A stretch of 64,000 nt of DNA from Pseudooceanicola sediminis (GTDB lineage: Bacteria > Pseudomonadota > Alphaproteobacteria > Rhodobacterales > Rhodobacteraceae), in contig NZ_QWJJ01000015.1 of assembly GCF_003575965.1 (NCBI RefSeq), positions 80,459 through 144,458 on the forward strand. Reading direction: 5' to 3'. Shown piece by piece: positions 1-64,000 of this stretch (positions are counted from its first letter, which is position 1; the number at the start of each line of letters is the position of its first letter). The notes under the pieces are model-generated. The model worked only from the letters and a program-made list of their open reading frames with translations. It had not been told where the DNA came from and made no database searches. The position numbers and the translations under genes were made by a program.

Positions 1-192
1 CCCGAGGCCGGCCAAAGCGTCGAGGATGCGGCGCGCGATTTCGTCATGCAGAACCGTCCCAGTTCGATCATCCAGCGCGCCGCCACGGTCGAGGAGGTCG
101 CCAACATGGCTCTCTATGCCGTCTCGCCGCTCAGTTCCGCCACGACGGGCGCTTCGCTGCGGGTCGATGGCGGTGTGGTCGATACGCTCTAA
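1..192 (+). CDS. SDR family oxidoreductase, C-terminal fragment (cut by window edge)
   Basis: The first frame is open from base 1 and reads 63 residues to a TAA at 190-192. The end of the protein, with the motif GASLRVDGGVVDTL, is the conserved C-terminus of short-chain dehydrogenases, where the TG..(I/L).VDGG loop closes the Rossmann domain. The catalytic Ser-Tyr-Lys part lies upstream of the window, so substrate and activity cannot be judged. Its stop overlaps the stop of the convergent RNase T2 gene by 4 bp. Confidence 0.8.
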   Translation, partial: PEAGQSVEDAARDFVMQNRPSSIIQRAATVEEVANMALYAVSPLSSATTGASLRVDGGVVDTL

Positions 193-872
193 TCCGACCC
201 GCCCAGGCTGTGAAACAGCGCATCCGTCGCGCGGCAATCGCGCCGGGTATCGGGCGCGCAGGGGCGTGGGTCCAGCCACTTCGTCAGGCAGATCCGCGCC
301 TCCTGTATCCGGCCGGCCTTGCAGGTGATGGTCAGCCCATCCGCCTCAAGCTGCGGATTTTCCTCAAGAAACGCGGCCTCGATGGTGCTGGCAGGCAGGC
401 GCAGGTCGCGGGGCACCGCGCGCAGCAGCGCCGGGCGCGTGACGCTGTCATAGGCCCGGCGCGACAGCGCGAAATAGGCCTGTGCGCTCAGGCCCGAACA
501 GCGCCCATGCTTTTGCCATTCGTGCCAGGCCAGGCTGCCGGTGCCCATGATATCGGCCATCGCCGCCGTCTCGGCGCGGCTCGGGTCGGGCAGGGGGCTG
601 GCGCAATCGGCGGGATAGCCGACCTCGTTCTGCGGCCACAGACCATGCAGCACCCAGCCGAACGCCTTGCCCGGTGCACATTGCGCCGAACCCGACGCGC
701 GCCCCTGCGCCGCGCACCATCCCGGCGACCAGCTCAGCGACAGCACGTAGTAATCGAAACGGCCCGCCACGTCCCCGGCCCGCGCCGCAGGGGCCAGCGA
801 CAGGGCGGCGCTCAGCAACAGGGCCAGGTCGCGTGCCAGGGTCATCGCCCTGCGAATAAGGTGCCTGCGCAT
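189..872 (-). CDS. Secreted ribonuclease T2
   Basis: A 227-residue protein of the RNase T2 family, acid RNases that cleave RNA through 2',3'-cyclic phosphate intermediates. Both active-site blocks are intact: HGLWP (His76) and WHEWQKHG (Glu118, Lys121, His122). Residues 10-32 form a hydrophobic signal peptide ending ARAG, so the enzyme should act in the periplasm or outside the cell, probably to scavenge RNA. Paired cysteines fit disulphides in the mature domain. I chose the ATG at 872 because GGAAGAG lies four bases upstream; an in-frame ATG at 845 would still leave a signal peptide. The gene is divergent from trcR. Confidence 0.9.
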   Translation of the reverse strand: MRRHLIRRAMTLARDLALLLSAALSLAPAARAGDVAGRFDYYVLSLSWSPGWCAAQGRASGSAQCAPGKAFGWVLHGLWPQNEVGYPADCASPLPDPSRAETAAMADIMGTGSLAWHEWQKHGRCSGLSAQAYFALSRRAYDSVTRPALLRAVPRDLRLPASTIEAAFLEENPQLEADGLTITCKAGRIQEARICLTKWLDPRPCAPDTRRDCRATDALFHSLGGSD

Positions 873-1005
873 TCGACTCTTCCATTTCCGTGCAAAGCTG
901 ACTATATAGCGGCCAAGTTCCCCCACAACGGTAACCTGCATCGCCCCGGCGGTGCGCCTGGTCCCGCCAGGCAGCGGGGAAGATTTGACGTTCAGGAGTT
1001 TCGAC

Positions 1006-1773
1006 ATGACTGGCAAACCTCTCATGGCCAAGGCCACCGCGGTCTGGCTGGTGGACAACACCACGATGACCTTCAAGCAGATTGCCGATTTCACCGGCAT
1101 GCACGAGCTTGAGGTCCAGGGCATCGCCGACGGCGATGTCGCCGCTGGCGTCAAGGGGTTCGACCCCGTTGCGAACAACCAGCTGGACCAGGAAGACATC
1201 GATCGCGCCGAGGCCGATCCGACCAACCGCCTCAAGCTGAAATTCAACCCCTCGGCCGTGGGCGAGGAAAAGCGTCGTGGCCCGCGCTACACGCCGCTGT
1301 CCAAACGCCAGGACCGTCCGAACGCGATCCTCTGGCTGGTGAAATTCCACCCCGAGCTGACCGATGGCCAGATTGCCAAGCTGGTCGGCACCACCAAGCC
1401 GACGATCCAGTCGATCCGTGAACGCACCCACTGGAACATTGGCAACATGCAGCCGATCGACCCGGTTGCGCTCGGGCTCTGCAAGCAGACCGAACTGGAT
1501 GCCGCCGTTCAGAAGGCCGCGCAGAAACGGGCCGCCGACGGGGCCGCGATGACCGATGACGAGCGCCGCAAACTGCTCTCGACCGAGCAGAGCCTCGGGA
1601 TGGAAACCGAATCGCGGATGCCGACCGCCATCGAAGGTCTGGAAACCTTCACGTTATCCAATGACCACGATGATGACGACGACGAGTACAAGAAAAAGCC
1701 CGAATACGACGCCGACAGCCTGTTCAACCTGCCCAAGGGCGGTGAGGACGACGACGAAGACGACGACGAATAA
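1006..1773 (+). CDS. trcR: Cell-cycle transcriptional regulator TrcR (DUF1013)
   Basis: 255 residues matching the alphaproteobacterial DUF1013 family, named TrcR, a conserved regulator tied to the cell-cycle network. The N-terminal half looks like paired helix-turn-helix units: residues roughly 15-50 contain TFKQIADFTGMHELEVQGI, and a second unit near 115-145 contains LTDGQIAKLVGTTKPTIQSI. The last 40 residues are highly acidic, with runs of five or more Asp/Glu, probably a disordered tail. The ATG at 1006 is preceded by TTCAGGAG at 991-998. A hairpin terminator follows at 1806. The family call is firm; the target genes are unknown from this sequence. Confidence 0.85.
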   Translation: MTGKPLMAKATAVWLVDNTTMTFKQIADFTGMHELEVQGIADGDVAAGVKGFDPVANNQLDQEDIDRAEADPTNRLKLKFNPSAVGEEKRRGPRYTPLSKRQDRPNAILWLVKFHPELTDGQIAKLVGTTKPTIQSIRERTHWNIGNMQPIDPVALGLCKQTELDAAVQKAAQKRAADGAAMTDDERRKLLSTEQSLGMETESRMPTAIEGLETFTLSNDHDDDDDEYKKKPEYDADSLFNLPKGGEDDDEDDDE

Positions 1774-1805
1774 GGCCACGGCCCCACCGTCTGATACTTT
1801 TGCAG

Positions 1806-1836
1806 GACCCGGCGCTGAAAAGCTCCGGGTCTTTTG
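1806..1836 (+). terminator. Intrinsic terminator of trcR
   Basis: A seven-base perfect stem (GACCCGG at 1806-1812 with CCGGGTC at 1825-1831) encloses a smaller GCT-GAAA-AGC hairpin with a GAAA tetraloop, followed by TTTT. It lies 32 bp after the trcR stop. Confidence 0.8.
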
Positions 1837-1937
1837 CATTCGGGGTGTTTTGCCGTGTCCGGGGGGGCAGGGGCTTGCGCCCGCCGCCTGTCCTGTCAAA
1901 CCTGCCGGCAGACAGGATCACGACAAGGACACCGCCC

Positions 1938-3086
1938 ATGCACATTGCCGTAGTTGGCGCCGGAATGATCGGTGCCGCCGCCGCCCGCCACCTAACGCTG
2001 GAGGGGCACGAGGTCACGCTGATCGGCCCGGATGAACCCACCGATCCCGCCACCCATACCGGCCCCTTCGCCAGCCATTATGACGCCGGGCGCATCACCC
2101 GTCAGCTCGACCCGTGGATCTTCTGGAGCAGGGTGTCGCGCGCCTCTATCGCCCGCTACCGCGAGATCGAGGCCACCAGCGGCGTGCGCTTTTTCACCGA
2201 GGCCGGGTCCCTGATGGCCGGGCCCGAAGGCACCCCGCAGATGCAGCGCCTCGACAGCACCCGCCTGCGCGACAGTGTCCCCTGCGAGGTACTGCGCGAC
2301 GCCGAACTTGCGGCCCGGTTTCCCTATTTCGACTTTCACCCCGGCACCGTCGGCTTTCTTGAGCGCAGCAATGCCGGGCATATCAACCCGCGCGAACTGG
2401 TGCGCGCGCAGATCACCGCCGCCACCGCGCAGGGCGCGACGCTGCTGCGCGACGTGGTGCAAGGGATTGATGACACCGGCGCAGGCGTCACGCTGCGGCT
2501 CAGCGACGGCACCCTTCACGCCGACCGCGCCCTGATCGCCACGGGCGGCTTTACCCGCGCCCTGACGGGCGATGCGCTGCCGTTTCAGGCCTTTGCCCGG
2601 ACCGCCGTGCTGTTCGAGGTGTCGCAGGCCGAGGCGGAGCGTCTGGCGCAGATGCCGACCCTGATCGTCCTGCTGCCGAATGGCGAAGACCCCTATCTGC
2701 TGCCCCCGATCCGCTATCCCGATGGCAAGATGTACCTCAAGATGGGCGGCGACACGGTGGACGTGGCGCTGGAAACGCCCGCCGATTTCACCGACTGGTA
2801 TCGCTCGGGTGGGTCGGCCCGCGTCGGTGCGCAGATCGAAGGGTTTCTGCGCGACCGGATGCCCAGCCTCGACATCGCCTCCGTGTCCACGATGCCCTGC
2901 GTGACGACCTTCACGCCGGACAATATCCCCCACTACAAGGCGCTGTCCGACAACGTCTTTACGGCCTTTGCCGGATGTGGCCGGGGGGCCAAGAACTCGG
3001 ACGAACTCGGGCGTCTCGGCGCGCTGCTGGCGACGGGGCGGGCGCTGCCCGACTGGGCCAATACGCCCGCCGTCGCTGCTGAATAA
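1938..3086 (+). CDS. FAD-dependent amine/amino-acid oxidoreductase (DadA/SoxA-like, DAO family)
   Basis: 382 residues with the DAO fold. The N-terminus MHIAVVGAGMIG has the FAD-binding GxGxxG at residues 7-12, a GHINPRELV motif typical of sarcosine oxidase-like enzymes sits in the middle, and GCGRGAKNSDELGRL near the C-terminus matches the second FAD-contact region. Such enzymes oxidise secondary or N-methylated amino acids, but no residue here fixes the substrate. The start at 1938 has AAGGA eight bases upstream. The tail of the gene, including its stop codon, lies in a 16-bp tandem duplication (3072-3103). It is convergent with ald, which suggests but does not prove a shared amino-acid catabolic role. 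Confidence 0.75.
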   Translation: MHIAVVGAGMIGAAAARHLTLEGHEVTLIGPDEPTDPATHTGPFASHYDAGRITRQLDPWIFWSRVSRASIARYREIEATSGVRFFTEAGSLMAGPEGTPQMQRLDSTRLRDSVPCEVLRDAELAARFPYFDFHPGTVGFLERSNAGHINPRELVRAQITAATAQGATLLRDVVQGIDDTGAGVTLRLSDGTLHADRALIATGGFTRALTGDALPFQAFARTAVLFEVSQAEAERLAQMPTLIVLLPNGEDPYLLPPIRYPDGKMYLKMGGDTVDVALETPADFTDWYRSGGSARVGAQIEGFLRDRMPSLDIASVSTMPCVTTFTPDNIPHYKALSDNVFTAFAGCGRGAKNSDELGRLGALLATGRALPDWANTPAVAAE

Positions 3087-3103
3087 GGTCGCCGCTGAAT
3101 AAG
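3072..3103 (+). repeat. 16-bp tandem duplication spanning the oxidoreductase stop codon
   Basis: GTCGCTGCTGAATAAG at 3072-3087 is followed immediately by GTCGCCGCTGAATAAG at 3088-3103, one mismatch in 16. The first copy holds the functional TAA; the second is non-coding. This looks like a recent slippage or duplication event. Confidence 0.75.
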
Positions 3104-3107
3104 GTGG

Positions 3108-3138
3108 AACCGGCCCGCCCTCACAGGCTGGGCCGGTT
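3108..3138. terminator. Bidirectional hairpin between the convergent oxidoreductase and ald genes
   Basis: A nine-base perfect stem (AACCGGCCC at 3108-3116 with GGGCCGGTT at 3130-3138) sits between two converging genes. Neither side has a clear T-tract, so termination is inferred from position and stem strength only. Confidence 0.5.
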
Positions 3139-3153
3139 GCCTGCACCGGCGGC

Positions 3154-4269
3154 TCAGACCAGGTCCAGCGCCTTGTCGGCGGCCAGAAATTCCAGCCCCT
3201 GCGCCTCGGCCACCGGGGCGCAGGTGATCCGCCCGGCAGCGACGTTCAGCCCGGCCATCAGGTGCGGATCGGCCTGCAATGCCGCGCGCACGCCCTTGTC
3301 CGCGATGCGCAGCAGATGCGGCAGCGTCGCGTTGTTCAGCGCATAGGTCGAGGTGCGGGCCACGCCGCCCGGCATGTTGGCGACGCAGTAATGCACCACG
3401 TCCTCTTCGACATAGGTCGGGTCGGCATGGGTCGTGGCACGCGATGACTCGAAGCAGCCGCCCTGATCAATGGCCACGTCGACGACGACCGCGCCTTTCT
3501 GCATCGTGCCCAGCATTTCGCGCGTCACCAGCTTGGGCGCTGCGGCACCGGGGATCAGCACGGCGCCGATGACCAGATCGGCGGTGGCCAGCACCGTTTC
3601 CAGCGCGGTACGCGTCGAATACTGCGTCTTCACCCGCCCGCCGAACTGGGCGTCGATCCCCTCCAGCACATCATTCGACCGGTCCAGCAGCACCACCTCG
3701 GCACCCAGACCCACCGCCATCGCGGCGGCATTGCGCCCGACGACACCGCCGCCGATGATCACCACCTTGCCCGGCGCAACGCCCGGCACGCCGCCCAGCA
3801 ACACACCCCGGCCGCCTTGCGCCTTTTCCATCACATGCGCGCCCGCCTGCACCGACATGCGCCCCGCAACCTGGCTCATCGGTTTCAGCAGGGGCAACCC
3901 GCCACTGGCCGACGTGACCGTCTCGTAGGCGATGCAGGTCGCGCCGCTGTCCAGCAGGTCGCGGGTCTGCGGCGCATCGGGCGCCAGGTGCAGATAGGTG
4001 TACAGGACCTGACCGGGGCGCAGCCGCTTGCGTTCCTCCGCCTGCGGTTCCTTGACCTTGACGACGATATCGCAGGCAAAGACGTCCTCGACAGTGCCGA
4101 GCGTCGCACCGGCGCCGGTATATTCGACGTCCGACGCACCGATGCCTGCACCGGCGCCGGTCTCGATCACCACCTCATGACCATGGGCGATCAGCTCCGC
4201 CGCGCTTTCCGGCGTCAGGCCGACGCGATATTCATGGTTCTTGATTTCCTTGGGGCATCCGATGCGCAT
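3154..4269 (-). CDS. ald: Alanine dehydrogenase
   Basis: 371 residues, the usual length of Ald, which interconverts L-alanine with pyruvate, ammonia and NADH. It starts [20 protein letters not shown] with substrate-binding Arg15, has the KVKEP motif near 71-75, an active-site-region His94, and a Rossmann [10 protein letters not shown] motif in the NAD domain. The ATG at 4269 is preceded on the minus strand by AGGAGC. The gene stands alone: a terminator for the recR operon lies upstream and a hairpin downstream. In this group Ald often feeds alanine nitrogen and carbon into central metabolism; regulation is not evident here. Confidence 0.95.
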
Positions 4270-4492
4270 GGTCTGGCTCCTGTGTTGGGCGATGACCCCA
4301 TGATGACAGACTGCCGGGGGATTTCCTTGATTTCTCAAGGGGAAATTTGCGCTGTAACAGGTGAAAAATTCGATGATTGGCCCGGTTTCTGCAAGTTTCT
4401 TCGCGCGATTGGGATAACGGAGGGATCTGCTCCGCCATATCGGAGCCTATCTGGGAGGATGCTGCGCCGCCGCATCTACCCCTGCAGCGCAG
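4270..4492. other. Intergenic leader of ald
   Basis: This stretch between the ald start and the recR-side terminator holds no gene. It must contain the ald promoter, reading leftward. I see no convincing -35/-10 pair or operator in it. Confidence 0.5.
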
Positions 4493-4517
4493 AAAAAAGC
4501 CCGGCATCAAGCCGGGC
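4493..4517 (-). terminator. Intrinsic terminator of the dnaX-ybaB-recR transcript
   Basis: Reading on the minus strand, GCCCGGC-TTGAT-GCCGGGC is followed by six T residues (4498-4493). A classic Rho-independent terminator about 130 bp after the recR stop. Confidence 0.85.
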
Positions 4518-4541
4518 CTCTCTGTTGGCGGCATTTGAAAT

Positions 4542-4589
4542 GACACCGTTCGGATACCGCTCAGATACCGTTCAAATACCGACGTCGAC
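4542..4589 (+). repeat. GATACCG 11-bp periodic element, copy 1
   Basis: Four heptamers, GACACCG (4542), GATACCG (4553), GATACCG (4564) and AATACCG (4575), sit at exactly 11-bp intervals, and the last runs into ACGTC. The element lies in the 3' untranslated part of the recR transcript, between the stop codon and the terminator. A related inverted sequence, CCGACGTCGGTGTC, lies at 4633-4646 against the recR stop. Related copies are at 22817-22861, 58602-58634 and 63578-63610. Confidence 0.75.
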
Positions 4590-4644
4590 ATTCTGCGAAA
4601 TCAGGGGCTTAGCCGTCTCCCGGGCGCAAATGCCGACGTCGGTG

Positions 4645-5238
4645 TCAGATATCCTTGCGCGCCCGCAGCGCGGCGGTGATCGTCCCATCGTCCAGATAGT
4701 CCAGCTCGCCGCCGATCGGCACCCCCTGCGCCAGCGATGTCAGCCGCACGCGGCCTTCCAGCTGGTCGGCGATGTAATGCGCCGTGGTCTGCCCGTCAAC
4801 GGTGGCGTTCAGGGCCAGAATGACCTCTGAAATGCCTTCCTCTTCAATGCGTTGCACCAGAAGAGGGATGCGCAAATCGTCCGGGCCGACGGCATCCAGC
4901 GCGCTCAGCGTCCCGCCCAGCACATGATACCGGCCGTGAAAGCTCGCCCCGCGCTCCATCGCCCAAAGGTCAGCGACGTCCTCGACCACGCAAAGCTCTG
5001 AATTCGCGCGCTTTTCGCTGGCGCAGATATCGCAGATCCGTGCACCGCCCAGGTTGCCGCAGCGATCGCATTCGCGCACCGTCACCGCGACCTGGTGCAT
5101 CAGGTCGGCCAGCGGCGTCAGCAACAGTTCCCGCTTGCGGATCATCTGCAAAACGGCCCGACGGGCGCTGCGCGGCCCCAGCCCGGGCAGCCGCGCCATC
5201 ATGTCGATCAGCGCATCTATATCGCGTGAGGCGCTCAT
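4645..5238 (-). CDS. recR: Recombination mediator protein RecR
   Basis: 197 residues. RecR works with RecF and RecO to load RecA onto gapped DNA. The helix-hairpin-helix [15 protein letters not shown] occupies residues 17-31, a C4 zinc finger uses Cys57, Cys60, Cys69 and Cys72, and a Toprim domain starts near residue 83 with [12 protein letters not shown]. It is the last gene of a dnaX-ybaB-recR operon, six bases after ybaB, an order widespread in bacteria. Confidence 0.97.
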
Positions 5239-5244
5239 GGCAGC

Positions 5245-5589
5245 CTAGAACGGCATCTTGAAATCTGCAGGCAAACCAAGGCCTTCGGTGATCTTGCCCA
5301 TTTCTTCCTGCGACCGTTCGGCGGCCTTGGCCTGGGCATCCTTGATGGCGGCCAGGATCAGATCCTCGACCACTTCCTTGTCGTCGCTGTTGAAGATCGA
5401 CGGGTCGATGTCCAGGCTCTTCAGGTCGCCTTTGGCGCTGGCAACGGCCTTGACCAGGCCCGCGCCGCTTTCGCCCGTGACGGTGATGTTGTGCAGCTCT
5501 TCCTGCAGATCCGTCACCTTGGTCTGCATCTCCTTGGCGGCCTTCATCATTTTCGCCATGTCACCCATTTGACCGAGGCCCTTGAACAT
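5245..5589 (-). CDS. ybaB: YbaB/EbfC family nucleoid-associated protein
   Basis: 114 residues, a dimeric DNA-binding protein of the YbaB/EbfC family that coats the nucleoid. It begins MFKGLGQMGDMAKMMKAAKEM, the Met-rich amphipathic helix typical of the family, and ends in a long helix before the KMPF terminus. Three ATG codons stand in a row (5595, 5592, 5589). I chose the third because the AAGGAG site then has about seven bases of spacing and MFKGLG is the usual family start. The gene lies between dnaX and recR and probably shares their transcript. Confidence 0.92.
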   Translation of the reverse strand: MFKGLGQMGDMAKMMKAAKEMQTKVTDLQEELHNITVTGESGAGLVKAVASAKGDLKSLDIDPSIFNSDDKEVVEDLILAAIKDAQAKAAERSQEEMGKITEGLGLPADFKMPF

Positions 5590-5756
5590 CATCATTCTCC
5601 TTGATTTACAGGGGCGCGGGCGCAACGGCCTGACCCCGAAACTGGTTTCTCGTTCCATATCGCGGCCCGCCGTGGCCAGTGCAAGGGGCACGCCGGCGGG
5701 CGCAGCGACAAAACGCCTGATTTGGTCAAAAGACCGCTGTTTTCAGAGGTTTCGCC

Positions 5757-7556
5757 TTAGTCGTCCTCAAACGGATCCCATTCGTCATCGACCTCCGGCA
5801 ACGCCTCTGCCTGCACTTCTGCGCTGATATCCTGCAATGTGCGGACGCCTGTAATCTCGGATTTCGGAAAGGCCTCGAACAGGGCTTTAAGCATCGGGTG
5901 ATCGGCCGCGGCGGCCTTCAGCTCGCGCGCCTTGGCATCGCGTTTGTCGGCGATCGTTTCCTCGGCATTCTCGTTTCCCAGCACCACCGCCCAGCGGTTC
6001 CCGGTCCACAGCTGCAGCCGCGAGCCGAGGCGCTGTGACAGGTCCTTCGGTGCGCCGGGTGCCGGAGAAAACTCAATCCTTCCCGGTCTGTAGGAGATGA
6101 GGCGGATGCCATTCTCGACCTCCACCAGCAGCTTCATGTCGCGGTTCGACCGGATCAGTTCGATAACATGGTCAAAGCTGGGATAGCGTGACAAGGCCTG
6201 GTCGACGTCCTGCGCGCGCAGCGCATTTGCGCCACCCGAGGCTTGGGCGCCGCCGCCGCCGATGCCGGCCGAGGCGTAAGCCGAGGCCCCCCCGCCCGCC
6301 GCAGGCGCGCCCGTGCCCTGCACGGGTCTGCCACCGCCGCCCGGGTTGCCACCTCCGCCACCGGGGGCGTCATCCGGCCTCGGCGTATCCTTCAGCTTGC
6401 GCACCAGCTCTTCTGGCGCGGGCAGTTCCGCGACATGCGTCAGGCGTATCACGGCCATTTCCGCAGCCATCATCGCGTTGGGAGCCAGAGAAACTTCTTC
6501 CAGTGCTTTCAACAACATTTGCCACATGCGCGTCATTGATCGCATGGGCAGGCGGGCCGCCAGATCAACGCCCCGTGCGCGTTCGTCCGGGCTGATGGTC
6601 GGGTCCTCGGCAGCGTCTGGCGTGATCTTGACCACGCTGATCCAGTGGGTGATTTCAGCCAGGTCGCGCAGCACCGCCAGCGGATCGGCGCCCGCCGCGT
6701 ATTGCCCCGAAAGCTCGGTCAGCGCAGCGGCGGCATCGCCCCGCATGATCATCTCGTACAGGTCCATCACCCGGCCGCGGTCGGCCAGCCCGAGCATGGC
6801 ACGCACCTGCTCTGCCGTGGTTTCGCCTGCCCCGTGGGAAATCGCCTGATCCAGCAACGATGTCGCGTCGCGCGCCGACCCTTCGGCCGCACGACAGATC
6901 AGTGCCAGCGCATCCTGCGTGATCTCGGCTTTTTCGCGCCCTGCGATCTTTTCCAGCAGGGCAATCATCACTTCGGGTTCGATGCGGCGCAGGTCGAAAC
7001 GCTGGCAGCGCGACAGCACGGTGACCGGCACCTTGCGGATTTCAGTGGTGGCAAAGATGAATTTCACATGTGCCGGCGGTTCTTCGAGCGTCTTGAGCAG
7101 CGCGTTGAAGGCGCTGGTCGAGAGCATGTGCACCTCATCGATGATATAGATCTTGTAACGCGCTGATGCGGCGCGGTAATTCACGCTGTCGATGATTTCT
7201 CGGATGTCGTTGACCGAGGTGTTGGAGGCCGCGTCCATCTCCATCACGTCGACGTGCCGCCCCTCCATGATGGCGCGGCAGTGTTCGCATTTGCCACAAG
7301 GTTCGGTGGTGGGTCCGCCGTTTCCGTCGGGGCCGATACAGTTGATCCCCTTGGCGATGATCCGTGCCGTCGTGGTTTTCCCGGTGCCACGGATGCCTGT
7401 CATGATGAAGGCCTGCGCGATCCTGTCAGAGGCAAAGGCGTTCTTGAGGGTGCGCACCATTGCGTCCTGACCGACCAGGTCGGCAAAGGTTTCCGGCCGG
7501 TACTTGCGGGCCAGAACCTGGTAGGCGCCAGGGGATGTCTGCTCGGTTTCAGTCAT
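5757..7556 (-). CDS. dnaX: DNA polymerase III subunit gamma/tau
   Basis: 599 residues, the clamp-loader ATPase that opens and loads the beta clamp. Walker A GIRGTGKT is at 54-61, a zinc module uses Cys73, Cys87, Cys90 and Cys93, the Walker B/DEVH box is at 140-143, and SRCQRFDLRR supplies the arginine finger. A Gly/Ala-rich linker near residues 395-445 separates the ATPase part from the tau-like C-terminus. The start at 7556 (MTETEQTSPG) follows no strong ribosome site but begins just before the conserved YQVLARKYRP block. About 165 bp separates it from ybaB, so ybaB-recR might also have its own promoter. Confidence 0.96.
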   Translation of the reverse strand: MTETEQTSPGAYQVLARKYRPETFADLVGQDAMVRTLKNAFASDRIAQAFIMTGIRGTGKTTTARIIAKGINCIGPDGNGGPTTEPCGKCEHCRAIMEGRHVDVMEMDAASNTSVNDIREIIDSVNYRAASARYKIYIIDEVHMLSTSAFNALLKTLEEPPAHVKFIFATTEIRKVPVTVLSRCQRFDLRRIEPEVMIALLEKIAGREKAEITQDALALICRAAEGSARDATSLLDQAISHGAGETTAEQVRAMLGLADRGRVMDLYEMIMRGDAAAALTELSGQYAAGADPLAVLRDLAEITHWISVVKITPDAAEDPTISPDERARGVDLAARLPMRSMTRMWQMLLKALEEVSLAPNAMMAAEMAVIRLTHVAELPAPEELVRKLKDTPRPDDAPGGGGGNPGGGGRPVQGTGAPAAGGGASAYASAGIGGGGAQASGGANALRAQDVDQALSRYPSFDHVIELIRSNRDMKLLVEVENGIRLISYRPGRIEFSPAPGAPKDLSQRLGSRLQLWTGNRWAVVLGNENAEETIADKRDAKARELKAAAADHPMLKALFEAFPKSEITGVRTLQDISAEVQAEALPEVDDEWDPFEDD

Positions 7557-7756
7557 GCGGGGCCTGTTCCGGTAGCGGTCCGGCACGGGGCCGGTGGTGG
7601 GTGTCGCCCCAAGGTTAAAGGGCAGCGCAGTCAGCGTCCACCGCCAACGGCGACGCCGGGTCTCCCGGCAGCGAGATGCTGCGAGGGAACCATATCCCTG
7701 TTTCGCACATTGGCCCTGCACATATAAGGGCGCGTTGCCCGTGAGAGGAGACTTTG

Positions 7757-8605
7757 ATGCGTCTGCGGGGCACAAGAACCAGTTCGAATATCGAGGATCG
7801 TCGGCGATCCGGCGGCGGTGGCCGGATGATCGGAGGTGGTCTGGGCCTCGGCGGTGTCCTGGTTGTGCTGGCCATCGGTTGGTTCACGGGTATCGATGTC
7901 ACCCCGATCCTGAACGGCGCCGCTGCGCCGCAAACCCAGCAAACCACCCGAGAGCTGAGCGCTGAGGAAGAGCAGGCAGGCGTCTTCGTGTCGCAAGTCC
8001 TGGCCAGTACGGAGGATGTCTGGGGCGAAGTTTTTCCCCAACAGGTCGGCGAGGCCTATCAGCCGCCGCGCCTTGTGATGTTTTCACAGGTGACAAGCAG
8101 TCCGTGTGGCGGGGCGTCAGGTGCGACCGGTCCGTTTTACTGCCCGCTGGATCAGAAAGCCTATCTGGACACCGATTTTTTCAACACCCTGTCACGCCAG
8201 CTGGGCGCTGAGGGTGATTTCGCCGCGGCCTACGTCATCGCGCATGAGGTCGCACACCATGTGCAAAACCAGCTCGGGATTCTGGATCAGGTCGACAGCT
8301 ATCGACGCGGTGCGACCGAGGCCCAGGGCAACGCCGCGACCGTACGGCTGGAGTTGCAGGCAGATTGCCTTTCCGGGGTCTGGGCCGCCCATGTCGATGC
8401 GCTGTTGGAACCTGGTGATATCGACGAGGCGGTGAATGCGGCGCGCATGATCGGCGATGACCGTCTGCAACGTCGGGCGGGGCGGGTACCGCAGCCGCAC
8501 ACCTTTACGCATGGGACGTCTGAACAACGTTCGCGCTGGTTCACGACCGGCTACACTTCCGGCGAAATAACCAGCTGCGATACGTTCAACGCCCGGGAGC
8601 TGTAA
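7757..8605 (+). CDS. ypfJ: YpfJ-type neutral zinc metallopeptidase
   Basis: 282 residues. After a basic N-terminus (1-23), a Gly-rich transmembrane segment spans about 25-43, so the bulk of the protein should be periplasmic. The zinc motif HEVAH is at 163-167, followed by HHVQNQLG, as in the YpfJ/neutral zinc metallopeptidase family. The C-terminal GTSEQRSRWFTTGY block is also typical. The physiological substrate of this family is not known. The ATG at 7757 has GAGAGGAG eight to fifteen bases upstream. It is divergent from dnaX. Confidence 0.9.
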   Translation: MRLRGTRTSSNIEDRRRSGGGGRMIGGGLGLGGVLVVLAIGWFTGIDVTPILNGAAAPQTQQTTRELSAEEEQAGVFVSQVLASTEDVWGEVFPQQVGEAYQPPRLVMFSQVTSSPCGGASGATGPFYCPLDQKAYLDTDFFNTLSRQLGAEGDFAAAYVIAHEVAHHVQNQLGILDQVDSYRRGATEAQGNAATVRLELQADCLSGVWAAHVDALLEPGDIDEAVNAARMIGDDRLQRRAGRVPQPHTFTHGTSEQRSRWFTTGYTSGEITSCDTFNAREL

Positions 8606-8621
8606 GTGTAAATGTTCTGGG

Positions 8622-8642
8622 AAAGACGCCCCCGCAGGCGCC
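8622..8642 (-). terminator. Probable terminator of the SRP RNA gene
   Basis: On the minus strand GGCGCC-(loop)-GGCGTC forms a six-pair stem with one G-U pair, followed by TTT. It lies about 25 bp beyond the end of the SRP RNA. Confidence 0.5.
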
Positions 8643-8667
8643 CTCGGCGCTGGATGCGGGGAAAGGT

Positions 8668-8761
8668 GAGAGGCTGGACAACGACCCAAGCGGGGCTCGT
8701 TACGGCTGCTTCCTTCCGGACCTGACCGGGTTGGCGAGGCGCTCGCCCGCGCCAACCTCTC
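8668..8761 (-). ncRNA. ffs: Bacterial small signal recognition particle RNA (4.5S RNA)
   Basis: The minus strand carries the conserved apical-loop core GGTCAGGTCCGGAAGGAAGC of SRP RNA, which binds the M domain of Ffh. The ends pair: GAGAGGTTGG at the 5' end with CCAGCCTCTC at the 3' end, giving a single long hairpin of about 94 nt, the small type that lacks an Alu domain. With Ffh and FtsY it targets nascent membrane proteins to the translocon. A good promoter ends seven bases upstream. The exact ends are inferred from base pairing. Confidence 0.95.
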
Positions 8762-8768
8762 GATCGCT

Positions 8769-8797
8769 GATATAGGGGGCGCCGACCGGATTCGCAA
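8769..8797 (-). promoter_or_regulatory. Promoter of the SRP RNA gene
   Basis: Reading leftward: -35 TTGCGA (8797-8792), a 17-bp spacer, and -10 TATATC (8774-8769). This places transcription start near 8762, exactly where the SRP RNA hairpin begins. Confidence 0.75.
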
Positions 8798-8858
8798 CAC
8801 CTTGTGAAAAGGGTCGGATTTGCCTTCCGTTGCGAGAACTTAGGCGGGGCGCCGGGGC

Positions 8859-8892
8859 GCACAGGGCCGGAGTCCGCGCTGCGGCCCTGTGC
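8859..8892 (-). terminator. Hairpin after the cpdB gene
   Basis: GCACAGGGCC (8859-8868) pairs perfectly with GGCCCTGTGC (8883-8892), a ten-base stem 20 bp after the nucleotidase stop. There is no T-tract on the exit side, so it may be a 3'-end stabiliser instead of an intrinsic terminator. Confidence 0.4.
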
Positions 8893-8911
8893 ATGTTCAA
8901 CTGCTATCGTG

Positions 8912-10885
8912 TCAGAGCATGATGCGGAACAAGGCAAAGCCGCCTTCGCCTTCACCCGCAGGTTCGATGTCGACCCCTTGGACACTGTCGGCGTATTTCG
9001 CGGCACCCGGGCCGGTTTCGAACAGCACTGTCGTGTCGGGCATCGGCGCAAAGGTCCAGTTGGCGTCGGCTTTCGGGCTGATCGTGCCCTTGTCGACGAT
9101 GTAACGCACGATGATGTCGCGGTTGGTATCCGGCCCCTCGAACACGACGGTATCGCCCGTGCCGGGGAAATGGCCGCCGCCCGAGGCGCGATAGTTGTTT
9201 GTTGCCACGATGAAGGTCATGTCGTCCGTCACGGGCTTGCCCTGATAGGCCAGGTCCACGATGCGGCTTTGAGTGCTGACCTCGACGCCGTCGCCATCGT
9301 AGCGAGACGGTTTGGACAGGTCGATCTTGTAGGTCACGCCGTCGATCACGTCAAAGTTGTAGCTGGGGAAGGATGTGTTCAGCAGCGGCGCGTCGGTTGC
9401 GCCGGGTTCGATCTGGTTGAACATGCCGGCCGACCGATCCAGCCAGCCACGCAGCTGCGCGCCGTCGATCTTTACCGCGCGAATTGTGTTGGGATACAGG
9501 TAGAGGTCCGAGACGTTCTTGATCGCGACATCGCCCACGGGCACTTCGGTATAATACTCGGGGCCACCGCGACCACCGGCCTTGAAGGGCGCGGCGGCAG
9601 AGAGAATTGGCAAGCCTTCGAATTCGGTGCCGACCATCATGTCCTTGATGTACCATTCCTGCGCATTTGATACGACCTGAACCGAGGGATCATCGGCGAC
9701 CAGTGCAAAATAGGAATGCAGCGGCGTGTCCGTCTTGCCCACGGCACGGCGAACATAGGCCAGCGTCTCGTCGTGCTGTTGCTGGGCCGCGGCAAGTACC
9801 GTCGGCACGCTTTCGACCAGCGGGTCGATCGAGCGATCTTCGTTGCGCTTGTAGATCGAGCGGGCCTCGCTTTCGGTGGCAACCACGCGCCATTCATTGC
9901 CTTCGCGCTCCAGCAGCAGGTCGATCACGCCCAGATCCGAGCCCCAGAAGCCGCCCATGACGGCGGGCTTGCCGTGAATCGTGCCGGCGGACACGTCGAC
10001 TGCCGCGAAATTGTCGAATGTGGGCGAGGGGAAGACGAGGTGAGAGTGGCCGGTCAGCAGGGCATCGATCCCCTCGACCGCGGCGAGCGGCACCGAGGCG
10101 TTTTCCATGCCATCTTCGTGGTTTGCCGACCCGATGCCGGAATGGGACAGCGCGATGATGATATCGGCTCCCTCTTCCTTCATCTGCGGTACGTAGGCAC
10201 GGGCCGTCTCGACGATGTCGCGGGCATTTACCTTGCCCTCAAGGTTCTTGCGATCCCAGTTCATGATCTGCGGCGGTACGAATCCGATCAGGCCGATCTT
10301 GATGGGGTGCGCGCTGCCGTCGCCCACGACGATGGTCTTGTCGAGGATCACGTAAGGCGGCAGCAGCGTCTTGTCACCGGTCGGGCTGGCGGCCATTTCC
10401 TTGACCACGTTGGCCGAGATCACCGGGAAATTGGCACCCGCGACGGACTTCATCAGGAAGTCGAGGCCGTAGTTGAATTCATGGTTGCCCAGAGTTGAGG
10501 CTTCGTAGCCAAGCGTATTCATCGCGGCGATCACGGGGTGCATGTCGCCTTCCTTCATGCCGCGTTCATAGGCGATGTAGTCGCCCAGCGGGTTACCCTG
10601 AAGGAAGTCGCCGTTGTCGATCAGCATCGAGTTCGTTGCTTCGGCGCGAATGGTGTCGACATGGGCTGCAGTCCGCGCCAGGCCAACGGTGTCGTCGGCC
10701 TTGTCGGCGTAGTAGTTGTAAGGGAACACGTGCACGTGCAGGTCGGTCGTTTCCATGATGCGCAGGTGGGCCTGCGCGCCAGCGGCGCGGGCCGAAAAGG
10801 GATGAAGGCTGAGCAAGGATGCACCGGCGACTGTGCCGGCAAGGAAGCCTCGGCGCGACAGGTGGGATGATTTGGAATTCGACAT
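8912..10885 (-). CDS. cpdB: Periplasmic 2',3'-cyclic-nucleotide 2'-phosphodiesterase/3'-nucleotidase
   Basis: 657 residues. The N-terminus SRRGFLAG followed by a hydrophobic stretch ending ARAAG is a Tat signal peptide, so the enzyme is exported folded. The metallophosphoesterase domain shows [23 protein letters not shown] and GHSHLVFP metal-binding motifs, and the C-terminal 5'-nucleotidase domain has [11 protein letters not shown]. The enzyme removes phosphate from cyclic and 3'-nucleotides in the periplasm, the products expected from RNase T2-like cleavage, so it could complement the secreted RNase 8 kb away. The start at 10885 has GGGAG upstream. Confidence 0.92.
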
Positions 10886-11095
10886 GTTGGACTCCCTCGG
10901 TTTCGTAGACGCGCATCATGCGGCTTGCGCATGACATTGCCATAAAGGTTTCCGGGTGACGTTACCGGAGGTGCCGTCAAAGGGCCCACTTTGCCCGGCT
11001 GATAGCCCTGGATTTGCGCGTCGATGCCTGATCTTTCAACATTGCGCTCCCTCAGGCAAGCGGGCAGGTTGCGGCAAATGTCTCAAGGAGAGCCC

Positions 11096-12067
11096 ATGAC
11101 AGTCGCAATTGCCGAGGAGGTGACGTTTGGTGGATCTGGCCTGGACAGGGCCGCCCACCTGAGGAGTAATTCCGAAGCGATGCGGGCAGCCATGGAGGCC
11201 ACCGAGGCACAGATGATACTGTTCTGGCGCGGCAGTATCCTCGTCGATGCCGAGGCCGCGCTGGTTCGCATGTCTGTGGCCGCTTCTACCCTGATCGAGG
11301 TCGGTGCAGCCGCCGTATTTCTGGGTCTGGACGATGGCACGCCGTTATTCGCGCTGGATCTCACGGCGCTGGCTCCCGAACAGGGTGGCTTTCCCGACCC
11401 GGCGCAGGCCTGGCCGACGCAGGGTTTTCCTTTGTCCCGATCTCTGACTGTCGATGAAATCTTTGTCGATCTGCGCAGCGTCATGGCACGGCTGTCACGA
11501 CAGGATGCAGAGTTGGCCGCAACCGCGAAGGCAGTTTATGCTTGGCACGCGACGCATCGGTTCTGCGCCTGCTGCGGTGAGCCGAGCGATGTGATCGAGG
11601 CCGGATGGCAACGGCGCTGTCCATCCTGCGGAGCGCGCCATTTTCCCAGGACCGACCCTGTGGTGATCATGTTGATCACCCGGGACAATCAGGTCTTGCT
11701 GGGGCGCTCGCCCGAATGGCCCGAGGGGATGTATTCCTTGCTGGCAGGTTTTGTCGAACCGGGCGAAACGATCGAGGCTGCTGTCCGCCGCGAAGTGCAG
11801 GAAGAAACTTCGGTGCCTGTCGGGGCGGTCGAATACCTGTGCTGTCAGCCCTGGCCCTTTCCAAACTCGCTGATGTTCGGGTGCCGCGGCACGGCTCTTT
11901 CAGACCGGATCGACGTCGACCCGTTGGAAATCGAAGCAGCCCTCTGGGTAAGCCGCGAGGAGCTGTCGACGGTTTTCGCCGGCGACCATCCGTTGATTCG
12001 GCCACCCAGAAAGGGCGCAATTGCAGAATTTCTTCTACGTAATTGGCTTGCGGACCGTCTGGATTGA
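11096..12067 (+). CDS. nudC: NAD(+) diphosphatase / NADH pyrophosphatase (NudC)
   Basis: 323 residues. A zinc ribbon uses cysteines near 157-160 and 175-178 (CACCG, CPSCG). The Nudix box starts at Gly218 (GFVEPGETIEAA) and continues REVQEETSV; the usual Gly near its end is Ser here. The NudC-specific motif SQPWPFP appears as CQPWPFP after the box. NudC hydrolyses NAD(H) to NMN(H) and AMP and removes NAD caps from RNA. The ATG at 11096 has AAGGAG five bases before it; an upstream in-frame ATG at 11024 has no such site. It is divergent from cpdB. Confidence 0.93.
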   Translation: MTVAIAEEVTFGGSGLDRAAHLRSNSEAMRAAMEATEAQMILFWRGSILVDAEAALVRMSVAASTLIEVGAAAVFLGLDDGTPLFALDLTALAPEQGGFPDPAQAWPTQGFPLSRSLTVDEIFVDLRSVMARLSRQDAELAATAKAVYAWHATHRFCACCGEPSDVIEAGWQRRCPSCGARHFPRTDPVVIMLITRDNQVLLGRSPEWPEGMYSLLAGFVEPGETIEAAVRREVQEETSVPVGAVEYLCCQPWPFPNSLMFGCRGTALSDRIDVDPLEIEAALWVSREELSTVFAGDHPLIRPPRKGAIAEFLLRNWLADRLD

Positions 12068-12118
12068 CGCGATTGTTTCGGGTGTGAACATGATCCACCT
12101 GAAACACGGCGGCAATTT

Positions 12119-12580
12119 ATGAAAATCGTTGCGAAAGAGGACATCGAAGCTCCGATCCAGACGGTTTTCGCCAGAGTCACGGATTTCAAGAGTTTCGAAC
12201 GATCGGCGATACGTCGTGGTGCAAGCGTTCAGCGTATCGAAGAGGGCGACAGCCAGAATTGCTGGGACGTCGCCTTTCCTCTGCGTGGCAAAACCCGCAT
12301 CTTTCGCCTGACCGTGGTGGATTTCGACGACCCCGAACGGATGAGCATGTCGGCCATATCCGAAGGCATGGCAGGCGCGATCAAGGTTGAGCTGGTGGCG
12401 CTGTCGCGCAGCCGGACACGCCTGCGTTTCGAAACCGAGATAAAGCCTCAGACCCTGTCCGCGCGCCTGCTGGTGCAGTCATTGCGGCTGGCACGAAGTA
12501 CGATGCAGCAGCGCCTTCAGGACAGGTTGTCCGACCTGGCGGCCTCGATCGAAGGCAAGCAGAAATCGCGACGGGCCTGA
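12119..12580 (+). CDS. SRPBCC (START-like) family protein
   Basis: 153 residues, beginning MKIVAKEDIEAPIQTVFARVTDFKSFE, the signature start of the SRPBCC/polyketide-cyclase-like fold that forms a deep hydrophobic ligand pocket. The rest alternates strands and a long C-terminal helix (residues about 110-150). No catalytic residues can be named and the ligand is unknown. It follows nudC by about 50 bp on the same strand and is convergent with pheA. Confidence 0.75.
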   Translation: MKIVAKEDIEAPIQTVFARVTDFKSFERSAIRRGASVQRIEEGDSQNCWDVAFPLRGKTRIFRLTVVDFDDPERMSMSAISEGMAGAIKVELVALSRSRTRLRFETEIKPQTLSARLLVQSLRLARSTMQQRLQDRLSDLAASIEGKQKSRRA

Positions 12581-12661
12581 GCGGGCAGGGTTGGCGCGCG
12601 CACCGCCTTCGCCCACAGTGGTCCGGGTCAAGGTGTCAGGTCTGATGAAGCGGCCGCAGGG

Positions 12662-13495
12662 TCAGCCGCGTTGCGCATCCGCCGGATAGACGCCCAGGAT
12701 TTCCAGCTTGGATGAAAAATACCCCAGCTCGTCCAGTGCCAGTTTCACATTGGCATCTTCGGGATGGCCTTCGATATCGGCATAGAATTGGGTGGCGGTA
12801 AAGCTGCCCCCTACCATGTAGCTTTCCAGCTTGGTCATGTTGATGCCGTTCGTCGCAAAGCCGCCCATGGCCTTGTAAAGCGCCGCAGGAATGTTGCGAA
12901 CCTCGAAGACCAGGGTGGTGATCATGCCATGGTCACCACGCCGGCGCATGTCCGGGTCGCGCGACATGATCAGGAACCGCGTCGTGTTGTTGGCCTGATC
13001 TTCGATATGACGCGCCAGCACGTCCAGTCCATAGACTTCGCCTGCCAGTTCACTGGCCAGTGCGGCCCTGGTCCGGTCGCTCTGCTGAGAGATCAGCAGC
13101 GCGGACCCAGCCGTGTCGGCGCCTGTGACGCGGCTGATGCCATGTTCGGACAGGAAGGCTCGGCATTGTCCCAACAACATCTGGTGCGAAGTGGCGGAGG
13201 TAATCTCCTCCAGCTTGGTCCCCGGCAGCGCCAGCAGATTGATATGCACCCGCACGAACGCCTCGCCGACGATATTCAGCCCACTGCCCGGCAGCAGGTA
13301 GTGCATGTCCGCGACACGTCCGAAGGTAGAGTTGTCCACGGGCAGCATCGCCAGTTCAGCGGTGCCATCCAGCACGGCGGCAATGGCATCCTCGAAGCTG
13401 CGGCAGGGAAGCGGCTCGAACTCCGGCTTCGCCTCGACACAGGCCTGATGGGAATAGGCACCCAACTCTCCCTGGAACGCGATGCGACGATTCAT
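12662..13495 (-). CDS. pheA: Prephenate dehydratase
   Basis: 277 residues, the monofunctional enzyme that converts prephenate to phenylpyruvate in phenylalanine synthesis. The PDT domain (about 1-180) starts RIAFQGELGAYSHQA and contains the catalytic NTTRFLI motif; a regulatory ACT domain follows from about 195, with the Phe-binding ESYMVGG region. No chorismate mutase domain is fused, as usual in alphaproteobacteria. It is divergent from the cytochrome c gene with about 140 bp between them. Confidence 0.95.
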   Translation of the reverse strand: MNRRIAFQGELGAYSHQACVEAKPEFEPLPCRSFEDAIAAVLDGTAELAMLPVDNSTFGRVADMHYLLPGSGLNIVGEAFVRVHINLLALPGTKLEEITSATSHQMLLGQCRAFLSEHGISRVTGADTAGSALLISQQSDRTRAALASELAGEVYGLDVLARHIEDQANNTTRFLIMSRDPDMRRRGDHGMITTLVFEVRNIPAALYKAMGGFATNGINMTKLESYMVGGSFTATQFYADIEGHPEDANVKLALDELGYFSSKLEILGVYPADAQRG

Positions 13496-13636
13496 GACGA
13501 TTAATTCCGTGTTATTCTGGACATATCGCCATAAAGGGCGATTGGTCGCGGTAACTACACCTTGCGTTGAGCGAGGGGAAGCGGATAGATACCCGCCGAA
13601 ACACTTGCGACGGATTCATCAGGGGCGCGGCTTTTC

Positions 13637-14158
13637 ATGTTTGATACAATGACTATCACGAAGATCGTTGGCGGCGTATGCGGCACCCTTCTGGTTTTCC
13701 TTTTGGGGAACTGGGCGGGCGATCTGCTTTACGAAACCGGCTATGGCGAACATGGTGCGGAAGAACACGCCCAAGGCTATCTGATCGAGACCGCCTCGGC
13801 CGAAGGTGACGGTGCCGAGGCCGAAGGCCCATCCTTCGAAGAAGTCTTTGCCTCTGCAGATGCGGGTGCCGGCGAACGTGTTTTCAACAAGTGCAAGGCC
13901 TGCCACAAGGTTGATGGCACCAACGCGACCGGCCCGCACCTGGATGGTGTGGTCAACCGTGCCGTCGATTCGGTTGATGGGTTCAGCTACTCCGGTGCCC
14001 TAGAAGAGCATTTCGATGTCTGGACGCCTGAGCACCTTGACACTTTCCTGACCAATCCGCGTAGCGCTGCGCCGGGTACCAAGATGACCTTTGCCGGTCT
14101 GCCAAAGGTCGAAGACCGGGCCAACGTGATCGCCTATCTCGACTCTCTGTCGAACTGA
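13637..14158 (+). CDS. Membrane-anchored cytochrome c (c552/cy type)
   Basis: 173 residues. A single N-terminal transmembrane segment (about 8-28) is not followed by a cleavage site, so it acts as an anchor. An acidic, flexible linker (35-75) leads to a class I cytochrome c domain with haem motif CKACH at 86-90 and a distal Met in GTKMTFAG near 149. This matches the membrane-bound c552/cy cytochromes of Paracoccus and Rhodobacter, which carry electrons from the bc1 complex to terminal oxidases such as the cbb3 enzyme encoded 10 kb away. Confidence 0.9.
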   Translation: MFDTMTITKIVGGVCGTLLVFLLGNWAGDLLYETGYGEHGAEEHAQGYLIETASAEGDGAEAEGPSFEEVFASADAGAGERVFNKCKACHKVDGTNATGPHLDGVVNRAVDSVDGFSYSGALEEHFDVWTPEHLDTFLTNPRSAAPGTKMTFAGLPKVEDRANVIAYLDSLSN

Positions 14159-14183
14159 TCCCGGTCTGGGCGATGCTTTTCAG

Positions 14184-14214
14184 GGCCGTCAGCCTCAGGG
14201 CTGGCGGCCTTTTT
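14184..14214 (+). terminator. Intrinsic terminator of the cytochrome c gene
   Basis: An 11-base stem with one G-U pair (14184-14194 with 14199-14209) and a short loop, followed by TTTTT (14210-14214). Confidence 0.85.
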
Positions 14215-14367
14215 CACGTGGAGGCCTGCCGATCACAACGGCTTCACGCAATCTCAACTTGAACATGGCCAAGATGCGACATTAGCCTACCTGTCAGGCT
14301 GGATCGGTAGAAATCGGTTCGCGGCAAAACGCCGAATGCGCCCAGAAGGATAGACGAGGAGCCCTCA

Positions 14368-16338
14368 ATGCACCGTCCCGCGTTCCGTATCGCAACAATG
14401 CAACTGCCGTTTCAGGCGCCTTTGTCGCGGCGTAGATTGCTGGCACTCGGGGCGCTGACCGCTGCGACTTTTGCCTTTGTCGCGCCGGATGCACGGGCAC
14501 AGGAAGCCCCGAGCGAGCCGTCCGAGACAACGGAAAGCGCCACGGGCGATGAGAAAATCATCAAGAGCCATGGCTACTCCTATTTCGGTGAACTGAAGTA
14601 CCCGGCCGATTTCGACCATCTGGATTTCGTCAACGTCGATGCGCCCAAGGGGGGCGATATCGCGATTCAGGCTTCGGGCACGTTCGATTCACTAAACCCT
14701 TTCACCGTAAAGGGGCGAGCGGGTGCGCTGGCCTCGACCATGTACGAAAGCCTGCTGGGCGAGGCGGCGGATGACTACAACGGGTCTTACTGCCTGCTTT
14801 GCGAGAGCCTGGAGTATGACGAGGGCAAGACCTGGGTCATCTTTCACATGCGCAAGGACGCGAAATTTTCCGATGGCACGCCGCTGACGGCACATGATGT
14901 CGTGTTTTCGCACAACCTGTTCATTGAACAGGGGCTGCCGTCGTATTCTGCAGGGGTCAAGAAGCGCGTTCTCGGAGCCGAGGCGCTGGATGACTATACG
15001 GTCAAGTTCACCTTTGCGACCGACATATCACGCCGGTCCCTGATCGACCAGGTCGGCGCGACAACCGTGTTCAGCAAGAAGTGGTTCGAGGAAACCGGTG
15101 CGCGCCTGGATGAACCGCGCTTCGAGACCTCTCCGGGGTCCGGGCCATACATGCTGGACAGTTACGACGTGAACCGCCGCATCACCTATAAGCGCAACCC
15201 CGACTACTGGGGCAAGGATCTGCCGCTCAACAAGGGGCGCTATAACTTCGACACGATCCGGGTGGAGTATTTTGCAGACGAATCCGCTGCATTCGAGGCA
15301 TTCAAGGCGGGCGAATATACGTTCCGCATCGAAACCAGCTCTCGGCAATGGGCGACGCAATACGATTTTCCCGCAATTCAAGCGGGACATGTTGTCAAGG
15401 CAGAGCTGCCTGACGGTATCCCGCCAAATAACGTGGGCTTCGTCTTCAACCTCGGCCGGGAAAAGTTCAAGGACAAGCGTGTGCGCGAGGCAATTGCGCT
15501 GGCATACAATTTCGAGTGGACGAATGAGAGCCTGCAATATGGCCTGTTCAAGCACCGTGAGAGCTATTTTCAGGATACGCCGCTTCAGGCGAACGGAGTC
15601 CCGACAGGCGAAGACCTCGCGTTTCTCGAGGGCCTGGGCGATCTGGTGCCGGACGCACTCAAGTCCGAGCCACCCGTTGGGATCCACGTCAGTTCACCCG
15701 AACGTCTGAATGATCGTGGAAATCTCCGCAAGGCGATGAAATTGCTGGACGATGCCGGTTGGGCCGTTGGCGATGATGGTATCCGCCGGAATGCGCAAGG
15801 CGAGGTGCTGTCCATCGATTTCCCGATAAACTCTGCCTCGGCCAGCTCGCTCGAACCTGTGCTGGACAACTATGCCCTGAACCTGAAAGCGATCGGCATC
15901 CGGCCGGATTTTGAAAAGGTCGACCCCAGCCAATATACCAATCGCAGTCGCAACCGCGAATACGACATGGTCTATGACGGCTATCGTGCGGGACTGGGGA
16001 CTGGCACGGGCCTGATGCAGATGTATGGTTCTTCCGAAGCCGCATTCTCGGTGTTCAATCCGGCGGGGCTGGCCAGTGACCTCGTCGATCAAATCATTCT
16101 CGCCTCGCTCGAGACGCAAAGTCAGGAGGAACAGGATGCCTCCCTGCGCGCTCTCGACCGGGCACTACGGTACGAAATGCTGATGGTTCCAACGTGGTAC
16201 AAGGCCGGATACTGGGTGGCCTACTACGACATGTTCGAACATCCCGACATCCCGCCCTATGACCTCGGCTACCTCGATTTCTGGTGGTACAATGCGGACA
16301 AGGCGGCCAAGTTGAAGGCCGCTGGCGCGATGAGGTAA
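14368..16338 (+). CDS. yejA: YejA-type periplasmic peptide-binding protein of an ABC importer
   Basis: 656 residues of the extracellular solute-binding family 5. SRRRLLALGALTAATFAFVAPDARAQ at about 20-45 is a Tat-like signal peptide. The mature part starts with the YejA hallmark HGYSYFGELKYPADFDHLDFVN and contains NVDAPKGGD and GPYMLDSYDVNRRITYKRNPDYWGKDLP. YejA proteins deliver peptides, including microcin C in enterobacteria, to YejBEF. The ATG at 14368 has GAGGAG about 12 bases upstream. It heads a yejABEF operon with nine bases before yejB. Confidence 0.9.
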   Translation: MHRPAFRIATMQLPFQAPLSRRRLLALGALTAATFAFVAPDARAQEAPSEPSETTESATGDEKIIKSHGYSYFGELKYPADFDHLDFVNVDAPKGGDIAIQASGTFDSLNPFTVKGRAGALASTMYESLLGEAADDYNGSYCLLCESLEYDEGKTWVIFHMRKDAKFSDGTPLTAHDVVFSHNLFIEQGLPSYSAGVKKRVLGAEALDDYTVKFTFATDISRRSLIDQVGATTVFSKKWFEETGARLDEPRFETSPGSGPYMLDSYDVNRRITYKRNPDYWGKDLPLNKGRYNFDTIRVEYFADESAAFEAFKAGEYTFRIETSSRQWATQYDFPAIQAGHVVKAELPDGIPPNNVGFVFNLGREKFKDKRVREAIALAYNFEWTNESLQYGLFKHRESYFQDTPLQANGVPTGEDLAFLEGLGDLVPDALKSEPPVGIHVSSPERLNDRGNLRKAMKLLDDAGWAVGDDGIRRNAQGEVLSIDFPINSASASSLEPVLDNYALNLKAIGIRPDFEKVDPSQYTNRSRNREYDMVYDGYRAGLGTGTGLMQMYGSSEAAFSVFNPAGLASDLVDQIILASLETQSQEEQDASLRALDRALRYEMLMVPTWYKAGYWVAYYDMFEHPDIPPYDLGYLDFWWYNADKAAKLKAAGAMR

Positions 16339-16347
16339 ACCAGCCAG

Positions 16348-17433
16348 ATGGGAGCCTACATTCTTCGCCGCCTGCTGTTGGTCATACCGACGCTTCTGGG
16401 CATGATGATCATCAACTTCACGCTGACGCAGTTCGTGCCTGGCGGGCCGATCGAGCAGATCATCGCTCAGGTGCAGGGGCAGGGCGATGTCACGGCTGGA
16501 TTTACCGGTGGTGGCGGAGATGCCGCCGATATGCTGGGCTCGAACGATTCCGCCTATGCGGGCGCGCGTGGGCTGCCGCCTGAATTCATTGAAAAGCTGG
16601 AAAAGGAATTCGGCTTTGACAAGCCGCCGCTTGAACGGTTCGGCCTGATGCTTTGGAACTACGTGCGGCTGGATTTCGGGGACAGTTATTTCCGCTCGGT
16701 CAGTGTCATTGACCTGGTCCTGGAAAAAATGCCGGTGTCGATCACCCTCGGTCTCTGGTCGACGCTGATTGCCTATCTGGTGTCGATCCCGCTGGGTATT
16801 CGCAAGGCGGTCAAGGACGGCTCCAGCTTTGACAACTGGACATCGGGCGTCATCATCGTGGCCTATGCGATCCCCGGGTTTCTGGTCGCGATCCTGTTGC
16901 TGGTGCTGTTCGCCGGTGGGTCCTACTGGCAGTTCTTTCCCTTGCGCGGCCTTACGTCGGACAATTTCAACCAGTTGTCATGGGCCGGCAAGGCGTTGGA
17001 TTACCTTTGGCACATCGCGCTGCCGGTCCTTGCCTCGACCATCTCGGCTTTCGCCACCCTGACGCTGCTGACCAAGAATTCGTTCCTGGACGAGATCAAG
17101 AAGCAATACGTCATGACCGCGCGGGCAAAGGGGCAAAGCGAACGCCGTGTTCTGTACGGTCACGTGTTCCGCAACGCCATGCTGATCGTGATTGCGGGAT
17201 TCCCGGGTGTTTTCATCAGCGTGTTCTTCGCCGGAAGCCTGATTATCGAAACGATCTTTTCTCTCGATGGTCTCGGACGGCTTGGATTCGAGGCCGCGGT
17301 GGCGCGCGACTACCCGGTGATCTTCGGCACGCTGTTCATTTTCGGGCTCATGCAACTGGTCGTGGGGATCGTGTCCGATCTGATGTATGTCTTCGTCGAT
17401 CCGCGTATCGACTTCGAAAAGCGCGAGGGCTAG
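16348..17433 (+). CDS. yejB: YejB-type ABC transporter permease
   Basis: 361 residues with about six membrane helices, starting [24 protein letters not shown] as in YejB. A periplasmic segment of some 90 residues follows the first helix. The EAA-type coupling motif is in [23 protein letters not shown], which docks on YejF. With yejE it forms the channel of the peptide importer. Three bases separate it from yejE. Confidence 0.93.
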
Positions 17434-17436
17434 GCC

Positions 17437-18627
17437 ATGACAGACCCGATGCAGCCTGAAACCGCGCCACCCCGCATTCCCGGCCACGATGCGCCCGCTC
17501 CGGTGCCCGACGCCCCGAAACGCTGGCTTTCGCCGCTGAACCAGCGCCGGTGGCGAAACTTTCGCCGCAACCGTCGCGCATTCTGGTCGCTGATCGTCTT
17601 TGCGGTGTTGTTCGGTATTTCGCTGTTTGCAGAATTCGTCGCGAACGACAAACCGATCCTCGTCAATTATCGGGGCGAATATTACATGCCGATCTTCCGG
17701 TTCTACCCCGAGACGGCCTTTGGCGGCGACTTCAAGACCGAGGCGATCTATCGCGACCCCGAGGTGCAATGCCTTATTCACAGCGGTGGTCTGGATAGTT
17801 GTTTCGACGATCCCGAAGGGGTCATGGCAGATGCCGAGGATGGCGTCGTCGATGGCGAGGCGATCGAAAACGGCTGGTCGATCTGGCCACCGATCCCCTA
17901 TTCCTATGACAGCCCCGTGGACCGACCGGGTGCGGCCCCGTTGCCGCCCAGTGCGGAAAACCTGCTCGGAACGGACGATACGAAACGCGATGTACTTGCA
18001 CGGGTGATTTATGGTTTTCGCCTGTCGATCCTGTTCACCCTGATCGTGACCGCGCTGTCGTCTTTGATCGGCATTGTTGCCGGCGCGGTTCAGGGCTTTT
18101 TCGGCGGTTGGGTCGACCTGCTGTTCCAGCGCATTATCGAGGTCTGGTCCTCCACACCCTCTCTCTATGTCATCATCATCCTGTTCGCGATTTTGGGACG
18201 CGGGTTCTGGCTGCTTGTCGGGTTGACCGTGCTGTTTGGCTGGATGGCCCTTGTGGGAGTCGTGCGCGCTGAATTCCTGCGGGCTCGCAACCTGGAATAC
18301 GTGCGTGCGGCCAAGGCGCTTGGGGTGTCGAACCGCACCATCATGTTCCGCCACATGCTGCCCAATGCCATGGTCGCGACCCTGACCATGATGCCCTTCA
18401 TTGTCACCGGCACCATCTCGACGCTTGCCGGGCTCGACTTCCTCGGGTTCGGGCTCCCGTCGTCCTCGCCATCGCTGGGCGAGTTGACGTTGCAGGCCAA
18501 GGAAAATCTGCAGGCGCCTTGGCTGGCATTCACGTCCTTCATCGTGTTCGCCTTGATGCTGTCGCTGCTGGTCTTCATCTTTGAAGGGGTGCGCGATGCC
18601 TTCGACCCCAGAAAGACGTTTCAATGA
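17437..18627 (+). CDS. yejE: YejE-type ABC transporter permease
   Basis: 396 residues. A proline-rich N-terminus leads to the first membrane helix near 47-70, a large periplasmic loop follows, and then five further helices. The coupling motif is AAKALGVSNRTIMFRHMLPNAM. The C-terminal [15 protein letters not shown] is the conserved YejE end. Its TGA overlaps the ATG of yejF by four bases (ATGA), so the two are probably translationally coupled. Confidence 0.93.
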   Translation: MTDPMQPETAPPRIPGHDAPAPVPDAPKRWLSPLNQRRWRNFRRNRRAFWSLIVFAVLFGISLFAEFVANDKPILVNYRGEYYMPIFRFYPETAFGGDFKTEAIYRDPEVQCLIHSGGLDSCFDDPEGVMADAEDGVVDGEAIENGWSIWPPIPYSYDSPVDRPGAAPLPPSAENLLGTDDTKRDVLARVIYGFRLSILFTLIVTALSSLIGIVAGAVQGFFGGWVDLLFQRIIEVWSSTPSLYVIIILFAILGRGFWLLVGLTVLFGWMALVGVVRAEFLRARNLEYVRAAKALGVSNRTIMFRHMLPNAMVATLTMMPFIVTGTISTLAGLDFLGFGLPSSSPSLGELTLQAKENLQAPWLAFTSFIVFALMLSLLVFIFEGVRDAFDPRKTFQ

Positions 18628-20480
18628 GCATACTTGAGGTCCGCGACCTGCGCATCGCGTTCCGCCAGGACGGCCAGAGGCACGAGGCCGTGAAGGGCGT
18701 CAGCTTTTCCGTCGACCGTGGCGAAACCGTGGCCTTGGTGGGAGAGTCGGGGTCGGGAAAATCCGTGACGGCCATGTCCACAGTCGCCTTGCTGGGGGAC
18801 AACGCCGAGGTTTCGGGCAGTGCGACCTTTGATGGGCAAGAGATGATCGGCGCCGATGCCCAGCTGCTGCGCAAGGTGCGCGGCAATGACATCAGCTTCA
18901 TCTTTCAGGAGCCGATGACATCGCTCAACCCGTTGCACACCATCGAAAAGCAGCTGGCTGAATCCATGGCGCTACACCAGGGGCTGAAGGGGCGCGGCAG
19001 GGGCAAGCGGTTCCTCGAAGGCTGGATGAACTTCACGCCTCTGCCGTTCTTCATCGGCGTCGCGGTCTTTCTGGTGGCACTGGCGGCCTATGCCAGTTTC
19101 GTGTCCACCGCGCCGAGCGAACCGAGCCTGGCTTTCCTGCCGGCATTCGGCGCTGATCTATTGCCGGGGGTGCTTGTTGCGATGGGGTGGGCGGCGGGGC
19201 TGACCGCGGTGCTCTGGGCCGGGAAATACCTGCTGGCGTCGCGCCTGCGCACGTGGATCATCACCTCCGAGACGCGCGAACGTTCTATCGCATTGCTGAA
19301 CCAGGTCGGTATCCGCGATGCGGAATCCCGCCTGACCGCTTATCCTCATGAACTTTCCGGCGGACAGCGTCAGCGCGTCATGATTGCCATGGCCCTGGCC
19401 AACCGGCCGGGCCTGCTGATTGCCGATGAACCGACAACCGCGCTCGACGTGACGATCCAGGCGCAGATCCTGGAACTGCTGGCCGAGCTCAAGGATCACA
19501 ACTCCATGGGGTTGCTGTTCATCACGCATGATCTTGGAATCGTGCGCCGCATCGCCGACCGCGTCTGCGTCATGAAGGATGGGGAGATCGTCGAAACAGG
19601 CCCGACAGACCAGATTTTTGCCAACCCGCAGCACCCCTATACACAGATGCTGCTGTCTGCCGCTGCCACAGGCGCCCCCCAGGCCGCGGCGACGGATGCG
19701 CCTGCCGTGCTCGAGGCCGAAAACCTGCGCATCTGGTTTCCGATCAAGGCGGGCCTGATGAAGCGCACGGTCGGGTACGTAAAGGCGGTCAACGACGCCA
19801 CGCTGACCGTTCATGCCGGTGAAACCCTAGGGGTCATCGGGGAATCCGGGTCAGGCAAATCGACGTTGGCCATGGCCCTGATGCGGTTGATCGGGTCCGA
19901 GGGGCAGATCCGATTTGAAGGTCAGGACATCCGTCAGTGGTCCACCGGGCAGCTACGTCATCTGCGCAAGGATATGCAGATCGTCTTTCAGGATCCCTTT
20001 GGCTCCCTCAGCCCTCGGATGACGTGCGAACAGATCATCGCCGAGGGGCTGTCGATCCACAAGATCGGGGATGGTCGTCCGCAGCGTGATCTGGTCGCCG
20101 AAGTGATGCGCGAAGTCGGGCTGGATCCGGCAGCGATGCATCGCTATCCGCACGAGTTTTCCGGCGGGCAGCGGCAACGCATTGCTATCGCCCGCGCAAT
20201 GATCCTGCGGCCCAAGCTGGTGGTGCTGGACGAACCCACGTCGGCGCTGGATATGACGGTGCAGGTGCAGATCGTCGATTTGCTGCGCGATTTGCAGCAG
20301 AAATACGGTCTGGCATATGTCTTTATCAGCCATGATCTGAAAGTTGTGCGCGCCATGTCGCACCGGGTGATGGTGATGCGGCAAGGTGACGTGGTGGAAA
20401 GCGGCACGGCGGCGCAGGTGTTTGATGCCCCGCAGGCTGCCTATACCCAGGATCTTTTTGCCGCCGCGTTGGATCGCTGA
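18624..20480 (+). CDS. yejF: YejF-type dual-domain ABC ATPase with an inserted membrane-helix pair
   Basis: 618 residues, against about 530 usual for YejF. Two complete ATPase domains are present: Walker A GESGSGKS at 40-47 with LSGGQRQR near 244 and [10 protein letters not shown], and a second set ([27 protein letters not shown]). The extra length lies in residues about 123-215, between the Q-loop ([10 protein letters not shown]) and the signature of domain 1. It holds two hydrophobic stretches (about 140-160 and 179-200) that read as membrane helices. Reading resumes normally at [14 protein letters not shown]. The ATPase powers peptide import through YejBE; the insert is unusual for a soluble subunit. 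Confidence 0.93.
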
Positions 20481-20492
20481 CGGCTTGGCGCC

Positions 20493-21854
20493 TCAGATCG
20501 CCGACGAATGACGGGCGGGCGCAGTGTCGTAACGATCAAAGGCACGGGCAATCATTCGCGTCAGCGGGCGCACTGGCTGCGGGATGAACAGCCCATCTGT
20601 CGTGACGCGCAGGAGATCGGGAAACTGGGCCGCGACCTCGTTGAACATTGCGGTCAACGCAGTTGGCGCGACGTCGAAATGCGCGGAAAGTTCGCCGGTG
20701 CGGACCTCGAAGTCGCACATCAGCGCCTCGATGATCCGGCCATGCAGGCGGTCTTCATGTGTGAAGGCATGTCCTCGCACGGTCGAAAAGACGCTGTTTC
20801 GGATGGCGGCCGTATATCCCGAGGTGGCGGCGTTGTTCTGGGTATACCCCTGCGGAAACCGAGAGATGGAAGACGCCCCGACGCCGATCAGCACATCTGA
20901 GGTGTCGTCCGTGTAACCTTGGAAGTTGCGCCGTAGCAGGCCGGCTTTCTGGGCGATCTCAAGCCCGTCGCCTGCAAGGGCAAAGTGGTCTATGCCGATT
21001 TCCGCGTAGCCGTCCCATTGGAACATCTGGCGCGCGACCTCGAACAGGGCAAGGCGCTGTTCGGGGGCGGGCAGTGTATCGGCGGGCAGCAAGCTCTGAC
21101 GGCGCGCCATCCAGGGCACGTGGGCATACCCATACAACGCAACGCGGTCGGGGCTGAGCGATAGCAATTTCTGAACGCTCTGGGTGATCTTTCCCGGTGT
21201 CTGATGCGGTAGCCCATAGAGGATATCGGCGTTGAGGCTGTAGACACCGTGATCGCGGATTGCAGCGACAACATCGCGTGTCACCTCGTAGCTCTGCTCG
21301 CGTCCGATGCACTTTTGGATCTGGGGGTCGAAATCCTGCACGCCGATCGAGGCGCGATTCATGCCTGCCGCCGAAAGCACGGAAAGACGCGCGTCGTCGA
21401 CCTCATTGGGGTCGATCTCGACCGAGAACTCGGCGTGGGGTGCCAGGGGGGCGACATCGGCAATGGCGCCGGCAAGGGTTTCCATCATCGCGGGCGTCAA
21501 CAGTGTGGGCGTACCGCCGCCCCAGTGCAGGCGCGAGAGCGCGACCCCTTCGGGCAGGTGAGCCTTGAGCATTCTCAGTTCGCTCAGAAGGGTTTGCAGG
21601 TAGGCCGCAACGGGGGCCGTGCTCTGCGTGCCCTGCGTTCGACAGGCGCAGAACCAGCAGAGGTGACGGCAGAACGGCACGTGGATATAGAGCGAGATGG
21701 CCGCTCCAGGGGGGATGGCGGCGATCCAGTCGGCATGGGCCGCAGGCCCGGTCACATCCGAGAAGTGCGGCGACGTGGGATAGCTGGTGTAACGCGGAAC
21801 TTTCGCGTCAAACAGGCCGTGGCGGGACAATTGCGTTTTGATATCCATGGGCAT
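20493..21854 (-). CDS. hemN: Oxygen-independent coproporphyrinogen III oxidase
   Basis: 453 residues, a radical-SAM enzyme that decarboxylates coproporphyrinogen III to protoporphyrinogen IX without oxygen. The cluster motif is C62-x3-C66-x2-C69 with Cys71 following, and the SAM-contacting GGGTPTLL lies after it. The C-terminal HemN domain ends in VRPLTRMIARAFDRY. In-frame ATGs at 21854 and 21848 are both possible. An FNR box 31 bp upstream, shared with fnrL, fits induction when oxygen falls. The aerobic counterpart hemF is at 39 kb. Confidence 0.95.
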   Translation of the reverse strand: MPMDIKTQLSRHGLFDAKVPRYTSYPTSPHFSDVTGPAAHADWIAAIPPGAAISLYIHVPFCRHLCWFCACRTQGTQSTAPVAAYLQTLLSELRMLKAHLPEGVALSRLHWGGGTPTLLTPAMMETLAGAIADVAPLAPHAEFSVEIDPNEVDDARLSVLSAAGMNRASIGVQDFDPQIQKCIGREQSYEVTRDVVAAIRDHGVYSLNADILYGLPHQTPGKITQSVQKLLSLSPDRVALYGYAHVPWMARRQSLLPADTLPAPEQRLALFEVARQMFQWDGYAEIGIDHFALAGDGLEIAQKAGLLRRNFQGYTDDTSDVLIGVGASSISRFPQGYTQNNAATSGYTAAIRNSVFSTVRGHAFTHEDRLHGRIIEALMCDFEVRTGELSAHFDVAPTALTAMFNEVAAQFPDLLRVTTDGLFIPQPVRPLTRMIARAFDRYDTAPARHSSAI

Positions 21855-21884
21855 AGGATTTAACAGGGCCTCACTGAGACCTCC

Positions 21885-21898
21885 TTGACCCAGATCAA
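21885..21898. promoter_or_regulatory. FNR-type box between hemN and fnrL
   Basis: TTGAC-CCAG-ATCAA, matching the consensus TTGAT-N4-ATCAA in nine of ten defined bases. It is 31 bp from the hemN start and 28 bp from the fnrL start, so it can serve both divergent genes. For fnrL the closeness suggests autoregulation. Confidence 0.85.
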
Positions 21899-21925
21899 TC
21901 TGCCACCGGCAACATACAGGCGATC

Positions 21926-22672
21926 ATGCTGCACACTGACCTCGCCCATTCCACGCAAGATTGTAAAGCTTGCCCGATACGGCATCGGGCAGTCTGCGCC
22001 CGCTGTGACGCCGATGAATTGGCCGTGTTGGAAGAAATCAAGTATTACCGCAGCTTCGAGGCGGGGCAGACTGTCGTGTGGGCGGGGGATCGGATGGAGT
22101 TCGTCGGGTCCGTCGTTTCGGGCGTGGCGACGCTGACGCAGGCGATGGAGGACGGCCGTACGCAGATGGTGGGGCTGTTGCTGCCGTCGGATTTCGTGGG
22201 GCGGCCGGGCCGCGACGGGGCTGCCTATGACGTGGTGGCGACGACCGGGCTGGTCATGTGCTGTTTTCGCAAGAAGCCGTTCGAGCAGCTGATGGAGACG
22301 ACGCCGCATATCGCGCAGCGTCTCTTGCAGATGACACTGGACGAACTGGATGCGGCGCGTGAATGGATGCTGGTGCTGGGGCGCAAGACCGCACGCGAGA
22401 AGATCGCCAGCCTGCTGGCCATCGTGGCGCGGCGGGATGCGACGCTCAACCTGATGACTCCCAACGGAAAACTGGTCTTTGATCTGCCGCTGACGCGCGA
22501 GGCGATGGCAGATTACCTGGGGCTGACGCTGGAAACCGTGAGCCGGCAGATCTCGGCCCTGAAGCGCGACGGGGTGATCGTGCTGGAGGGCACGCGTCAT
22601 GTCGTCGTGCCCGATTTCAGCCGCCTGCTGGAAGAAGCCGGGGATGACAGCGACGGCGGTATCCTGAGCTGA
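21926..22672 (+). CDS. fnrL: Oxygen-sensing Crp/FNR-family regulator FnrL
   Basis: 248 residues. N-terminal cysteines Cys13, Cys16, Cys24 and Cys27, with Cys112/113 in the effector domain, supply candidate ligands for an oxygen-labile 4Fe-4S cluster in the C-x2-C-x7-C pattern of alphaproteobacterial FNRs. The cNMP-like domain spans about 40-150, and the helix-turn-helix near 190-215 contains the FNR-type recognition sequence LETVSRQISALKR. It should activate boxes beside ccoN, ccoG, uspA and hemN in this window. A strong terminator follows. Confidence 0.95.
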   Translation: MLHTDLAHSTQDCKACPIRHRAVCARCDADELAVLEEIKYYRSFEAGQTVVWAGDRMEFVGSVVSGVATLTQAMEDGRTQMVGLLLPSDFVGRPGRDGAAYDVVATTGLVMCCFRKKPFEQLMETTPHIAQRLLQMTLDELDAAREWMLVLGRKTAREKIASLLAIVARRDATLNLMTPNGKLVFDLPLTREAMADYLGLTLETVSRQISALKRDGVIVLEGTRHVVVPDFSRLLEEAGDDSDGGILS

Positions 22673-22696
22673 GATGTCGCCGCGGGACGACAGGAG

Positions 22697-22726
22697 ATGC
22701 CCTGCGCGAGCGCGGGGCATTTTTTT
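22697..22726 (+). terminator. Intrinsic terminator of fnrL
   Basis: An 11-base stem with one G-U pair (22697-22707 with 22710-22720) and a two-base gap in the tip, followed by an uninterrupted run of seven T (22720-22726). Confidence 0.9.
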
Positions 22727-22816
22727 GTGCCCACAGCGGTGCGGTGGCGGCGGTGTGACGCGGTGGTGTGAAGGGGCGGTCCCCAGTCGTGCAAGCCCTT
22801 GAAATTAAAGGATTCG

Positions 22817-22861
22817 GACGTCGGTATCTTGACGGTATCGAAGCGGTATCCGAACGGTGCG
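22817..22861 (-). repeat. GATACCG 11-bp periodic element, copy 2
   Basis: Read on the minus strand: CGCACCG, GATACCG, GATACCG, GATACCG, the last running into ACGTC. Plus-strand positions of the units are 22855, 22844, 22833 and 22822, exactly 11 bp apart. It lies in the gap between the fnrL terminator and the uspA stop. Confidence 0.75.
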
Positions 22862-22912
22862 GAAAAGCCCCCGACCGGGCAGCGGGGAGACGCGCGTGCG
22901 GAGCGCGGGAGG

Positions 22913-22972
22913 GAGGGCTCTGCCCTCGGCGCGGGGCGCCTCACCCGGGGTATTTCGGGCCAGATGACAGGG
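22913..22972 (+). repeat. Intergenic palindrome of the GGGGTATTT..CCAGATGA type
   Basis: GAGGGC-TCT-GCCCTC hairpin (22913-22927), a GC-rich middle, then GGGGTATTTCGGGCCAGATG. Copies of the same plan recur at 39166 and 47094; a sister type ending CAGGGAAA occurs at 42380, 44720 and 51728. Confidence 0.65.
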
Positions 22973-23244
22973 AGGGCGTCGCGTCTGCGCCGGGGTGTGG
23001 CGAGACATGTGCAGTGGGGCGCGGTCGGTGGTGCACACTCGGTAGGGTCGATCCGGCAGGACACGGGCGGGGTGCATCCCGGGGGGATGATCGGGCGGTG
23101 CGCGCAGGCCGAGAGGCGGGGCGCTCAGGGCAAGGCAGCTCAGGGCGACACCAGTTTGGGGGGAGGGCAGTTTGGGTGCAACGCCAGTTCTGGGGCAAGG
23201 TGGGGCAGCGGGGGGAGAGACGCGCTGCCCCGGTTTTCGGAGGT

Positions 23245-24081
23245 TCAGTGCGCCAGGAAGATCGGCAGTTCGCTGGCCTCCAGCATGTTGCGGGTGGCGC
23301 CGCCCAGGATCGCCTGGCGGAACCGCGAATGACCATAGCCGCCCATGACGATCAGATCCGCCGAGATGTCCTGCGCGTGGCGGCTGATCTGGTCGGAGAC
23401 GCGGGGCATGGTTTTCGCCACGACCTCGATACTGGCCGAGACGCCGTGGCGGGCCAGCCATGTCGCGAGCAGGCCGCCCGGATCGGAACGGTTCGGGCCA
23501 TGCACTGGCGGGTCGATCACCACGATATGCACGTCGCGCGCCTGTTGCAGCAGCGGCAGGGCGGCGCGCACGGCGGCGAGGGCCTCGGGTGTTTCGTTCC
23601 AGGCGATCAGCGGGGTTTTCAGCGCCTCGGGGGTGGCCTGCGCGGGCAGGATCAGGATCGGGGCGCGGCCTTCGAACAGGCAGGCTTCGGTGATCTGTTC
23701 ATGTTCGGACTGGCGGTTCGGGCCGTAGGGCTTTGGCAGGACGACGAGATCGGCAAAGCGTGCGCGCCAGCCGACATGGCGACCGATGTCGCCGAGCTGT
23801 GTCACGTCGGCCTCGCTGGACCAGCGCAGTTCCGCCCCGGCCATTGCCTGGGTGACGGTCTTTTCCAGGTCGCGTGATTCGGCCACGGCGGTGTCGATCG
23901 CCTCTTGCAGGATCAGCGCGTTTTCACCGGGGTAGTAATAGCCGACCTGGCTGCGGTCGATGCCGAGGCAGAGCACATCGAGATGCGCGTCCTGCCGGAT
24001 GGCAACGGTGACGGCGTTGTCGAGGACAATCCGGGCGTCATCGTTTTGCGTGACGACCGTGAAGATAGATTTGTAGGCCAT
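23245..24081 (-). CDS. Universal stress protein (tandem UspA domains)
   Basis: 278 residues, starting MAYKSIFTVVTQNDDARIVLDNAV and ending GGATRNMLEASELPIFLAH. The final block follows GGYGHSRFRQAILGG, the G-2x-G-9x-G(S/T) nucleotide-binding loop of UspA proteins. At 278 residues it holds two Usp folds, the first degenerate. The ATG at 24081 has GGAGG upstream. A UspA gene next to ccoN is common in Rhodobacterales. FNR box 24144-24157 lies about -41 from a plausible start of transcription near 24109, suggesting low-oxygen induction. Confidence 0.88.
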   Translation of the reverse strand: MAYKSIFTVVTQNDDARIVLDNAVTVAIRQDAHLDVLCLGIDRSQVGYYYPGENALILQEAIDTAVAESRDLEKTVTQAMAGAELRWSSEADVTQLGDIGRHVGWRARFADLVVLPKPYGPNRQSEHEQITEACLFEGRAPILILPAQATPEALKTPLIAWNETPEALAAVRAALPLLQQARDVHIVVIDPPVHGPNRSDPGGLLATWLARHGVSASIEVVAKTMPRVSDQISRHAQDISADLIVMGGYGHSRFRQAILGGATRNMLEASELPIFLAH

Positions 24082-24143
24082 TCCAGCCTCCCTCTCTTGG
24101 CATTGCGATGAGGCCATTCCAGCACGCCTGTCCATGCGCCGCC

Positions 24144-24157
24144 CTGATCTGGGTCAA
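24144..24157. promoter_or_regulatory. FNR-type box 1 in the uspA-ccoN divergent promoter
   Basis: CTGAT-CTGG-GTCAA, a two-mismatch FNR box. Centred at 24150.5, it is correctly placed at about -41.5 for a leftward start near 24109; a -10-like TGGAAT reads on the minus strand at 24121-24116. It therefore probably serves uspA. Confidence 0.75.
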
Positions 24158-24171
24158 GCCGCCCGTGGCGA

Positions 24172-24185
24172 TTGATGCAGATCAA
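24172..24185. promoter_or_regulatory. FNR-type box 2 in the uspA-ccoN divergent promoter
   Basis: TTGAT-GCAG-ATCAA, a perfect FNR consensus. Centred at 24178.5, with a -10-like TGATAA at 24207-24212, it sits at about -40.5 from a rightward start near 24219, the class II activator position. It should drive ccoNOQP. Confidence 0.88.
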
Positions 24186-24292
24186 GGAAAGCCGATCACG
24201 CAGCGGTGATAAGCAGCCGGGCAAGGACGCGAATGCGCGACGGGACGGACCCCGGCGCGGGGCCGACAGCCCGGACGGACAGAGGGACGAAT

Positions 24293-25912
24293 ATGACAAA
24301 TGCAGTAAAGCTGATCGTGCTGGCGATTGTCACGCTGATGGCGGCAATCGCGGCGAATTACGCACGCGACCTGGCCTATATGGTCAATGCGCTGGTGGTG
24401 ATGGCGGTGTCGGCGGGGATGTTCATCGTGGTGCTGCGGCACACCGATGAAGAGGTCGTGGTGCGCGATCTGTCGGGCGAATACATGGACGACGTGATTC
24501 GGTTCGGGGTGGTGGCAACGGCGTTCTGGGGCGTCGTCGGGTTTCTGGTGGGGGTGTTCATCGCCTTTCAGCTGGCGTTTCCGGCGCTGAATTTCGGCTG
24601 GGCCGATGGGTATCTGAACTTTGGCCGCCTGCGCCCGCTGCACACCAGTGCGGTGATCTTTGCCTTTGGGGGCAATGCGCTGATCTGTACCAGTTTCTAT
24701 GTCGTGCAGCGCACCAGCGCGGTGCGGCTGTGGGGCGGCAACCTGGCGTGGTTCGTGTTCTGGGGTTACAACCTGTTCATCGTGATGGCGGCGCTGAGCT
24801 ATGTCCTGGGCGGGTCCCAGTCCAAGGAATATGCCGAGCCGGAGTGGTATATCGACCTGTGGCTGACGGTTGTCTGGGTGGCCTACCTGGCGGTGTTCCT
24901 GGGCACGGTGATCAAGCGGAAAGAGCCGCATATCTACGTGGCGAACTGGTTCTACCTGGCCTTTATCGTGACGGTCGCCATGCTGCACGTGGTCAACAAC
25001 CTGGCGGTGCCGGTCAGCATCTGGGGCGGCAAGTCCGTGCAGCTGTTTTCCGGTGTGCAGGATGCGATGACGCAGTGGTGGTACGGTCACAACGCGGTCG
25101 GGTTTTTCCTGACCGCCGGGTTCCTGGGGATGATGTACTATTTCGTGCCCAAGCAGGCCGAGCGGCCCGTCTATAGTTACAAGCTGTCGATCATCCACTT
25201 CTGGGCGCTGATCTTTCTGTATATCTGGGCCGGTCCGCACCATCTGCATTATACCGCGCTGCCCGATTGGGCGAGCACGCTGGGCATGGTGTTTTCCATC
25301 ATCCTGTGGATGCCGAGCTGGGGCGGCATGATCAACGGTCTGATGACGTTGAGCGGCGCCTGGGACAAGCTGCGCACCGATCCGGTGATCCGCATGATGG
25401 TGCTGGCGATCGGGTTCTACGGCATGTCCACCTTCGAGGGGCCGGTGATGTCGATCCGGGCCGTGAATTCGCTGTCGCATTACACCGACTGGACCATCGG
25501 GCACGTGCATTCCGGGGCGCTGGGCTGGAACGGGATGATCACCTTCGGGTGCCTGTATTTCCTGGTGCCGCGGCTGTGGAACCGGGTGGGGCTGTACAGC
25601 CTGTCGATGGTGAGCTGGCATTTCTGGTTGGCGACGATCGGGATCGTTCTCTACGCCGCGTCGATGTGGGTGACCGGGATCATGGAGGGGCTGATGTGGC
25701 GCGAGGTGGATGCCAACGGGTTCCTGGTGAACAGCTTTGCCGACACGGTGGCCGCGAAGTTCCCGATGTACGTGGTGCGTGGGCTGGGCGGGGTCATGTA
25801 CCTGAGCGGCGCAATCATCATGTGCGTCAACCTGTGGCTGACCGCCACCCGCGCGCCCCAGATCGGCGAAGCCAGCGGACCCCGGGCCAATGGCCTGGTC
25901 CCGGCAGAATAA
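24293..25912 (+). CDS. ccoN: cbb3-type cytochrome c oxidase subunit I
   Basis: 539 residues, the haem-copper catalytic subunit with about 12-14 membrane helices. It reduces oxygen at the b3-CuB site with high affinity and pumps protons. Recognisable landmarks are the low-spin haem region [15 protein letters not shown], the CuB/active-site region [25 protein letters not shown] and [12 protein letters not shown]. The start ATG at 24293 begins [16 protein letters not shown]; longer frames upstream lack a ribosome site. It is first in ccoNOQP, 12 bases before ccoO, under FNR box 2. Confidence 0.97.
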
Positions 25913-25924
25913 GGAGCGGAAAAC

Positions 25925-26650
25925 ATGGGTATTCTCGATAAGCACAAGTTCCTCGAGCGGAACGCGACGCTGCTGCTGGTCTGTTCCTTTGCGGTCGTCA
26001 GCATTGGCGGGATCGTGGAGATCGCGCCGCTGTTCTACCTGCAGAACACCATCGAGGAGGTGGAGGGCATGCGCCCCTATTCGCCGCTGGAGCTGGCGGG
26101 GCGCGATGTCTACATCCGGGAGGGCTGCTATGTCTGCCATTCCCAGATGATCCGCCCGATGCGTGACGAGGTGGAGCGCTATGGGCACTACTCTCTGGCG
26201 GCCGAGTCGATGTATGACCATCCGTTCCAGTGGGGCAGCAAGCGCACCGGGCCGGACCTGGCGCGGGTCGGCGGGCGCTACAGCGACGAATGGCATGTCG
26301 ACCACCTGAGCGACCCGCAGAGCGTGGTGCCGGAATCGGTGATGCCGAAGTACGCCTTTCTGGCCGATGTGCCGATCGACGGGCGCTATATCCAGGACGA
26401 GCTGAAGGCGCATCGCGTGGTCGGCGTGCCGTACACGGACGAGATGATCGCCAACGCCGAAGCCGATTTTTCAGTGCAGGTCCAGCCGTTCGGCAATTGG
26501 GACGACATGGTGGCGCGCTATCCAAAGGCGCAGGTGCGCAATTTCGACGGGCGGTCGGGCATTTCGGAAATGGATGCGCTGATCGCCTATCTTCAGATGC
26601 TGGGCACGCTGGTCGATTTTTCGACCTTCACGCCCGACGCAAGCCGCTAA
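25925..26650 (+). CDS. ccoO: cbb3-type cytochrome c oxidase subunit II
   Basis: 241 residues, the membrane-anchored mono-haem cytochrome c subunit. One N-terminal helix (about 15-35), haem motif CYVCH at 68-72, and a methionine ligand region in [11 protein letters not shown]. It passes electrons from CcoP to the CcoN active site. The ribosome site AAGGAG precedes the ATG at 25925. Confidence 0.97.
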
Positions 26651-26663
26651 GGGGAGAGCAAAG

Positions 26664-26846
26664 ATGGATACCTATTCCCTGATGCGCGAATTTGCCGACA
26701 GCTGGATGTTGCTGTGGCTGTTCGTGTTCTTTGTCTGTGTCTTTGTCTGGGTGTTCCGCCCCGGCAGCCGCCGGGTGTACCGCGACACGGCCAGCATTCC
26801 CTTTCGCAACGATGACCGGCCTGCTGCCGCCGACAAGGAGGCCTGA
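26664..26846 (+). CDS. ccoQ: cbb3-type oxidase subunit CcoQ
   Basis: 60 residues with one membrane helix (about 12-30, WMLLWLFVFFVCVFVWVF) followed by FRPGSRRVYRDTA, the conserved CcoQ end. It is a small stabilising/assembly subunit of the cbb3 complex. It lies between ccoO and ccoP with three bases to the latter. Confidence 0.95.
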   Translation: MDTYSLMREFADSWMLLWLFVFFVCVFVWVFRPGSRRVYRDTASIPFRNDDRPAAADKEA

Positions 26847-26849
26847 GCG

Positions 26850-27713
26850 ATGAGCGACAATGACCTGAAGGACAAGCACGGAACCACCGGCCACAGCTGG
26901 GACGGGATCGAGGAGCTGAACACGCCGCTGCCGCGCTGGTGGCTGTACACCTTTTACGCCTGCATCGTCTGGGGCATCGGCTATGCGGTGCTGTTCCCGT
27001 CCATCCCGCTGCTGCGGGGCGCGACCCCGGGGATGCTGGGCTTTTCCACCCGTGGCCAGCTTGAGGAAAAGCTGACAGCGGTCGAGACGGCGAATGCCGG
27101 GATCAACCAGCAACTTGTCTCCGTTCCGCTGGAGGAGATCGCGGGGGATGGCGCGCTGAACCAATACGCCACCTCTGCGGGTGGGGCGGTGTTCAAGACC
27201 TGGTGCGCGCAGTGCCACGGGTCAGGGGCGGCGGGGGCCAAGGGGTATCCCAACCTGCTGGATGACGACTGGCTTTGGGGTGGTTCGATCGACGCGATCC
27301 ACACCACCATCACCCATGGCATCCGCAACGAGACAGACCCTGACGCCCGCTATAGCCAGATGCCCGCCTTTGGCGCCGATGACATCCTGGAAAACGACGA
27401 TATCGACGCGGTGGTCAATTTCGTGATGTCGCTGTCGGGCACGCCGCAGGACGCGGGCGTCGTGCCGCGTGGGGCAGAGGTCTTTGCCGAGAACTGCGTG
27501 TCGTGTCATGGCGAGGCCGCCACGGGCGACCGCGATCAGGGCGCACCGAACCTGCGGGATGCAATCTGGCTGTACGGAGGCGACTATGCGTCGATCCACG
27601 AAACCGTGCAAAACGCGCGCTTTGGCGTGATGCCGAGCTGGGGCGACCGGCTGAGCGAGGCGCAGATCCGCGCCGTGGCCAGCTATGTCCACCAATTGGG
27701 CGGCGGCGAGTAA
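26850..27713 (+). CDS. ccoP: cbb3-type cytochrome c oxidase di-haem subunit III
   Basis: 287 residues. A cytoplasmic start (WDGIEELNTPLPRWW) leads to one helix at about 31-52, then two cytochrome c domains with motifs CAQCH at 119-123 and CVSCH at 216-220. CcoP receives electrons from soluble or anchored cytochrome c, for example the one at 13.6 kb. It ends the ccoNOQP operon, followed by a terminator. Confidence 0.97.
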   Translation: MSDNDLKDKHGTTGHSWDGIEELNTPLPRWWLYTFYACIVWGIGYAVLFPSIPLLRGATPGMLGFSTRGQLEEKLTAVETANAGINQQLVSVPLEEIAGDGALNQYATSAGGAVFKTWCAQCHGSGAAGAKGYPNLLDDDWLWGGSIDAIHTTITHGIRNETDPDARYSQMPAFGADDILENDDIDAVVNFVMSLSGTPQDAGVVPRGAEVFAENCVSCHGEAATGDRDQGAPNLRDAIWLYGGDYASIHETVQNARFGVMPSWGDRLSEAQIRAVASYVHQLGGGE

Positions 27714-27821
27714 CGCCGACCCGACGCCAAGCCCGTCCGCCGGTTCGTCCCCTGCGGCCGGGCGGGCGTGCCCCGGTCCATCCTGTTCGCGCAAATCCTG
27801 AGCCGGGGTGCGCCACAAAAG

Positions 27822-27853
27822 AAACCCCGCAGCGCGATAGCCTGCGGGGTTTT
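27822..27853 (+). terminator. Intrinsic terminator of ccoNOQP
   Basis: AAACCCCGCA (27822-27831) pairs perfectly with TGCGGGGTTT (27843-27852), with T residues in and after the right arm. It would also terminate in the opposite direction. Confidence 0.85.
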
Positions 27854-27907
27854 CAGTTTGCCCGGCACGGGGAGATTGATGCCGGGGTTGGGGGGCCATC
27901 GCGGCCC

Positions 27908-28066
27908 TCAGGGTCTGGTCCAGTCGATCAGATCCTGAAGCCAGTGCAGGCGTTCGCGGCGGGCGCGCCGCGGGGCATCGCGATAGGGGCGGCCATTCGG
28001 GTGGCGGCCGCGCGCGTCGAGGTCAGAGGGGTAGAGGTCTTGGGAACGGTCATAAAACGGGCCCAT
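27908..28066 (-). CDS. Small arginine-rich hypothetical protein (52 aa)
   Basis: 52 residues, starting MGPFYDRSQDLYPSD and ending LHWLQDLIDWTRP. The middle (about 20-40) is very basic (many Arg), and the end is an amphipathic aromatic helix. I do not recognise a family. The strongest evidence for expression is an AGGAGGA site seven bases before the ATG at 28066. It lies between the ccoP terminator and the LysR gene, on the opposite strand, downstream of another tiny ORF. Confidence 0.5.
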   Translation of the reverse strand: MGPFYDRSQDLYPSDLDARGRHPNGRPYRDAPRRARRERLHWLQDLIDWTRP

Positions 28067-28115
28067 CGTGGGATCCTCCTGTGTCGGGTGGCCAGGTTGC
28101 CGGCCGAAGGGCGCG

Positions 28116-28244
28116 TTATTTTGCGCGCAGGTGAGTGGGGACGCGCAGGCGCGGTTTCGCATCGTCCGGCGAGGCCTTGCGTGCGGCGGCGGTGTCGGGG
28201 GACCGGCTGGCGGTCAGGAAAGATTTTGCAAAGATGTTCAGCAT
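28116..28244 (-). CDS. Possible tiny protein upstream of the 52-aa gene (42 aa)
   Basis: A 42-residue frame beginning MLNIFAKSFLTASRSPDTAA and ending in a basic tail LRVPTHLRAK. AGAGGA lies eight bases before the ATG at 28244. About 50 bp separates it from the 52-residue gene on the same strand, so the two could form a mini-operon divergent from the LysR gene. No family is recognised. Confidence 0.4.
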   Translation of the reverse strand: MLNIFAKSFLTASRSPDTAAARKASPDDAKPRLRVPTHLRAK

Positions 28245-28351
28245 GGCTTTTGTCCTCTGGTGGGTCTTCTTTACGTCTCTGCTGACTTTGATACGCCAAA
28301 ACTCATCACCGACCTATTCAGGAAACCTGAAGTTGTGTAAGACTGGCTTAC

Positions 28352-29293
28352 ATGATTGATTGGATGAACCTTCCCCCGCTCAGCGCGCTTAGGGCGCTTG
28401 CCGCCCTGGCGGAAACCGGATCGACCGTTCAGGCGGGGGCGCGGCTGAACGTCAGCCATGCCGCGATAAGTCAGCAAATAAAGGGGCTTGAGGCGCATCT
28501 GGGGCTGGCCCTGGTGGAGCGGGGGGGGCGCCAGCTGGCCCTGACGGACGAGGGGCGGCAGGTTGCCGACGCGGTGATCGGCGGTGTCTCTTCGATCGAA
28601 TCCGTTATTGAAAGATTAACAGGTCAGGATGCGGCACGGCCTCTGATGGTGACCTGCACGCCGGCCTTTGCCTCGTCCTTCCTGATGCCGCGACTCGCGG
28701 ATTTTCAGCGGCGTCATCCGGGCGTGTCGCTGATGCTGGACCCGACGCCGGTCATACAGGCGATCGGGCCGGGCGGTGCGGATGTGGGCCTTCGTTATGG
28801 CACGGGCGAGTGGAGCGGCCTGCAAGCCGAGCTGTTGCTGGACACGCCGATTGCGATTGTCGCCGCCCCGGCGCTGGTCGGGCAGGGGGGCACGGTCGAT
28901 CCTGGTGATCTGACCGGCTATCACTGGTTGCAGGAACTGGGCACAAACGAGGCAAGCGAATTCCTGCGCTGGCATGGTCGCGATCTGGACATGTCCAAGG
29001 GCGTGACGTCGTTGCCGGGCAACCTGATGCTGGACGCGGCGCGCGACGGGCGCGGGGTGGCGGTGATCGCGCGTGCCTTTGTCGAAAGTGACCTGGTCGC
29101 GGGGCGATTGCGCCTGTTGTACGAGGATCGCCGCAAGAAGGGCTATTACCTGGTCTGGCATCCGGGCCATATCCGTCCGCTGGCGCGCGAATTCATGTCC
29201 TGGGTGCGGGCCCAGGCGCGCCGGGCCGAGGGCGAGGGCCATGGCTACGCCGGTCAGCCGGTGGCAGGGCGGGGCGACGCGGAAATAACATGA
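28352..29293 (+). CDS. LysR-family transcriptional regulator (GcvA-like)
   Basis: 313 residues. The winged helix-turn-helix occupies about 8-65 (LSALRALAALAETGSTVQAGARLNVSHAAIS is its core), followed by a LysR substrate-binding domain from about 95. The HTH resembles GcvA-type regulators. It sits between ccoNOQP and ccoGHIS, two groups that are usually adjacent, so it may have been inserted there or may regulate the neighbourhood. Nothing identifies its ligand. Confidence 0.85.
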   Translation: MIDWMNLPPLSALRALAALAETGSTVQAGARLNVSHAAISQQIKGLEAHLGLALVERGGRQLALTDEGRQVADAVIGGVSSIESVIERLTGQDAARPLMVTCTPAFASSFLMPRLADFQRRHPGVSLMLDPTPVIQAIGPGGADVGLRYGTGEWSGLQAELLLDTPIAIVAAPALVGQGGTVDPGDLTGYHWLQELGTNEASEFLRWHGRDLDMSKGVTSLPGNLMLDAARDGRGVAVIARAFVESDLVAGRLRLLYEDRRKKGYYLVWHPGHIRPLAREFMSWVRAQARRAEGEGHGYAGQPVAGRGDAEIT

Positions 29294-29309
29294 CCCGGGG
29301 ATGCCCCTA

Positions 29310-29323
29310 TTGATGCAAGTCAA
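29310..29323. promoter_or_regulatory. FNR-type box upstream of ccoG
   Basis: TTGAT-GCAA-GTCAA, one mismatch to consensus. At -41.5 it predicts a transcription start near 29358, which lies after the first possible ccoG start codon (29332) and so supports the later start at 29389. Confidence 0.8.
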
Positions 29324-29388
29324 GGTGGGGGGTGGCGCGCTCTGTCACAACGCGTGGGACGACCCTGCGCAGAAGTGAGACGAATCCC

Positions 29389-30948
29389 GTGTCGACATCC
29401 CAGCCACGCCTTGATGAACCCAGCCTGTATGCCAAGCGCGAGCCGATCTTTCCCCGCCGGGTGACGGGCAAATTCCGCCGCCTGAAATGGGGGATCATGG
29501 CGCTGACGCTGGGGATTTATTACCTGATGCCCTGGATCCGCTGGGATCGTGGGCCGAACCTGCCGGATCAGGCCGTGCTGATCGACATGGCAAGTCGGCG
29601 GTTCTTTTTCTTCTGGATCGAGATCTGGCCGCACGAGTTCTATTTCGTCGCCGGGTTGCTGGTGATGGCGGGGCTGGGGCTTTTCCTGTTCACCTCGGCC
29701 CTGGGGCGGGTCTGGTGCGGGTATACCTGCCCGCAGACGGTGTGGACGGACCTGTTCATCCTGGTCGAGCGCTGGATCGAGGGCGACCGCAACGCCCGCC
29801 TGCGCCTGCATCGCCAGAAGGCATGGGATTTTCGCAAGGTGCGGCTGCGGGTCACAAAGTGGCTGGTCTGGCTGCTGATCGGGCTGGCGACCGGCGGGGC
29901 ATGGGTGTTCTATTTCGCCGATGCGCCGACCCTGCTGCGGGATCTGGTGACGCTGAGCGCGCATCCTGTCGCCTATGGCACGATGGCGTTCCTGACGCTG
30001 ACCACCTTTGTCTTTGGCGGCTTCATGCGGGAACAGATCTGCATCTACGCCTGCCCCTGGCCGCGTATCCAGGCGGCGATGATGGACGAGGATACGATCA
30101 CCGTCGCCTATCGCGAATGGCGCGGCGAGCCTCGGGGCAAGCATCGCCGCCGGGCCGAGATGCAGGAACGGGCCGCAAAGGCGATGGACCTGCGCATCGC
30201 CGGCCCGAAGGCGGGCGGCACCGCGCCATTCCTTGCCATGCCGGGGATGCCGCGCGGCGTGGGCGGGCCGATTCCAGCCAAGGAAACCCTGGGCGATTGC
30301 ATAGATTGCAACGCCTGCGTCAACGTCTGCCCGATGGGCATCGACATTCGCGATGGTCAGCAGATGGCCTGCATCACCTGCGCGCTGTGCATCGACGCCT
30401 GCGACGACGTGATGGACAAGATCGGCAAACCGCGCGGGCTGATCGACTACATGGCGCTGACGGACGAGACGGCCGAGCGCGCGGGCGCCGCCCCGCGCCG
30501 GATCTGGCGGCACGTGCTGCGACCGCGCACGATCCTGTACACGCTGCTCTGGGGGGCGGTCGGGCTGGGGCTGGTGTTCGCGCTGTTCGTCCGCTCGGAT
30601 ATCGACATGACGGTTGCGCCGGTGCGCAACCCGACCTTCATCACCCTGTCCGATGGCACGATCCGCAACGTCTATGACCTGCGTCTGCGCAACAAGACGG
30701 GTGAGGCGCGACCATTCCGCCTGACGGTGGGGGGCGATGCCCCGCTGGTCGCGTCCGTCGAGGGCAGCGGTGACGCAACCGTCGTCGTGCCCGCCGACAG
30801 TGCGGAGCTGGTGCGGCTGTATGTGGAGGCGGCGCAGGCCACCGACCCTGCCGAAGTGGAGCGCACGAATTTCAGGGTCTGGGTCGAGGATATGACCAAC
30901 GGCGACCGGGCGAGCCGCGACACCGTCTTCAATGGAAGGGAAAATTGA
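29389..30948 (+). CDS. ccoG: CcoG/RdxB-type membrane iron-sulphur protein for cbb3 assembly
   Basis: 519 residues from the GTG at 29389 (VSTSQPRLDEPSLYAKREPIFPRRV). Several membrane helices alternate with two 4Fe-4S motifs (CIDCNACVNVC and CITCALCIDAC), and a C-terminal periplasmic Ig-like domain follows. CcoG is a cupric reductase that feeds Cu(I) into cbb3 oxidase assembly. A GTG at 29332 is also in frame, but the FNR box position argues for the later start. It overlaps ccoH (TGATG), the first of a coupled ccoGHIS series. Confidence 0.93.
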   Translation: MSTSQPRLDEPSLYAKREPIFPRRVTGKFRRLKWGIMALTLGIYYLMPWIRWDRGPNLPDQAVLIDMASRRFFFFWIEIWPHEFYFVAGLLVMAGLGLFLFTSALGRVWCGYTCPQTVWTDLFILVERWIEGDRNARLRLHRQKAWDFRKVRLRVTKWLVWLLIGLATGGAWVFYFADAPTLLRDLVTLSAHPVAYGTMAFLTLTTFVFGGFMREQICIYACPWPRIQAAMMDEDTITVAYREWRGEPRGKHRRRAEMQERAAKAMDLRIAGPKAGGTAPFLAMPGMPRGVGGPIPAKETLGDCIDCNACVNVCPMGIDIRDGQQMACITCALCIDACDDVMDKIGKPRGLIDYMALTDETAERAGAAPRRIWRHVLRPRTILYTLLWGAVGLGLVFALFVRSDIDMTVAPVRNPTFITLSDGTIRNVYDLRLRNKTGEARPFRLTVGGDAPLVASVEGSGDATVVVPADSAELVRLYVEAAQATDPAEVERTNFRVWVEDMTNGDRASRDTVFNGREN

Positions 30949-31421
30949 TGGAAAACGCAGTGAAACCTGGGTTCACCCTGAAGGGCTGGCATGTTCTGGC
31001 GGGCTTCGTGGCGGCCTTTGGCGTGATCATCACCGTCAACGTGGTGATGGCGACGCAGGCGGTGCGCACCTTTCCGGGGCTGGAAGTGGCGAATTCCTAT
31101 GTGGCCAGCCAGGAGTTCGACACCCGCCGCGCCGCGCAGGAAAGGCTGGGGTGGACGATCTATGCCGATGACGCGAACGGCTGGGTGCATCTGCGGATCA
31201 CCGATCGCGCAGGCCAGCCGGTGCGCGCCAAAGAATTGCAGGCCGTGGTGGGCCGCGCCACGGTGCGCAGCGCGGATGTCGCGCCGGCCTTTGCCTGGAA
31301 CGGCAGCTACTACGAAGCACCGCTGGAGCTGGCCGGGGGCAAGTGGGACGTGCGGATCAATGCCACGGCCGACGATGGCACCGCTTTTACCCAGCGGGTC
31401 ATCCTGCACGTGACGCGATGA
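30948..31421 (+). CDS. ccoH: cbb3 oxidase assembly protein CcoH/FixH
   Basis: 157 residues of the FixH family. One N-terminal membrane helix (about 9-32) is followed by a periplasmic domain with SYVASQEFDTRRAAQERLGW, the family motif. CcoH helps assemble or stabilise the cbb3 complex. GGAAGGG precedes the ATG at 30948. Its stop overlaps the ccoI start (ATGA), indicating translational coupling. Confidence 0.93.
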   Translation: MENAVKPGFTLKGWHVLAGFVAAFGVIITVNVVMATQAVRTFPGLEVANSYVASQEFDTRRAAQERLGWTIYADDANGWVHLRITDRAGQPVRAKELQAVVGRATVRSADVAPAFAWNGSYYEAPLELAGGKWDVRINATADDGTAFTQRVILHVTR

Positions 31422-33625
31422 GCGAGGCGGCCCCTTTCGCGGCCTGTCCGGCCTGTGGTGTGGCCCCCGCGGCGGACGAGATTGCCGCCCGCGCGCTGAA
31501 GGACGTGACGCTGATGCTGTCGATCCCCGGCCTTCATTGCGCCGCCTGCATCGACACGGTGGAACGCGCCCTGACCGCGGAACCCGGCGTCCGGGGCGCG
31601 CGGGTGAACCTGACGCTGAAACGTGCGCAGGTCAGCGCGTCGCCCGGGGTCGAGGCGGCGAGGCTGGTGCGGGCGGTCGTGGCCGCCGGATACGAGGCGC
31701 ATGAGCTGGATGCGGGTGCCATCGCGGCCACCGCGACGGACCGTGCAGGGCGCGATCTGCTGATGCGGCTGGCCGTGGCGGGCTTTGCCAGCATGAATGT
31801 CATGCTGTTGTCGGTGTCTGTCTGGGCGGGGGCCGAGGATGCGACGCGTGATCTGTTTCACTGGATCAGCGCCGCGATCACCCTGCCCGCCATTGCCTTT
31901 TGCGCCCAGCCGTTCTTTCGCAACGCTTGGGGCGCGCTGCGGGTCGGGCGGCTGAACATGGATGTGCCGATCACGCTGGCCCTCGTGCTGGCGCTGGTCA
32001 CATCGCTTTGGGAGGTCTCGCTGTCGGGCGAGGATGCCTATTTCGACGCGGCGCTGACGCTGACCTTTTTCCTGCTGGCCGGCCGGTATCTGGATCACCG
32101 CACGCGCGCCATGGCGCGATCCGCCGCCGAGGAACTGGCGGCGCTGGAGGTGCCGCGTGCCGTGATCCTGCGCGACGGGGCCGAGGTGCCGGTGCCGGTG
32201 GCCGAGGTCGCGATCGGTGATCTGGTGCGGGTGCGTCCCGGTGGCCGGATGCCGGTGGACGGCGTGGTCGTCGGGGGGGAGTCGGAGCTGGATCGCAGCC
32301 TGCTGACCGGCGAGACGCTGCCGGTGCAGGCGACGCCGGGGCAGGCGGTCAGCGCGGGCGAGGTCAACCTGACGGGGCCGTTGCTGGTGCGGGCGACAGC
32401 CGTGGGGCGTGATACTTCGTTGCATCGGATGGCCGATCTGGTGGCCATCGCGGAAAGCGGGCGCAGCCGCTATACCTCGTTGGCCGACCGGGCCGCGCGG
32501 CTGTATGCGCCGGGGGTGCATATCCTGTCGGCGCTGGCCTTTGCGGGTTGGTGGCTGGGCACCGGGGATCTGCGCGTGGCGTTGAACATCGCCGCCGCCG
32601 TGCTGATCATCACCTGCCCCTGTGCGTTGGGGCTGGCGGTGCCCGCAGTGACGACGGCGGCGTCCGGGCGGCTGTTCCGGCGCGGGTTGCTGATCAAGCA
32701 TGAAACCGCGCTGGAGCGGCTGGCGCTGGTCGATACCGTGGTCTTTGACAAGACCGGGACGCTGACCGCAGGGGTGCCCGTGGCGACCAACCTTGCCGAT
32801 GTCGACGACACGACGCTGGGGGTGGCGCTGGCGCTGGCGCAGGGGTCGTCGCATCCGCTGAGCCGGGCGCTGGTGCAGGCGCTCGACGGGCGGGTCGAGC
32901 CCGCTAAGCTAAGCGATCTGCGCGAGGTGCCGGGCCATGGCACCGAGGCGCTGCTGGGCGATCGCCGCGCGAGGCTGGGCCGGGCGGACTGGTGCGGCAA
33001 CGGCGCAGCCGCGCAGGGCGAGGCGCCGGTGCTGCCGCGCGCGGCAGTGGGGATGGCGTCGTATTTGCAGATCGGTGGCCGCGTGCATGTGCTGACGTTC
33101 GAGGACCATCTGCGCCCGGGCGCCAGTCAGGCTATCGCCGCGTTGCGGGCGCAGGGGCTGCGGGTTCTTCTGCTGTCGGGCGATGCCGAAGGGCCGGTAC
33201 GGCGGCTGGCCGAGCAGCTGGGCATCACCGATTGGCAGGCCGCGCTGCTGCCCGCCGACAAGGCCGCACGAATCGCCGCCTTGCAGAGCGCCGGTGCCAA
33301 GGTGCTGATGGTCGGGGATGGCTTAAATGACACAGTTGCGCTGAGAACTGCCGATGTCAGCCTCTCGCCCGCCTCTGCGTTGGACGCTGCGCGGGTTGCC
33401 TCCGATATTGTGCTTCTGGGTGGCGACCTGTCGCCCATTCCCGACGTGCTTCTCACCGCCTCTCGCGCAATCCGGCGCATTCGTGAGAATTTCCGAATTG
33501 CGACGTTCTACAACGTGATTGCCGTGCCGTTGGCGGTGGCGGGTTTCTGTTCCCCCCTCATAGCGGCGCTGGCCATGTCGGCCAGCTCGGTCACGGTGTC
33601 GCTCAACGCGCTGCGACTGAGGTAA
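31418..33625 (+). CDS. ccoI: Copper-translocating P1B-type ATPase CcoI/FixI
   Basis: 735 residues. A Cys-rich start (CPACG) precedes a heavy-metal-associated domain with GLHCAAC. The P-type core has about eight membrane helices, the ion-binding CPC in ITCPCALGLA, the phosphorylation site DKTGTLT, and the hinge MVGDGLNDT. CcoI exports copper that ends up in the CuB site of CcoN. It is coupled to ccoH and followed five bases later by ccoS. Confidence 0.95.
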   Translation: MSEAAPFAACPACGVAPAADEIAARALKDVTLMLSIPGLHCAACIDTVERALTAEPGVRGARVNLTLKRAQVSASPGVEAARLVRAVVAAGYEAHELDAGAIAATATDRAGRDLLMRLAVAGFASMNVMLLSVSVWAGAEDATRDLFHWISAAITLPAIAFCAQPFFRNAWGALRVGRLNMDVPITLALVLALVTSLWEVSLSGEDAYFDAALTLTFFLLAGRYLDHRTRAMARSAAEELAALEVPRAVILRDGAEVPVPVAEVAIGDLVRVRPGGRMPVDGVVVGGESELDRSLLTGETLPVQATPGQAVSAGEVNLTGPLLVRATAVGRDTSLHRMADLVAIAESGRSRYTSLADRAARLYAPGVHILSALAFAGWWLGTGDLRVALNIAAAVLIITCPCALGLAVPAVTTAASGRLFRRGLLIKHETALERLALVDTVVFDKTGTLTAGVPVATNLADVDDTTLGVALALAQGSSHPLSRALVQALDGRVEPAKLSDLREVPGHGTEALLGDRRARLGRADWCGNGAAAQGEAPVLPRAAVGMASYLQIGGRVHVLTFEDHLRPGASQAIAALRAQGLRVLLLSGDAEGPVRRLAEQLGITDWQAALLPADKAARIAALQSAGAKVLMVGDGLNDTVALRTADVSLSPASALDAARVASDIVLLGGDLSPIPDVLLTASRAIRRIRENFRIATFYNVIAVPLAVAGFCSPLIAALAMSASSVTVSLNALRLR

Positions 33626-33630
33626 CGACC

Positions 33631-33789
33631 ATGGAAGTTCTCGTCTGGCTGATCCCGATTTCCCTGTTTCTGGGCGGGCTGGGGCTGATCGCCTTTGTGT
33701 ATACGGTGCGGAGTGGTCAATACGACGACCCCGACGGCAATTCACAACGCATCCTGTCCGAACAATGGGACCATCACCCGAAGGCCTGA
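33631..33789 (+). CDS. ccoS: cbb3 oxidase maturation protein CcoS
   Basis: 52 residues: MEVLVWLIPISLFLGGLGL and a continuation through one membrane helix, then TVRSGQYDDPDGNSQRIL, the conserved CcoS motif. CcoS is needed for cofactor insertion into CcoN. It is the last gene of ccoGHIS, five bases after ccoI, and a strong terminator follows. Confidence 0.93.
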   Translation: MEVLVWLIPISLFLGGLGLIAFVYTVRSGQYDDPDGNSQRILSEQWDHHPKA

Positions 33790-33872
33790 CCCGGAGACCC
33801 GATCTGCGCATCCCAGGGGGGGACCAGCTGCCAGCCGCCCCCGCGACAGACAGGCCTTGGGGACACGACATG

Positions 33873-33903
33873 AAAACGGGCGCCCGGCGGGGCGCCCGTT
33901 TTT
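33873..33903. terminator. Bidirectional terminator between ccoS and the D,D-carboxypeptidase gene
   Basis: AAAACGGGCGCCC (33873-33885) pairs perfectly with GGGCGCCCGTTTT (33890-33902), giving a T-run on both exits. It serves both convergent transcripts. Confidence 0.9.
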
Positions 33904-33938
33904 GCATGTCGGGATAAGGGGGAGGCCGGCAGCGCGGC

Positions 33939-35555
33939 TCAGGTGCCGGGGCCGACCATGAAGCAGGTCATGTTGCGCGCGGTCAGGCGCTGGCACGTGC
34001 GGTCGGCGGCGTCCCGGGTCAGGCCGACAAAGTTGGCCTCCCACCCGGTGGGTTTTTGCAGCACCTTGCGCTCTGCCCCCTCCAGCGTTTCGATCTCGGA
34101 CAGCGCGGTGGTCAGCAGGATACGCTCGGCAATGCCCTTGGTATTGTAGCGCCCGATGCTGACCCCCCACAGGGCCTCGGCCGAGGCATTCATCCGGGTG
34201 ACGACGACGCGTTCCGGTTCTGCCACGGCGGCGGGCTTGATCACCGCGGGCTCTGCCTGGATGACGGGTTCGGCGGTTGGGGCTGCGCTTGCAGATGCGG
34301 GCGCGGTGGCCGGGACGGCGGCGGGAAATTGCGTCAGCAGGTCCTTGGGCCGTGGCATCGGATTGAGGCGGGCATATTCGGGCTGTTCGACGACAGCGGC
34401 GGCAACCTCGATCGCTTCGGGTTCGGGGGGGGGATCGTAGGATTTGCTGGCAACCAGTTCCGCAACCTGCTGGGCGATATCGTCGGTGGTTGCGGCGGCG
34501 AGCACGGTATCGCTTTCATCGGGATCCTGATCCCCCTGCGAAATGACCGCGGCTGCGGGAACGACGGCGTCCGCCTGGGCCACGAGAACCGGTTCGGGCT
34601 GGCCGGGCCGCGCCCTGGGCCGCAGCGACCGGGTGACCGAGATCACGCGGTTGACCGTCTTGCCCGCCATCAGCAGCGGATCCTGCGGCGCATAGTTGGG
34701 AGCCGGTGGGGCCAGGCGGGGCGCGTTGCGGGGGGCACGGTCAAAGCCCATGTCGAGCAGCTCTGCCATCCGCTGGTTGCGCCAGGCGGTCGAGCGGCCA
34801 CCGAACACCGCCGCGATGATGCGGACATCACCGCGCACGGCCGAGGCGACCAGGTTGAAACCGGCGGCATTGGTATATCCGGTCTTGATGCCATCCGCGC
34901 CCTTGTACGCCGACAGGAACTTGCGGTTGGTGTTGTAGAGCGTGTGGCCGGGGATCGAGGTCTGCTTGCGCCCGAAAAGATTGTAGTATTCGGGATAGTC
35001 GAACAGCAGGTGCCGCCCTAGCGTGGCCATGTCGCGCGCGGTCGACAGGTGGCCGGTACGGGTCAGGCCGTTGGCGTTCTTGAAGGTCGAGCTGGTCATG
35101 CCGAGCGCCTTGGCAGTGCGATCCATCCGCGCGGCAAAGGCGGGTTCGCTGCCGCCGAGGTAATCACCGATGGCGGTGGCGGCGTCATTGGCGGATTTCA
35201 CGGCAGCGGCCCGGATCAGGTAGCGCAGCTTGATCCGCTGGCCTTCGCGCAGGCCCAGTTTCGAGGGCGGTTCCTGCGAGGCGTTGCGTGACACGCGGAT
35301 TTCGGTGTCCAGGCTGACCTCGCCTTTGCGCACCGCCTCGAAGGCGATGTAGAGCGTCAGCATCTTGGTGAGAGAGGCCGGGTGCAGGCGGGTATCGGCA
35401 TTGCTTGAATGCAGGACTTCGCCGGTGCGGGCATCCATCACGATGGCGGCATAGGGCGCTGCCTGTGCTGCCGTGGAGAGAAATAGCACCAGAAGAAATG
35501 CTGCGAATGTCGAAATGAGCCCCCAAAGGGGACGACTGCTCTGCCGCGCCGTCAC
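33939..35555 (-). CDS. dacA: D-alanyl-D-alanine carboxypeptidase (PBP5/6 type) with SPOR domain
   Basis: 538 residues. The penicillin-binding S11 core has its three motifs: SLTK, SAN and KTG (in GIKTGYTNAAG). A long Ala/Pro-rich linker leads to a C-terminal SPOR domain (last 75 residues) that binds denuded glycan at the septum. The enzyme trims terminal D-Ala from peptidoglycan stem peptides. I prefer the GTG at 35555: it gives an immediate signal peptide ending TAAQAA and has AGGTGA upstream. An ATG at 35681 in frame would bury the signal sequence. Confidence 0.88.
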   Translation of the reverse strand: MTARQSSRPLWGLISTFAAFLLVLFLSTAAQAAPYAAIVMDARTGEVLHSSNADTRLHPASLTKMLTLYIAFEAVRKGEVSLDTEIRVSRNASQEPPSKLGLREGQRIKLRYLIRAAAVKSANDAATAIGDYLGGSEPAFAARMDRTAKALGMTSSTFKNANGLTRTGHLSTARDMATLGRHLLFDYPEYYNLFGRKQTSIPGHTLYNTNRKFLSAYKGADGIKTGYTNAAGFNLVASAVRGDVRIIAAVFGGRSTAWRNQRMAELLDMGFDRAPRNAPRLAPPAPNYAPQDPLLMAGKTVNRVISVTRSLRPRARPGQPEPVLVAQADAVVPAAAVISQGDQDPDESDTVLAAATTDDIAQQVAELVASKSYDPPPEPEAIEVAAAVVEQPEYARLNPMPRPKDLLTQFPAAVPATAPASASAAPTAEPVIQAEPAVIKPAAVAEPERVVVTRMNASAEALWGVSIGRYNTKGIAERILLTTALSEIETLEGAERKVLQKPTGWEANFVGLTRDAADRTCQRLTARNMTCFMVGPGT

Positions 35556-36038
35556 TGTGTCACCTATCTGCCTCGATGCCGCCGGATTTCCGGCTGGTCC
35601 GGATTGGGTCGCCGATTTTCCGGCTGACCATTCTTTATTGTGAAAAAGGCTAACACAGGGTGTCTTTCGGGCAAAGCGCATTGTTTCAATGGATTGCAGG
35701 GCGAGGCTGCACCTTGCGGCGGCAGTGCCAATATGTGGTGACGTGACCCGCGACACCTACAAGACCGGCCAGCGGACAGGGTCCGTCAATGGCGCATTTC
35801 CGGCACAGTGTTGACGCAAATGCAACAGAACAAGGGACTAACGCCTTGGTGAGTGGACGTGAAGCGACGCTGAGCTATGCGACTATCGCCCGCCCCACGC
35901 CGAGTCGTCCGCGCCATTGCGCGCGCGCCGTGCCCTGCGCCGGGGGCACGGCCCCGCCGCTGATCGCGATCTTGGCACGCACAAAACCGGCGCTTTTGCG
36001 CTGAGACCTGCCGGAATCACCGGCGCGGGGCGCTGGAT
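35556..36038. other. Interval between the dacA start and the HAD hydrolase stop
   Basis: About 480 bp, the first part of which must hold the dacA promoter (an AT-richer stretch near 35636-35660 is the likely place). The rest shows no gene with a ribosome site. Short inverted repeats near 35995-36030 could end the HAD transcript, but none has a T-run. Confidence 0.45.
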
Positions 36039-36746
36039 TCAGCCGATATCGCGCATCAGGGCGGCCAGCTGACCAAGGTCGGGCAGTTCGCGGAACCGGC
36101 TGCCGTCGGTCTGTTCGGGGGCTTCGGCGTGTTCCAATGCCCAGGTGTCGCCATGCGGCACGTGAATGCCCCATCCGCCGGCCTCGATCACCGGCAGGAC
36201 GTCGGATTTCAGCGAATTGCCGACCATCAGCGCCCGGGCGGCGCCGTCTCCGTGGCGGTTGAATATCTGGCTATAGACCGGGGCGGTCTTGTCCGACACG
36301 ATCTCGACCGCGTGAAACAGATCGCCAAGGCCCGATTGCGCCAGCTTGCGTTCCTGGTCCAGCAGGTCGCCCTTGGTGATCAACAGCACGCGGTGGGTCT
36401 GTGCGGCCGCTTCGACGGCGGCGCGGGCGTGGGGCAGCAGGTCGATGGGGTGACGCAGCATCTCTTGTCCGGCGTCGATCAGTTGGCGGATGACGGCGGC
36501 GGGCACGCGTTCGTCCGTCACCTCGATCGCGGTTTCGATCATCGACAGCACGAAACCCTTGATGCCATAGCCATAGCGCCCCAGGTTGCGACGCTCTGCG
36601 TCCAGCAACGTACGCTCCAGGTGGTCGCGTTCCGCATAATCCGACAGCAGGTCGACGAATCGCCCCTCGGTCAGGCGAAAGAAGCGTTCGTTGTGCCAGA
36701 GCGTGTCATCGGCATCAAAGCCAATGGTGGTGATGTTTTGCGTCAT
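36039..36746 (-). CDS. HAD-family hydrolase (YjjG-like phosphatase)
   Basis: 235 residues. Motif I FDADDTLWHN near residues 9-18 supplies the nucleophile Asp, LLITKG is motif II, and the MVGNSLKSDVLPVIEAGG block is motif III/IV. An alpha-helical cap lies between motifs I and II, the class I HAD layout. The substrate is probably a small phosphorylated metabolite or nucleotide; nothing fixes it. It is a single gene, divergent from clpS. Confidence 0.88.
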   Translation of the reverse strand: MTQNITTIGFDADDTLWHNERFFRLTEGRFVDLLSDYAERDHLERTLLDAERRNLGRYGYGIKGFVLSMIETAIEVTDERVPAAVIRQLIDAGQEMLRHPIDLLPHARAAVEAAAQTHRVLLITKGDLLDQERKLAQSGLGDLFHAVEIVSDKTAPVYSQIFNRHGDGAARALMVGNSLKSDVLPVIEAGGWGIHVPHGDTWALEHAEAPEQTDGSRFRELPDLGQLAALMRDIG

Positions 36747-36897
36747 TTTTGCAATGCCTTTCCCGCCGAAGGTCTTTCAACCGGCGGGGCGGACGTTATA
36801 TAGTTCACTCAAAGCCCGAAACCCCTATGTGCCCGTGACGGGTGCCCCTGCGCCCGATCCGGGTGCCCCGGTACCCCGAGACGGGTGATTGAGTGCT

Positions 36898-37239
36898 ATG
36901 ACGATGAACCGGCCGACGATGATGGCAGACAGAACCGACGACGACAGCGACATCAATGTCGTTGTCGATACGCGTCCGCGCACCAAGCGCCCGCCGCTGT
37001 ACAAGGTTCTGTTGCTGAACGACGATTACACGCCGATGGAATTCGTCGTGCTGATCCTGGAGCAGTTCTTTCACATGACCCACGCGGAAGCATTCGAGAT
37101 CATGCTGACCGTGCACAAGAAGGGTGTCGCGGTCGTCGGCGTGTTCAGCCACGAGATTGCCGAAACCAAGGTCGCGCAGGTGATGGATTTCGCCCGCAAG
37201 CACCAGCATCCGCTGCAATGCACGATGGAAAAGGAATAA
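36898..37239 (+). CDS. clpS: ATP-dependent Clp protease adaptor ClpS
   Basis: 113 residues. The core [20 protein letters not shown] holds the NDD/N-end-rule pocket, and [20 protein letters not shown] completes the ClpS fold. ClpS delivers N-degron substrates to ClpAP. The N-terminal extension (to about residue 27) is polar and probably disordered. ATGs at 36898, 36904 and 36919/36922 are all in frame and none has a strong ribosome site, so the start is uncertain. No clpA is found beside it. Confidence 0.92.
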
Positions 37240-37247
37240 TTTCCAAT

Positions 37248-38339
37248 ATGACCGGAGCTCGTCTGACGCTGGCCCTCGAGGCTGGCGGGTTGGTGCTGCC
37301 CGAGGGCCGCATCGCCATATTGTCCCCGCGCGCCGGTGCGGATCTGTCGGCCCTGCCGAAGGATCGCTGCCATGTGATCACCGGGTTCAGGCCCGATCAC
37401 GCCGCCTTTGCCGCCGCTGGCTATGGCTGCGCCGTGGCCCCCGAGGGGCGCTATGACGCGGTGCTGGTGTGCCTGCCCAGGGCCAAGGCGGCCGCGCGGG
37501 CGCTGATCGCGACGGCGCGGGGGCTGACGGACGGTGTGGTCATCGTAGATGGACAGAAGGAAGACGGGATCGAATCGATCCTGAAAGAGAGCCGGGCCCG
37601 CGTGCCGGTCGAGGGGCCTGTCAACAAGGCGCATGGCAAGATGTTCTGGATGTCGGCGCGCGACATGGCCGGCGACGTCTTTGCCGACTGGCAGGGGGGC
37701 ACCGAAACGGTCGCGGGCGGTTTCGTCACTGCGCCGGGTGTGTTTTCTGCCGACGGGATCGACCCGGGGTCCCGGTTCCTGGCCGACACCCTGCCGCCGC
37801 TGCGCGGGCGGGTGGCCGACCTCGGGGCCGGCTGGGGCTATCTTTCGGCGCGGTTGCTGGAAAACGACGCGATCACCACGCTGGACCTGATCGAGGCGGA
37901 CCACGCGGCGCTGGAGTGTGCCCGCGCGAACATTTCCGACCCGCGCGCAAGTTTTCACTGGGAGGACGCGCGCGAATGGCGCAGGGATAGCCCCTACGAT
38001 GCAGTTGTGATGAACCCGCCGTTTCACACCGGGCGCACCGCCGATCCGGAGTTGGGGCGTGCCTTTATCCGGGCCGCGGCGCGGCTGCTGTCGACGCGCG
38101 GCACCCTGTACCTGGTGGCCAACCGGCACCTGGGCTACGAGACCGTGCTTGACGAGATTTTCGGCAAGGTCAGTGCCCTGGGGGGCGACCGCAGCTTCAA
38201 GGTGTTGAGCGCGGAGCGCCCGACTCGCCAAGGGGCGGCGCAGGGCGTAAGGTCCGGCGCGGGACACAAGGACAAAGAGACCGCATCGGAGCACGCAGGC
38301 CGTGCACCGCGCGCGGGACGAAACGGGAAACACAGATGA
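37248..38339 (+). CDS. RsmC-like class I SAM-dependent methyltransferase
   Basis: 363 residues in two methyltransferase-like halves, as in RsmC (16S rRNA G1207) and RlmG. The C-terminal half has the SAM motif VADLGAGWGYLSARLL and the catalytic NPPFHTG near 265, typical of guanine-N2 methyltransferases. It starts eight bases after clpS. The last 40 residues are a basic, low-complexity tail not expected in the family, and the stop overlaps the next ATG by four bases (ATGA). RNA methylation is likely; the exact base is inference. Confidence 0.82.
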   Translation: MTGARLTLALEAGGLVLPEGRIAILSPRAGADLSALPKDRCHVITGFRPDHAAFAAAGYGCAVAPEGRYDAVLVCLPRAKAAARALIATARGLTDGVVIVDGQKEDGIESILKESRARVPVEGPVNKAHGKMFWMSARDMAGDVFADWQGGTETVAGGFVTAPGVFSADGIDPGSRFLADTLPPLRGRVADLGAGWGYLSARLLENDAITTLDLIEADHAALECARANISDPRASFHWEDAREWRRDSPYDAVVMNPPFHTGRTADPELGRAFIRAAARLLSTRGTLYLVANRHLGYETVLDEIFGKVSALGGDRSFKVLSAERPTRQGAAQGVRSGAGHKDKETASEHAGRAPRAGRNGKHR

Positions 38340-39136
38340 CATTTTCGATTGCCGGCAAGACGGCCATTGTCACCGGGGCGGCCAACGGGATCGGGCTGGC
38401 CATTGCCAAGCTCTTTGCCAACAAGGGAGCCAACGTGATCTTTGCCGACATGGACGAAGCGCGATTGCAGGCCGAGCTGGGCGAGATCAGCGACGACAGC
38501 AACGTGCGCTATTTCGCCGGCGATCTGCGTGAAAAGCTGAGCATCGCGAACTTGCTGTCGGCAACCATCGACGCCTTCGACACCGTGGATATCCTGGTGA
38601 ACGCGTCGCGGCAGGTGATTCCGTCGGACCCGCTGAATCCGGATGACGATGCCGTCGAGACATTGTTGCAGCAGAACCTGCTGACGGCGCTGCGGGTCAG
38701 CCAGACGGTGGCAAAGCGGATGATCAAGCAATCCGAAGGCCAGACCGAAGGTCAGGCGGGGGCGATCGTGAACCTGTCGTCGATCGCGGCACGGCGCACC
38801 CACCCGGATCTGCTGGCCTATTCCGTCAGCTCGGCCGCGCTGGACCAGCTGACGCGCAGCCTGGCCGTGGCCCTGGCGCCGCATCGCATCCGGGTCAATG
38901 CCGTTGCCTTCGGGTCGGTGATGTCGTCGAGCCTGAAAGAGACGCTGAAGGACAATCGCGACTATCGCCTGGATATCGAGGAACATACCCCGCTGCATCG
39001 CATCGCCCCGCCGAGCGAGTTGGCCGAGGCGGTGCAATACCTGTGCTGCGAGGCCTCGTCCTTCATGACGGGCCAGATCATGACCGTGGATGGCGGGCGC
39101 ACCCTGCTGGATCCGGTTGCGGCACCCGCCCACTGA
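38336..39136 (+). CDS. SDR-family protein lacking the catalytic lysine
   Basis: 266 residues with the cofactor loop TGAANGIG near 13-20 and the C-terminal MTVDGGRTL. Two hallmark positions are changed. The NNAG motif reads NASRQ, and the YxxxK active site reads YSVSS, with Ser in place of Lys although Ser and Tyr are kept (NLSSIAARR before it). It may bind a dinucleotide without normal dehydrogenase activity, or use a different proton relay. It is coupled to the upstream methyltransferase by a 4-bp overlap and lies 104 bp before hemF. Confidence 0.85.
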   Translation: MTFSIAGKTAIVTGAANGIGLAIAKLFANKGANVIFADMDEARLQAELGEISDDSNVRYFAGDLREKLSIANLLSATIDAFDTVDILVNASRQVIPSDPLNPDDDAVETLLQQNLLTALRVSQTVAKRMIKQSEGQTEGQAGAIVNLSSIAARRTHPDLLAYSVSSAALDQLTRSLAVALAPHRIRVNAVAFGSVMSSSLKETLKDNRDYRLDIEEHTPLHRIAPPSELAEAVQYLCCEASSFMTGQIMTVDGGRTLLDPVAAPAH

Positions 39137-39165
39137 TCCGGCGGACCCATCGACGTCGGGGTGAG

Positions 39166-39230
39166 GAGGGGGCGCTGCCCCCGCCGCGCGGTGCGCGGCC
39201 CCCCGGGGGTATTTCTGGCCAGATGACACG
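39166..39230 (+). repeat. Intergenic palindrome, GGGGTATTT..CCAGATGA type, in the hemF leader
   Basis: GGGGGC-GCT-GCCCCC hairpin (39168-39182), a second GC palindrome near 39184-39198, then GGGGGTATTTCTGGCCAGAT ending 11 bases before the hemF start. The element occupies most of the gap between the SDR gene and hemF. Confidence 0.7.
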
Positions 39231-39240
39231 GGAGCCGGGT

Positions 39241-40134
39241 ATGAGCGACAGCATGGAAACGGAGAAGGCACAGGCGAGCGCGTGGTTTCGTGCGCTGCGC
39301 GACGAGATCGTTGCCGCCTTCGAGGCGCTGGAGGATGCACTGGTGTGCGGGCCGATGGCCGAGTGTGCGCCGGGACGATTCGAGGTGAGCGAAACGCGGC
39401 GCACATCGGACGACGGATCGGATGCCGGTGGCGGGGTCATGAGCGTGATGCGCGGTGGTCGGGTGTTCGAAAAGGTCGGGGTGAATATTTCCACCGTTTA
39501 CGGAACGCTGGGCGCGCGCGCGCAGGCGGCCATGGCCGCGCGCAAGGGGCTGCCGGGGATGGCCGAAGATCCGCGTTTCTGGGCCAGCGGGATCAGCCTG
39601 GTTGCGCATATGCAGAACCCGCACGTGCCGGCGGTCCACATGAACACGCGGATGTTCTGGACCCCCCATGCCTGGTGGTTCGGCGGCGGTTCGGACCTGA
39701 ATCCCTGCATTGAATACGCCGAGGACACCGCACATTTCCATGCCGTGCAGAAAGCCCATTGCGACCGGCACGATGCAGCGTTCTATCCCCGCTTCAAGGC
39801 CTGGGCGGACGAGTATTTCCATATCCCGCATCGCAAGCGTGCGCGGGGTGTTGGCGGGATCTTTCTGGACGATCATTGTTCGGGGGACTGGGCCGCGGAT
39901 TTCGCCTTTATCCGCGATGTCGGCCAGGCGTTTCTGCCCGCCTATCGCCCGCTGGTCGCGGCGCGCATGGCACAGCCATGGAACGGGGCCGACAAGGAGG
40001 CACAGCTGGTGCACCGCGGATTGTATGCCGAGTACAACCTTGTCTATGATCGGGGCACCCGGTTCGGCCTGGAAACCGGGCATGATGCCAATGCCGTGCT
40101 GATGAGCCTGCCGCCACTGGCCAAGTGGATCTGA
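39241..40134 (+). CDS. hemF: Oxygen-dependent coproporphyrinogen III oxidase
   Basis: 297 residues. HemF uses molecular oxygen to make protoporphyrinogen IX. The signature HMNTRMFWTPHAWWFGGGSDL is split here only by its description; GGGVMSVMRGGRVFEKVGVN and GIFLDDH are also conserved. The C-terminal YNLVYDRGTRFGLETG is typical. The ATG at 39241 follows GGAGC and a palindromic repeat. It is the aerobic alternative to HemN at 20.5 kb. Confidence 0.97.
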   Translation: MSDSMETEKAQASAWFRALRDEIVAAFEALEDALVCGPMAECAPGRFEVSETRRTSDDGSDAGGGVMSVMRGGRVFEKVGVNISTVYGTLGARAQAAMAARKGLPGMAEDPRFWASGISLVAHMQNPHVPAVHMNTRMFWTPHAWWFGGGSDLNPCIEYAEDTAHFHAVQKAHCDRHDAAFYPRFKAWADEYFHIPHRKRARGVGGIFLDDHCSGDWAADFAFIRDVGQAFLPAYRPLVAARMAQPWNGADKEAQLVHRGLYAEYNLVYDRGTRFGLETGHDANAVLMSLPPLAKWI

Positions 40135-40352
40135 GCAAATGGCTATCGGCACAGGCACCTTGCGGACGCGGCGCCGTTCGGCAACCTGACTTTCGTCCCG
40201 TCTTGCGGACCACGCCACATGAAGGCCTTTGCGAGGCGATGCAGGATTGCCGCGCCCGCCAACCGAATCCACCCGCGCGCGGTTGCAAGGCTGTGCGGGC
40301 CGCGCCATCACGCTAGGTTTGGCACAGGCGGACATCCCGGGGGCAATCGGTC

Positions 40353-41252
40353 TTGCATGCGTTGAAACGGTTCTGGCAGTTGCTGACGGCAATGGGTCGG
40401 CAGATAGGCGAGATCAACATGGGGTTGATTGCCGCGGGCGTGGCCTTTTACGGCATGCTGGCGTTCTTTCCCGGTATTGCTGCCATGATATCGCTCTGGG
40501 GTCTGGTGTCGGATCCATCCGTCGTGGTGGATGAGCTGAGCGTGCTGCGCGAGATCATTCCCGATCAGATCTTCGACCTGGTCGAGAACCAGGTTCTCAA
40601 GATCAGTTCGGGCAGCGGGTCGACACTCGGCTGGGCAGGGGTGCTTTCACTGGGCGTGGCGATCTGGTCGGCGCGCTCCGGGGTGGCATCGCTGATCCTG
40701 GGGCTGAACATGATCCATGGCGACCCGAACCGGGGCAACCTGCGCCACTACCTGACCGCCCTGACGCTGACGGTGGCGCTGCTGGGGGTAGGGATCGTCA
40801 CACTGGGCTCCGTGGTGATCCTGCCCGTCGTGCTGAGCTTTGTGCCGCTCGGCTTTGTCACCAGCATCCTGATCGAGATCGTGCGCTGGCTGGCGGCGAT
40901 CCTGGCACTGCTGATCGGTCTGTCGCTGATCTATCGCTACGGGCCGAACAACCGTGGCCAACGTCTGAAATGGGCAACCCCTGGGGCCGGGCTGGCGGTC
41001 TCGGGCTGGGGCATCGCCTCGGTCGCCTTTTCGCTCTACCTGACGAACTTCGCCAATTACAACGAGGTTTACGGATCGCTCGGGGCGGCGGTTGCGATGC
41101 TGTTCTGGCTCTATATCACCGCGTTCCTGATATTGCTCGGCGCGTCGCTGAACATCCAGCTGGACAAGCGCCGCGCGATGGATCGTACCCTTCAGGCGAT
41201 GGAGGACGGCACCGCCGAACCGACCCGGGACGGCAGCGACAATGCCCCCTAG
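40353..41252 (+). CDS. YihY/UPF0761 family inner-membrane protein
   Basis: 299 residues with about six membrane helices (near 25-45, 90-110, 130-155, 175-195, 205-230, 240-265). GVAFYGMLAFFPGIAAMISLWG and YNEVYGSLGAAVAMLFWLYI are YihY motifs. The family was once called ribonuclease BN, but that activity belongs to another gene; the true role is unknown. The only upstream start is TTG (40353); an internal ATG at 40392 would remove the conserved first helix region. It is convergent with hemE. Confidence 0.85.
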   Translation: MHALKRFWQLLTAMGRQIGEINMGLIAAGVAFYGMLAFFPGIAAMISLWGLVSDPSVVVDELSVLREIIPDQIFDLVENQVLKISSGSGSTLGWAGVLSLGVAIWSARSGVASLILGLNMIHGDPNRGNLRHYLTALTLTVALLGVGIVTLGSVVILPVVLSFVPLGFVTSILIEIVRWLAAILALLIGLSLIYRYGPNNRGQRLKWATPGAGLAVSGWGIASVAFSLYLTNFANYNEVYGSLGAAVAMLFWLYITAFLILLGASLNIQLDKRRAMDRTLQAMEDGTAEPTRDGSDNAP

Positions 41253-41265
41253 CGCGCAGGCAATC

Positions 41266-42297
41266 TCAGCCGCCGCGCACCGCGTCGATCATGCGTTGCA
41301 CGTTGTCTGGATCGGCGTCCGGCGTAATGCCGTGGCCGAGGTTGAAGATGTGCGGCCCCTTTGAAAAGGCCCTGACAATCGCGCGGGTTTCCTGCACCAG
41401 GGCCTCGCCGCCGGTAACCATGTGCGCCGAGGCCAGGTTGCCCTGAACGCAGCCGTCGACCTGCACATGCGCCGCCGCCCATTCGGGGCTGACGGAATTG
41501 TCGATGGCGACGCAATCCGCGCCGGTCGCCTTGGCAAATCCGATGTATCGCGCGCCGGCCTCACGCGGAAAGGCGATGATCGGGATGTCGGGATGGCGGG
41601 CCTTCAGTTCGGCGATGATGCGGCGCGTCGGTGCCAGAGCGTAGCGGTCGAAATCCTCTCCCGACAGCGATCCGGCCCAGCTGTCGAACAGCTTGACGCA
41701 GTCCGCCCCCGCCTCGATCTGTGCCGAAAGATACTCGATCGTCCCCTCGGTAATCCGCTCGATCAAGGCTTCGAACACCGGGCGGTTTTCAGCGATGAGG
41801 GCATGGGCCGGCGCCTGGTCCGGCGTCCCGCGCCCGGCGATCATGTAGGTCGCGACGGTCCAGGGCGCGCCGGCGAACCCGATCAGCGTGGTGTCTTTCG
41901 GCAACTCCCGCGCTAGGATCTTCACCGTCTGGTAGATGGGCGCAAGCACGGCATGGACATCGCTCGCCGGTTTCAGTGCATCGAACCCGGCACGGTCCGT
42001 GATCGTCGACAGGCGAGGCCCCTCGCCGGTGACAAACCAAAGATCGGCCCCAAGCGCCTGCGGCAAGAGCAGGATATCGGCAAACAGGATCGCGGCGTCG
42101 AAGCCATAGCGGCGGATCGGTTGCAGGGTCACCTCCGCCGCCAGCTCCGGGTTGTAGCAGAGCGACAGGAAATCCCCCGCCTTGGCGCGAGTGGCGCGAT
42201 ATTCCGGCAGATACCGTCCCGCCTGTCGCATCATCCAGATCGGCGGCACCGGCAGCACCTCGCCCTTCAACGCCCGCAGGATTGTCTTCTCGCTCAT
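41266..42297 (-). CDS. hemE: Uroporphyrinogen decarboxylase
   Basis: 343 residues. HemE removes four carboxyl groups from uroporphyrinogen III to give coproporphyrinogen III. The substrate-binding [16 protein letters not shown] is at about 20-36, and [13 protein letters not shown] and DSWAG are conserved. The ATG at 42297 gives the usual family start [10 protein letters not shown]. It is divergent from hemC, with a 190-bp gap that carries a CAGGGAAA-type palindrome. Confidence 0.97.
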
Positions 42298-42379
42298 GTG
42301 CTGCCCTTCCAAAACTGACCCCTCTGGTCGCGTCCACCGCCCGGATTGTCAAGCGATGCGGCCGGGGTGGATGACCCAT

Positions 42380-42421
42380 CCCCGGTTTCCCTGTTCCAAA
42401 TATCCTCCCCGAAGGGGAAAA
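42380..42421 (-). repeat. Intergenic palindrome, GGATATTT..CAGGGAAA type, between hemE and hemC
   Basis: On the minus strand: TTCCCCTTCGGGGAGGATAT, then TTGGAACAGGGAAACCGGGG. The CCCC-TTC-GGGG hairpin followed by GGATATTT and CAGGGAAA recurs at 44720 and, in a variant, at 51728. Confidence 0.6.
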
Positions 42422-42488
42422 CAACGCCTGCGCGCGGATCGTCCTGGCCTCTTGCCTCTCTCGCCCCTCCACAATAGAGCTTTCGGGC

Positions 42489-43436
42489 ATGAAAATCCTT
42501 CTTCCGACACCCGACCGACCGCTCAAGATCGGCACCCGCGGCTCGCCTCTCGCAATGGCCCAGGCGCATGAAACGCGCGATCGCCTTGCCGCGGCCTTCG
42601 ATCTGCCGGTCACGGCCTTCGATGTCCTGCGCATCTCGACGGCCGGTGACCGCATCCAGGACAAATCCCTGCGCGAGGTCGGCGGCAAGGGGCTGTTCAC
42701 CCGCGAAATCGAACAGGCGATGCTCGACGGGGAAATCGATATCGCCGTACACTCGATGAAGGACATGCCGGTCGAACAGCCCGCCGGGCTCGTACTCGAT
42801 TGCTACCTGCCGCGCGAAGATGTGCGAGATGCCTTCGTCTCGCTGTCCTATCCGGCGCTGGCCGATGTGCCGCAGGGGGCCACCATGGGCACCTCCTCGC
42901 TGCGCCGTCGCGCGCAATTGCTCGTGCGCCGGCCGGACCTGCACGTGGTGGAATTTCGCGGCAACGTGCAGACCCGCCTGCGCAAGCTCAACGAAGGCGT
43001 GGCAGGGGCGACCTTCCTTGCCATGGCCGGGCTCAATCGCCTCGCCATGGCCGACGTCGCCAAGGCCGCGCTCGACCCCTCGGAAATGCTGCCCGCCATC
43101 GCCCAGGGGGCGATCGGCATCGAACGCCGCCGCGACGACATGACCACCGCGGCCCTGCTCGAGGCGATCCATGATGACGTGACCGCGCAGCGCCTCGCCG
43201 CCGAGCGCGCGTTCCTCGCCACGCTCGACGGGTCCTGCGAAACCCCCATCGCCGGCCTGGCCGAACTGGATGGCGGCACGCTGCGCCTGCGCGGCGAGAT
43301 CCTGCGCCCGGATGGCTCGCGATCCCTCACCGATGACCGAACCGCCCCGATCGAGGATGGTGCGGCCCTGGGGCGCGACATGGCCAACGACCTGCTCAGA
43401 CAAGCCGGCCCCGGCTTCTTTGACTGGCGTCCCTGA
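42489..43436 (+). CDS. hemC: Porphobilinogen deaminase (hydroxymethylbilane synthase)
   Basis: 315 residues. HemC joins four porphobilinogens into hydroxymethylbilane. IGTRGSPLAMAQAHETR opens the fold, HSMKDMPVEQPAGL and GTSSLRRRAQLL are active-site blocks, and the dipyrromethane-carrying cysteine is in LDGSCETPIAG. It is divergent from hemE. No hemD is seen next to it on the downstream side. Confidence 0.97.
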   Translation: MKILLPTPDRPLKIGTRGSPLAMAQAHETRDRLAAAFDLPVTAFDVLRISTAGDRIQDKSLREVGGKGLFTREIEQAMLDGEIDIAVHSMKDMPVEQPAGLVLDCYLPREDVRDAFVSLSYPALADVPQGATMGTSSLRRRAQLLVRRPDLHVVEFRGNVQTRLRKLNEGVAGATFLAMAGLNRLAMADVAKAALDPSEMLPAIAQGAIGIERRRDDMTTAALLEAIHDDVTAQRLAAERAFLATLDGSCETPIAGLAELDGGTLRLRGEILRPDGSRSLTDDRTAPIEDGAALGRDMANDLLRQAGPGFFDWRP

Positions 43437-43473
43437 CCCTGACCCGGCCCGGCCCGGCGCGTGTGCCCTGACG

Positions 43474-44112
43474 CTACTTCGTCTCGGGCAGCACCTGCGG
43501 CTCGATGTCCGCCTCAGGCGCGCTCTCGGCGGGCGAGGCGGGCTGGCCCTCTTCCTCCGCCTCCTCCCCTGCCGGGCAGCCATCGGCCTGGCAACTCTCG
43601 ATCAGGGCAATCTGCTCGGGGCTGGGATCGGCAAAGAGATGCCCGCCACAGGCATTCAGCCGCAGGATCGGACCATTGTTGGTCAGCTCGATAAAGGCCA
43701 GCACTTCACCGTTCTCCGGCAGCGCGGCGCACCACGGGCCGGTACACCCCAGCTCCATGGTGATCTGCGCCTGCACCGCGGCTGAAAAACCGTCCTCGGT
43801 CAATGCCTTGCCGCGCACCAGGGCGGGCAGGCGCTGCACCTCGGGGTCCGGGTTGGTCAGATCCTGCTCTGGCAGGCTCGGCGTTCCCCGGTCCAGGGTG
43901 CCATGCAGCACCATGTATCGGGCGTCCGAGGTGCTGGCCTCGTCGAAACTGCGCGCCACGTCGGGGGCCAGGCACGACAGGGCCTGCGCCGGGCCCGCGA
44001 CCAACGTCGCCAGGGCGAGGGCGCACAGCGCGGCTGAGGCCCGCCTGCGCCTCGATTTCACCAGAGGGTGCTGGACCAGGGATTGGGGCAGGGTCTGCGT
44101 GAGGGTGGTCAT
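43474..44112 (-). CDS. Secreted hypothetical protein with signal peptide
   Basis: 212 residues. A basic start (KSRRRRASA near 19-27) and hydrophobic stretch ending GPAQALS form a signal peptide, so the protein should be periplasmic or outer-membrane associated. The mature region starts [14 protein letters not shown] and has several cysteines in two clusters (near CTGPWCA and CQADGCPAG), suggesting disulphides; the last 35 residues are acidic and low in complexity. I do not recognise a family. Its ATG overlaps the rppH stop by four bases, so the two are co-translated. Confidence 0.75.
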
Positions 44113-44591
44113 AGGCGCTCTCCGAATTCTGCCAGGACGCGGGCATAAACCTCGCGTTTGAACGGCACGATGTTGTCAACCAGGGCGTCCGGTGTCATCC
44201 AGCGCCAAGCGCTGAATTCCGGGTGTTCGGTGTCGATCTTCACATCGTCATCCGCCCCCCGGAACCGCATCAGCAGCCATTTCTGCTTTTGCCCGCGAAA
44301 CGCCCCGCCCCAGATCCGCCCGGCCAGCTCCGGCGGCAGATCGTAGGTGACCCACTCGGCTGTTTCGGCCTCGATCATCACCTTGTCGGCGGTGATGCCG
44401 GTTTCTTCCCACAATTCCCGCAAACCGGCCTCTTCGGGGCTCTCCCCGGCATCGATCCCGCCCTGTGGCATCTGCCAGGCGGCAACCTCGCTGTCGATCC
44501 GCTGGCCGGTAAAGACCGCACCGTCCCGGTTGACCAGCATCACGCCCACACAGGGGCGATAGGGCAGTCTTTCGATCTCTTGTGGTGTCAT
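44109..44591 (-). CDS. rppH: RNA pyrophosphohydrolase RppH
   Basis: 160 residues. [18 protein letters not shown] is the usual RppH start and the Nudix box reads [20 protein letters not shown] followed by TGI. RppH removes pyrophosphate from RNA 5' ends and so starts mRNA decay. The ATG at 44591 has AGGAG five bases upstream. It is followed by an overlapping gene for a secreted unknown. Confidence 0.93.
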
Positions 44592-44719
44592 GTCTACTCC
44601 TGACATCTGCGCGCAAGGCGTGTCGCCCCATCCTAACCGACGTGCGGCCAAGCGCAATCTCACCCCCCTTCACGGCACCGTCATCTGCACGGCCCGCGGG
44701 CCCGATGCGCCGCCCCGCA

Positions 44720-44755
44720 GGTTTCCCTGTCGGAAATATCCCCGCCGGAGGCCGA
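44720..44755 (-). repeat. Intergenic palindrome, GGGATATTT..CAGGGAAA type, between rppH and the LysR gene
   Basis: On the minus strand GGCCTCCGGCGGGGATATTT is followed by CCGACAGGGAAACC. The same plan as 42380-42421. A lone GATACCG heptamer (44768-44774) lies nearby, too little to call a periodic element. Confidence 0.55.
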
Positions 44756-44780
44756 CGCGACATTGCCCCGGATACCGCTC

Positions 44781-45707
44781 TCAGGCCCATATCCCGGCGA
44801 TTTCGGCACTCAGCCAGTCGCGGAAGCGCGCAAATCCGGGGCGGGCGGCGCTGCGCTCGGGATAGATCAGCGTATAGGCCTGCCCGGTTTCCAGCCGCCG
44901 CTCCGACACGGCGACAAGCCGCCGGTCCTGCAAGGCCGCACGGGCGATGATTTCAGGCACCAGCCCGATGCCGAGGCCGGCGATGGCGGCATCCACCACC
45001 ATGTCGAAATGATCGAAGCGCGCCCCGCGCAGCGACCGACGCGGATCGATGTCGGCCTGGCGAAACCAGTCGGGCCACAGGGTCGGACGGGTACTCTGCT
45101 GCAACAGTGGCAGCTCCGGCAGGTCGATGTCACGCAACGCCCCGCCCTGTCGCCGTCGCGGCGCGACCAGGGACGGGGCCGCGACGGCAACCAGCACCTC
45201 GTCCAGCAGATGCAGGTGCTGTGCGCCTGCGCTGCGGTGGCTGGACCGCTGGATGGCAAGGTCAAAGGGCGCGGTGTCGAAATTCACCGGCTCCAGCCGG
45301 GCGGCCACGTCATAGCTTATGCCCGGCGCGGCGGCCTGGAATGCACTCAGGCGCGGGATCAGCCAGCTGCGCCCAAAGCTCGGCAGCACGGCCATGCGCA
45401 GCACCGATTGCTGGCCCGCAAAGGCCATGACGCCAGTCGCCGCCGCATCCAGCCGCTCCAGCAGGGCCTCGGCCTCGCGCAGGAAACTGCGGCCGGCGTC
45501 GGACAGTGACAGACGCTGGCGGGCCCGCAGGAACAGCGCCACCCCCAGGCGATCCTCGAGCGCCGCGATCGAGCGGCTGACGGCGCTTTGCGTCAGTCCC
45601 AGATCACGCGCCGCACCCGTGGTGGTGCCGATGCGCGCACATGCGCAAAACGCTTCAAGCTCGCCCACCGAAGGTATGTATGACTTGCGCATCCGTGCCA
45701 CCTTCAT
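44781..45707 (-). CDS. LysR-family regulator divergent from glutaryl-CoA dehydrogenase
   Basis: 308 residues (293 if the ATG at 45692 is used). The winged helix-turn-helix is at about 14-72 (ARDLGLTQSAVSRSIAALEDRLG), with a LysR effector domain from about 95. It is divergent from gcdH, the arrangement of GcdR-like LysR regulators that respond to glutarate or related acids, so local control of gcdH is likely. Direct repeats in the shared promoter region (45710-45739) could be its site. Confidence 0.85.
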   Translation of the reverse strand: MKVARMRKSYIPSVGELEAFCACARIGTTTGAARDLGLTQSAVSRSIAALEDRLGVALFLRARQRLSLSDAGRSFLREAEALLERLDAAATGVMAFAGQQSVLRMAVLPSFGRSWLIPRLSAFQAAAPGISYDVAARLEPVNFDTAPFDLAIQRSSHRSAGAQHLHLLDEVLVAVAAPSLVAPRRRQGGALRDIDLPELPLLQQSTRPTLWPDWFRQADIDPRRSLRGARFDHFDMVVDAAIAGLGIGLVPEIIARAALQDRRLVAVSERRLETGQAYTLIYPERSAARPGFARFRDWLSAEIAGIWA

Positions 45708-45709
45708 GC

Positions 45710-45739
45710 GAATAACTCATGACCCTTGCAGAATTACTC
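45710..45739. promoter_or_regulatory. Direct repeats, candidate LysR-type operator for gcdH
   Basis: GAATAACTC (45710-45718) and GAATTACTC (45731-45739) differ at one base and are 21 bp apart, two helical turns. They overlap the gap between the divergent LysR and gcdH genes, 59 bp before the gcdH start. Confidence 0.45.
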
Positions 45740-45797
45740 GTTAGCGCCGGGGGCTGCAATCGCCTAACCTGTGCCCAACAGAATGCAGGAGATACCG

Positions 45798-47024
45798 ATG
45801 GATACCCCCACCAAGCCCGTCCTGAAGGACAAGGATCGCCCGAACATGTCCAGCTTTGCCTGGGAGGACCCGTTCCTGCTGGAGGATCAGCTGGAAGAGG
45901 AAGAGCGGATGATCCGCGATTCGGCCAACCAGTTCGCGCAAGGTACCCTCGCCGCCAAGGTCGACAAGATGTACCTGGACGAAGGCATCGACCCCGACAT
46001 CTTTCGCGAAATGGGCGAAGTCGGCCTGCTGGGCGTCACGGTGCCCGAGCAATACGGCGGGATCGGTGCCGGCTACGTCAGCTACGGTCTTGTCGCGCGC
46101 GAGGTGGAGCGGGTCGATTCGGGCTACCGCTCGATGATGTCGGTGCAAAGCTCTCTCGTGATGTACCCGATCTATGCCTATGGCAGCGAAGAGCAGCGTA
46201 TGAAGTACCTGCCGAAACTGGCCAGCGGCGAATGGATCGGCTGTTTCGGCCTGACCGAGCCGGATGCCGGGTCGGACCCCGCCGGGATGAAGACCCGCGC
46301 CATCAAGACCGAGGGCGGCTATCGCCTGGTCGGGTCGAAAATGTGGATTTCCAACGCGCCGATCGCGGATGTCTTCGTCGTCTGGGCAAAGTCGGAGGCA
46401 CATGACGGTGCGATTCGCGGCTTTGTGCTGGAAAAGGGCATGAAGGGTCTGACGGCCCCGAAGATTGGCGGCAAACTGTCCTTGCGCGCCTCGATCACCG
46501 GCGAGATCGTCATGGATAACGTCGAAGTTGGCGAAGAGGCCCTGTTGCCGCATGTCAGTGGTTTGAAAGGCCCCTTCGGCTGTCTGAACCGCGCCCGCTA
46601 TGGCATCGCCTGGGGCGTCATGGGGGCTGCCGAGGATTGCTGGTTCGGTGCGCGCAACTATGGAATGGACCGCAAGCAGTTCGGCAAGCCGCTGGCCCAG
46701 ATGCAGTTGTTCCAGAAGAAGCTGGCGGACATGCAGACCGAGATTTCGCTGGGCCTTCAGGCGGCGCTGCGGGTGGGACGACTGTTCGACAAGGCGATGG
46801 CCGCACCCGAGATGGTGTCGATGATCAAGCGCAACAACTGTGGCAAGGCGCTGGATATCGCCCGTATGGCCCGCGACATGCACGGCGGCAACGGCATCCA
46901 GATCGAATACAAGGTGATGCGCCATGCGGCCAACCTTGAGACGGTGAACACCTACGAGGGCACGCATGATGTACATGCGTTGATCCTGGGCCGGGCGCAG
47001 ACCGGTTTGCAGGCGTTTTTCTGA
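45798..47024 (+). CDS. gcdH: Glutaryl-CoA dehydrogenase
   Basis: 408 residues of the acyl-CoA dehydrogenase fold. [20 protein letters not shown] is the GcdH-type start, [18 protein letters not shown] the FAD/substrate signature, and [15 protein letters not shown] carries the catalytic Glu. It oxidises and decarboxylates glutaryl-CoA to crotonyl-CoA in lysine and tryptophan breakdown. The ATG at 45798 has GGAGA upstream. It is controlled, by inference, by the divergent LysR protein. A terminator follows. Confidence 0.92.
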
Positions 47025-47053
47025 GAACTCTTCTGGAAGAGTGCGTTTTGCAG

Positions 47054-47080
47054 CGGCCCGGGCGATGTCCGGGCCGTTTT
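47054..47080 (+). terminator. Intrinsic terminator of gcdH
   Basis: CGGCCCGG (47054-47061) pairs with CCGGGCCG (47069-47076), followed by TTTT. Confidence 0.85.
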
Positions 47081-47093
47081 GCGTCTTGCGGCT

Positions 47094-47136
47094 GGAGGAG
47101 GCCTCCGGCGGGGGTATTTATCGCCAGATGACAGGG
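47094..47136 (+). repeat. Intergenic palindrome, GGGGTATTT..CCAGATGA type, after gcdH
   Basis: GGAGGAGGCCTCCGGCGGGG then GTATTTATCGCCAGATGACA. The hairpin arm is shorter than in the copies at 22913 and 39166. Confidence 0.6.
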
Positions 47137-47142
47137 GGAGGG

Positions 47143-47460
47143 GTGCGTGAGATGCTGCGCCACCGCGCGATTGCGATCGCGGAGGTCGAGCGGGCGCGGG
47201 CGTTTGATGCGCCGCTTTGGCGGACGCGTTGCTGGTATGACGCGCGTCGTGGCGTGGGCCTGTTTCGGGGGGAGAGGGCGTGGAGCGTGGTTTTCCTGTC
47301 CCGGCTATCCGGAGGGCCTGGCCGAGGCGGGCAAGGGGCGGGATGTCACGAATAGTCGGATGTGCGCCCGCAGCATGGGGTCGCGGTCCGTGACGCCTGT
47401 ATCCGTGATCGAGAGGCCAATACGATCTGCGCTGCCCGCGATGCGCCGGGGGCGTCTGTT
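47143..47460 (+). pseudogene. Possible decayed small gene after gcdH
   Basis: From 47143 or the ATG at 47152 a frame reads MLRHRAIAIAEVERARAFDA and on through WRTRCWYDARRGVGLFRGERAW, which looks coding, then turns into low-quality Gly/Arg sequence and stops at 47355. A neighbouring frame then gives PGYPEGLAEAGKGRDVTNSR, again protein-like. This would fit a frameshift near 47285-47300. No family is recognised and there is no strong ribosome site, so an untranslated remnant is as likely as a gene. The rest of the 47081-47521 interval holds a palindrome and the ctpA terminator. Confidence 0.25.
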
Positions 47461-47468
47461 CAGGTGAA

Positions 47469-47498
47469 CAAACCCCGTGCCGGGACGGGCACGGGGGT
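47469..47498 (-). terminator. Probable terminator of the gpmI-envC-ctpA transcript
   Basis: On the minus strand CCCCGTGCC (47496-47488) pairs with GGCACGGGG (47481-47473), followed by TTTG. It is 24 bp beyond the ctpA stop. Confidence 0.6.
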
Positions 47499-47521
47499 TG
47501 TTTCGGGGCAGGCGGCGTTGC

Positions 47522-48910
47522 TCAGGGTTTGACCGACGCTTCGTCGGAGGCCGGGGTGGCGGTGACGCTGTATTGCGGTCCGAGTGCCGAGAGGCCCTTG
47601 AGGATATCGATCGCGTAGGCGAGCTGGTAATCCTCGGTTCGCAGCTTGGCGGCTTCCTCGGCCTTGGCGCGTTCTTCCTCGATCTTCTTGATCTCGTCCT
47701 CGGAGAGCGAATCGTTGTCCAGCGTGCCGCGCAGGTCCGCCTCGGAGCGCATGGCGCGGGCCGGGGTGTCGTCTTCCTCGGGGGGGGCGTTGGGGTCGGT
47801 GCGGGGCTGTTCGACGACGATGTCGGGCGAGACGCCGAGGTTCTGGATCGAGCGCCCCGACGGCGTGTAGTAGCGTGCGGTGGTCAGCCGGATCGAGCCG
47901 TCGCCGCGCAGGGGCATCACCGTCTGGACCGAGCCCTTGCCGAAGGACTTGGTGCCCACGACGATGGCGCGGCGGTGATCCTGCAAGGCGCCCGCGACGA
48001 TTTCGGAGGCCGAGGCGGACCCGCCGTTGATCAGCACGACGATGGGCTTGCCGTCGATCATATCCCCCGCTTCGGCGTTGTAGCGGTCGCCCTCGCCGGG
48101 GTTGCGGCCGCGGGTCGAGACGATTTCGCCCTTGTCGAGGAAGGCGTCGGAGACCTTGATCGCCTGCACCAGCAGGCCACCGGGGTTGTTGCGCAGGTCG
48201 ACGACGACGCCGTTGATCCTGTCGATGCCGCCGGCCGCGTCGATCTGTTCCTTCAGCCCTGCTTCGAGGTTGGGAAAGGTCTGGTCGTTGAAGGCGCTGA
48301 TGCGCAGAACCACGGTATTGCCTTCGGTCCGGGCGCGCACCGCCGTCAGCTTGATCGTGTCACGCACGATGGTGATGTCGAAGGGTTCGGCCTCGCCCTC
48401 GCGCACGATGGTGACGACGATTTCGGACCCGACCGGGCCGCGCATCATCTTGACCGCATCGTCCAGTGTCAGGCCCAGCAGGCTTTCGCCATCGACATGG
48501 GTGATGAAGTCGCCCGCCTCGACGCCGGCGATGGCCGCCGGGGTGTCATCCATCGGCGAGACGACCTTGACGAAGCCGTCCTCCTGCGTGACCTCGATGC
48601 CGAGGCCGCCGAATTCGCCGCGCGTCTGCACGCGCAGGTCCGCGGCCTCTTCCGGGGGGTGGTAGCTGGAGTGCGGATCGAGAGAGGTCAGCATTCCCGA
48701 GATCGCGGCTTCGATCAGTTTCTTGGAATCGACGGGTTCGACGTATTGGCTGCGGATCCGCTCGAAGACGTCGCCGAAAAGGTCCAGCTGCTCGTAGACA
48801 TTGGCGTCGTCGGATTTGTCCTGCGCGAGCAGCGGAGGGGCGAGCTGCGTCGTGGCGACAACCGCGACGGTCATGCCGGCGATTGCTGCCATGGCGAATT
48901 TCTTCATCAT
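47522..48910 (-). CDS. ctpA: Carboxyl-terminal processing protease (S41, CtpA)
   Basis: 462 residues. A signal peptide or anchor (about 1-27) precedes a PDZ domain (about 75-160, FVKVVSPMDDTPAAIAGVEAGD). The S41 core has catalytic Ser in GGSASASEIVAGAL and Lys in GTKSFGKGSVQT. The enzyme trims C-termini of periplasmic proteins, including cell-wall hydrolase factors in some bacteria. Its ATG overlaps the envC stop by four bases. Being coupled to an EnvC-like activator suggests a joint role in peptidoglycan remodelling (inference). Confidence 0.94.
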   Translation of the reverse strand: MMKKFAMAAIAGMTVAVVATTQLAPPLLAQDKSDDANVYEQLDLFGDVFERIRSQYVEPVDSKKLIEAAISGMLTSLDPHSSYHPPEEAADLRVQTRGEFGGLGIEVTQEDGFVKVVSPMDDTPAAIAGVEAGDFITHVDGESLLGLTLDDAVKMMRGPVGSEIVVTIVREGEAEPFDITIVRDTIKLTAVRARTEGNTVVLRISAFNDQTFPNLEAGLKEQIDAAGGIDRINGVVVDLRNNPGGLLVQAIKVSDAFLDKGEIVSTRGRNPGEGDRYNAEAGDMIDGKPIVVLINGGSASASEIVAGALQDHRRAIVVGTKSFGKGSVQTVMPLRGDGSIRLTTARYYTPSGRSIQNLGVSPDIVVEQPRTDPNAPPEEDDTPARAMRSEADLRGTLDNDSLSEDEIKKIEEERAKAEEAAKLRTEDYQLAYAIDILKGLSALGPQYSVTATPASDEASVKP

Positions 48911-50097
48911 TGCGTATCCTTCGTGAGTTCGAACCAGGTTTCGGGGTCTTGCGGTTCGTTTCCCTGCCTGACCTCTATATAAAGCGTTTCCGGGCGGTCA
49001 CCGCCAGAGCCGTCTTGCGCCTGTGCCACAATCGCGCCCGCAGCGGGGTCGTTGCCCCCCATCAGGCCGATTGGCGCGCCGGCGGGCAGGACTTCGCCGA
49101 TCTTTCCATAAACCGTATCCAGTCCGGCAAGCACGAAGAGTATGCCCGATTGCGGTTCAAGTATCATCACGTTTCCGTAGTCCAGCAGGGGACCGAGATA
49201 GCGCAGGGTCGCCGCCGTCGGCGTGGTCACCAGCGCGCGGGGGCGGGTAGCCAGAACCAGCCCGGGGCGGGTGATCCCGGCGGCGTCGCTGTCGCCCGCG
49301 CGGCGCAGCACACGTCCCTGCACCGGCAGGGGAATATGCCCCTTGTCTATGTGCAGCTCGGGCAGGGCGGGATCTGCCCCGGCGCTATCATCCGCGATAT
49401 CGGGCAGGCTGGCGGCAAAATCGCGCAGGGTTTCGGTGGTGGCGATCAACAGCTGCGTCTTCATCGGGTCCGCGGTAAAGCGGCGCGGCAGATCGGTGCG
49501 TTCCGACACGGCCTGCGACAGGTCGGTGCGGGCCTGCTGCATGCCGGCAAGGGCGCGCGCCAGCTGATCGGCGGCGCCTTGCTGGATGGTGCGCAGGTCC
49601 TTCGCCTCGGCCAGTCGCTGGCCCAGGGCCACGGCCCTGTCGCTGAGGGCAGGTGCGGCCTTGGCCATCAGCATGCCCGACCGGGCGGTGCCGATGGGGC
49701 CGGAGGGATGCAGCATCAGCACCGGCGCGGGTTCGAGGGACAGGGTTTGCAGCACCGCCAGAAGGGCCGCGATCTCGTCCCGCTGGGCGTCGAATTCACG
49801 CTGCAAGCTGGCCTCTCGCAGGGCGGCCTCGCGCAGGCTCTGGCGCATCGCGGACAGGCCTTTTTCGTAGGCGCGGATGGCGTCGGTCAGGGCCGCTGTC
49901 CGGTCGCTTGCCCGAGCGGCGCTGTCCAGCGCCCGCGAGGCCGCATCCAGATCGTCCGCCGCGGCGCGGGCCTGCGTCGCCACGTCTTGCGTCGCCACGT
50001 TCTGCGGCATTTCCTGCGCAGATGTGCCCTGCGCAAATGCGAGCGCCACCGCAAGCAGGGTGGCGGTGCGCAGGGGGGCCAGTCGCCCCGAGATCAT
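48907..50097 (-). CDS. EnvC-like murein hydrolase activator with degenerate LytM domain
   Basis: 396 residues. A signal peptide (about 8-27, ending GTSAQ) leads to a long coiled-coil (about 45-240) and a C-terminal M23/LytM domain. In that domain the usual zinc-ligand region reads FVLAGLDTVYGK instead of LYAHL, so the His is missing and the domain is probably inactive, as in EnvC proteins that activate amidases. The ATG at 50097 overlaps the gpmI stop by four bases, and its own stop overlaps ctpA, making a coupled gpmI-envC-ctpA set. Confidence 0.85.
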   Translation of the reverse strand: MISGRLAPLRTATLLAVALAFAQGTSAQEMPQNVATQDVATQARAAADDLDAASRALDSAARASDRTAALTDAIRAYEKGLSAMRQSLREAALREASLQREFDAQRDEIAALLAVLQTLSLEPAPVLMLHPSGPIGTARSGMLMAKAAPALSDRAVALGQRLAEAKDLRTIQQGAADQLARALAGMQQARTDLSQAVSERTDLPRRFTADPMKTQLLIATTETLRDFAASLPDIADDSAGADPALPELHIDKGHIPLPVQGRVLRRAGDSDAAGITRPGLVLATRPRALVTTPTAATLRYLGPLLDYGNVMILEPQSGILFVLAGLDTVYGKIGEVLPAGAPIGLMGGNDPAAGAIVAQAQDGSGGDRPETLYIEVRQGNEPQDPETWFELTKDTQ

Positions 50098-51611
50098 TCG
50101 ATCAGGCTTTCCCCGGTCATTTCGGCCGGTTTTTCCAGCCCCATCAGCTGTAGCAGCGTCGGCGCGATATCGGCGAGGCGACCGGAGCGCAGCGCGGCCC
50201 CTTCGGGCCCGCCGATCAGGGCGACGGGGACGAGGTTGGTGGTATGGGCGGTATGTGGCCCGCCGGTGACGGGGTCGACCATCACCTCGCAATTGCCGTG
50301 ATCGGCGGTCAGCAGCATCGCGCCACCGGCCTTTTGCAGCGCGGCCACGACGCGGGCCAGCCCCTTGTCGACGGCGGCACAGGCCGCCATGGCGGCTTGC
50401 AGGTCACCGGTGTGGCCGACCATGTCGGGGTTGGCGTAATTGGTGATGATCAGGTCATAGCCCTGTTCGATCGCGGTGACGAAGTGGTCCGTCACCTCGA
50501 CCGAGGACATCTCGGGTTGCATGTCGTAGGTCGCGACCTTGGGCGAAAGCGGCATGAAGCGGTCTTCGCCGTCCTTCTGCACCTCGACGCCACCATCAAG
50601 GAAGAAGGTCACATGGGGGTATTTTTCGGTTTCGGCCAGCCGGAACTGGGTCTTGTGGTGCGCCGCGACCCACTGGCCGAGGGTGTTGACGATCTTTTGC
50701 TTGGGGTAGCAAGTGGTCATGTAGGTCGAGTGATCGGTGGAATATTCGACCATGCCCAGCAGCGCCGCCCATTTCGGACGCGGGCCGGTGTCGAAGCCAT
50801 CGAAATCGGGTTTGCCGATGGCGGCAAGGATCTCTCGGGCGCGGTCGGCCCGGAAGTTCAGGCAGAAAAAGCCGTCACCGTCCCGTGCGCCGCCGAAATC
50901 ACCGATCACGGTGGGCAGGATGAATTCATCGACCTTGCCCGCCGCATAGCTCTGTTCGATGGCCTGCTCGGGTGTGGCGGCGGTTTCACCGCGTGCGTTG
51001 ACCATGGCGTCATAGGCCAAGTGCACGCGATCCCAGCGATTGTCGCGGTCCATCGCGTAGTAGCGCCCCGAGAGGGTGGCGATGCGGGCCGTGTCGGGCA
51101 GGGCCGCGCCCAGTTCCTCAAGGAAGCCGAGCGCGGATCGCGGGGCGACGTCGCGGCCGTCGGTGATTGCGTGAAGGGCGACGGGAACACCGGCGCCGGT
51201 GATCGCCTGCACGGCCGCGATGATATGCGGCAGGGACCCATGCACGCCACCGTCCGAGACGAGGCCCATGACGTGGGCGGTGCCGCCGGTGCCCTTGAGC
51301 GTCGCGATCATGTCGTTGAGAGAGGCATTTTCCGCGAAGGAGCCGTCTTCGATCGCCAGGTCGATCTGGCCCAGGTCCATGGCCACGACGCGACCCGCGC
51401 CGATATTGGTGTGGCCGACCTCGGAGTTGCCCATCTGGCCTTTCGGCAGGCCGACATCGGGGCCGTGGGTGATCAGCGTCGCGGTCGGGCAGGTGGCCAT
51501 GATGTGGTCATAGGTCGGGGTGTCGGCCAGGGCCGGGGCGTTTGCCTCGGTCGTGTCGCTGAGCCCCCAGCCATCGAGGATGCACAGGACGACGGGTTTG
51601 GGAATGCGCAT
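50094..51611 (-). CDS. gpmI: 2,3-bisphosphoglycerate-independent phosphoglycerate mutase
   Basis: 505 residues, the usual length. PVVLCILDGWGLSD starts the phosphatase fold with a metal-binding Asp, the nucleophile Ser is in GNSEVGHTNIGAGR, and HGVHGSLPH-like and TADHGNCE motifs bind the two metals. It interconverts 3- and 2-phosphoglycerate in glycolysis and gluconeogenesis. It is first of the overlapping gpmI-envC-ctpA group. A CAGGGAAA-type palindrome lies between its start and rlmH. Confidence 0.96.
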   Translation of the reverse strand: MRIPKPVVLCILDGWGLSDTTEANAPALADTPTYDHIMATCPTATLITHGPDVGLPKGQMGNSEVGHTNIGAGRVVAMDLGQIDLAIEDGSFAENASLNDMIATLKGTGGTAHVMGLVSDGGVHGSLPHIIAAVQAITGAGVPVALHAITDGRDVAPRSALGFLEELGAALPDTARIATLSGRYYAMDRDNRWDRVHLAYDAMVNARGETAATPEQAIEQSYAAGKVDEFILPTVIGDFGGARDGDGFFCLNFRADRAREILAAIGKPDFDGFDTGPRPKWAALLGMVEYSTDHSTYMTTCYPKQKIVNTLGQWVAAHHKTQFRLAETEKYPHVTFFLDGGVEVQKDGEDRFMPLSPKVATYDMQPEMSSVEVTDHFVTAIEQGYDLIITNYANPDMVGHTGDLQAAMAACAAVDKGLARVVAALQKAGGAMLLTADHGNCEVMVDPVTGGPHTAHTTNLVPVALIGGPEGAALRSGRLADIAPTLLQLMGLEKPAEMTGESLIE

Positions 51612-51727
51612 CTGATCTGATCCTTTGCCTGTTTCAGGGCCGTTCTAGCGGGTTGCAGGGGCAGGGTGAACCGGGTTCGCGCAAACCGGGCCCAAAGTGG
51701 CGGGTTCTGCGGGGATGGGGTCACAAA

Positions 51728-51788
51728 GGGGGCGCTGCCCCCATCCGCCTGCGGCGGATTCCCCCGGGATACTTGGACCAGGGAAACG
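51728..51788 (+). repeat. Intergenic palindrome, GGGATACTT..CAGGGAAA variant, between rlmH and gpmI
   Basis: GGGGGC-GCT-GCCCCC hairpin, a second palindrome ATCCGCC-TGC-GGCGGAT, then CCCGGGATACTTGGACCAGG followed by GAAACG. It has the hairpin of the CCAGATGA type and the tail of the CAGGGAAA type. Confidence 0.65.
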
Positions 51789-51789
51789 A

Positions 51790-52260
51790 TTATTCGCGAT
51801 GGTACGGGGCGCCTGCGAGAATCGTCGTGGCGCGGTAGAGCTGTTCGGCCAGCATCGTGCGGGCCAGCATATGCGGCCAGACCATCTTGCCAAAGGACAG
51901 GACCAGGTCGGCGCGGGCGCGCAGGCCCGGGTCGAGCCCGTCGGCGCCGCCGATCAGGAAGGCGGCGTCGCGGATGCCGTCATCGCGCCATCGGCCAAGC
52001 TGGTTTGCGAAGTCGGGGGAGGTGAGGAGCTTGCCGCGTTCGTCCATCGCCACGATGGCGGCACCGTCGGGGATCATCCGGGTCAGCAGGGCGGCTTCGG
52101 CGGACATGCCGCCACCCTTCTTGTCCTCGGCTTCGGAGACCGAGGCGGGGCCCAGTCCCAAGGCGCGTCCGGTCTTGCCGGCGCGATCCAGGTAGTCGTC
52201 GATCAGCGCCTTTTCAGGCCCGGAGCGGAGCCGGCCGATGGCGCAGACATGCAGCTTCAT
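51790..52260 (-). CDS. rlmH: 23S rRNA (pseudouridine1915-N3)-methyltransferase RlmH
   Basis: 156 residues of the SPOUT fold. MKLHVCAIGRLRSGPEKAL is the usual start, and GGADGLDP with LSFGKMVWPHMLARTMLAEQ forms the SAM-binding knot. The final LYRATTILAGAPYHRE is the conserved RlmH C-terminus. It methylates pseudouridine 1915 of 23S rRNA on the 70S ribosome. It is 16 bases after rsfS. Confidence 0.96.
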   Translation of the reverse strand: MKLHVCAIGRLRSGPEKALIDDYLDRAGKTGRALGLGPASVSEAEDKKGGGMSAEAALLTRMIPDGAAIVAMDERGKLLTSPDFANQLGRWRDDGIRDAAFLIGGADGLDPGLRARADLVLSFGKMVWPHMLARTMLAEQLYRATTILAGAPYHRE

Positions 52261-52276
52261 GAGGGGGCTGCCGGAC

Positions 52277-52639
52277 TCAGGCGGACGGGGCCGCGCTGCC
52301 CGGTTGCAGCCACATCTTTTCGAGCTGGTAGAATTCGCGCACTTCGGGGCGGAAGACATGGACGATGATGTCGCCGGTGTCGATCAGCACCCAATCGCCG
52401 GTTTCCTTGCCTTCGATCTTGGCCGTGCGACCCGAGGCGTGCTTGAGACGTTCGGACAGCTTGTCGGCAATCGAGGAGACCTGCCGCGAGGAGCGGCCGG
52501 AGCAGACGATCATGTAGTCCCCGATCGACGATTTCCCGGCGAGGTCGATCGTGACGATCTCCTCGGCCTTGTCGTCGTCCAGCGATTGCAGGATGAGGTC
52601 GAGCTGGTCCTTGGACGAGAGCTCTTTCGGAGCCGTCAT
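52277..52639 (-). CDS. rsfS: Ribosome silencing factor RsfS
   Basis: 120 residues. LDDDKAEEIVTIDLAGKSSIGDY and IVCSGRSSRQVSSIADKL are the RsfS/Iojap core, followed by GDWVLIDTGDIIVHVF. RsfS binds L14 on the large subunit and blocks subunit joining under starvation. The ATG at 52639 has AAGGGG about eight bases upstream. It is paired with rlmH, a common order. Confidence 0.95.
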   Translation of the reverse strand: MTAPKELSSKDQLDLILQSLDDDKAEEIVTIDLAGKSSIGDYMIVCSGRSSRQVSSIADKLSERLKHASGRTAKIEGKETGDWVLIDTGDIIVHVFRPEVREFYQLEKMWLQPGSAAPSA

Positions 52640-53108
52640 GAGCGTGGCCCCTTCATGCGCGGAGTGATCCGCAGTTGCGTCGAGTGACAGGACATAGTCC
52701 TCCCTGGCAGCGCACCGCCGGAACCCCGGTGCTGGGCATGGGGCCAAGATAGCAAGGCCGGGCGTTCATTTCAACGAAACGCGTACAATCGGTCGCACAC
52801 GGGCGCGCATTTGCGCGCGCGCAGGCCCGAGAGCGACGCCAGCGTACCTGTCCTGTAGCCGGTCCCGGCGCACCGGGCCTGGCCCTGGTGGGGCCGGTCG
52901 GCGGGTCGGGGCGGCGGGACGGGCAGCGCTGTCTGGCGGCATCTGGCGTGCGTTCGATCTGCGGCCTTTAAGGGGTCGCGGCGCGAATGGAAAGGCCCCG
53001 TGGCACCTGATTTTGCAAAACGCCCGGCATAAGGACCGGCATTTCGCAAAAGGGCCGGTCGCAGAAGGCCCGGCGCGGGCACCGCATTGGCGGTGCCGGG
53101 CGGATGCC
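52640..53108. other. Interval between rsfS and the flavin reductase gene
   Basis: About 470 bp with no credible gene. It must hold the rsfS promoter near 52640-52790. Inverted repeats rich in GCGCGC (52800-52825) and CCGGC (53020-53060) are present; the latter could end the reductase transcript. No dispersed element of the types found elsewhere in the window is visible. Confidence 0.5.
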
Positions 53109-53780
53109 CTACCAACCCTCTTCGGTGATGATCCGGTCGGCCTTGGCGCCCAGGGCCTTGAGGGCGTCGCGCACGTCATCGACGAAATCCCCGGGCCCGC
53201 AGAGATAGAACCGCTGGCTGAAGTCGTCGATCACCCCGGCCAGGAAGGCCTGGTCGACGCGGGCGCGGCGCACCGTCTTGCCCGGTTCGTCCGTCACGGT
53301 AAACACCGTTTCGAGATCGCGCATCGCCTCCCATTCCTCGCGCAGGATGATGTCGGCCTCCGACTTGTTGGTGTAGATCAGCCGGCAGCCCTTCAGCGTC
53401 CCCGCCTGCATCCGGTGGCGCAGGATCGGGATGAAGGGTGTCAGCCCGGCCCCGGCGGCGATGAAGGTGCCCGGCCCCGCGTCGCTGATCGCGCCGAAGG
53501 GGTCGACGATCTCGACCGACTGGCCCGGCTTCAGCGCGCCCAGCTGCTCCGTCACGCCGTCATGAGAGGGATAGGACTTGATCACGAACTCGAGCGTGGA
53601 ATCCTCGGGTTGCGAGGTAAAGGTGAAGGGGCGGCCTTCGTCCTGCCACGCGGGATCTTCCAGTGACAATTCGGTCGCCTGGCCCGGGGTGAACTCTACC
53701 CCCTCGGGCCGGGTAAAGACGTATTGGTTCACGTCATGCGTCAGACTGGTTTTCTCTTTCAGGGTCAGCTTGTGGGCCAT
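53109..53780 (-). CDS. FAD-dependent ferredoxin/flavodoxin reductase-like oxidoreductase
   Basis: 223 residues. RPFTFTS (FAD-binding RxxT/S box), GAGLTPFIPILR (NAD(P) loop) and CGPGDFVDDVRDAL are the FNR-superfamily motifs. No iron-sulphur domain is fused, so it should pass electrons between NAD(P)H and a separate carrier. The ATG at 53780 has AAGGAGG eight to ten bases upstream, a strong site. It lies about 50 bp after the MscS gene on the same strand. Confidence 0.88.
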   Translation of the reverse strand: MAHKLTLKEKTSLTHDVNQYVFTRPEGVEFTPGQATELSLEDPAWQDEGRPFTFTSQPEDSTLEFVIKSYPSHDGVTEQLGALKPGQSVEIVDPFGAISDAGPGTFIAAGAGLTPFIPILRHRMQAGTLKGCRLIYTNKSEADIILREEWEAMRDLETVFTVTDEPGKTVRRARVDQAFLAGVIDDFSQRFYLCGPGDFVDDVRDALKALGAKADRIITEEGW

Positions 53781-53830
53781 GATGGAGACCTCCTTTCGCA
53801 ACAAACACGCTGCGGCGCGGTGGGGTTCCC

Positions 53831-55312
53831 TCACGCCTTGGTGTCCGGTCCCGCCGCCCTGGGGTCTGTGGGGGCCCGTCCTTCCTGTTCCGGCCCTTCC
53901 TGTTCGGGCCCTTCCTGTTCCGGTCCGGCGTGCGGAAAGGACGACAGATCGGGCCGCGGTCGCGCGCCGGCCTCGCTCTCCGCGGGCTGCGGGCCGGTTC
54001 CGCGCTGCATCTGCAGCGACGATCCCTCCAGCAGGCGCACCTCTCGTTGGGGAAAGGGAAAGACGATGTCATTGGCGTGGAAGGTGTCCCACAGGGCCAG
54101 CAGCACATTGCCGCGGATGTTGGTCAGCCCGCCTGTCGGGTCGCGGATCCAGAAGCGCAGGATATAGTCGACGGAACTGTCCCCGAACCCGGTGATGTGG
54201 CAGACCGGCGGGCGGTCGACCAGCACCCGCGACACCCCGCGCGCAGCCTCGATCGCCAGTTTGCGCACCTTGTGCGGGTCGCTGGCGTAAGAGGTGCCGA
54301 AATGGATATCGAGGCGCACGAATTCATTGGAATGCGACCAGTTTACCACCTGTCCGGTGATCAGATCCTCGTTCGGGATCAGGTATTCGCGCCCGTCACG
54401 CGTGACCACGCTGACGTATCGTGCGCCAAGGGCGTTGATCCAGCCGAAGGTTTCGCCCAGGCTGATGACGTCGCCCGGCTTGATGCTCTTGTCCAGCAGG
54501 ATGATGACGCCGCTGACCAGGTTCGAGACGACCTTTTGCAGGCCGAACCCAAGGCCGACGCCGATCGCGCCCGACAGCACGGCGAGGCCGGTCAAATCGA
54601 CGCCGACGGCCCGCAACCCTGAAAAGAAGGCGATTCCGTACAGCAGGATCTGCACCGACTTGACCGCCAGAACCTGCATCGAAGGGCTGATGTCGCGGGA
54701 TCGGCTGATGCTGGCGGCGCTGGCATGGGCCAGAAAGCGCGCCAGGCTCAGCAGTGCGGTCAGCAGCACCGCCGCCTGCAACAGGACCCAGACCGACAAC
54801 CGCGTATTCCCCAGCGAAAACGACACGCGGTCCAGCAGGACCTGCGCATCGTCCGACAGGCCCAGGATCATCAGCGTTGCCCAGACCCAGCCGCCGACCC
54901 GCACCAGGATGCGCAATTCATGGTTCGCGATCAGGCGGGTCAGCAGCGTGATCGCCAGCCAGGCAAAGGCCAGCGATCCCAGGATGCCAAGCAGGTAGCT
55001 GCGCGATGGCCATGTGGTTTCCTGCATGATCCAGATGGTTGGCCACAACAGCCCGACGAACAGGATCAGTCGCAGCCGCTTGAGCAGGACCAGCAGCATT
55101 CGCAGACGCCACTTGGGCCAGCCTTCGCGCGTGCGCAACCAGTCATGCAGGCGCGGGCGCAGCAGTTTGGCACCGACATGCGCCAGCACGAACAGTCCCA
55201 GTGCGATCAGGATCTGATAGCCGTTCCAGGGGCGAAACAGGGTTTGGCTCAGCGCCTCGACCCGCGCCATCATCGCGGCAAGCAACGTTTCGAAATCCTG
55301 CATCTGCGTCAC
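53831..55312 (-). CDS. MscS-family mechanosensitive channel with repetitive C-terminal tail
   Basis: 493 residues. Several N-terminal helices precede the pore helix region LSGAIGVGLGFGLQKVVSNL and the beta domain (VVTRDGREYLIPNEDLITGQV). The channel releases solutes when osmotic pressure drops. After about residue 430 a polar tail includes three tandem GPEQE units, encoded by three 15-bp repeats at 53881-53925. I chose GTG 55312 because GGAGG lies four bases upstream; ATG 55303 is also possible. Confidence 0.88.
   Translation of the reverse strand: MTQMQDFETLLAAMMARVEALSQTLFRPWNGYQILIALGLFVLAHVGAKLLRPRLHDWLRTREGWPKWRLRMLLVLLKRLRLILFVGLLWPTIWIMQETTWPSRSYLLGILGSLAFAWLAITLLTRLIANHELRILVRVGGWVWATLMILGLSDDAQVLLDRVSFSLGNTRLSVWVLLQAAVLLTALLSLARFLAHASAASISRSRDISPSMQVLAVKSVQILLYGIAFFSGLRAVGVDLTGLAVLSGAIGVGLGFGLQKVVSNLVSGVIILLDKSIKPGDVISLGETFGWINALGARYVSVVTRDGREYLIPNEDLITGQVVNWSHSNEFVRLDIHFGTSYASDPHKVRKLAIEAARGVSRVLVDRPPVCHITGFGDSSVDYILRFWIRDPTGGLTNIRGNVLLALWDTFHANDIVFPFPQREVRLLEGSSLQMQRGTGPQPAESEAGARPRPDLSSFPHAGPEQEGPEQEGPEQEGRAPTDPRAAGPDTKA
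53881..53925 (-). repeat. Three 15-bp tandem repeats in the channel gene
   Basis: CTTCCTGTTCCGGCC, CTTCCTGTTCGGGCC and CTTCCTGTTCCGGTC on the plus strand follow one another without gaps. They encode the repeated GPEQE tail of the MscS protein and can change in copy number by slippage without breaking the frame. Confidence 0.85.
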
Positions 55313-55622
55313 GTATCCTCCGCCTGGTGTCTCCGTGCACTCTGGCACATTGCGGCGCGGGCGGCGACCTGTCGCGCAACCGACGGGGCGCGCCCTGTTC
55401 TCAGGTAGCCCGTCCAGCCGTCGCGCCCCCCCCTCTGGCCACGAGTCCGCCGCTTTGCAGCCATTTCTGGACAGGATGATGCGGGATTGCGTCGCGCCGG
55501 GCAAAAAAGAGACGCCAATTTGCGTCATTCAGGGCAAAAAGAACGCTTTTCTGCTGTATACATGCTTATTTCCTGATGGGAGAGATCCCCATACGAGTCG
55601 CACGTACTGTCATGGTTGAAAA
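55313..55622. other. Divergent interval between the MscS gene and the next gene
   Basis: 310 bp without a gene. The part from about 55500 to 55622 is distinctly AT-richer and probably holds the promoter of the rightward gene; TTGCGTCATTC at 55518 and GTATACATGC at 55557 are visible but no clean -35/-10 pair can be defended. Confidence 0.45.
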
Positions 55623-56300
55623 ATGAATAGAGATTTGAAAACGCTCCGGGTCGTGCTTCATCCGGCCTCGAATCTGGTTGTGGCACAGGTGGTCGGTACG
55701 CCGCATCCGCCCGAATTGCTCCAGGTTGCGGCGCAATCCTTTCAGATGGTGGGGACGATGTGCGCCCCGCGCGCGTTGATCGACCTGCGCCAGCTGACCG
55801 GCACGCACCTGACATCCTCGCACATCCAGGCCTATCTGCGGCGGCTGGATGGTGCGGTCGCCTCCGCCGCCTGCGCACCCGCCTCTGTGCCCTCCGGTGA
55901 CGACATCGGGCTGCGGATCGCGTTCTGCGCCGATCCGGGCAGCCTGGGCTATGCGATGGCGCGGATGTTTCATGCCCATGCGGCCGTGCTGGACAACCTC
56001 TCGGTCGAGATTTTCGAGGTCGCGGACGTGGCCGAAGCCTGGTGCGGCGCGCCCGGTGTGCTGACCCGGACGGTTGGCGATGCGGCCCCCGCGATCAGCC
56101 CGGTCGACCGGCTGCGCGCCGAGGTGGCGCGCTCCGACGCGGTACTGACCCGGATCGGCCAGAATGCGATCCTGACCGGCCATAGCCGCGCGGATCCCGA
56201 GATGACGCCCGAGATGACGCCCGAGATGACAGATGCCGCGTGGCGTATGCCGGCGGTGCTTCAGCCGCTCTTGCAGGGAATCAAGCTTCGGAATACATAG
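55623..56300 (+). CDS. Hypothetical protein with tandem PEMT repeats
   Basis: 225 residues, starting MNRDLKTLRVVLHPASNLVV. The first half alternates strands and helices (VVAQVVGTPHPPELLQVAAQ, RALIDLRQLTG), which resembles a STAS-like or SpoIIAA-like domain, but I cannot place it with confidence. No signal peptide or membrane helix. Near the C-terminus are three PEMT units from a 12-bp repeat. It starts after an AT-rich leader and has no close neighbour on its strand until leuC. A role in sensing or regulation is only a guess. Confidence 0.65.
   Translation: MNRDLKTLRVVLHPASNLVVAQVVGTPHPPELLQVAAQSFQMVGTMCAPRALIDLRQLTGTHLTSSHIQAYLRRLDGAVASAACAPASVPSGDDIGLRIAFCADPGSLGYAMARMFHAHAAVLDNLSVEIFEVADVAEAWCGAPGVLTRTVGDAAPAISPVDRLRAEVARSDAVLTRIGQNAILTGHSRADPEMTPEMTPEMTDAAWRMPAVLQPLLQGIKLRNT
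56196..56231 (+). repeat. Three 12-bp tandem repeats in the hypothetical gene
   Basis: CCCGAGATGACG twice and CCCGAGATGACA once, contiguous, encoding PEMT three times near the C-terminus of the 55623-56300 protein. Confidence 0.85.
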
Positions 56301-56306
56301 CGTCTC

Positions 56307-56393
56307 ATGACGCAGATTTTCGACATGGATGACCGCGCGCGCCTGCCCTGGCGCTTTTTTGGCGCGACACTGACGATCCTCGCCCAGCTATGA
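56307..56393 (+). CDS. Possible 28-residue leader ORF upstream of leuC
   Basis: ATG at 56307, reading MTQIFDMDDRARLPWRFFGA and ending in TLTILAQL before TGA. Four of its last sixteen codons are Leu, the final one being CTA, which is rare in such a GC-rich genome. It lies 87 bp before leuC. A weak hairpin (56398-56417) follows, but there is no T-run. A leucine attenuator leader is conceivable but unproven; there is no good ribosome site. Confidence 0.2.
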   Translation: MTQIFDMDDRARLPWRFFGATLTILAQL

Positions 56394-56480
56394 TTCTGGC
56401 GCGGGGTCTTTCCCGTGCGTTCCATCATTCGAAATCCCCCATTTCCGAAAATCCACGAAATTCCAAGGGAGAGGACCGCC

Positions 56481-57893
56481 ATGTCTTCGCAAGCCAAAAC
56501 CCTCTATGACAAGATCTGGGACGCCCATGTCGTGCAACAAGCCGACGATGGCACCTGCCTTCTCTATATCGACCGTCACCTGGTGCACGAAGTGACCAGC
56601 CCGCAGGCGTTTGAGGGTCTGCGCATGACCGGCCGCAAGGTGCACGCGCCCGAACGCACCATCGCGGTGCCCGATCACAACGTGCCGACCACGCTCGACC
56701 GCGCCTCGGGCGTGATCGACAACGAGGATTCGCGCATTCAGCTCGACGCGCTGGACACGAACGCCCGCGAATTCGGCGTGCACTACTATCCGGTCAACGA
56801 TGTCCGTCAGGGCATCGTGCATATTGTCGGCCCCGAACAGGGCTGGACCCTTCCGGGCATGACCGTGGTCTGCGGCGACAGCCATACGGCGACGCACGGT
56901 GCCTTCGGCAGCCTGGCCCACGGCATCGGCACGTCGGAGGTTGAGCATGTCCTTGCCACCCAGACCCTGATCCAGAAGAAATCCAAGAACATGAAGGTCG
57001 AGATCACCGGCCAGCTGCGCCCCGGTGTCACCGCCAAGGACATCACCCTGTCCGTGATCGGCAGGACCGGCACCGCAGGCGGCACCGGATATGTCATCGA
57101 ATACTGCGGCGAGGCGATCCGGTCGCTGTCGATGGAAGGCCGCATGACCGTCTGCAACATGGCGATCGAAGGCGGCGCGCGTGCGGGCCTGATCGCCCCC
57201 GATGACACGACCTTTGCCTACGTCAACGGCCGCCCCCACGCCCCCAAGGGTGCCCAGTGGGAAGCGGCGATGGATTGGTGGAAGACCCTGTACTCCGATG
57301 ACGACGCGCATTGGGACAAGGTGATCACCATCAAGGGCGAAGATATCGCCCCCGTCGTCACCTGGGGCACCTCGCCCGAGGACGTGCTGGCGATCACCGA
57401 TGTCGTGCCCGCCCCCGAAAGCTTTTCCGGTGGCAAGGTCGAGGCCGCCAAGCGCGCGCTGGAATACATGGGCCTGACAGCGGGTCAGAAACTCTCGGAC
57501 ATTGCCATCGACACCGTGTTCATCGGGTCCTGCACCAATGGCCGGATCGAGGATCTGCGCGCCGCCGCCGCGATCCTGAAAGGCAAGAAGATCAAGGACG
57601 GGATGCGCGCCATGGTCGTGCCCGGCTCGGGTCTCGTGCGTGCCCAGGCCGAAGAAGAAGGTCTTGCCGACATCTTCATCGAGGCCGGCTTCGAATGGCG
57701 CCTCGCGGGGTGCTCGATGTGCCTGGCGATGAACCCCGACCAACTGGCACCGGGTGAACGCTGCGCCGCCACCTCCAACCGCAACTTCGAAGGGCGGCAG
57801 GGCAAGGGGGGACGCACCCACCTGATGTCCCCCGCGATGGCGGCGGCTGCGGCTGTCACGGGCAAGCTGACCGACGTGCGGGACATGATGTAG
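56481..57893 (+). CDS. leuC: 3-isopropylmalate dehydratase large subunit
   Basis: 470 residues, the usual length. LeuC with LeuD isomerises 2- to 3-isopropylmalate. [14 protein letters not shown] and [11 protein letters not shown] contain the three cysteines that hold the 4Fe-4S cluster, and [19 protein letters not shown] is the aconitase signature. The ATG at 56481 follows GGGAGAGGA. It is followed by an HdeD-like gene, then leuD. Confidence 0.97.
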
Positions 57894-57936
57894 GCAGACG
57901 CTGGCCGAGGCCGGGCAACGGAAAGAGGAAATGACC

Positions 57937-58455
57937 ATGCGCGTATCATCCATACTGCTGATGATCGGGGTGCTGCTGGCACTTGGCGGCATTCTGGCCC
58001 TGGCCAACCCCTTTGCCGCCTCCTTGACCGTCACGACCATCGTCGGGGTGTTCTTCCTGCTCAGCGGCGTGGTGCAGGCCTGGATCCTGTTTCGCGCCGG
58101 TGGCGTCTCGGGGCGGTTCTTCAATGGCTTCGTGGCGTTGCTCAGCATCGTCGCCGGGGTCTGGATGCTGGCCAACCCGTTGGCGGGTACCGTGTCGCTG
58201 ACGCTGATCCTTGGCGTGGTCTTTCTGGTCATGGGGGTCGTGCGCCTGCTGATGGGGCTGCAACTGGGCCAGACGCGGCTACGCTGGGTCATGCTGCTTT
58301 CGGCGGCGGCCTCCATCGGGATCGGCCTGCTCGTGTTCTTCAACATCGCCGCGGCGGCCAGCACCCTGCTGGGCATTCTGCTGGGCTTCCAGCTGCTGTC
58401 CGAAGGGATCGGCCTGCTTGCCTTTACGTGGTTCATCCGACGCAAGGGCCACTGA
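57937..58455 (+). CDS. HdeD/DUF308 family membrane protein
   Basis: 172 residues made of about six short hydrophobic helices, with repeated motifs such as [16 protein letters not shown] and LMLTLIL-like segments. [13 protein letters not shown] and [15 protein letters not shown] show the internal duplication typical of HdeD/DUF308 proteins. In enterobacteria HdeD is linked to acid resistance; here the role is unknown. The ATG at 57937 has GAGGA about eight bases upstream; ATG 57931 is too close to it. It lies between leuC and leuD, probably a passenger in the operon. Confidence 0.85.
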
Positions 58456-58601
58456 ACGATTTCGCGCTGGCGGTCCCTGCCGCCCGCGCCTCACACCTAT
58501 TTCAATTTCACCCACACCGGAGACTGAGGGCACATCGGACAGGCACAGGGTCAGACGGGGCAGGGCTGCATCCCTCTCCCGACCGCCTGAAAAACTGATC
58601 A

Positions 58602-58634
58602 GGTACAGACACGATACCGACAGGATACCGACGT
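58602..58634 (+). repeat. GATACCG 11-bp periodic element, copy 3, in the leuD leader
   Basis: A degenerate GGTACAG (58602), then GATACCG (58613) and GATACCG (58624) at 11-bp spacing, running into ACGT (58631-58634). It ends 24 bp before the leuD start codon and only 11 bp before its ribosome site. Confidence 0.7.
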
Positions 58635-58657
58635 GCCCTCCGGCCAGGAGACGACAG

Positions 58658-59263
58658 ATGGAAAAGTTCGAAAAACTCTCGGGGATTGCGGCGCCGATGC
58701 CGCTGGTCAACATCGACACCGACATGATCATCCCAAAGCAGTTCCTCAAGACGATCAAGCGTTCGGGCCTCGGCGTGAACCTGTTCGACGAGATGCGCTA
58801 TAACGACGACGGCAGCGAAAAGCCCGATTTCGTGCTGAACAAACCCGCCTACCGCGATGCGCAAGTGCTTGTCGCCGGTGACAATTTCGGCTGCGGCTCT
58901 TCGCGCGAACACGCGCCTTGGGCACTGGCGGATTTCGGCATCAAGGTCGTGATCTCGACCAGCTTTGCCGACATCTTTTTCAACAACTGCTTCAAGAATG
59001 GCATGTTGCCCATCGTCATGCCGCAAGAAGTCGTCGATGTCCTGATGAGCGATGCGGAAAAGGGCGCCAACGCCCGGATGGAAATCGACCTTGAAAACCA
59101 GACCGTTACCACCTCGGACGGAGAAGTTTTCAGCTTTGAGGTCGACAGCTTTCGCAAGCATTGCCTGATGGAAGGGCTGGACGATATCGGTTTGACGCTG
59201 GAAAAATCCGCCGCCATCGACACGTTCGAGGCCCAGGCCGCCCAGGCCCGCCCCTGGGTCTGA
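58658..59263 (+). CDS. leuD: 3-isopropylmalate dehydratase small subunit
   Basis: 201 residues. [20 protein letters not shown] is the typical start, [16 protein letters not shown] the substrate-binding signature, and [18 protein letters not shown] follows. It completes the LeuCD isomerase. CAGGAG lies about seven bases before the ATG at 58658. The leader carries a GATACCG periodic element. A strong terminator follows. Confidence 0.97.
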
Positions 59264-59286
59264 AACAGCTCTCTTGCCCGATGCCG

Positions 59287-59313
59287 AAGGCCCCCCTCAC
59301 CGGGGGCCTTTTT
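59287..59313 (+). terminator. Intrinsic terminator of leuD
   Basis: AAGGCCCCC (59287-59295) pairs perfectly with GGGGGCCTT (59302-59310), followed by further T residues. Confidence 0.88.
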
Positions 59314-59463
59314 CGTTGCATCCCAGACAGGGTTAACCGTTTCTTAGCCGCTCTGACCTAGCCAGGATCCAGTGATCAACGGCCAGGCGCAGGCACCAGG
59401 CGCAGGCAGCAGGTGCGGCCACGTCAACACGGCAAACGGGCTGCTAGGGCAGGGGGCAGATCA

Positions 59464-60501
59464 ATGGCTGGCAATTTTCGCGGGCTGTCCCGCTGGGCTC
59501 TGATCTCTATCCTTTTGATATGTATGATCATCCCGCTGAGCGTCGGCGCCGGAACGATCCGCGTCGCCTACTACGACACCGAGCTTGGGCGCGACGGCCC
59601 CGGCCTGCTGCTGCGCGATATTCTTGGCGGCGCAGATCCGCAAGTTGCCGCCGTCGCGCAGATCATCACCGCCGCACGGCCCGACATCCTTGTCCTCTCC
59701 GGGGTCGACTTCGATGTCGAGGGGCTGGCCCTCGGGGCGCTGAATGCCACCCTCGCCACGCCTTTTGAGCACGCCTTTGCGCCCCGCCCCAACACGGGAA
59801 TGCCCACCGGCCTCGATCTCGACGGCAACGGTCGGCGGGGCGAGGCGCGCGATGCTCAGGGCTATGGTCGTTTCAGCGGCGCGGGTGGTATGGCGGTATT
59901 GTCGCGCTTTGCGATCGCAGCGCCGGTGCAGGATTTCTCGGCCCTGTTGTGGCGCGACCAGCCGGGCACGCTGATGCGCCCCGAAGACCCCGGCCACGAC
60001 GTCCAGCGCCTCTCCTCTCTCGGTCATTGGATCGTGCCGGTCGACGTTGGCGCCTTCCGCCTCTCCCTCGCGATATTTCGCGCCACGACCCCGGTGTTTG
60101 ATGGGCCCGAGGACCGCAACGGTCGGCGCAATCACGATGAAATCGCGTTCTGGACCAAGGCGTTGACCGACCCGGCGCGGCTTTCTCCGCCCTTCGTGAT
60201 CGCTGGCGGTGCCAACCTCGACCCGGACCGCGGCGCGGGGCGGCGGCAGGCGATCCGTGACCTGCTGACACATCCCGCGCTGCAAGACCCCGCACCGCGC
60301 GGCGCCCAGGGCAACCACACCGTCGACTGGCCGCAAACCGACGGCCCCGGCCCGATGCGCGTCGACTACGTGCTGCCCTCCGCCGATCTCACGCTAGAGG
60401 CCAGCGGCGTGCTGTGGCCCGACACGCCGCCCCTGGCCGATACCGCCGCGCGCGCCAGCCGCCACCGCCTGGTCTGGGTCGATCTCCTCCTGCCGCGCTG
60501 A
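59464..60501 (+). CDS. Secreted endonuclease/exonuclease/phosphatase-fold protein
   Basis: 345 residues. A signal peptide or anchor spans about 8-29 (SRWALISILLICMIIPLSVGA). The following domain begins TIRVAYYDTELGRDGPGLLL and has EEP-like blocks: DILVLSGVDFD, GAGGMAVLSRF, NHDEIAFW and VIAGGANLDPDRG, ending MRVDYVLPS and SRHRLVWVDL. The family hydrolyses phosphodiester bonds, but several metal-ligand positions look altered and the substrate is unknown. It lies alone between leuD and leuB. Confidence 0.78.
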   Translation: MAGNFRGLSRWALISILLICMIIPLSVGAGTIRVAYYDTELGRDGPGLLLRDILGGADPQVAAVAQIITAARPDILVLSGVDFDVEGLALGALNATLATPFEHAFAPRPNTGMPTGLDLDGNGRRGEARDAQGYGRFSGAGGMAVLSRFAIAAPVQDFSALLWRDQPGTLMRPEDPGHDVQRLSSLGHWIVPVDVGAFRLSLAIFRATTPVFDGPEDRNGRRNHDEIAFWTKALTDPARLSPPFVIAGGANLDPDRGAGRRQAIRDLLTHPALQDPAPRGAQGNHTVDWPQTDGPGPMRVDYVLPSADLTLEASGVLWPDTPPLADTAARASRHRLVWVDLLLPR

Positions 60502-60576
60502 CCTCCGTCAAATCTTGAACTTTGCCCCGGCTACGTTTACCCGAGGTCGCAAAGCTTTCAGGAAGGACAGCCCAAG

Positions 60577-61683
60577 ATGAGCAACCCCTCGCTTCTTATC
60601 CTCCCCGGTGACGGGATCGGCCCCGAAGTCATGGCCGAGGTCCGCAAGATCATCGACTGGTATGCGGACAAGCGTGGCATCACGTTCGACGTCAGCGAAG
60701 ACCTCGTCGGCGGCTGCGCCTACGACGCGCATGGCGTGCCCCTGACCGACGCCACCATGGCCAAGGCGCAAGAGGTCGACGCGGTGCTGCTGGGGGCTGT
60801 CGGCGGTCCGAAATACGACAACCTCGATTTCTCGGTGAAACCCGAACGTGGCCTGCTGCGTCTGCGCAAGGAAATGGACCTGTTTTCCAACCTGCGCCCG
60901 GCCCAGTGCTTTGACGCGCTGGCGGACTTCTCGTCGCTGAAAAAGGATGTCGTCTCCGGCCTCGACATCATGATCATCCGGGAACTGACCAGCGGCGTCT
61001 ATTTCGGCGAACCGCGCGGCATCATCCGCGAGGGCAACGAACGCGTCGGCATCAACACGCAGCGTTACACGGAATCCGAAATCGCCCGTGTCGCCCGCTC
61101 CGCGTTTGAAATGGCGCGCAAGCGGTCCAACAAGGTCTGCTCGATGGAAAAGGCCAACGTCATGGAATCGGGCATCCTGTGGCGCGATGTCGTGCAGGAA
61201 ATCCACGACGCCGAATATCCGGATGTGGAGCTCAGCCACATGTACGCCGACGCAGGGGCAATGCAGCTGACCCGCTGGCCCAAGCAGTTCGACGTCATCG
61301 TCACCGACAACCTGTTCGGCGACCTGCTGTCCGACCTCGCGGCGATGCTGACCGGCTCGCTCGGGATGCTGCCCTCGGCCTCGCTCGGCGCGCCGATGGC
61401 CAATGGCCGCCCCAAGGCGCTCTACGAACCCGTGCACGGCTCCGCCCCCGACATCGCCGGTCAGGAAAAGGCCAACCCCTGTGCCTGTATCCTCAGCTTT
61501 GCGATGGCCCTGCGCTACAGCTTCGACCTCGGAGAAGAGGCAACGCGCCTTGAAACTGCGGTTGAAAAGGTTCTGGCCGATGGCGTGCGCACGGCCGATC
61601 TGCTGAACGAGGCCGGCGTGACCCCCGCCACCACCAGCCAGATGGGCGATGCCGTTGTCGCGGCCCTGAACGCCAGCCTGTAA
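60577..61683 (+). CDS. leuB: 3-isopropylmalate dehydrogenase
   Basis: 368 residues. LeuB oxidatively decarboxylates 3-isopropylmalate, the step after Leu[16 protein letters not shown] opens the fold, [14 protein letters not shown] and [16 protein letters not shown] bind substrate and metal, and [14 protein letters not shown] is the NAD-site motif. Ribosome site AGGAAGGA precedes the ATG at 60577. A 12-bp perfect hairpin without T-run follows at 61694. Confidence 0.97.
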
Positions 61684-61693
61684 GGCACAACAG

Positions 61694-61722
61694 CGAACCT
61701 GCGCAAAATCTGCGCAGGTTCG
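61694..61722. terminator. Long hairpin after leuB
   Basis: CGAACCTGCGCA (61694-61705) pairs perfectly with TGCGCAGGTTCG (61711-61722) around a five-base loop. No T-tract follows, so it may mark the 3' end by Rho-dependent termination or processing. Confidence 0.5.
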
Positions 61723-61804
61723 ACCCCAGCCGCCCAGCCGACCCTTGCCATTCCGCACCGCAGCGCCAGTGTTGTCGCAACAGCACTCAGGAGTCGCTTT
61801 TGCC

Positions 61805-62764
61805 ATGGTTGGAAATACTCGGGGTATCCTTTTCGCGTTGCTCGCCTATGCGGTTTATTCCAGTCACGACGTGGTCGTGAAATTGCTGGGCGCGGATTAC
61901 TCGTCTTTCCAGATCGTCTTCTTCTCAGTCCTGTTCGGCTTTCCGCTTACCAGCGTGATGCTGATGCGCGATGCCAAGCCGGGCACGCTGATTCCGGCGC
62001 ATCCCTGGTGGATGCTGTTGCGGACGTTGTTCACGGTCACGGCCAACAGCTCGGCTTTCTACGCATTTTCCGTGCTGCCGCTGGCCGATGCCTATTCCAT
62101 TTTCTTCGCCACCCCGCTGCTGATCACGGTGATCTCGATCCCGCTGTTGGGCGAAAAGGTGCGTCTGCATCGCTGGATGGCGGTGATCGTCGGCCTGATC
62201 GGCGTCGGCATCGTGCTGAACCCCGGTGGCGCGTCGCTGAACCTTGGCCACCTCGCGGCCCTCGTCGCCGCGACCGCCGGGGCCTTCGCCTCGGTCATCG
62301 TGCGCAAGATCGGCCGGGACGAGCGGAGCGTGGTCATGCTGTTGTACCCGATGATGGCCAACTTTGCGCTGATGGGGCTGGCGATGATCCTACTGCCGTC
62401 GAACTACCATCCGGTTGCGGGCATGCACATGCTGGGCTTCGCCACCATCGCGGGCCTGTCGATCCTGGGGATGCTCTGCGTGATTGCCGCCTACACGGCG
62501 GGCGAGGCCGCGATCGTCGCGCCCATGCAATATTCCCAGATCATCTGGGCCACCGCCTTTGGTTATCTGCTGTTCGATCAGCTGCCGGGGGTGAACGTGA
62601 TCGCAGGGGCGGGGCTGATCATCGCATCGGGTCTCTATATCGTGCTGCGTGAATCCCTGGCCGGGCGGACATCGCAGCAACCTGTGCTGCGCACCCGCAA
62701 TCGTATCGGCACGCCGTCCGCCATGCGCATCGGTCCGCTGATGCGTCTGCGCAAGTCGTCCTGA
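61805..62764 (+). CDS. DMT-superfamily (EamA) transporter
   Basis: 319 residues with about ten membrane helices in two EamA repeats. It begins GILFALLAYAVYSSHDVVVKLLGAD, and PLLGEKVRLHRWMAVIVGL and LGFATIAGLSILGMLCVIAAY are typical EamA positions. The last 30 residues are basic and cytoplasmic. Such carriers export or import amino acids, nucleotides or other metabolites; nothing fixes the substrate. The ATG at 61805 is preceded by AGGAG about 11 bases upstream. Confidence 0.88.
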   Translation: MVGNTRGILFALLAYAVYSSHDVVVKLLGADYSSFQIVFFSVLFGFPLTSVMLMRDAKPGTLIPAHPWWMLLRTLFTVTANSSAFYAFSVLPLADAYSIFFATPLLITVISIPLLGEKVRLHRWMAVIVGLIGVGIVLNPGGASLNLGHLAALVAATAGAFASVIVRKIGRDERSVVMLLYPMMANFALMGLAMILLPSNYHPVAGMHMLGFATIAGLSILGMLCVIAAYTAGEAAIVAPMQYSQIIWATAFGYLLFDQLPGVNVIAGAGLIIASGLYIVLRESLAGRTSQQPVLRTRNRIGTPSAMRIGPLMRLRKSS

Positions 62765-62822
62765 TCGGCGCGGTTTCTCTCTTGCCAAAGCGCGGCAATC
62801 TATGTACCCCGCCTTCCACGGT

Positions 62823-62899
62823 CGGGCTGTAGCGCAGCCTGGTAGCGCACCTGCTTCGGGAGCAGGGGGTCGGAGGTTCGAATCCTCTCAGCCCGACCA
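62823..62899 (+). tRNA. tRNA-Pro (anticodon CGG)
   Basis: 77 nt including an encoded CCA. Acceptor CGGGCTG pairs with CAGCCCG, discriminator A. The anticodon stem CCTGC/GCAGG holds the loop TTCGGGA, anticodon CGG, reading CCG proline codons. The T-arm GGAGG-TTCGAAT-CCTCT is standard. Confidence 0.97.
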
Positions 62900-62904
62900 A
62901 TGAC

Positions 62905-62945
62905 GAAACGACGATGCTGGGCCCCGCGGGGCCCTTTGTCGTTTC
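62905..62945 (+). terminator. Intrinsic terminator of tRNA-Pro
   Basis: A GGGCCCC/GGGGCCC stem (62919-62925 with 62928-62934) followed by TTT, inside a wider AAACGAC/GTCGTTT pairing (62906-62912 with 62938-62944). Confidence 0.8.
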
Positions 62946-63730
62946 CGGGCTTCCCGGTTCTCGCAACCTCCCTCCCTCCCTCTCTCTATCTTTGATATCG
63001 CTGCGCCGATGCGCTCGCGGGCCGGCGTAACCCAACAGGCGACCCCGCCCGCACGCCCCGCAATGCTCTCCCCTCCCTATTAAGGGTAGGGGGCGTCCGC
63101 ACCTCCGTCTCGCTGCGATCCTCTCGCGCATTGTCAGCAGGGGGCGGTTCGTCCTGTGGGTCCGGTGACATCTCTCCGGCCTGATACGCTCACTTCTCCA
63201 TATGGCCGCATGGGTGGTGCGCCTCTCCATTGCGGATGTGGCGCGCGCTTTTGGCTTTCCTTGTTCAGCACCCCGTCGGGTTGGTGACAGGGCAGGGCTG
63301 TGCAAGGTCTCATTCTGCCGGATAAGGCCTGCCCTCCCGTTCCCGGATCCGAAAGTGCAGGCGTAAGGCGGGCGGTCGACCGGGGGGGCGTTCCCTTCCG
63401 GTCTGTGCTGGACCCCGACGCGACCCTGCGCCTCCCGACTTGGCCCTGCCGTGCGACCTCCCCGGGCCAGCGGCGTCGCTTTCCCATCGTCGGCTCAGGC
63501 GTGTGAGGGGGCGGATACTCACGACAGCGCAGGGGCTGCGCATGTCCCGCATCTGGCGGGGGGCTGATTACCGCAATCGCACCGCCCAGATACCGCCCAG
63601 ATACCGACGTTGAAACCGCAAGTGACTCGTAAGGGGGCGGGAGGCGCCTGCCCGGGGTCGTTCATCCTCCGGGGAGAGAGATTCGAGTCGCTTGCCGGTC
63701 GATTCCCGGTGACTCCGGGCAGGTTTTCGC
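62946..63730. other. Gene-free interval after tRNA-Pro
   Basis: About 785 bp with no gene I can support. Long frames on the minus strand are antisense readings across the tRNA or low-complexity Arg/Pro-rich sequence without ribosome sites. The only structured item seen is the GATACCG element at 63578-63610. It probably separates the protein-coding region from a stable RNA operon to the right. Confidence 0.6.
63578..63610 (+). repeat. GATACCG 11-bp periodic element, copy 4
   Basis: CGCACCG (63578), GATACCG (63589) and GATACCG (63600) at exactly 11-bp spacing, the last running into ACGT (63607-63610). It lies about 295 bp before the putative rRNA promoter. Confidence 0.7.
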
Positions 63731-63736
63731 AGCACT

Positions 63737-63757
63737 TGGGGATAAGCCTGTGGGTAA
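63737..63757. other. Two DnaA-box-like 9-mers
   Basis: TGGGGATAA (63737-63745) and TGTGGGTAA (63749-63757) are each one base away from TGTGGATAA, the reverse complement of the TTATCCACA DnaA box, in the same orientation 12 bp apart. They precede an AT-rich stretch. They could be chance or a DnaA-responsive site. Confidence 0.35.
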
Positions 63758-63844
63758 CCCAATATCTTGTCCTGACCACCCGTCGCGGGCAGATGCCAAG
63801 GCAAGGCGATCCCGGGCCAGCTGGATTGGTCTGCCTCCAACCGG

Positions 63845-63932
63845 CTGTAATTAAACGATTTTTGATGAACTTCAAAAAATATCGGTTTTCATTGAAAAAG
63901 GGGTTGCGGGTTTGGGTGGTAAACTCTAGAAC
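63845..63932 (+). promoter_or_regulatory. Strong stable-RNA-type promoter, probably for an rRNA operon
   Basis: -35 TTGCGG (63904-63909), a 17-bp spacer and -10 TAGAAC (63927-63932), with a start expected near 63939. Upstream, 63850-63900 is unusually AT-rich with A- and T-tracts, like an UP element. The sequence after the -10, CCCCCTTCACCGGCGGCGCT, resembles from memory the leader found before 16S genes in Rhodobacterales. The 16S gene itself would be outside the window. Confidence 0.6.
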
Positions 63933-64000
63933 CCCCTTCACCGGCGGCGCTGAGGCGCACGACGGGACGCGAGACGGGGCGGACGGAACGGGTGGCGGTG

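Follow-up and report, generated by a model that had tools for sequence, protein, structure and literature searches.

Helically phased, polar arrays of short direct repeats in chromosomes of the Rhodobacteraceae as candidate direction marks

The window analysed here is a stretch of 64,000 nucleotides of Pseudooceanicola sediminis DNA (contig NZ_QWJJ01000015.1), which includes the genes recR and leuD and carries, at four sites, heptamers related to GATACCG that follow each other at an 11-bp step, are separated by 4-bp linkers and end with a last heptamer running into ACGT (Table 1). An earlier note, made from the letters of this DNA, had described the four sites in these terms, and each of them was confirmed in place; the four window sites are real. 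Copy 2 lies on the strand opposite to that of the other three copies, and the local skew is positive there.

Table 1. Positions of the repeat arrays, their accompanying elements and neighbouring genes in the window.
Feature	Position	Strand	Composition and context
Copy 1	4542..4585	+	GACACCG-TTCG-GATACCG-CTCA-GATACCG-TTCA-AATACCG-ACGT; four units; 63 bp past the recR stop
Type I tail of copy 1	4586..4618	+	Segment like AAATCAGGGGCTTAG; resembles other type I copies (by eye)
Single reversed unit near copy 1	4629..4646	-	Adjoins the recR end; inverted repeat with the array end
recR	4645..5238	-	TIGR00615; context of copy 1
Copy 2	22818..22861	-	CGCACCG-TTCG-GATACCG-CTTC-GATACCG-TCAA-GATACCG-ACGT; four units
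Copy 3	58602..58634	+	GGTACAG-ACAC-GATACCG-ACAG-GATACCG-ACGT; two exact units and one weak unit (GGTACAG); 27 bp before the leuD start
leuD	58658..59263	+	TIGR00171; context of copy 3
Copy 4	63567..63610	+	ATTACCG-CAAT-CGCACCG-CCCA-GATACCG-CCCA-GATACCG-ACGT; two exact units and CGCACCG, then ATTACCG one step further out; followed by the type III tail (TGAAACCG)

At copy 1 the array end is paired with the reversed unit downstream in a 15-nt inverted repeat (arms 4578-4592 and 4629-4643). At the other copies, the search for inverted repeats gave nothing at copies 2 and 3 and nothing tied to the array at copy 4. In the host (4.44 Mb, 54 contigs; G000), the distal palindrome CCGACGTCGG was present within 100 bp downstream of 4 of 54 arrays, palindromes similar to that of copy 1 following three other host arrays. 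Alignment of 40 regions around listed matches gave a typical host copy of the form CACCG-N4-NTACCG-N4-GATACCG-N4-GATACCG-ACGT, followed by one of several tails. The final ACGT was common in the host (81-87% per letter in 53 arrays) and was no rule in other lineages. Across 94 arrays from genomes with the ATACCGACGY word the tail was T-rich near +14 and +24, with TTAAC near +35 and ATTC near +45 (positions counted from the last ATAC, each at about 40-70%), and its A/T tracts recurred at a period of about 10-11 bp; phased A/T tracts were likewise visible in the host composite. Recurring tails were recognized by eye at unrelated host loci, one tail occurring at three loci, and this recurrence at unrelated places suggests that tails have been copied within the genome. 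Arrays at the host loci L081, L085 and L089 are followed by ACGCAGGCACCGACGT[TG]CCGTTT, a tail of more than 20 bp being common to these three unrelated loci.

A count against chance, which the earlier note had proposed at the level of the genome, came out clearly in favour of the element. In the window, exact GATACCG-N4-GATACCG was found five times, and in 200 dinucleotide shuffles not once; with three mismatches allowed, the two-unit pattern gave 12 window matches against a shuffle mean of 5.0, with one of 100 shuffles yielding as many. In the host genome, the two-unit pattern at up to two mismatches gave 371 matches, with neighbouring units of one array counted separately, versus 43 for the reversed pattern, and the pattern including the ACGT end at up to one mismatch gave 135 versus 0. 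Of a set of eight host matches, C10:10767, which lies in a gene, and C10:88028, a weak match, were left out of the arrays. Matches were present in 7 of the 23 genomes of the genus, five of these having 14 to 135 and two having one each.

Comparison with Pseudooceanicola spongiae (G016; about 84% identity to the host) revealed an array at the same place and in the same orientation at five orthologous sites, namely the four window copies and a further site upstream on the same contig. In the 19 units aligned at these five sites, 73 of 76 positions of the ACCG core were identical, as against 38 of 76 linker positions (Fisher P 4.5e-11), in good agreement with the proposal of the note that the heptamers and their spacing are kept while the linkers vary; the same plan recurs elsewhere with other words, as described below. 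The array in front of leuD is degenerate in P. spongiae, and arrays in front of leuD were also present in G015 and in L326/G549. For the host array at C10:502, no matching stretch was found among the P. spongiae regions fetched. No array was seen at recR in genomes G001, G017 or G012, and turnover of arrays therefore exists. Inspection by eye of the gap in front of leuD in G001 and G012 showed a small lipoprotein-like open frame where the array would be.

The host-style pattern was detected in 20 of 394 genomes of the family, control matches numbering 2 in total. A looser TACCG pattern was found in 62 of 390 genomes and 37 of 139 genera, single matches being at the control level, and 19 genomes had at least 10 matches. 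The reversed control of this search itself gave at least 10 matches in six genomes and thereby led to a second word, CCATACGCNNG; the reversed pattern is no valid null for words containing CATAC, and the CCATACGC word was found in this way. ATAC at 11-bp steps in four units was present in 60 of 390 genomes, several of them with a single match, and in 38 of 139 genera, the other 330 genomes having no array by this four-unit pattern. Further words were ACCCATACCRG, GTCATACNNGA and TATACGGGATA. In other genera the 11-bp period and the ATAC core are kept and the rest of the word differs, and some bacteria of the family carry tens to over a hundred arrays. In the counts of shared flanking genes and of overall polarity given below, G327 and Salinihabitans flavidus were treated as one genome, as were G287 and the LacPavin MAG. 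The order-level search returned, according to the kinship column, only genomes of the family of the host; one listing held at least 116 loci, of which 32 were outside this order and were left out of the analysis. A pattern scan of IMG/VR gave 24 stretches, one of which (L406) had the ACGY word while the others resembled other repeats by eye, and BLAST with one array against plasmids and phages gave no match, a weak negative since a repeat query may be filtered.

The genomic place of the arrays was examined in the fetched loci, in which 13 of 214 arrays overlapped a called gene, genes being called by a simple hexamer model. Among the 192 arrays with both neighbours, 125 were in tandem gaps (145 kb), 40 in convergent gaps (44 kb) and 27 in divergent gaps (73 kb), the gap lengths having been taken from the same array-bearing loci; with 27 arrays in 73 kb of divergent gap, promoter gaps are therefore depleted. 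Stop codons were nearer to the arrays than start codons, and some arrays lay 20-30 bp before a start codon. By eye, some copies were found beyond the terminator of the upstream gene and copy 1 before it. Flanking genes were shared between genera in 32 of 63,153 pairs, as compared with 109 of 517,266 flanking/non-flanking pairs and 319 of 953,848 non-flanking pairs, a modest excess. The same gap, with both neighbours, was occupied in the host and in L301 (LivG-like/LivH-like), in the host and in L324 (arfB and a queuosine precursor transporter) and in the host and in L233 (dnaJ-radC), where only the linkers differ. The same was true of the gap before lpd in L321 and L314, and one neighbour was in common, on the same gene side, at leuD and proS. 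These gene names were assigned from one member each, LivG and LivH being below the NCBI cut-offs, and the cases of L301 and L314 could be due to chance, each being the sole array of its genome by the ATAC pattern.

As a proxy for replication polarity we took, in loci of at least 6 kb, the GC skew of third codon positions after adjustment for the strand of each gene, so that the direction of replication was derived from GC3 skew and not from mapped origins. The ATAC strand was opposite to the skew-positive strand, that is, the G-rich, leading-type strand, in 137 of 160 arrays and in 112 of 118 at |z|>=3 (Fisher P 6.5e-25; one duplicate removed). The same orientation was seen in convergent gaps (35/37) and in divergent gaps (17/20), and in tandem gaps both where the genes run with the skew (43/51) and where they run against it (36/45), the one duplicate being included in these counts by gap type. 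The earlier note had also allowed for an RNA role, which these results do not support: the arrays are oriented by the replication-type skew, whichever way the neighbouring genes run, and some copies are, by eye, placed past the upstream terminator. An RNA element was rejected for this disregard of transcription, and the reading of the arrays as marks of the 3' end of an antisense gene was superseded by the polarity. In a held-out set of 40 regions with other words, which were fetched afterwards and in which 28 of the 40 arrays came from four genomes of one genus, the same orientation was found in 38 of 40 arrays; with a cut at |z|>=2 the count was 33 of 34, and with a cut at |z|>=3 it was 30 of 30. 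Of the two arrays that disagree, one has a printed z of -3.0 and falls just under this last cut. The exceptions to polarity comprised 8 of 54 arrays in the host, 4 of 10 in G327, 3 of 13 in Shimia, 2 of 14 in P. spongiae and 2 of 34 in Roseovarius, and the polarity in G327 (6/10) and Shimia (10/13) is thus weak.

Among the matches listed for G439 (ten of 14 and ten of 15), the 11 distinct arrays change strand a single time: those as far as 1.20 Mb lie on the minus strand and those beyond, the first at 1.60 Mb, on the plus strand, close to where the skew goes from positive to mostly negative. All 9 windows sampled for skew as far as 1.47 Mb were positive, and of the 11 further along 7 were negative; four of the 11 windows after 1.6 Mb were still positive, three of them at 2.0-2.4 Mb among plus-strand arrays, so that strand and skew fit incompletely beyond 1.6 Mb. 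The proxy was checked with GGGNAGGG, for which the skew-positive strand accounted for 127 of 186 occurrences in the host, 73 of 109 in P. spongiae and 26 of 45 in G439, a check that is partly circular since the motif is G-rich. The octamer GCGGGTGT, which we take to be the Chi octamer of Caulobacter, was on this strand in 35 of 43, 15 of 29 and 2 of 4 cases in the same three genomes. The complete chromosome of P. spongiae has many sign changes of the GC skew, which suggests many inversions. Strand-run tests on P. spongiae and G314 gave no significance.

The arrays of P. spongiae were also spaced more evenly than expected, with a coefficient of variation of the gaps of 0.65 versus an expected 0.98, a value to which none of 2000 simulations came down (92 arrays up to 3.69 Mb, obtained by merging listed matches), and this evenness held against a minimum-distance null (0/1000 each). 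Likewise, spacing was more even than chance in G191 (P=0.0002; C6:277081, which has another word, was left out) and in G439 (P=0.006). In the other five of the eight genomes, namely the host (with some in-gene matches kept in the list), G015, G120, G017 and G314, it was no more even than chance; the lists used for spacing were incomplete or restricted to the exact pattern, which may hide regularity. The 11 arrays among the matches listed for G439 were spread evenly along the chromosome, and no enrichment towards a terminus, which is not mapped in this genome, was seen among them. The earlier note had covered neither the polarity nor the differences of word between lineages, and neither the phased AT-rich tail nor the regular spacing in some genomes.

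From the near-complete orientation to the skew, the phase that is kept while the word changes and the recurrence in some of the same gaps, all of which were established by computation, as were the sites themselves and the conservation of the core, we infer that the arrays are protein-bound direction marks under selection. The explanation we prefer, with slightly better than even confidence, is that of head-to-tail arrays bound by an oligomeric protein and marking the direction of the chromosome in the manner of KOPS or Ter sites. That such a protein would read one face of the helix had been suggested at the outset, and this part of the proposal appears to be supported by the phase, the conserved core and the free linkers. 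Each element would be a polar array of about three to six sites, one per helical turn (11 bp), and with the A/T tracts that follow many copies at about the same period, some 40-100 bp might be gripped on one DNA face. The array could then act as a one-way mark or valve that is permissive from origin to terminus for the replication fork, a chromosome translocase or an SMC complex, a one-way mark being the likeliest use because the polarity is near complete and independent of gene direction. Several units per array would allow the word of the protein to shift gradually with every array still bound, and copying between arrays, to which the shared tails point, may help to homogenise the word within a genome. 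More tentatively, and with less than even confidence, we suggest that the arrays may form a new chromosome-wide direction code, consisting of helically phased one-way arrays on both arms, with a word that drifts by lineage and a reader that co-evolves. The drift of the word would in that case stem from the redundant units of each array, and the code would guide forks, translocases or SMC complexes or serve them as a valve; arrays and reader would evolve together much as centromere repeats do with their proteins.

The strongest rival, because of the copied tails, the palindromes near a minority of arrays and the patchy presence, is a selfish dispersed repeat (REP- or MITE-like) that enters gaps via single-stranded lagging-strand DNA and would thereby be oriented to replication without any host function; single-strand transposons do have an orientation bias. 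This account we consider unlikely, although it would agree with the tails shared at unrelated loci, the 23 short matches of the copy 1 element in P. spongiae, the restriction to 7 of 23 genomes of the genus, the intergenic place with depletion in divergent gaps, the inverted repeat by copy 1 and the distal palindrome at 4 of 54 host arrays. The arrays are, however, direct repeats, which at copies 2, 3 and 4 have no array-linked inverted repeat; at orthologous sites the core is kept and the linkers drift, arrays with different words occupy some of the same gaps across genera, and the spacing is regular in three genomes. The near-complete replication polarity of the arrays makes it very improbable that they are DNA uptake sequences that differ in dialect between lineages and have been enriched because such DNA is taken up preferentially, even though the dialects, the place between genes, the even spacing in some genomes and the phased A/T tracts after a core would fit. 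The uptake sequences of Haemophilus and Neisseria have dialects, an intergenic bias and a core plus phased A/T tracts, yet such sequences are not known to be polar with respect to replication and occur in far greater numbers than the arrays, which are moreover almost absent from genes. Operators of a global transcription factor, for instance a response regulator of the OmpR/PhoB type with 11-bp repeats, are suggested by the plan of 7+4 bp direct repeats, which is that of PhoB boxes, by the TGA-N8-TGA of CenR and by the arrays 20-30 bp before start codons; we regard this as improbable, as against it stand the depletion in divergent promoter gaps, the stops that are nearer than the starts and an orientation that follows the skew and not the gene. 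CenR, according to the accessible part of one report (PMC9275681), binds TGA-N8-TGA, and a CenR operator was rejected because this motif does not match the array word.

Two further readings refer to known machinery. That the arrays are the KOPS of these bacteria is hardly credible, in spite of a polarity of the same kind, GGGNAGGG likewise having a bias towards the skew-positive strand. All 38 genomes searched for FtsK-gamma have it, and by eye the stretch YNKAARLVEQME is constant in 30 FtsK-gamma segments, from genomes with different words and from seven in which no arrays were found; the few changes before YNKAARLVEQME do not follow the words. KOPS are disfavoured because this recognition stretch does not vary with the words; in addition, the listed G439 arrays are spread over the chromosome, and the array words are ATAC-based and do not match GGGNAGGG, as which KOPS have been mapped, in strains including Cereibacter and Paracoccus, according to the accessible part of PMC13342612. 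In G151 a second FtsK-gamma-bearing protein (745-aa open frame) was observed beside the usual FtsK (G151:C2:61261-61437), and it is perhaps plasmid-borne. Start sites for packaging by a gene transfer agent would also be conceivable, as phased repeats with bent DNA resemble small-terminase sites. The order is reported to have well-conserved homologues of gene transfer agents. Nevertheless, this reading is extremely improbable, since it leaves the replication polarity without explanation and the small terminase of RcGTA is reported, in the accessible part of PMC6854486, to be non-specific, with no packaging site known.

No description of the words or of the phenomenon was found in the accessible parts of the open-access literature searched, the part of PMC7901474 that could be consulted containing no matching motif, and in this respect our search accords with the earlier note, whose author knew of no described family. 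If the preferred reading of protein-bound direction marks is true, it points to a new reader protein and a directional process and would add another member to the known polar chromosome marks (KOPS, Chi, Ter), which are few in kind. The lineage words would then provide a natural series in which to study the joint change of specificity of a protein and its sites, of which there are up to over a hundred, and in draft genomes that have them the arrays could indicate which way replication runs.

Among described systems, operators of the PhoB, CtrA and CenR type resemble the arrays in their head-to-tail sites about 11 bp apart, whereas the arrays have no promoter association and an orientation set by replication. 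REP, BIME and other dispersed intergenic repeats are like the arrays in numbering tens to hundreds, in lying between genes close to gene ends and in having copied tails; the units of the arrays, in contrast, are direct, helically phased and polar with lineage-specific words, and a palindrome is found near a minority only. With DUS and USS the arrays have in common the dialects, the intergenic bias and a core with phased A/T tracts, and they differ in being replication-polar and far fewer. Ter sites with Tus or RTP are strictly polar protein-DNA marks that are permissive to forks from the origin, and the arrays would be alike if they act in this way; Ter sites are, however, few and terminus-centred, whereas the arrays number up to over 100 and are spread over the chromosome. 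AIMS are described, in the accessible part of PMC5993296, as strand-biased octamers that are shared by clades and enriched towards the terminus; strand bias and sharing within clades are found in the arrays as well, but these are 40-bp elements, and no terminus enrichment was seen among the 11 listed arrays of G439. The arrays are like KOPS in being polar with respect to replication, chromosome-wide and in the same direction on both arms, and they differ in that KOPS are one conserved octamer, whereas each array consists of 3-6 phased units, is intergenic and has a lineage-specific word.
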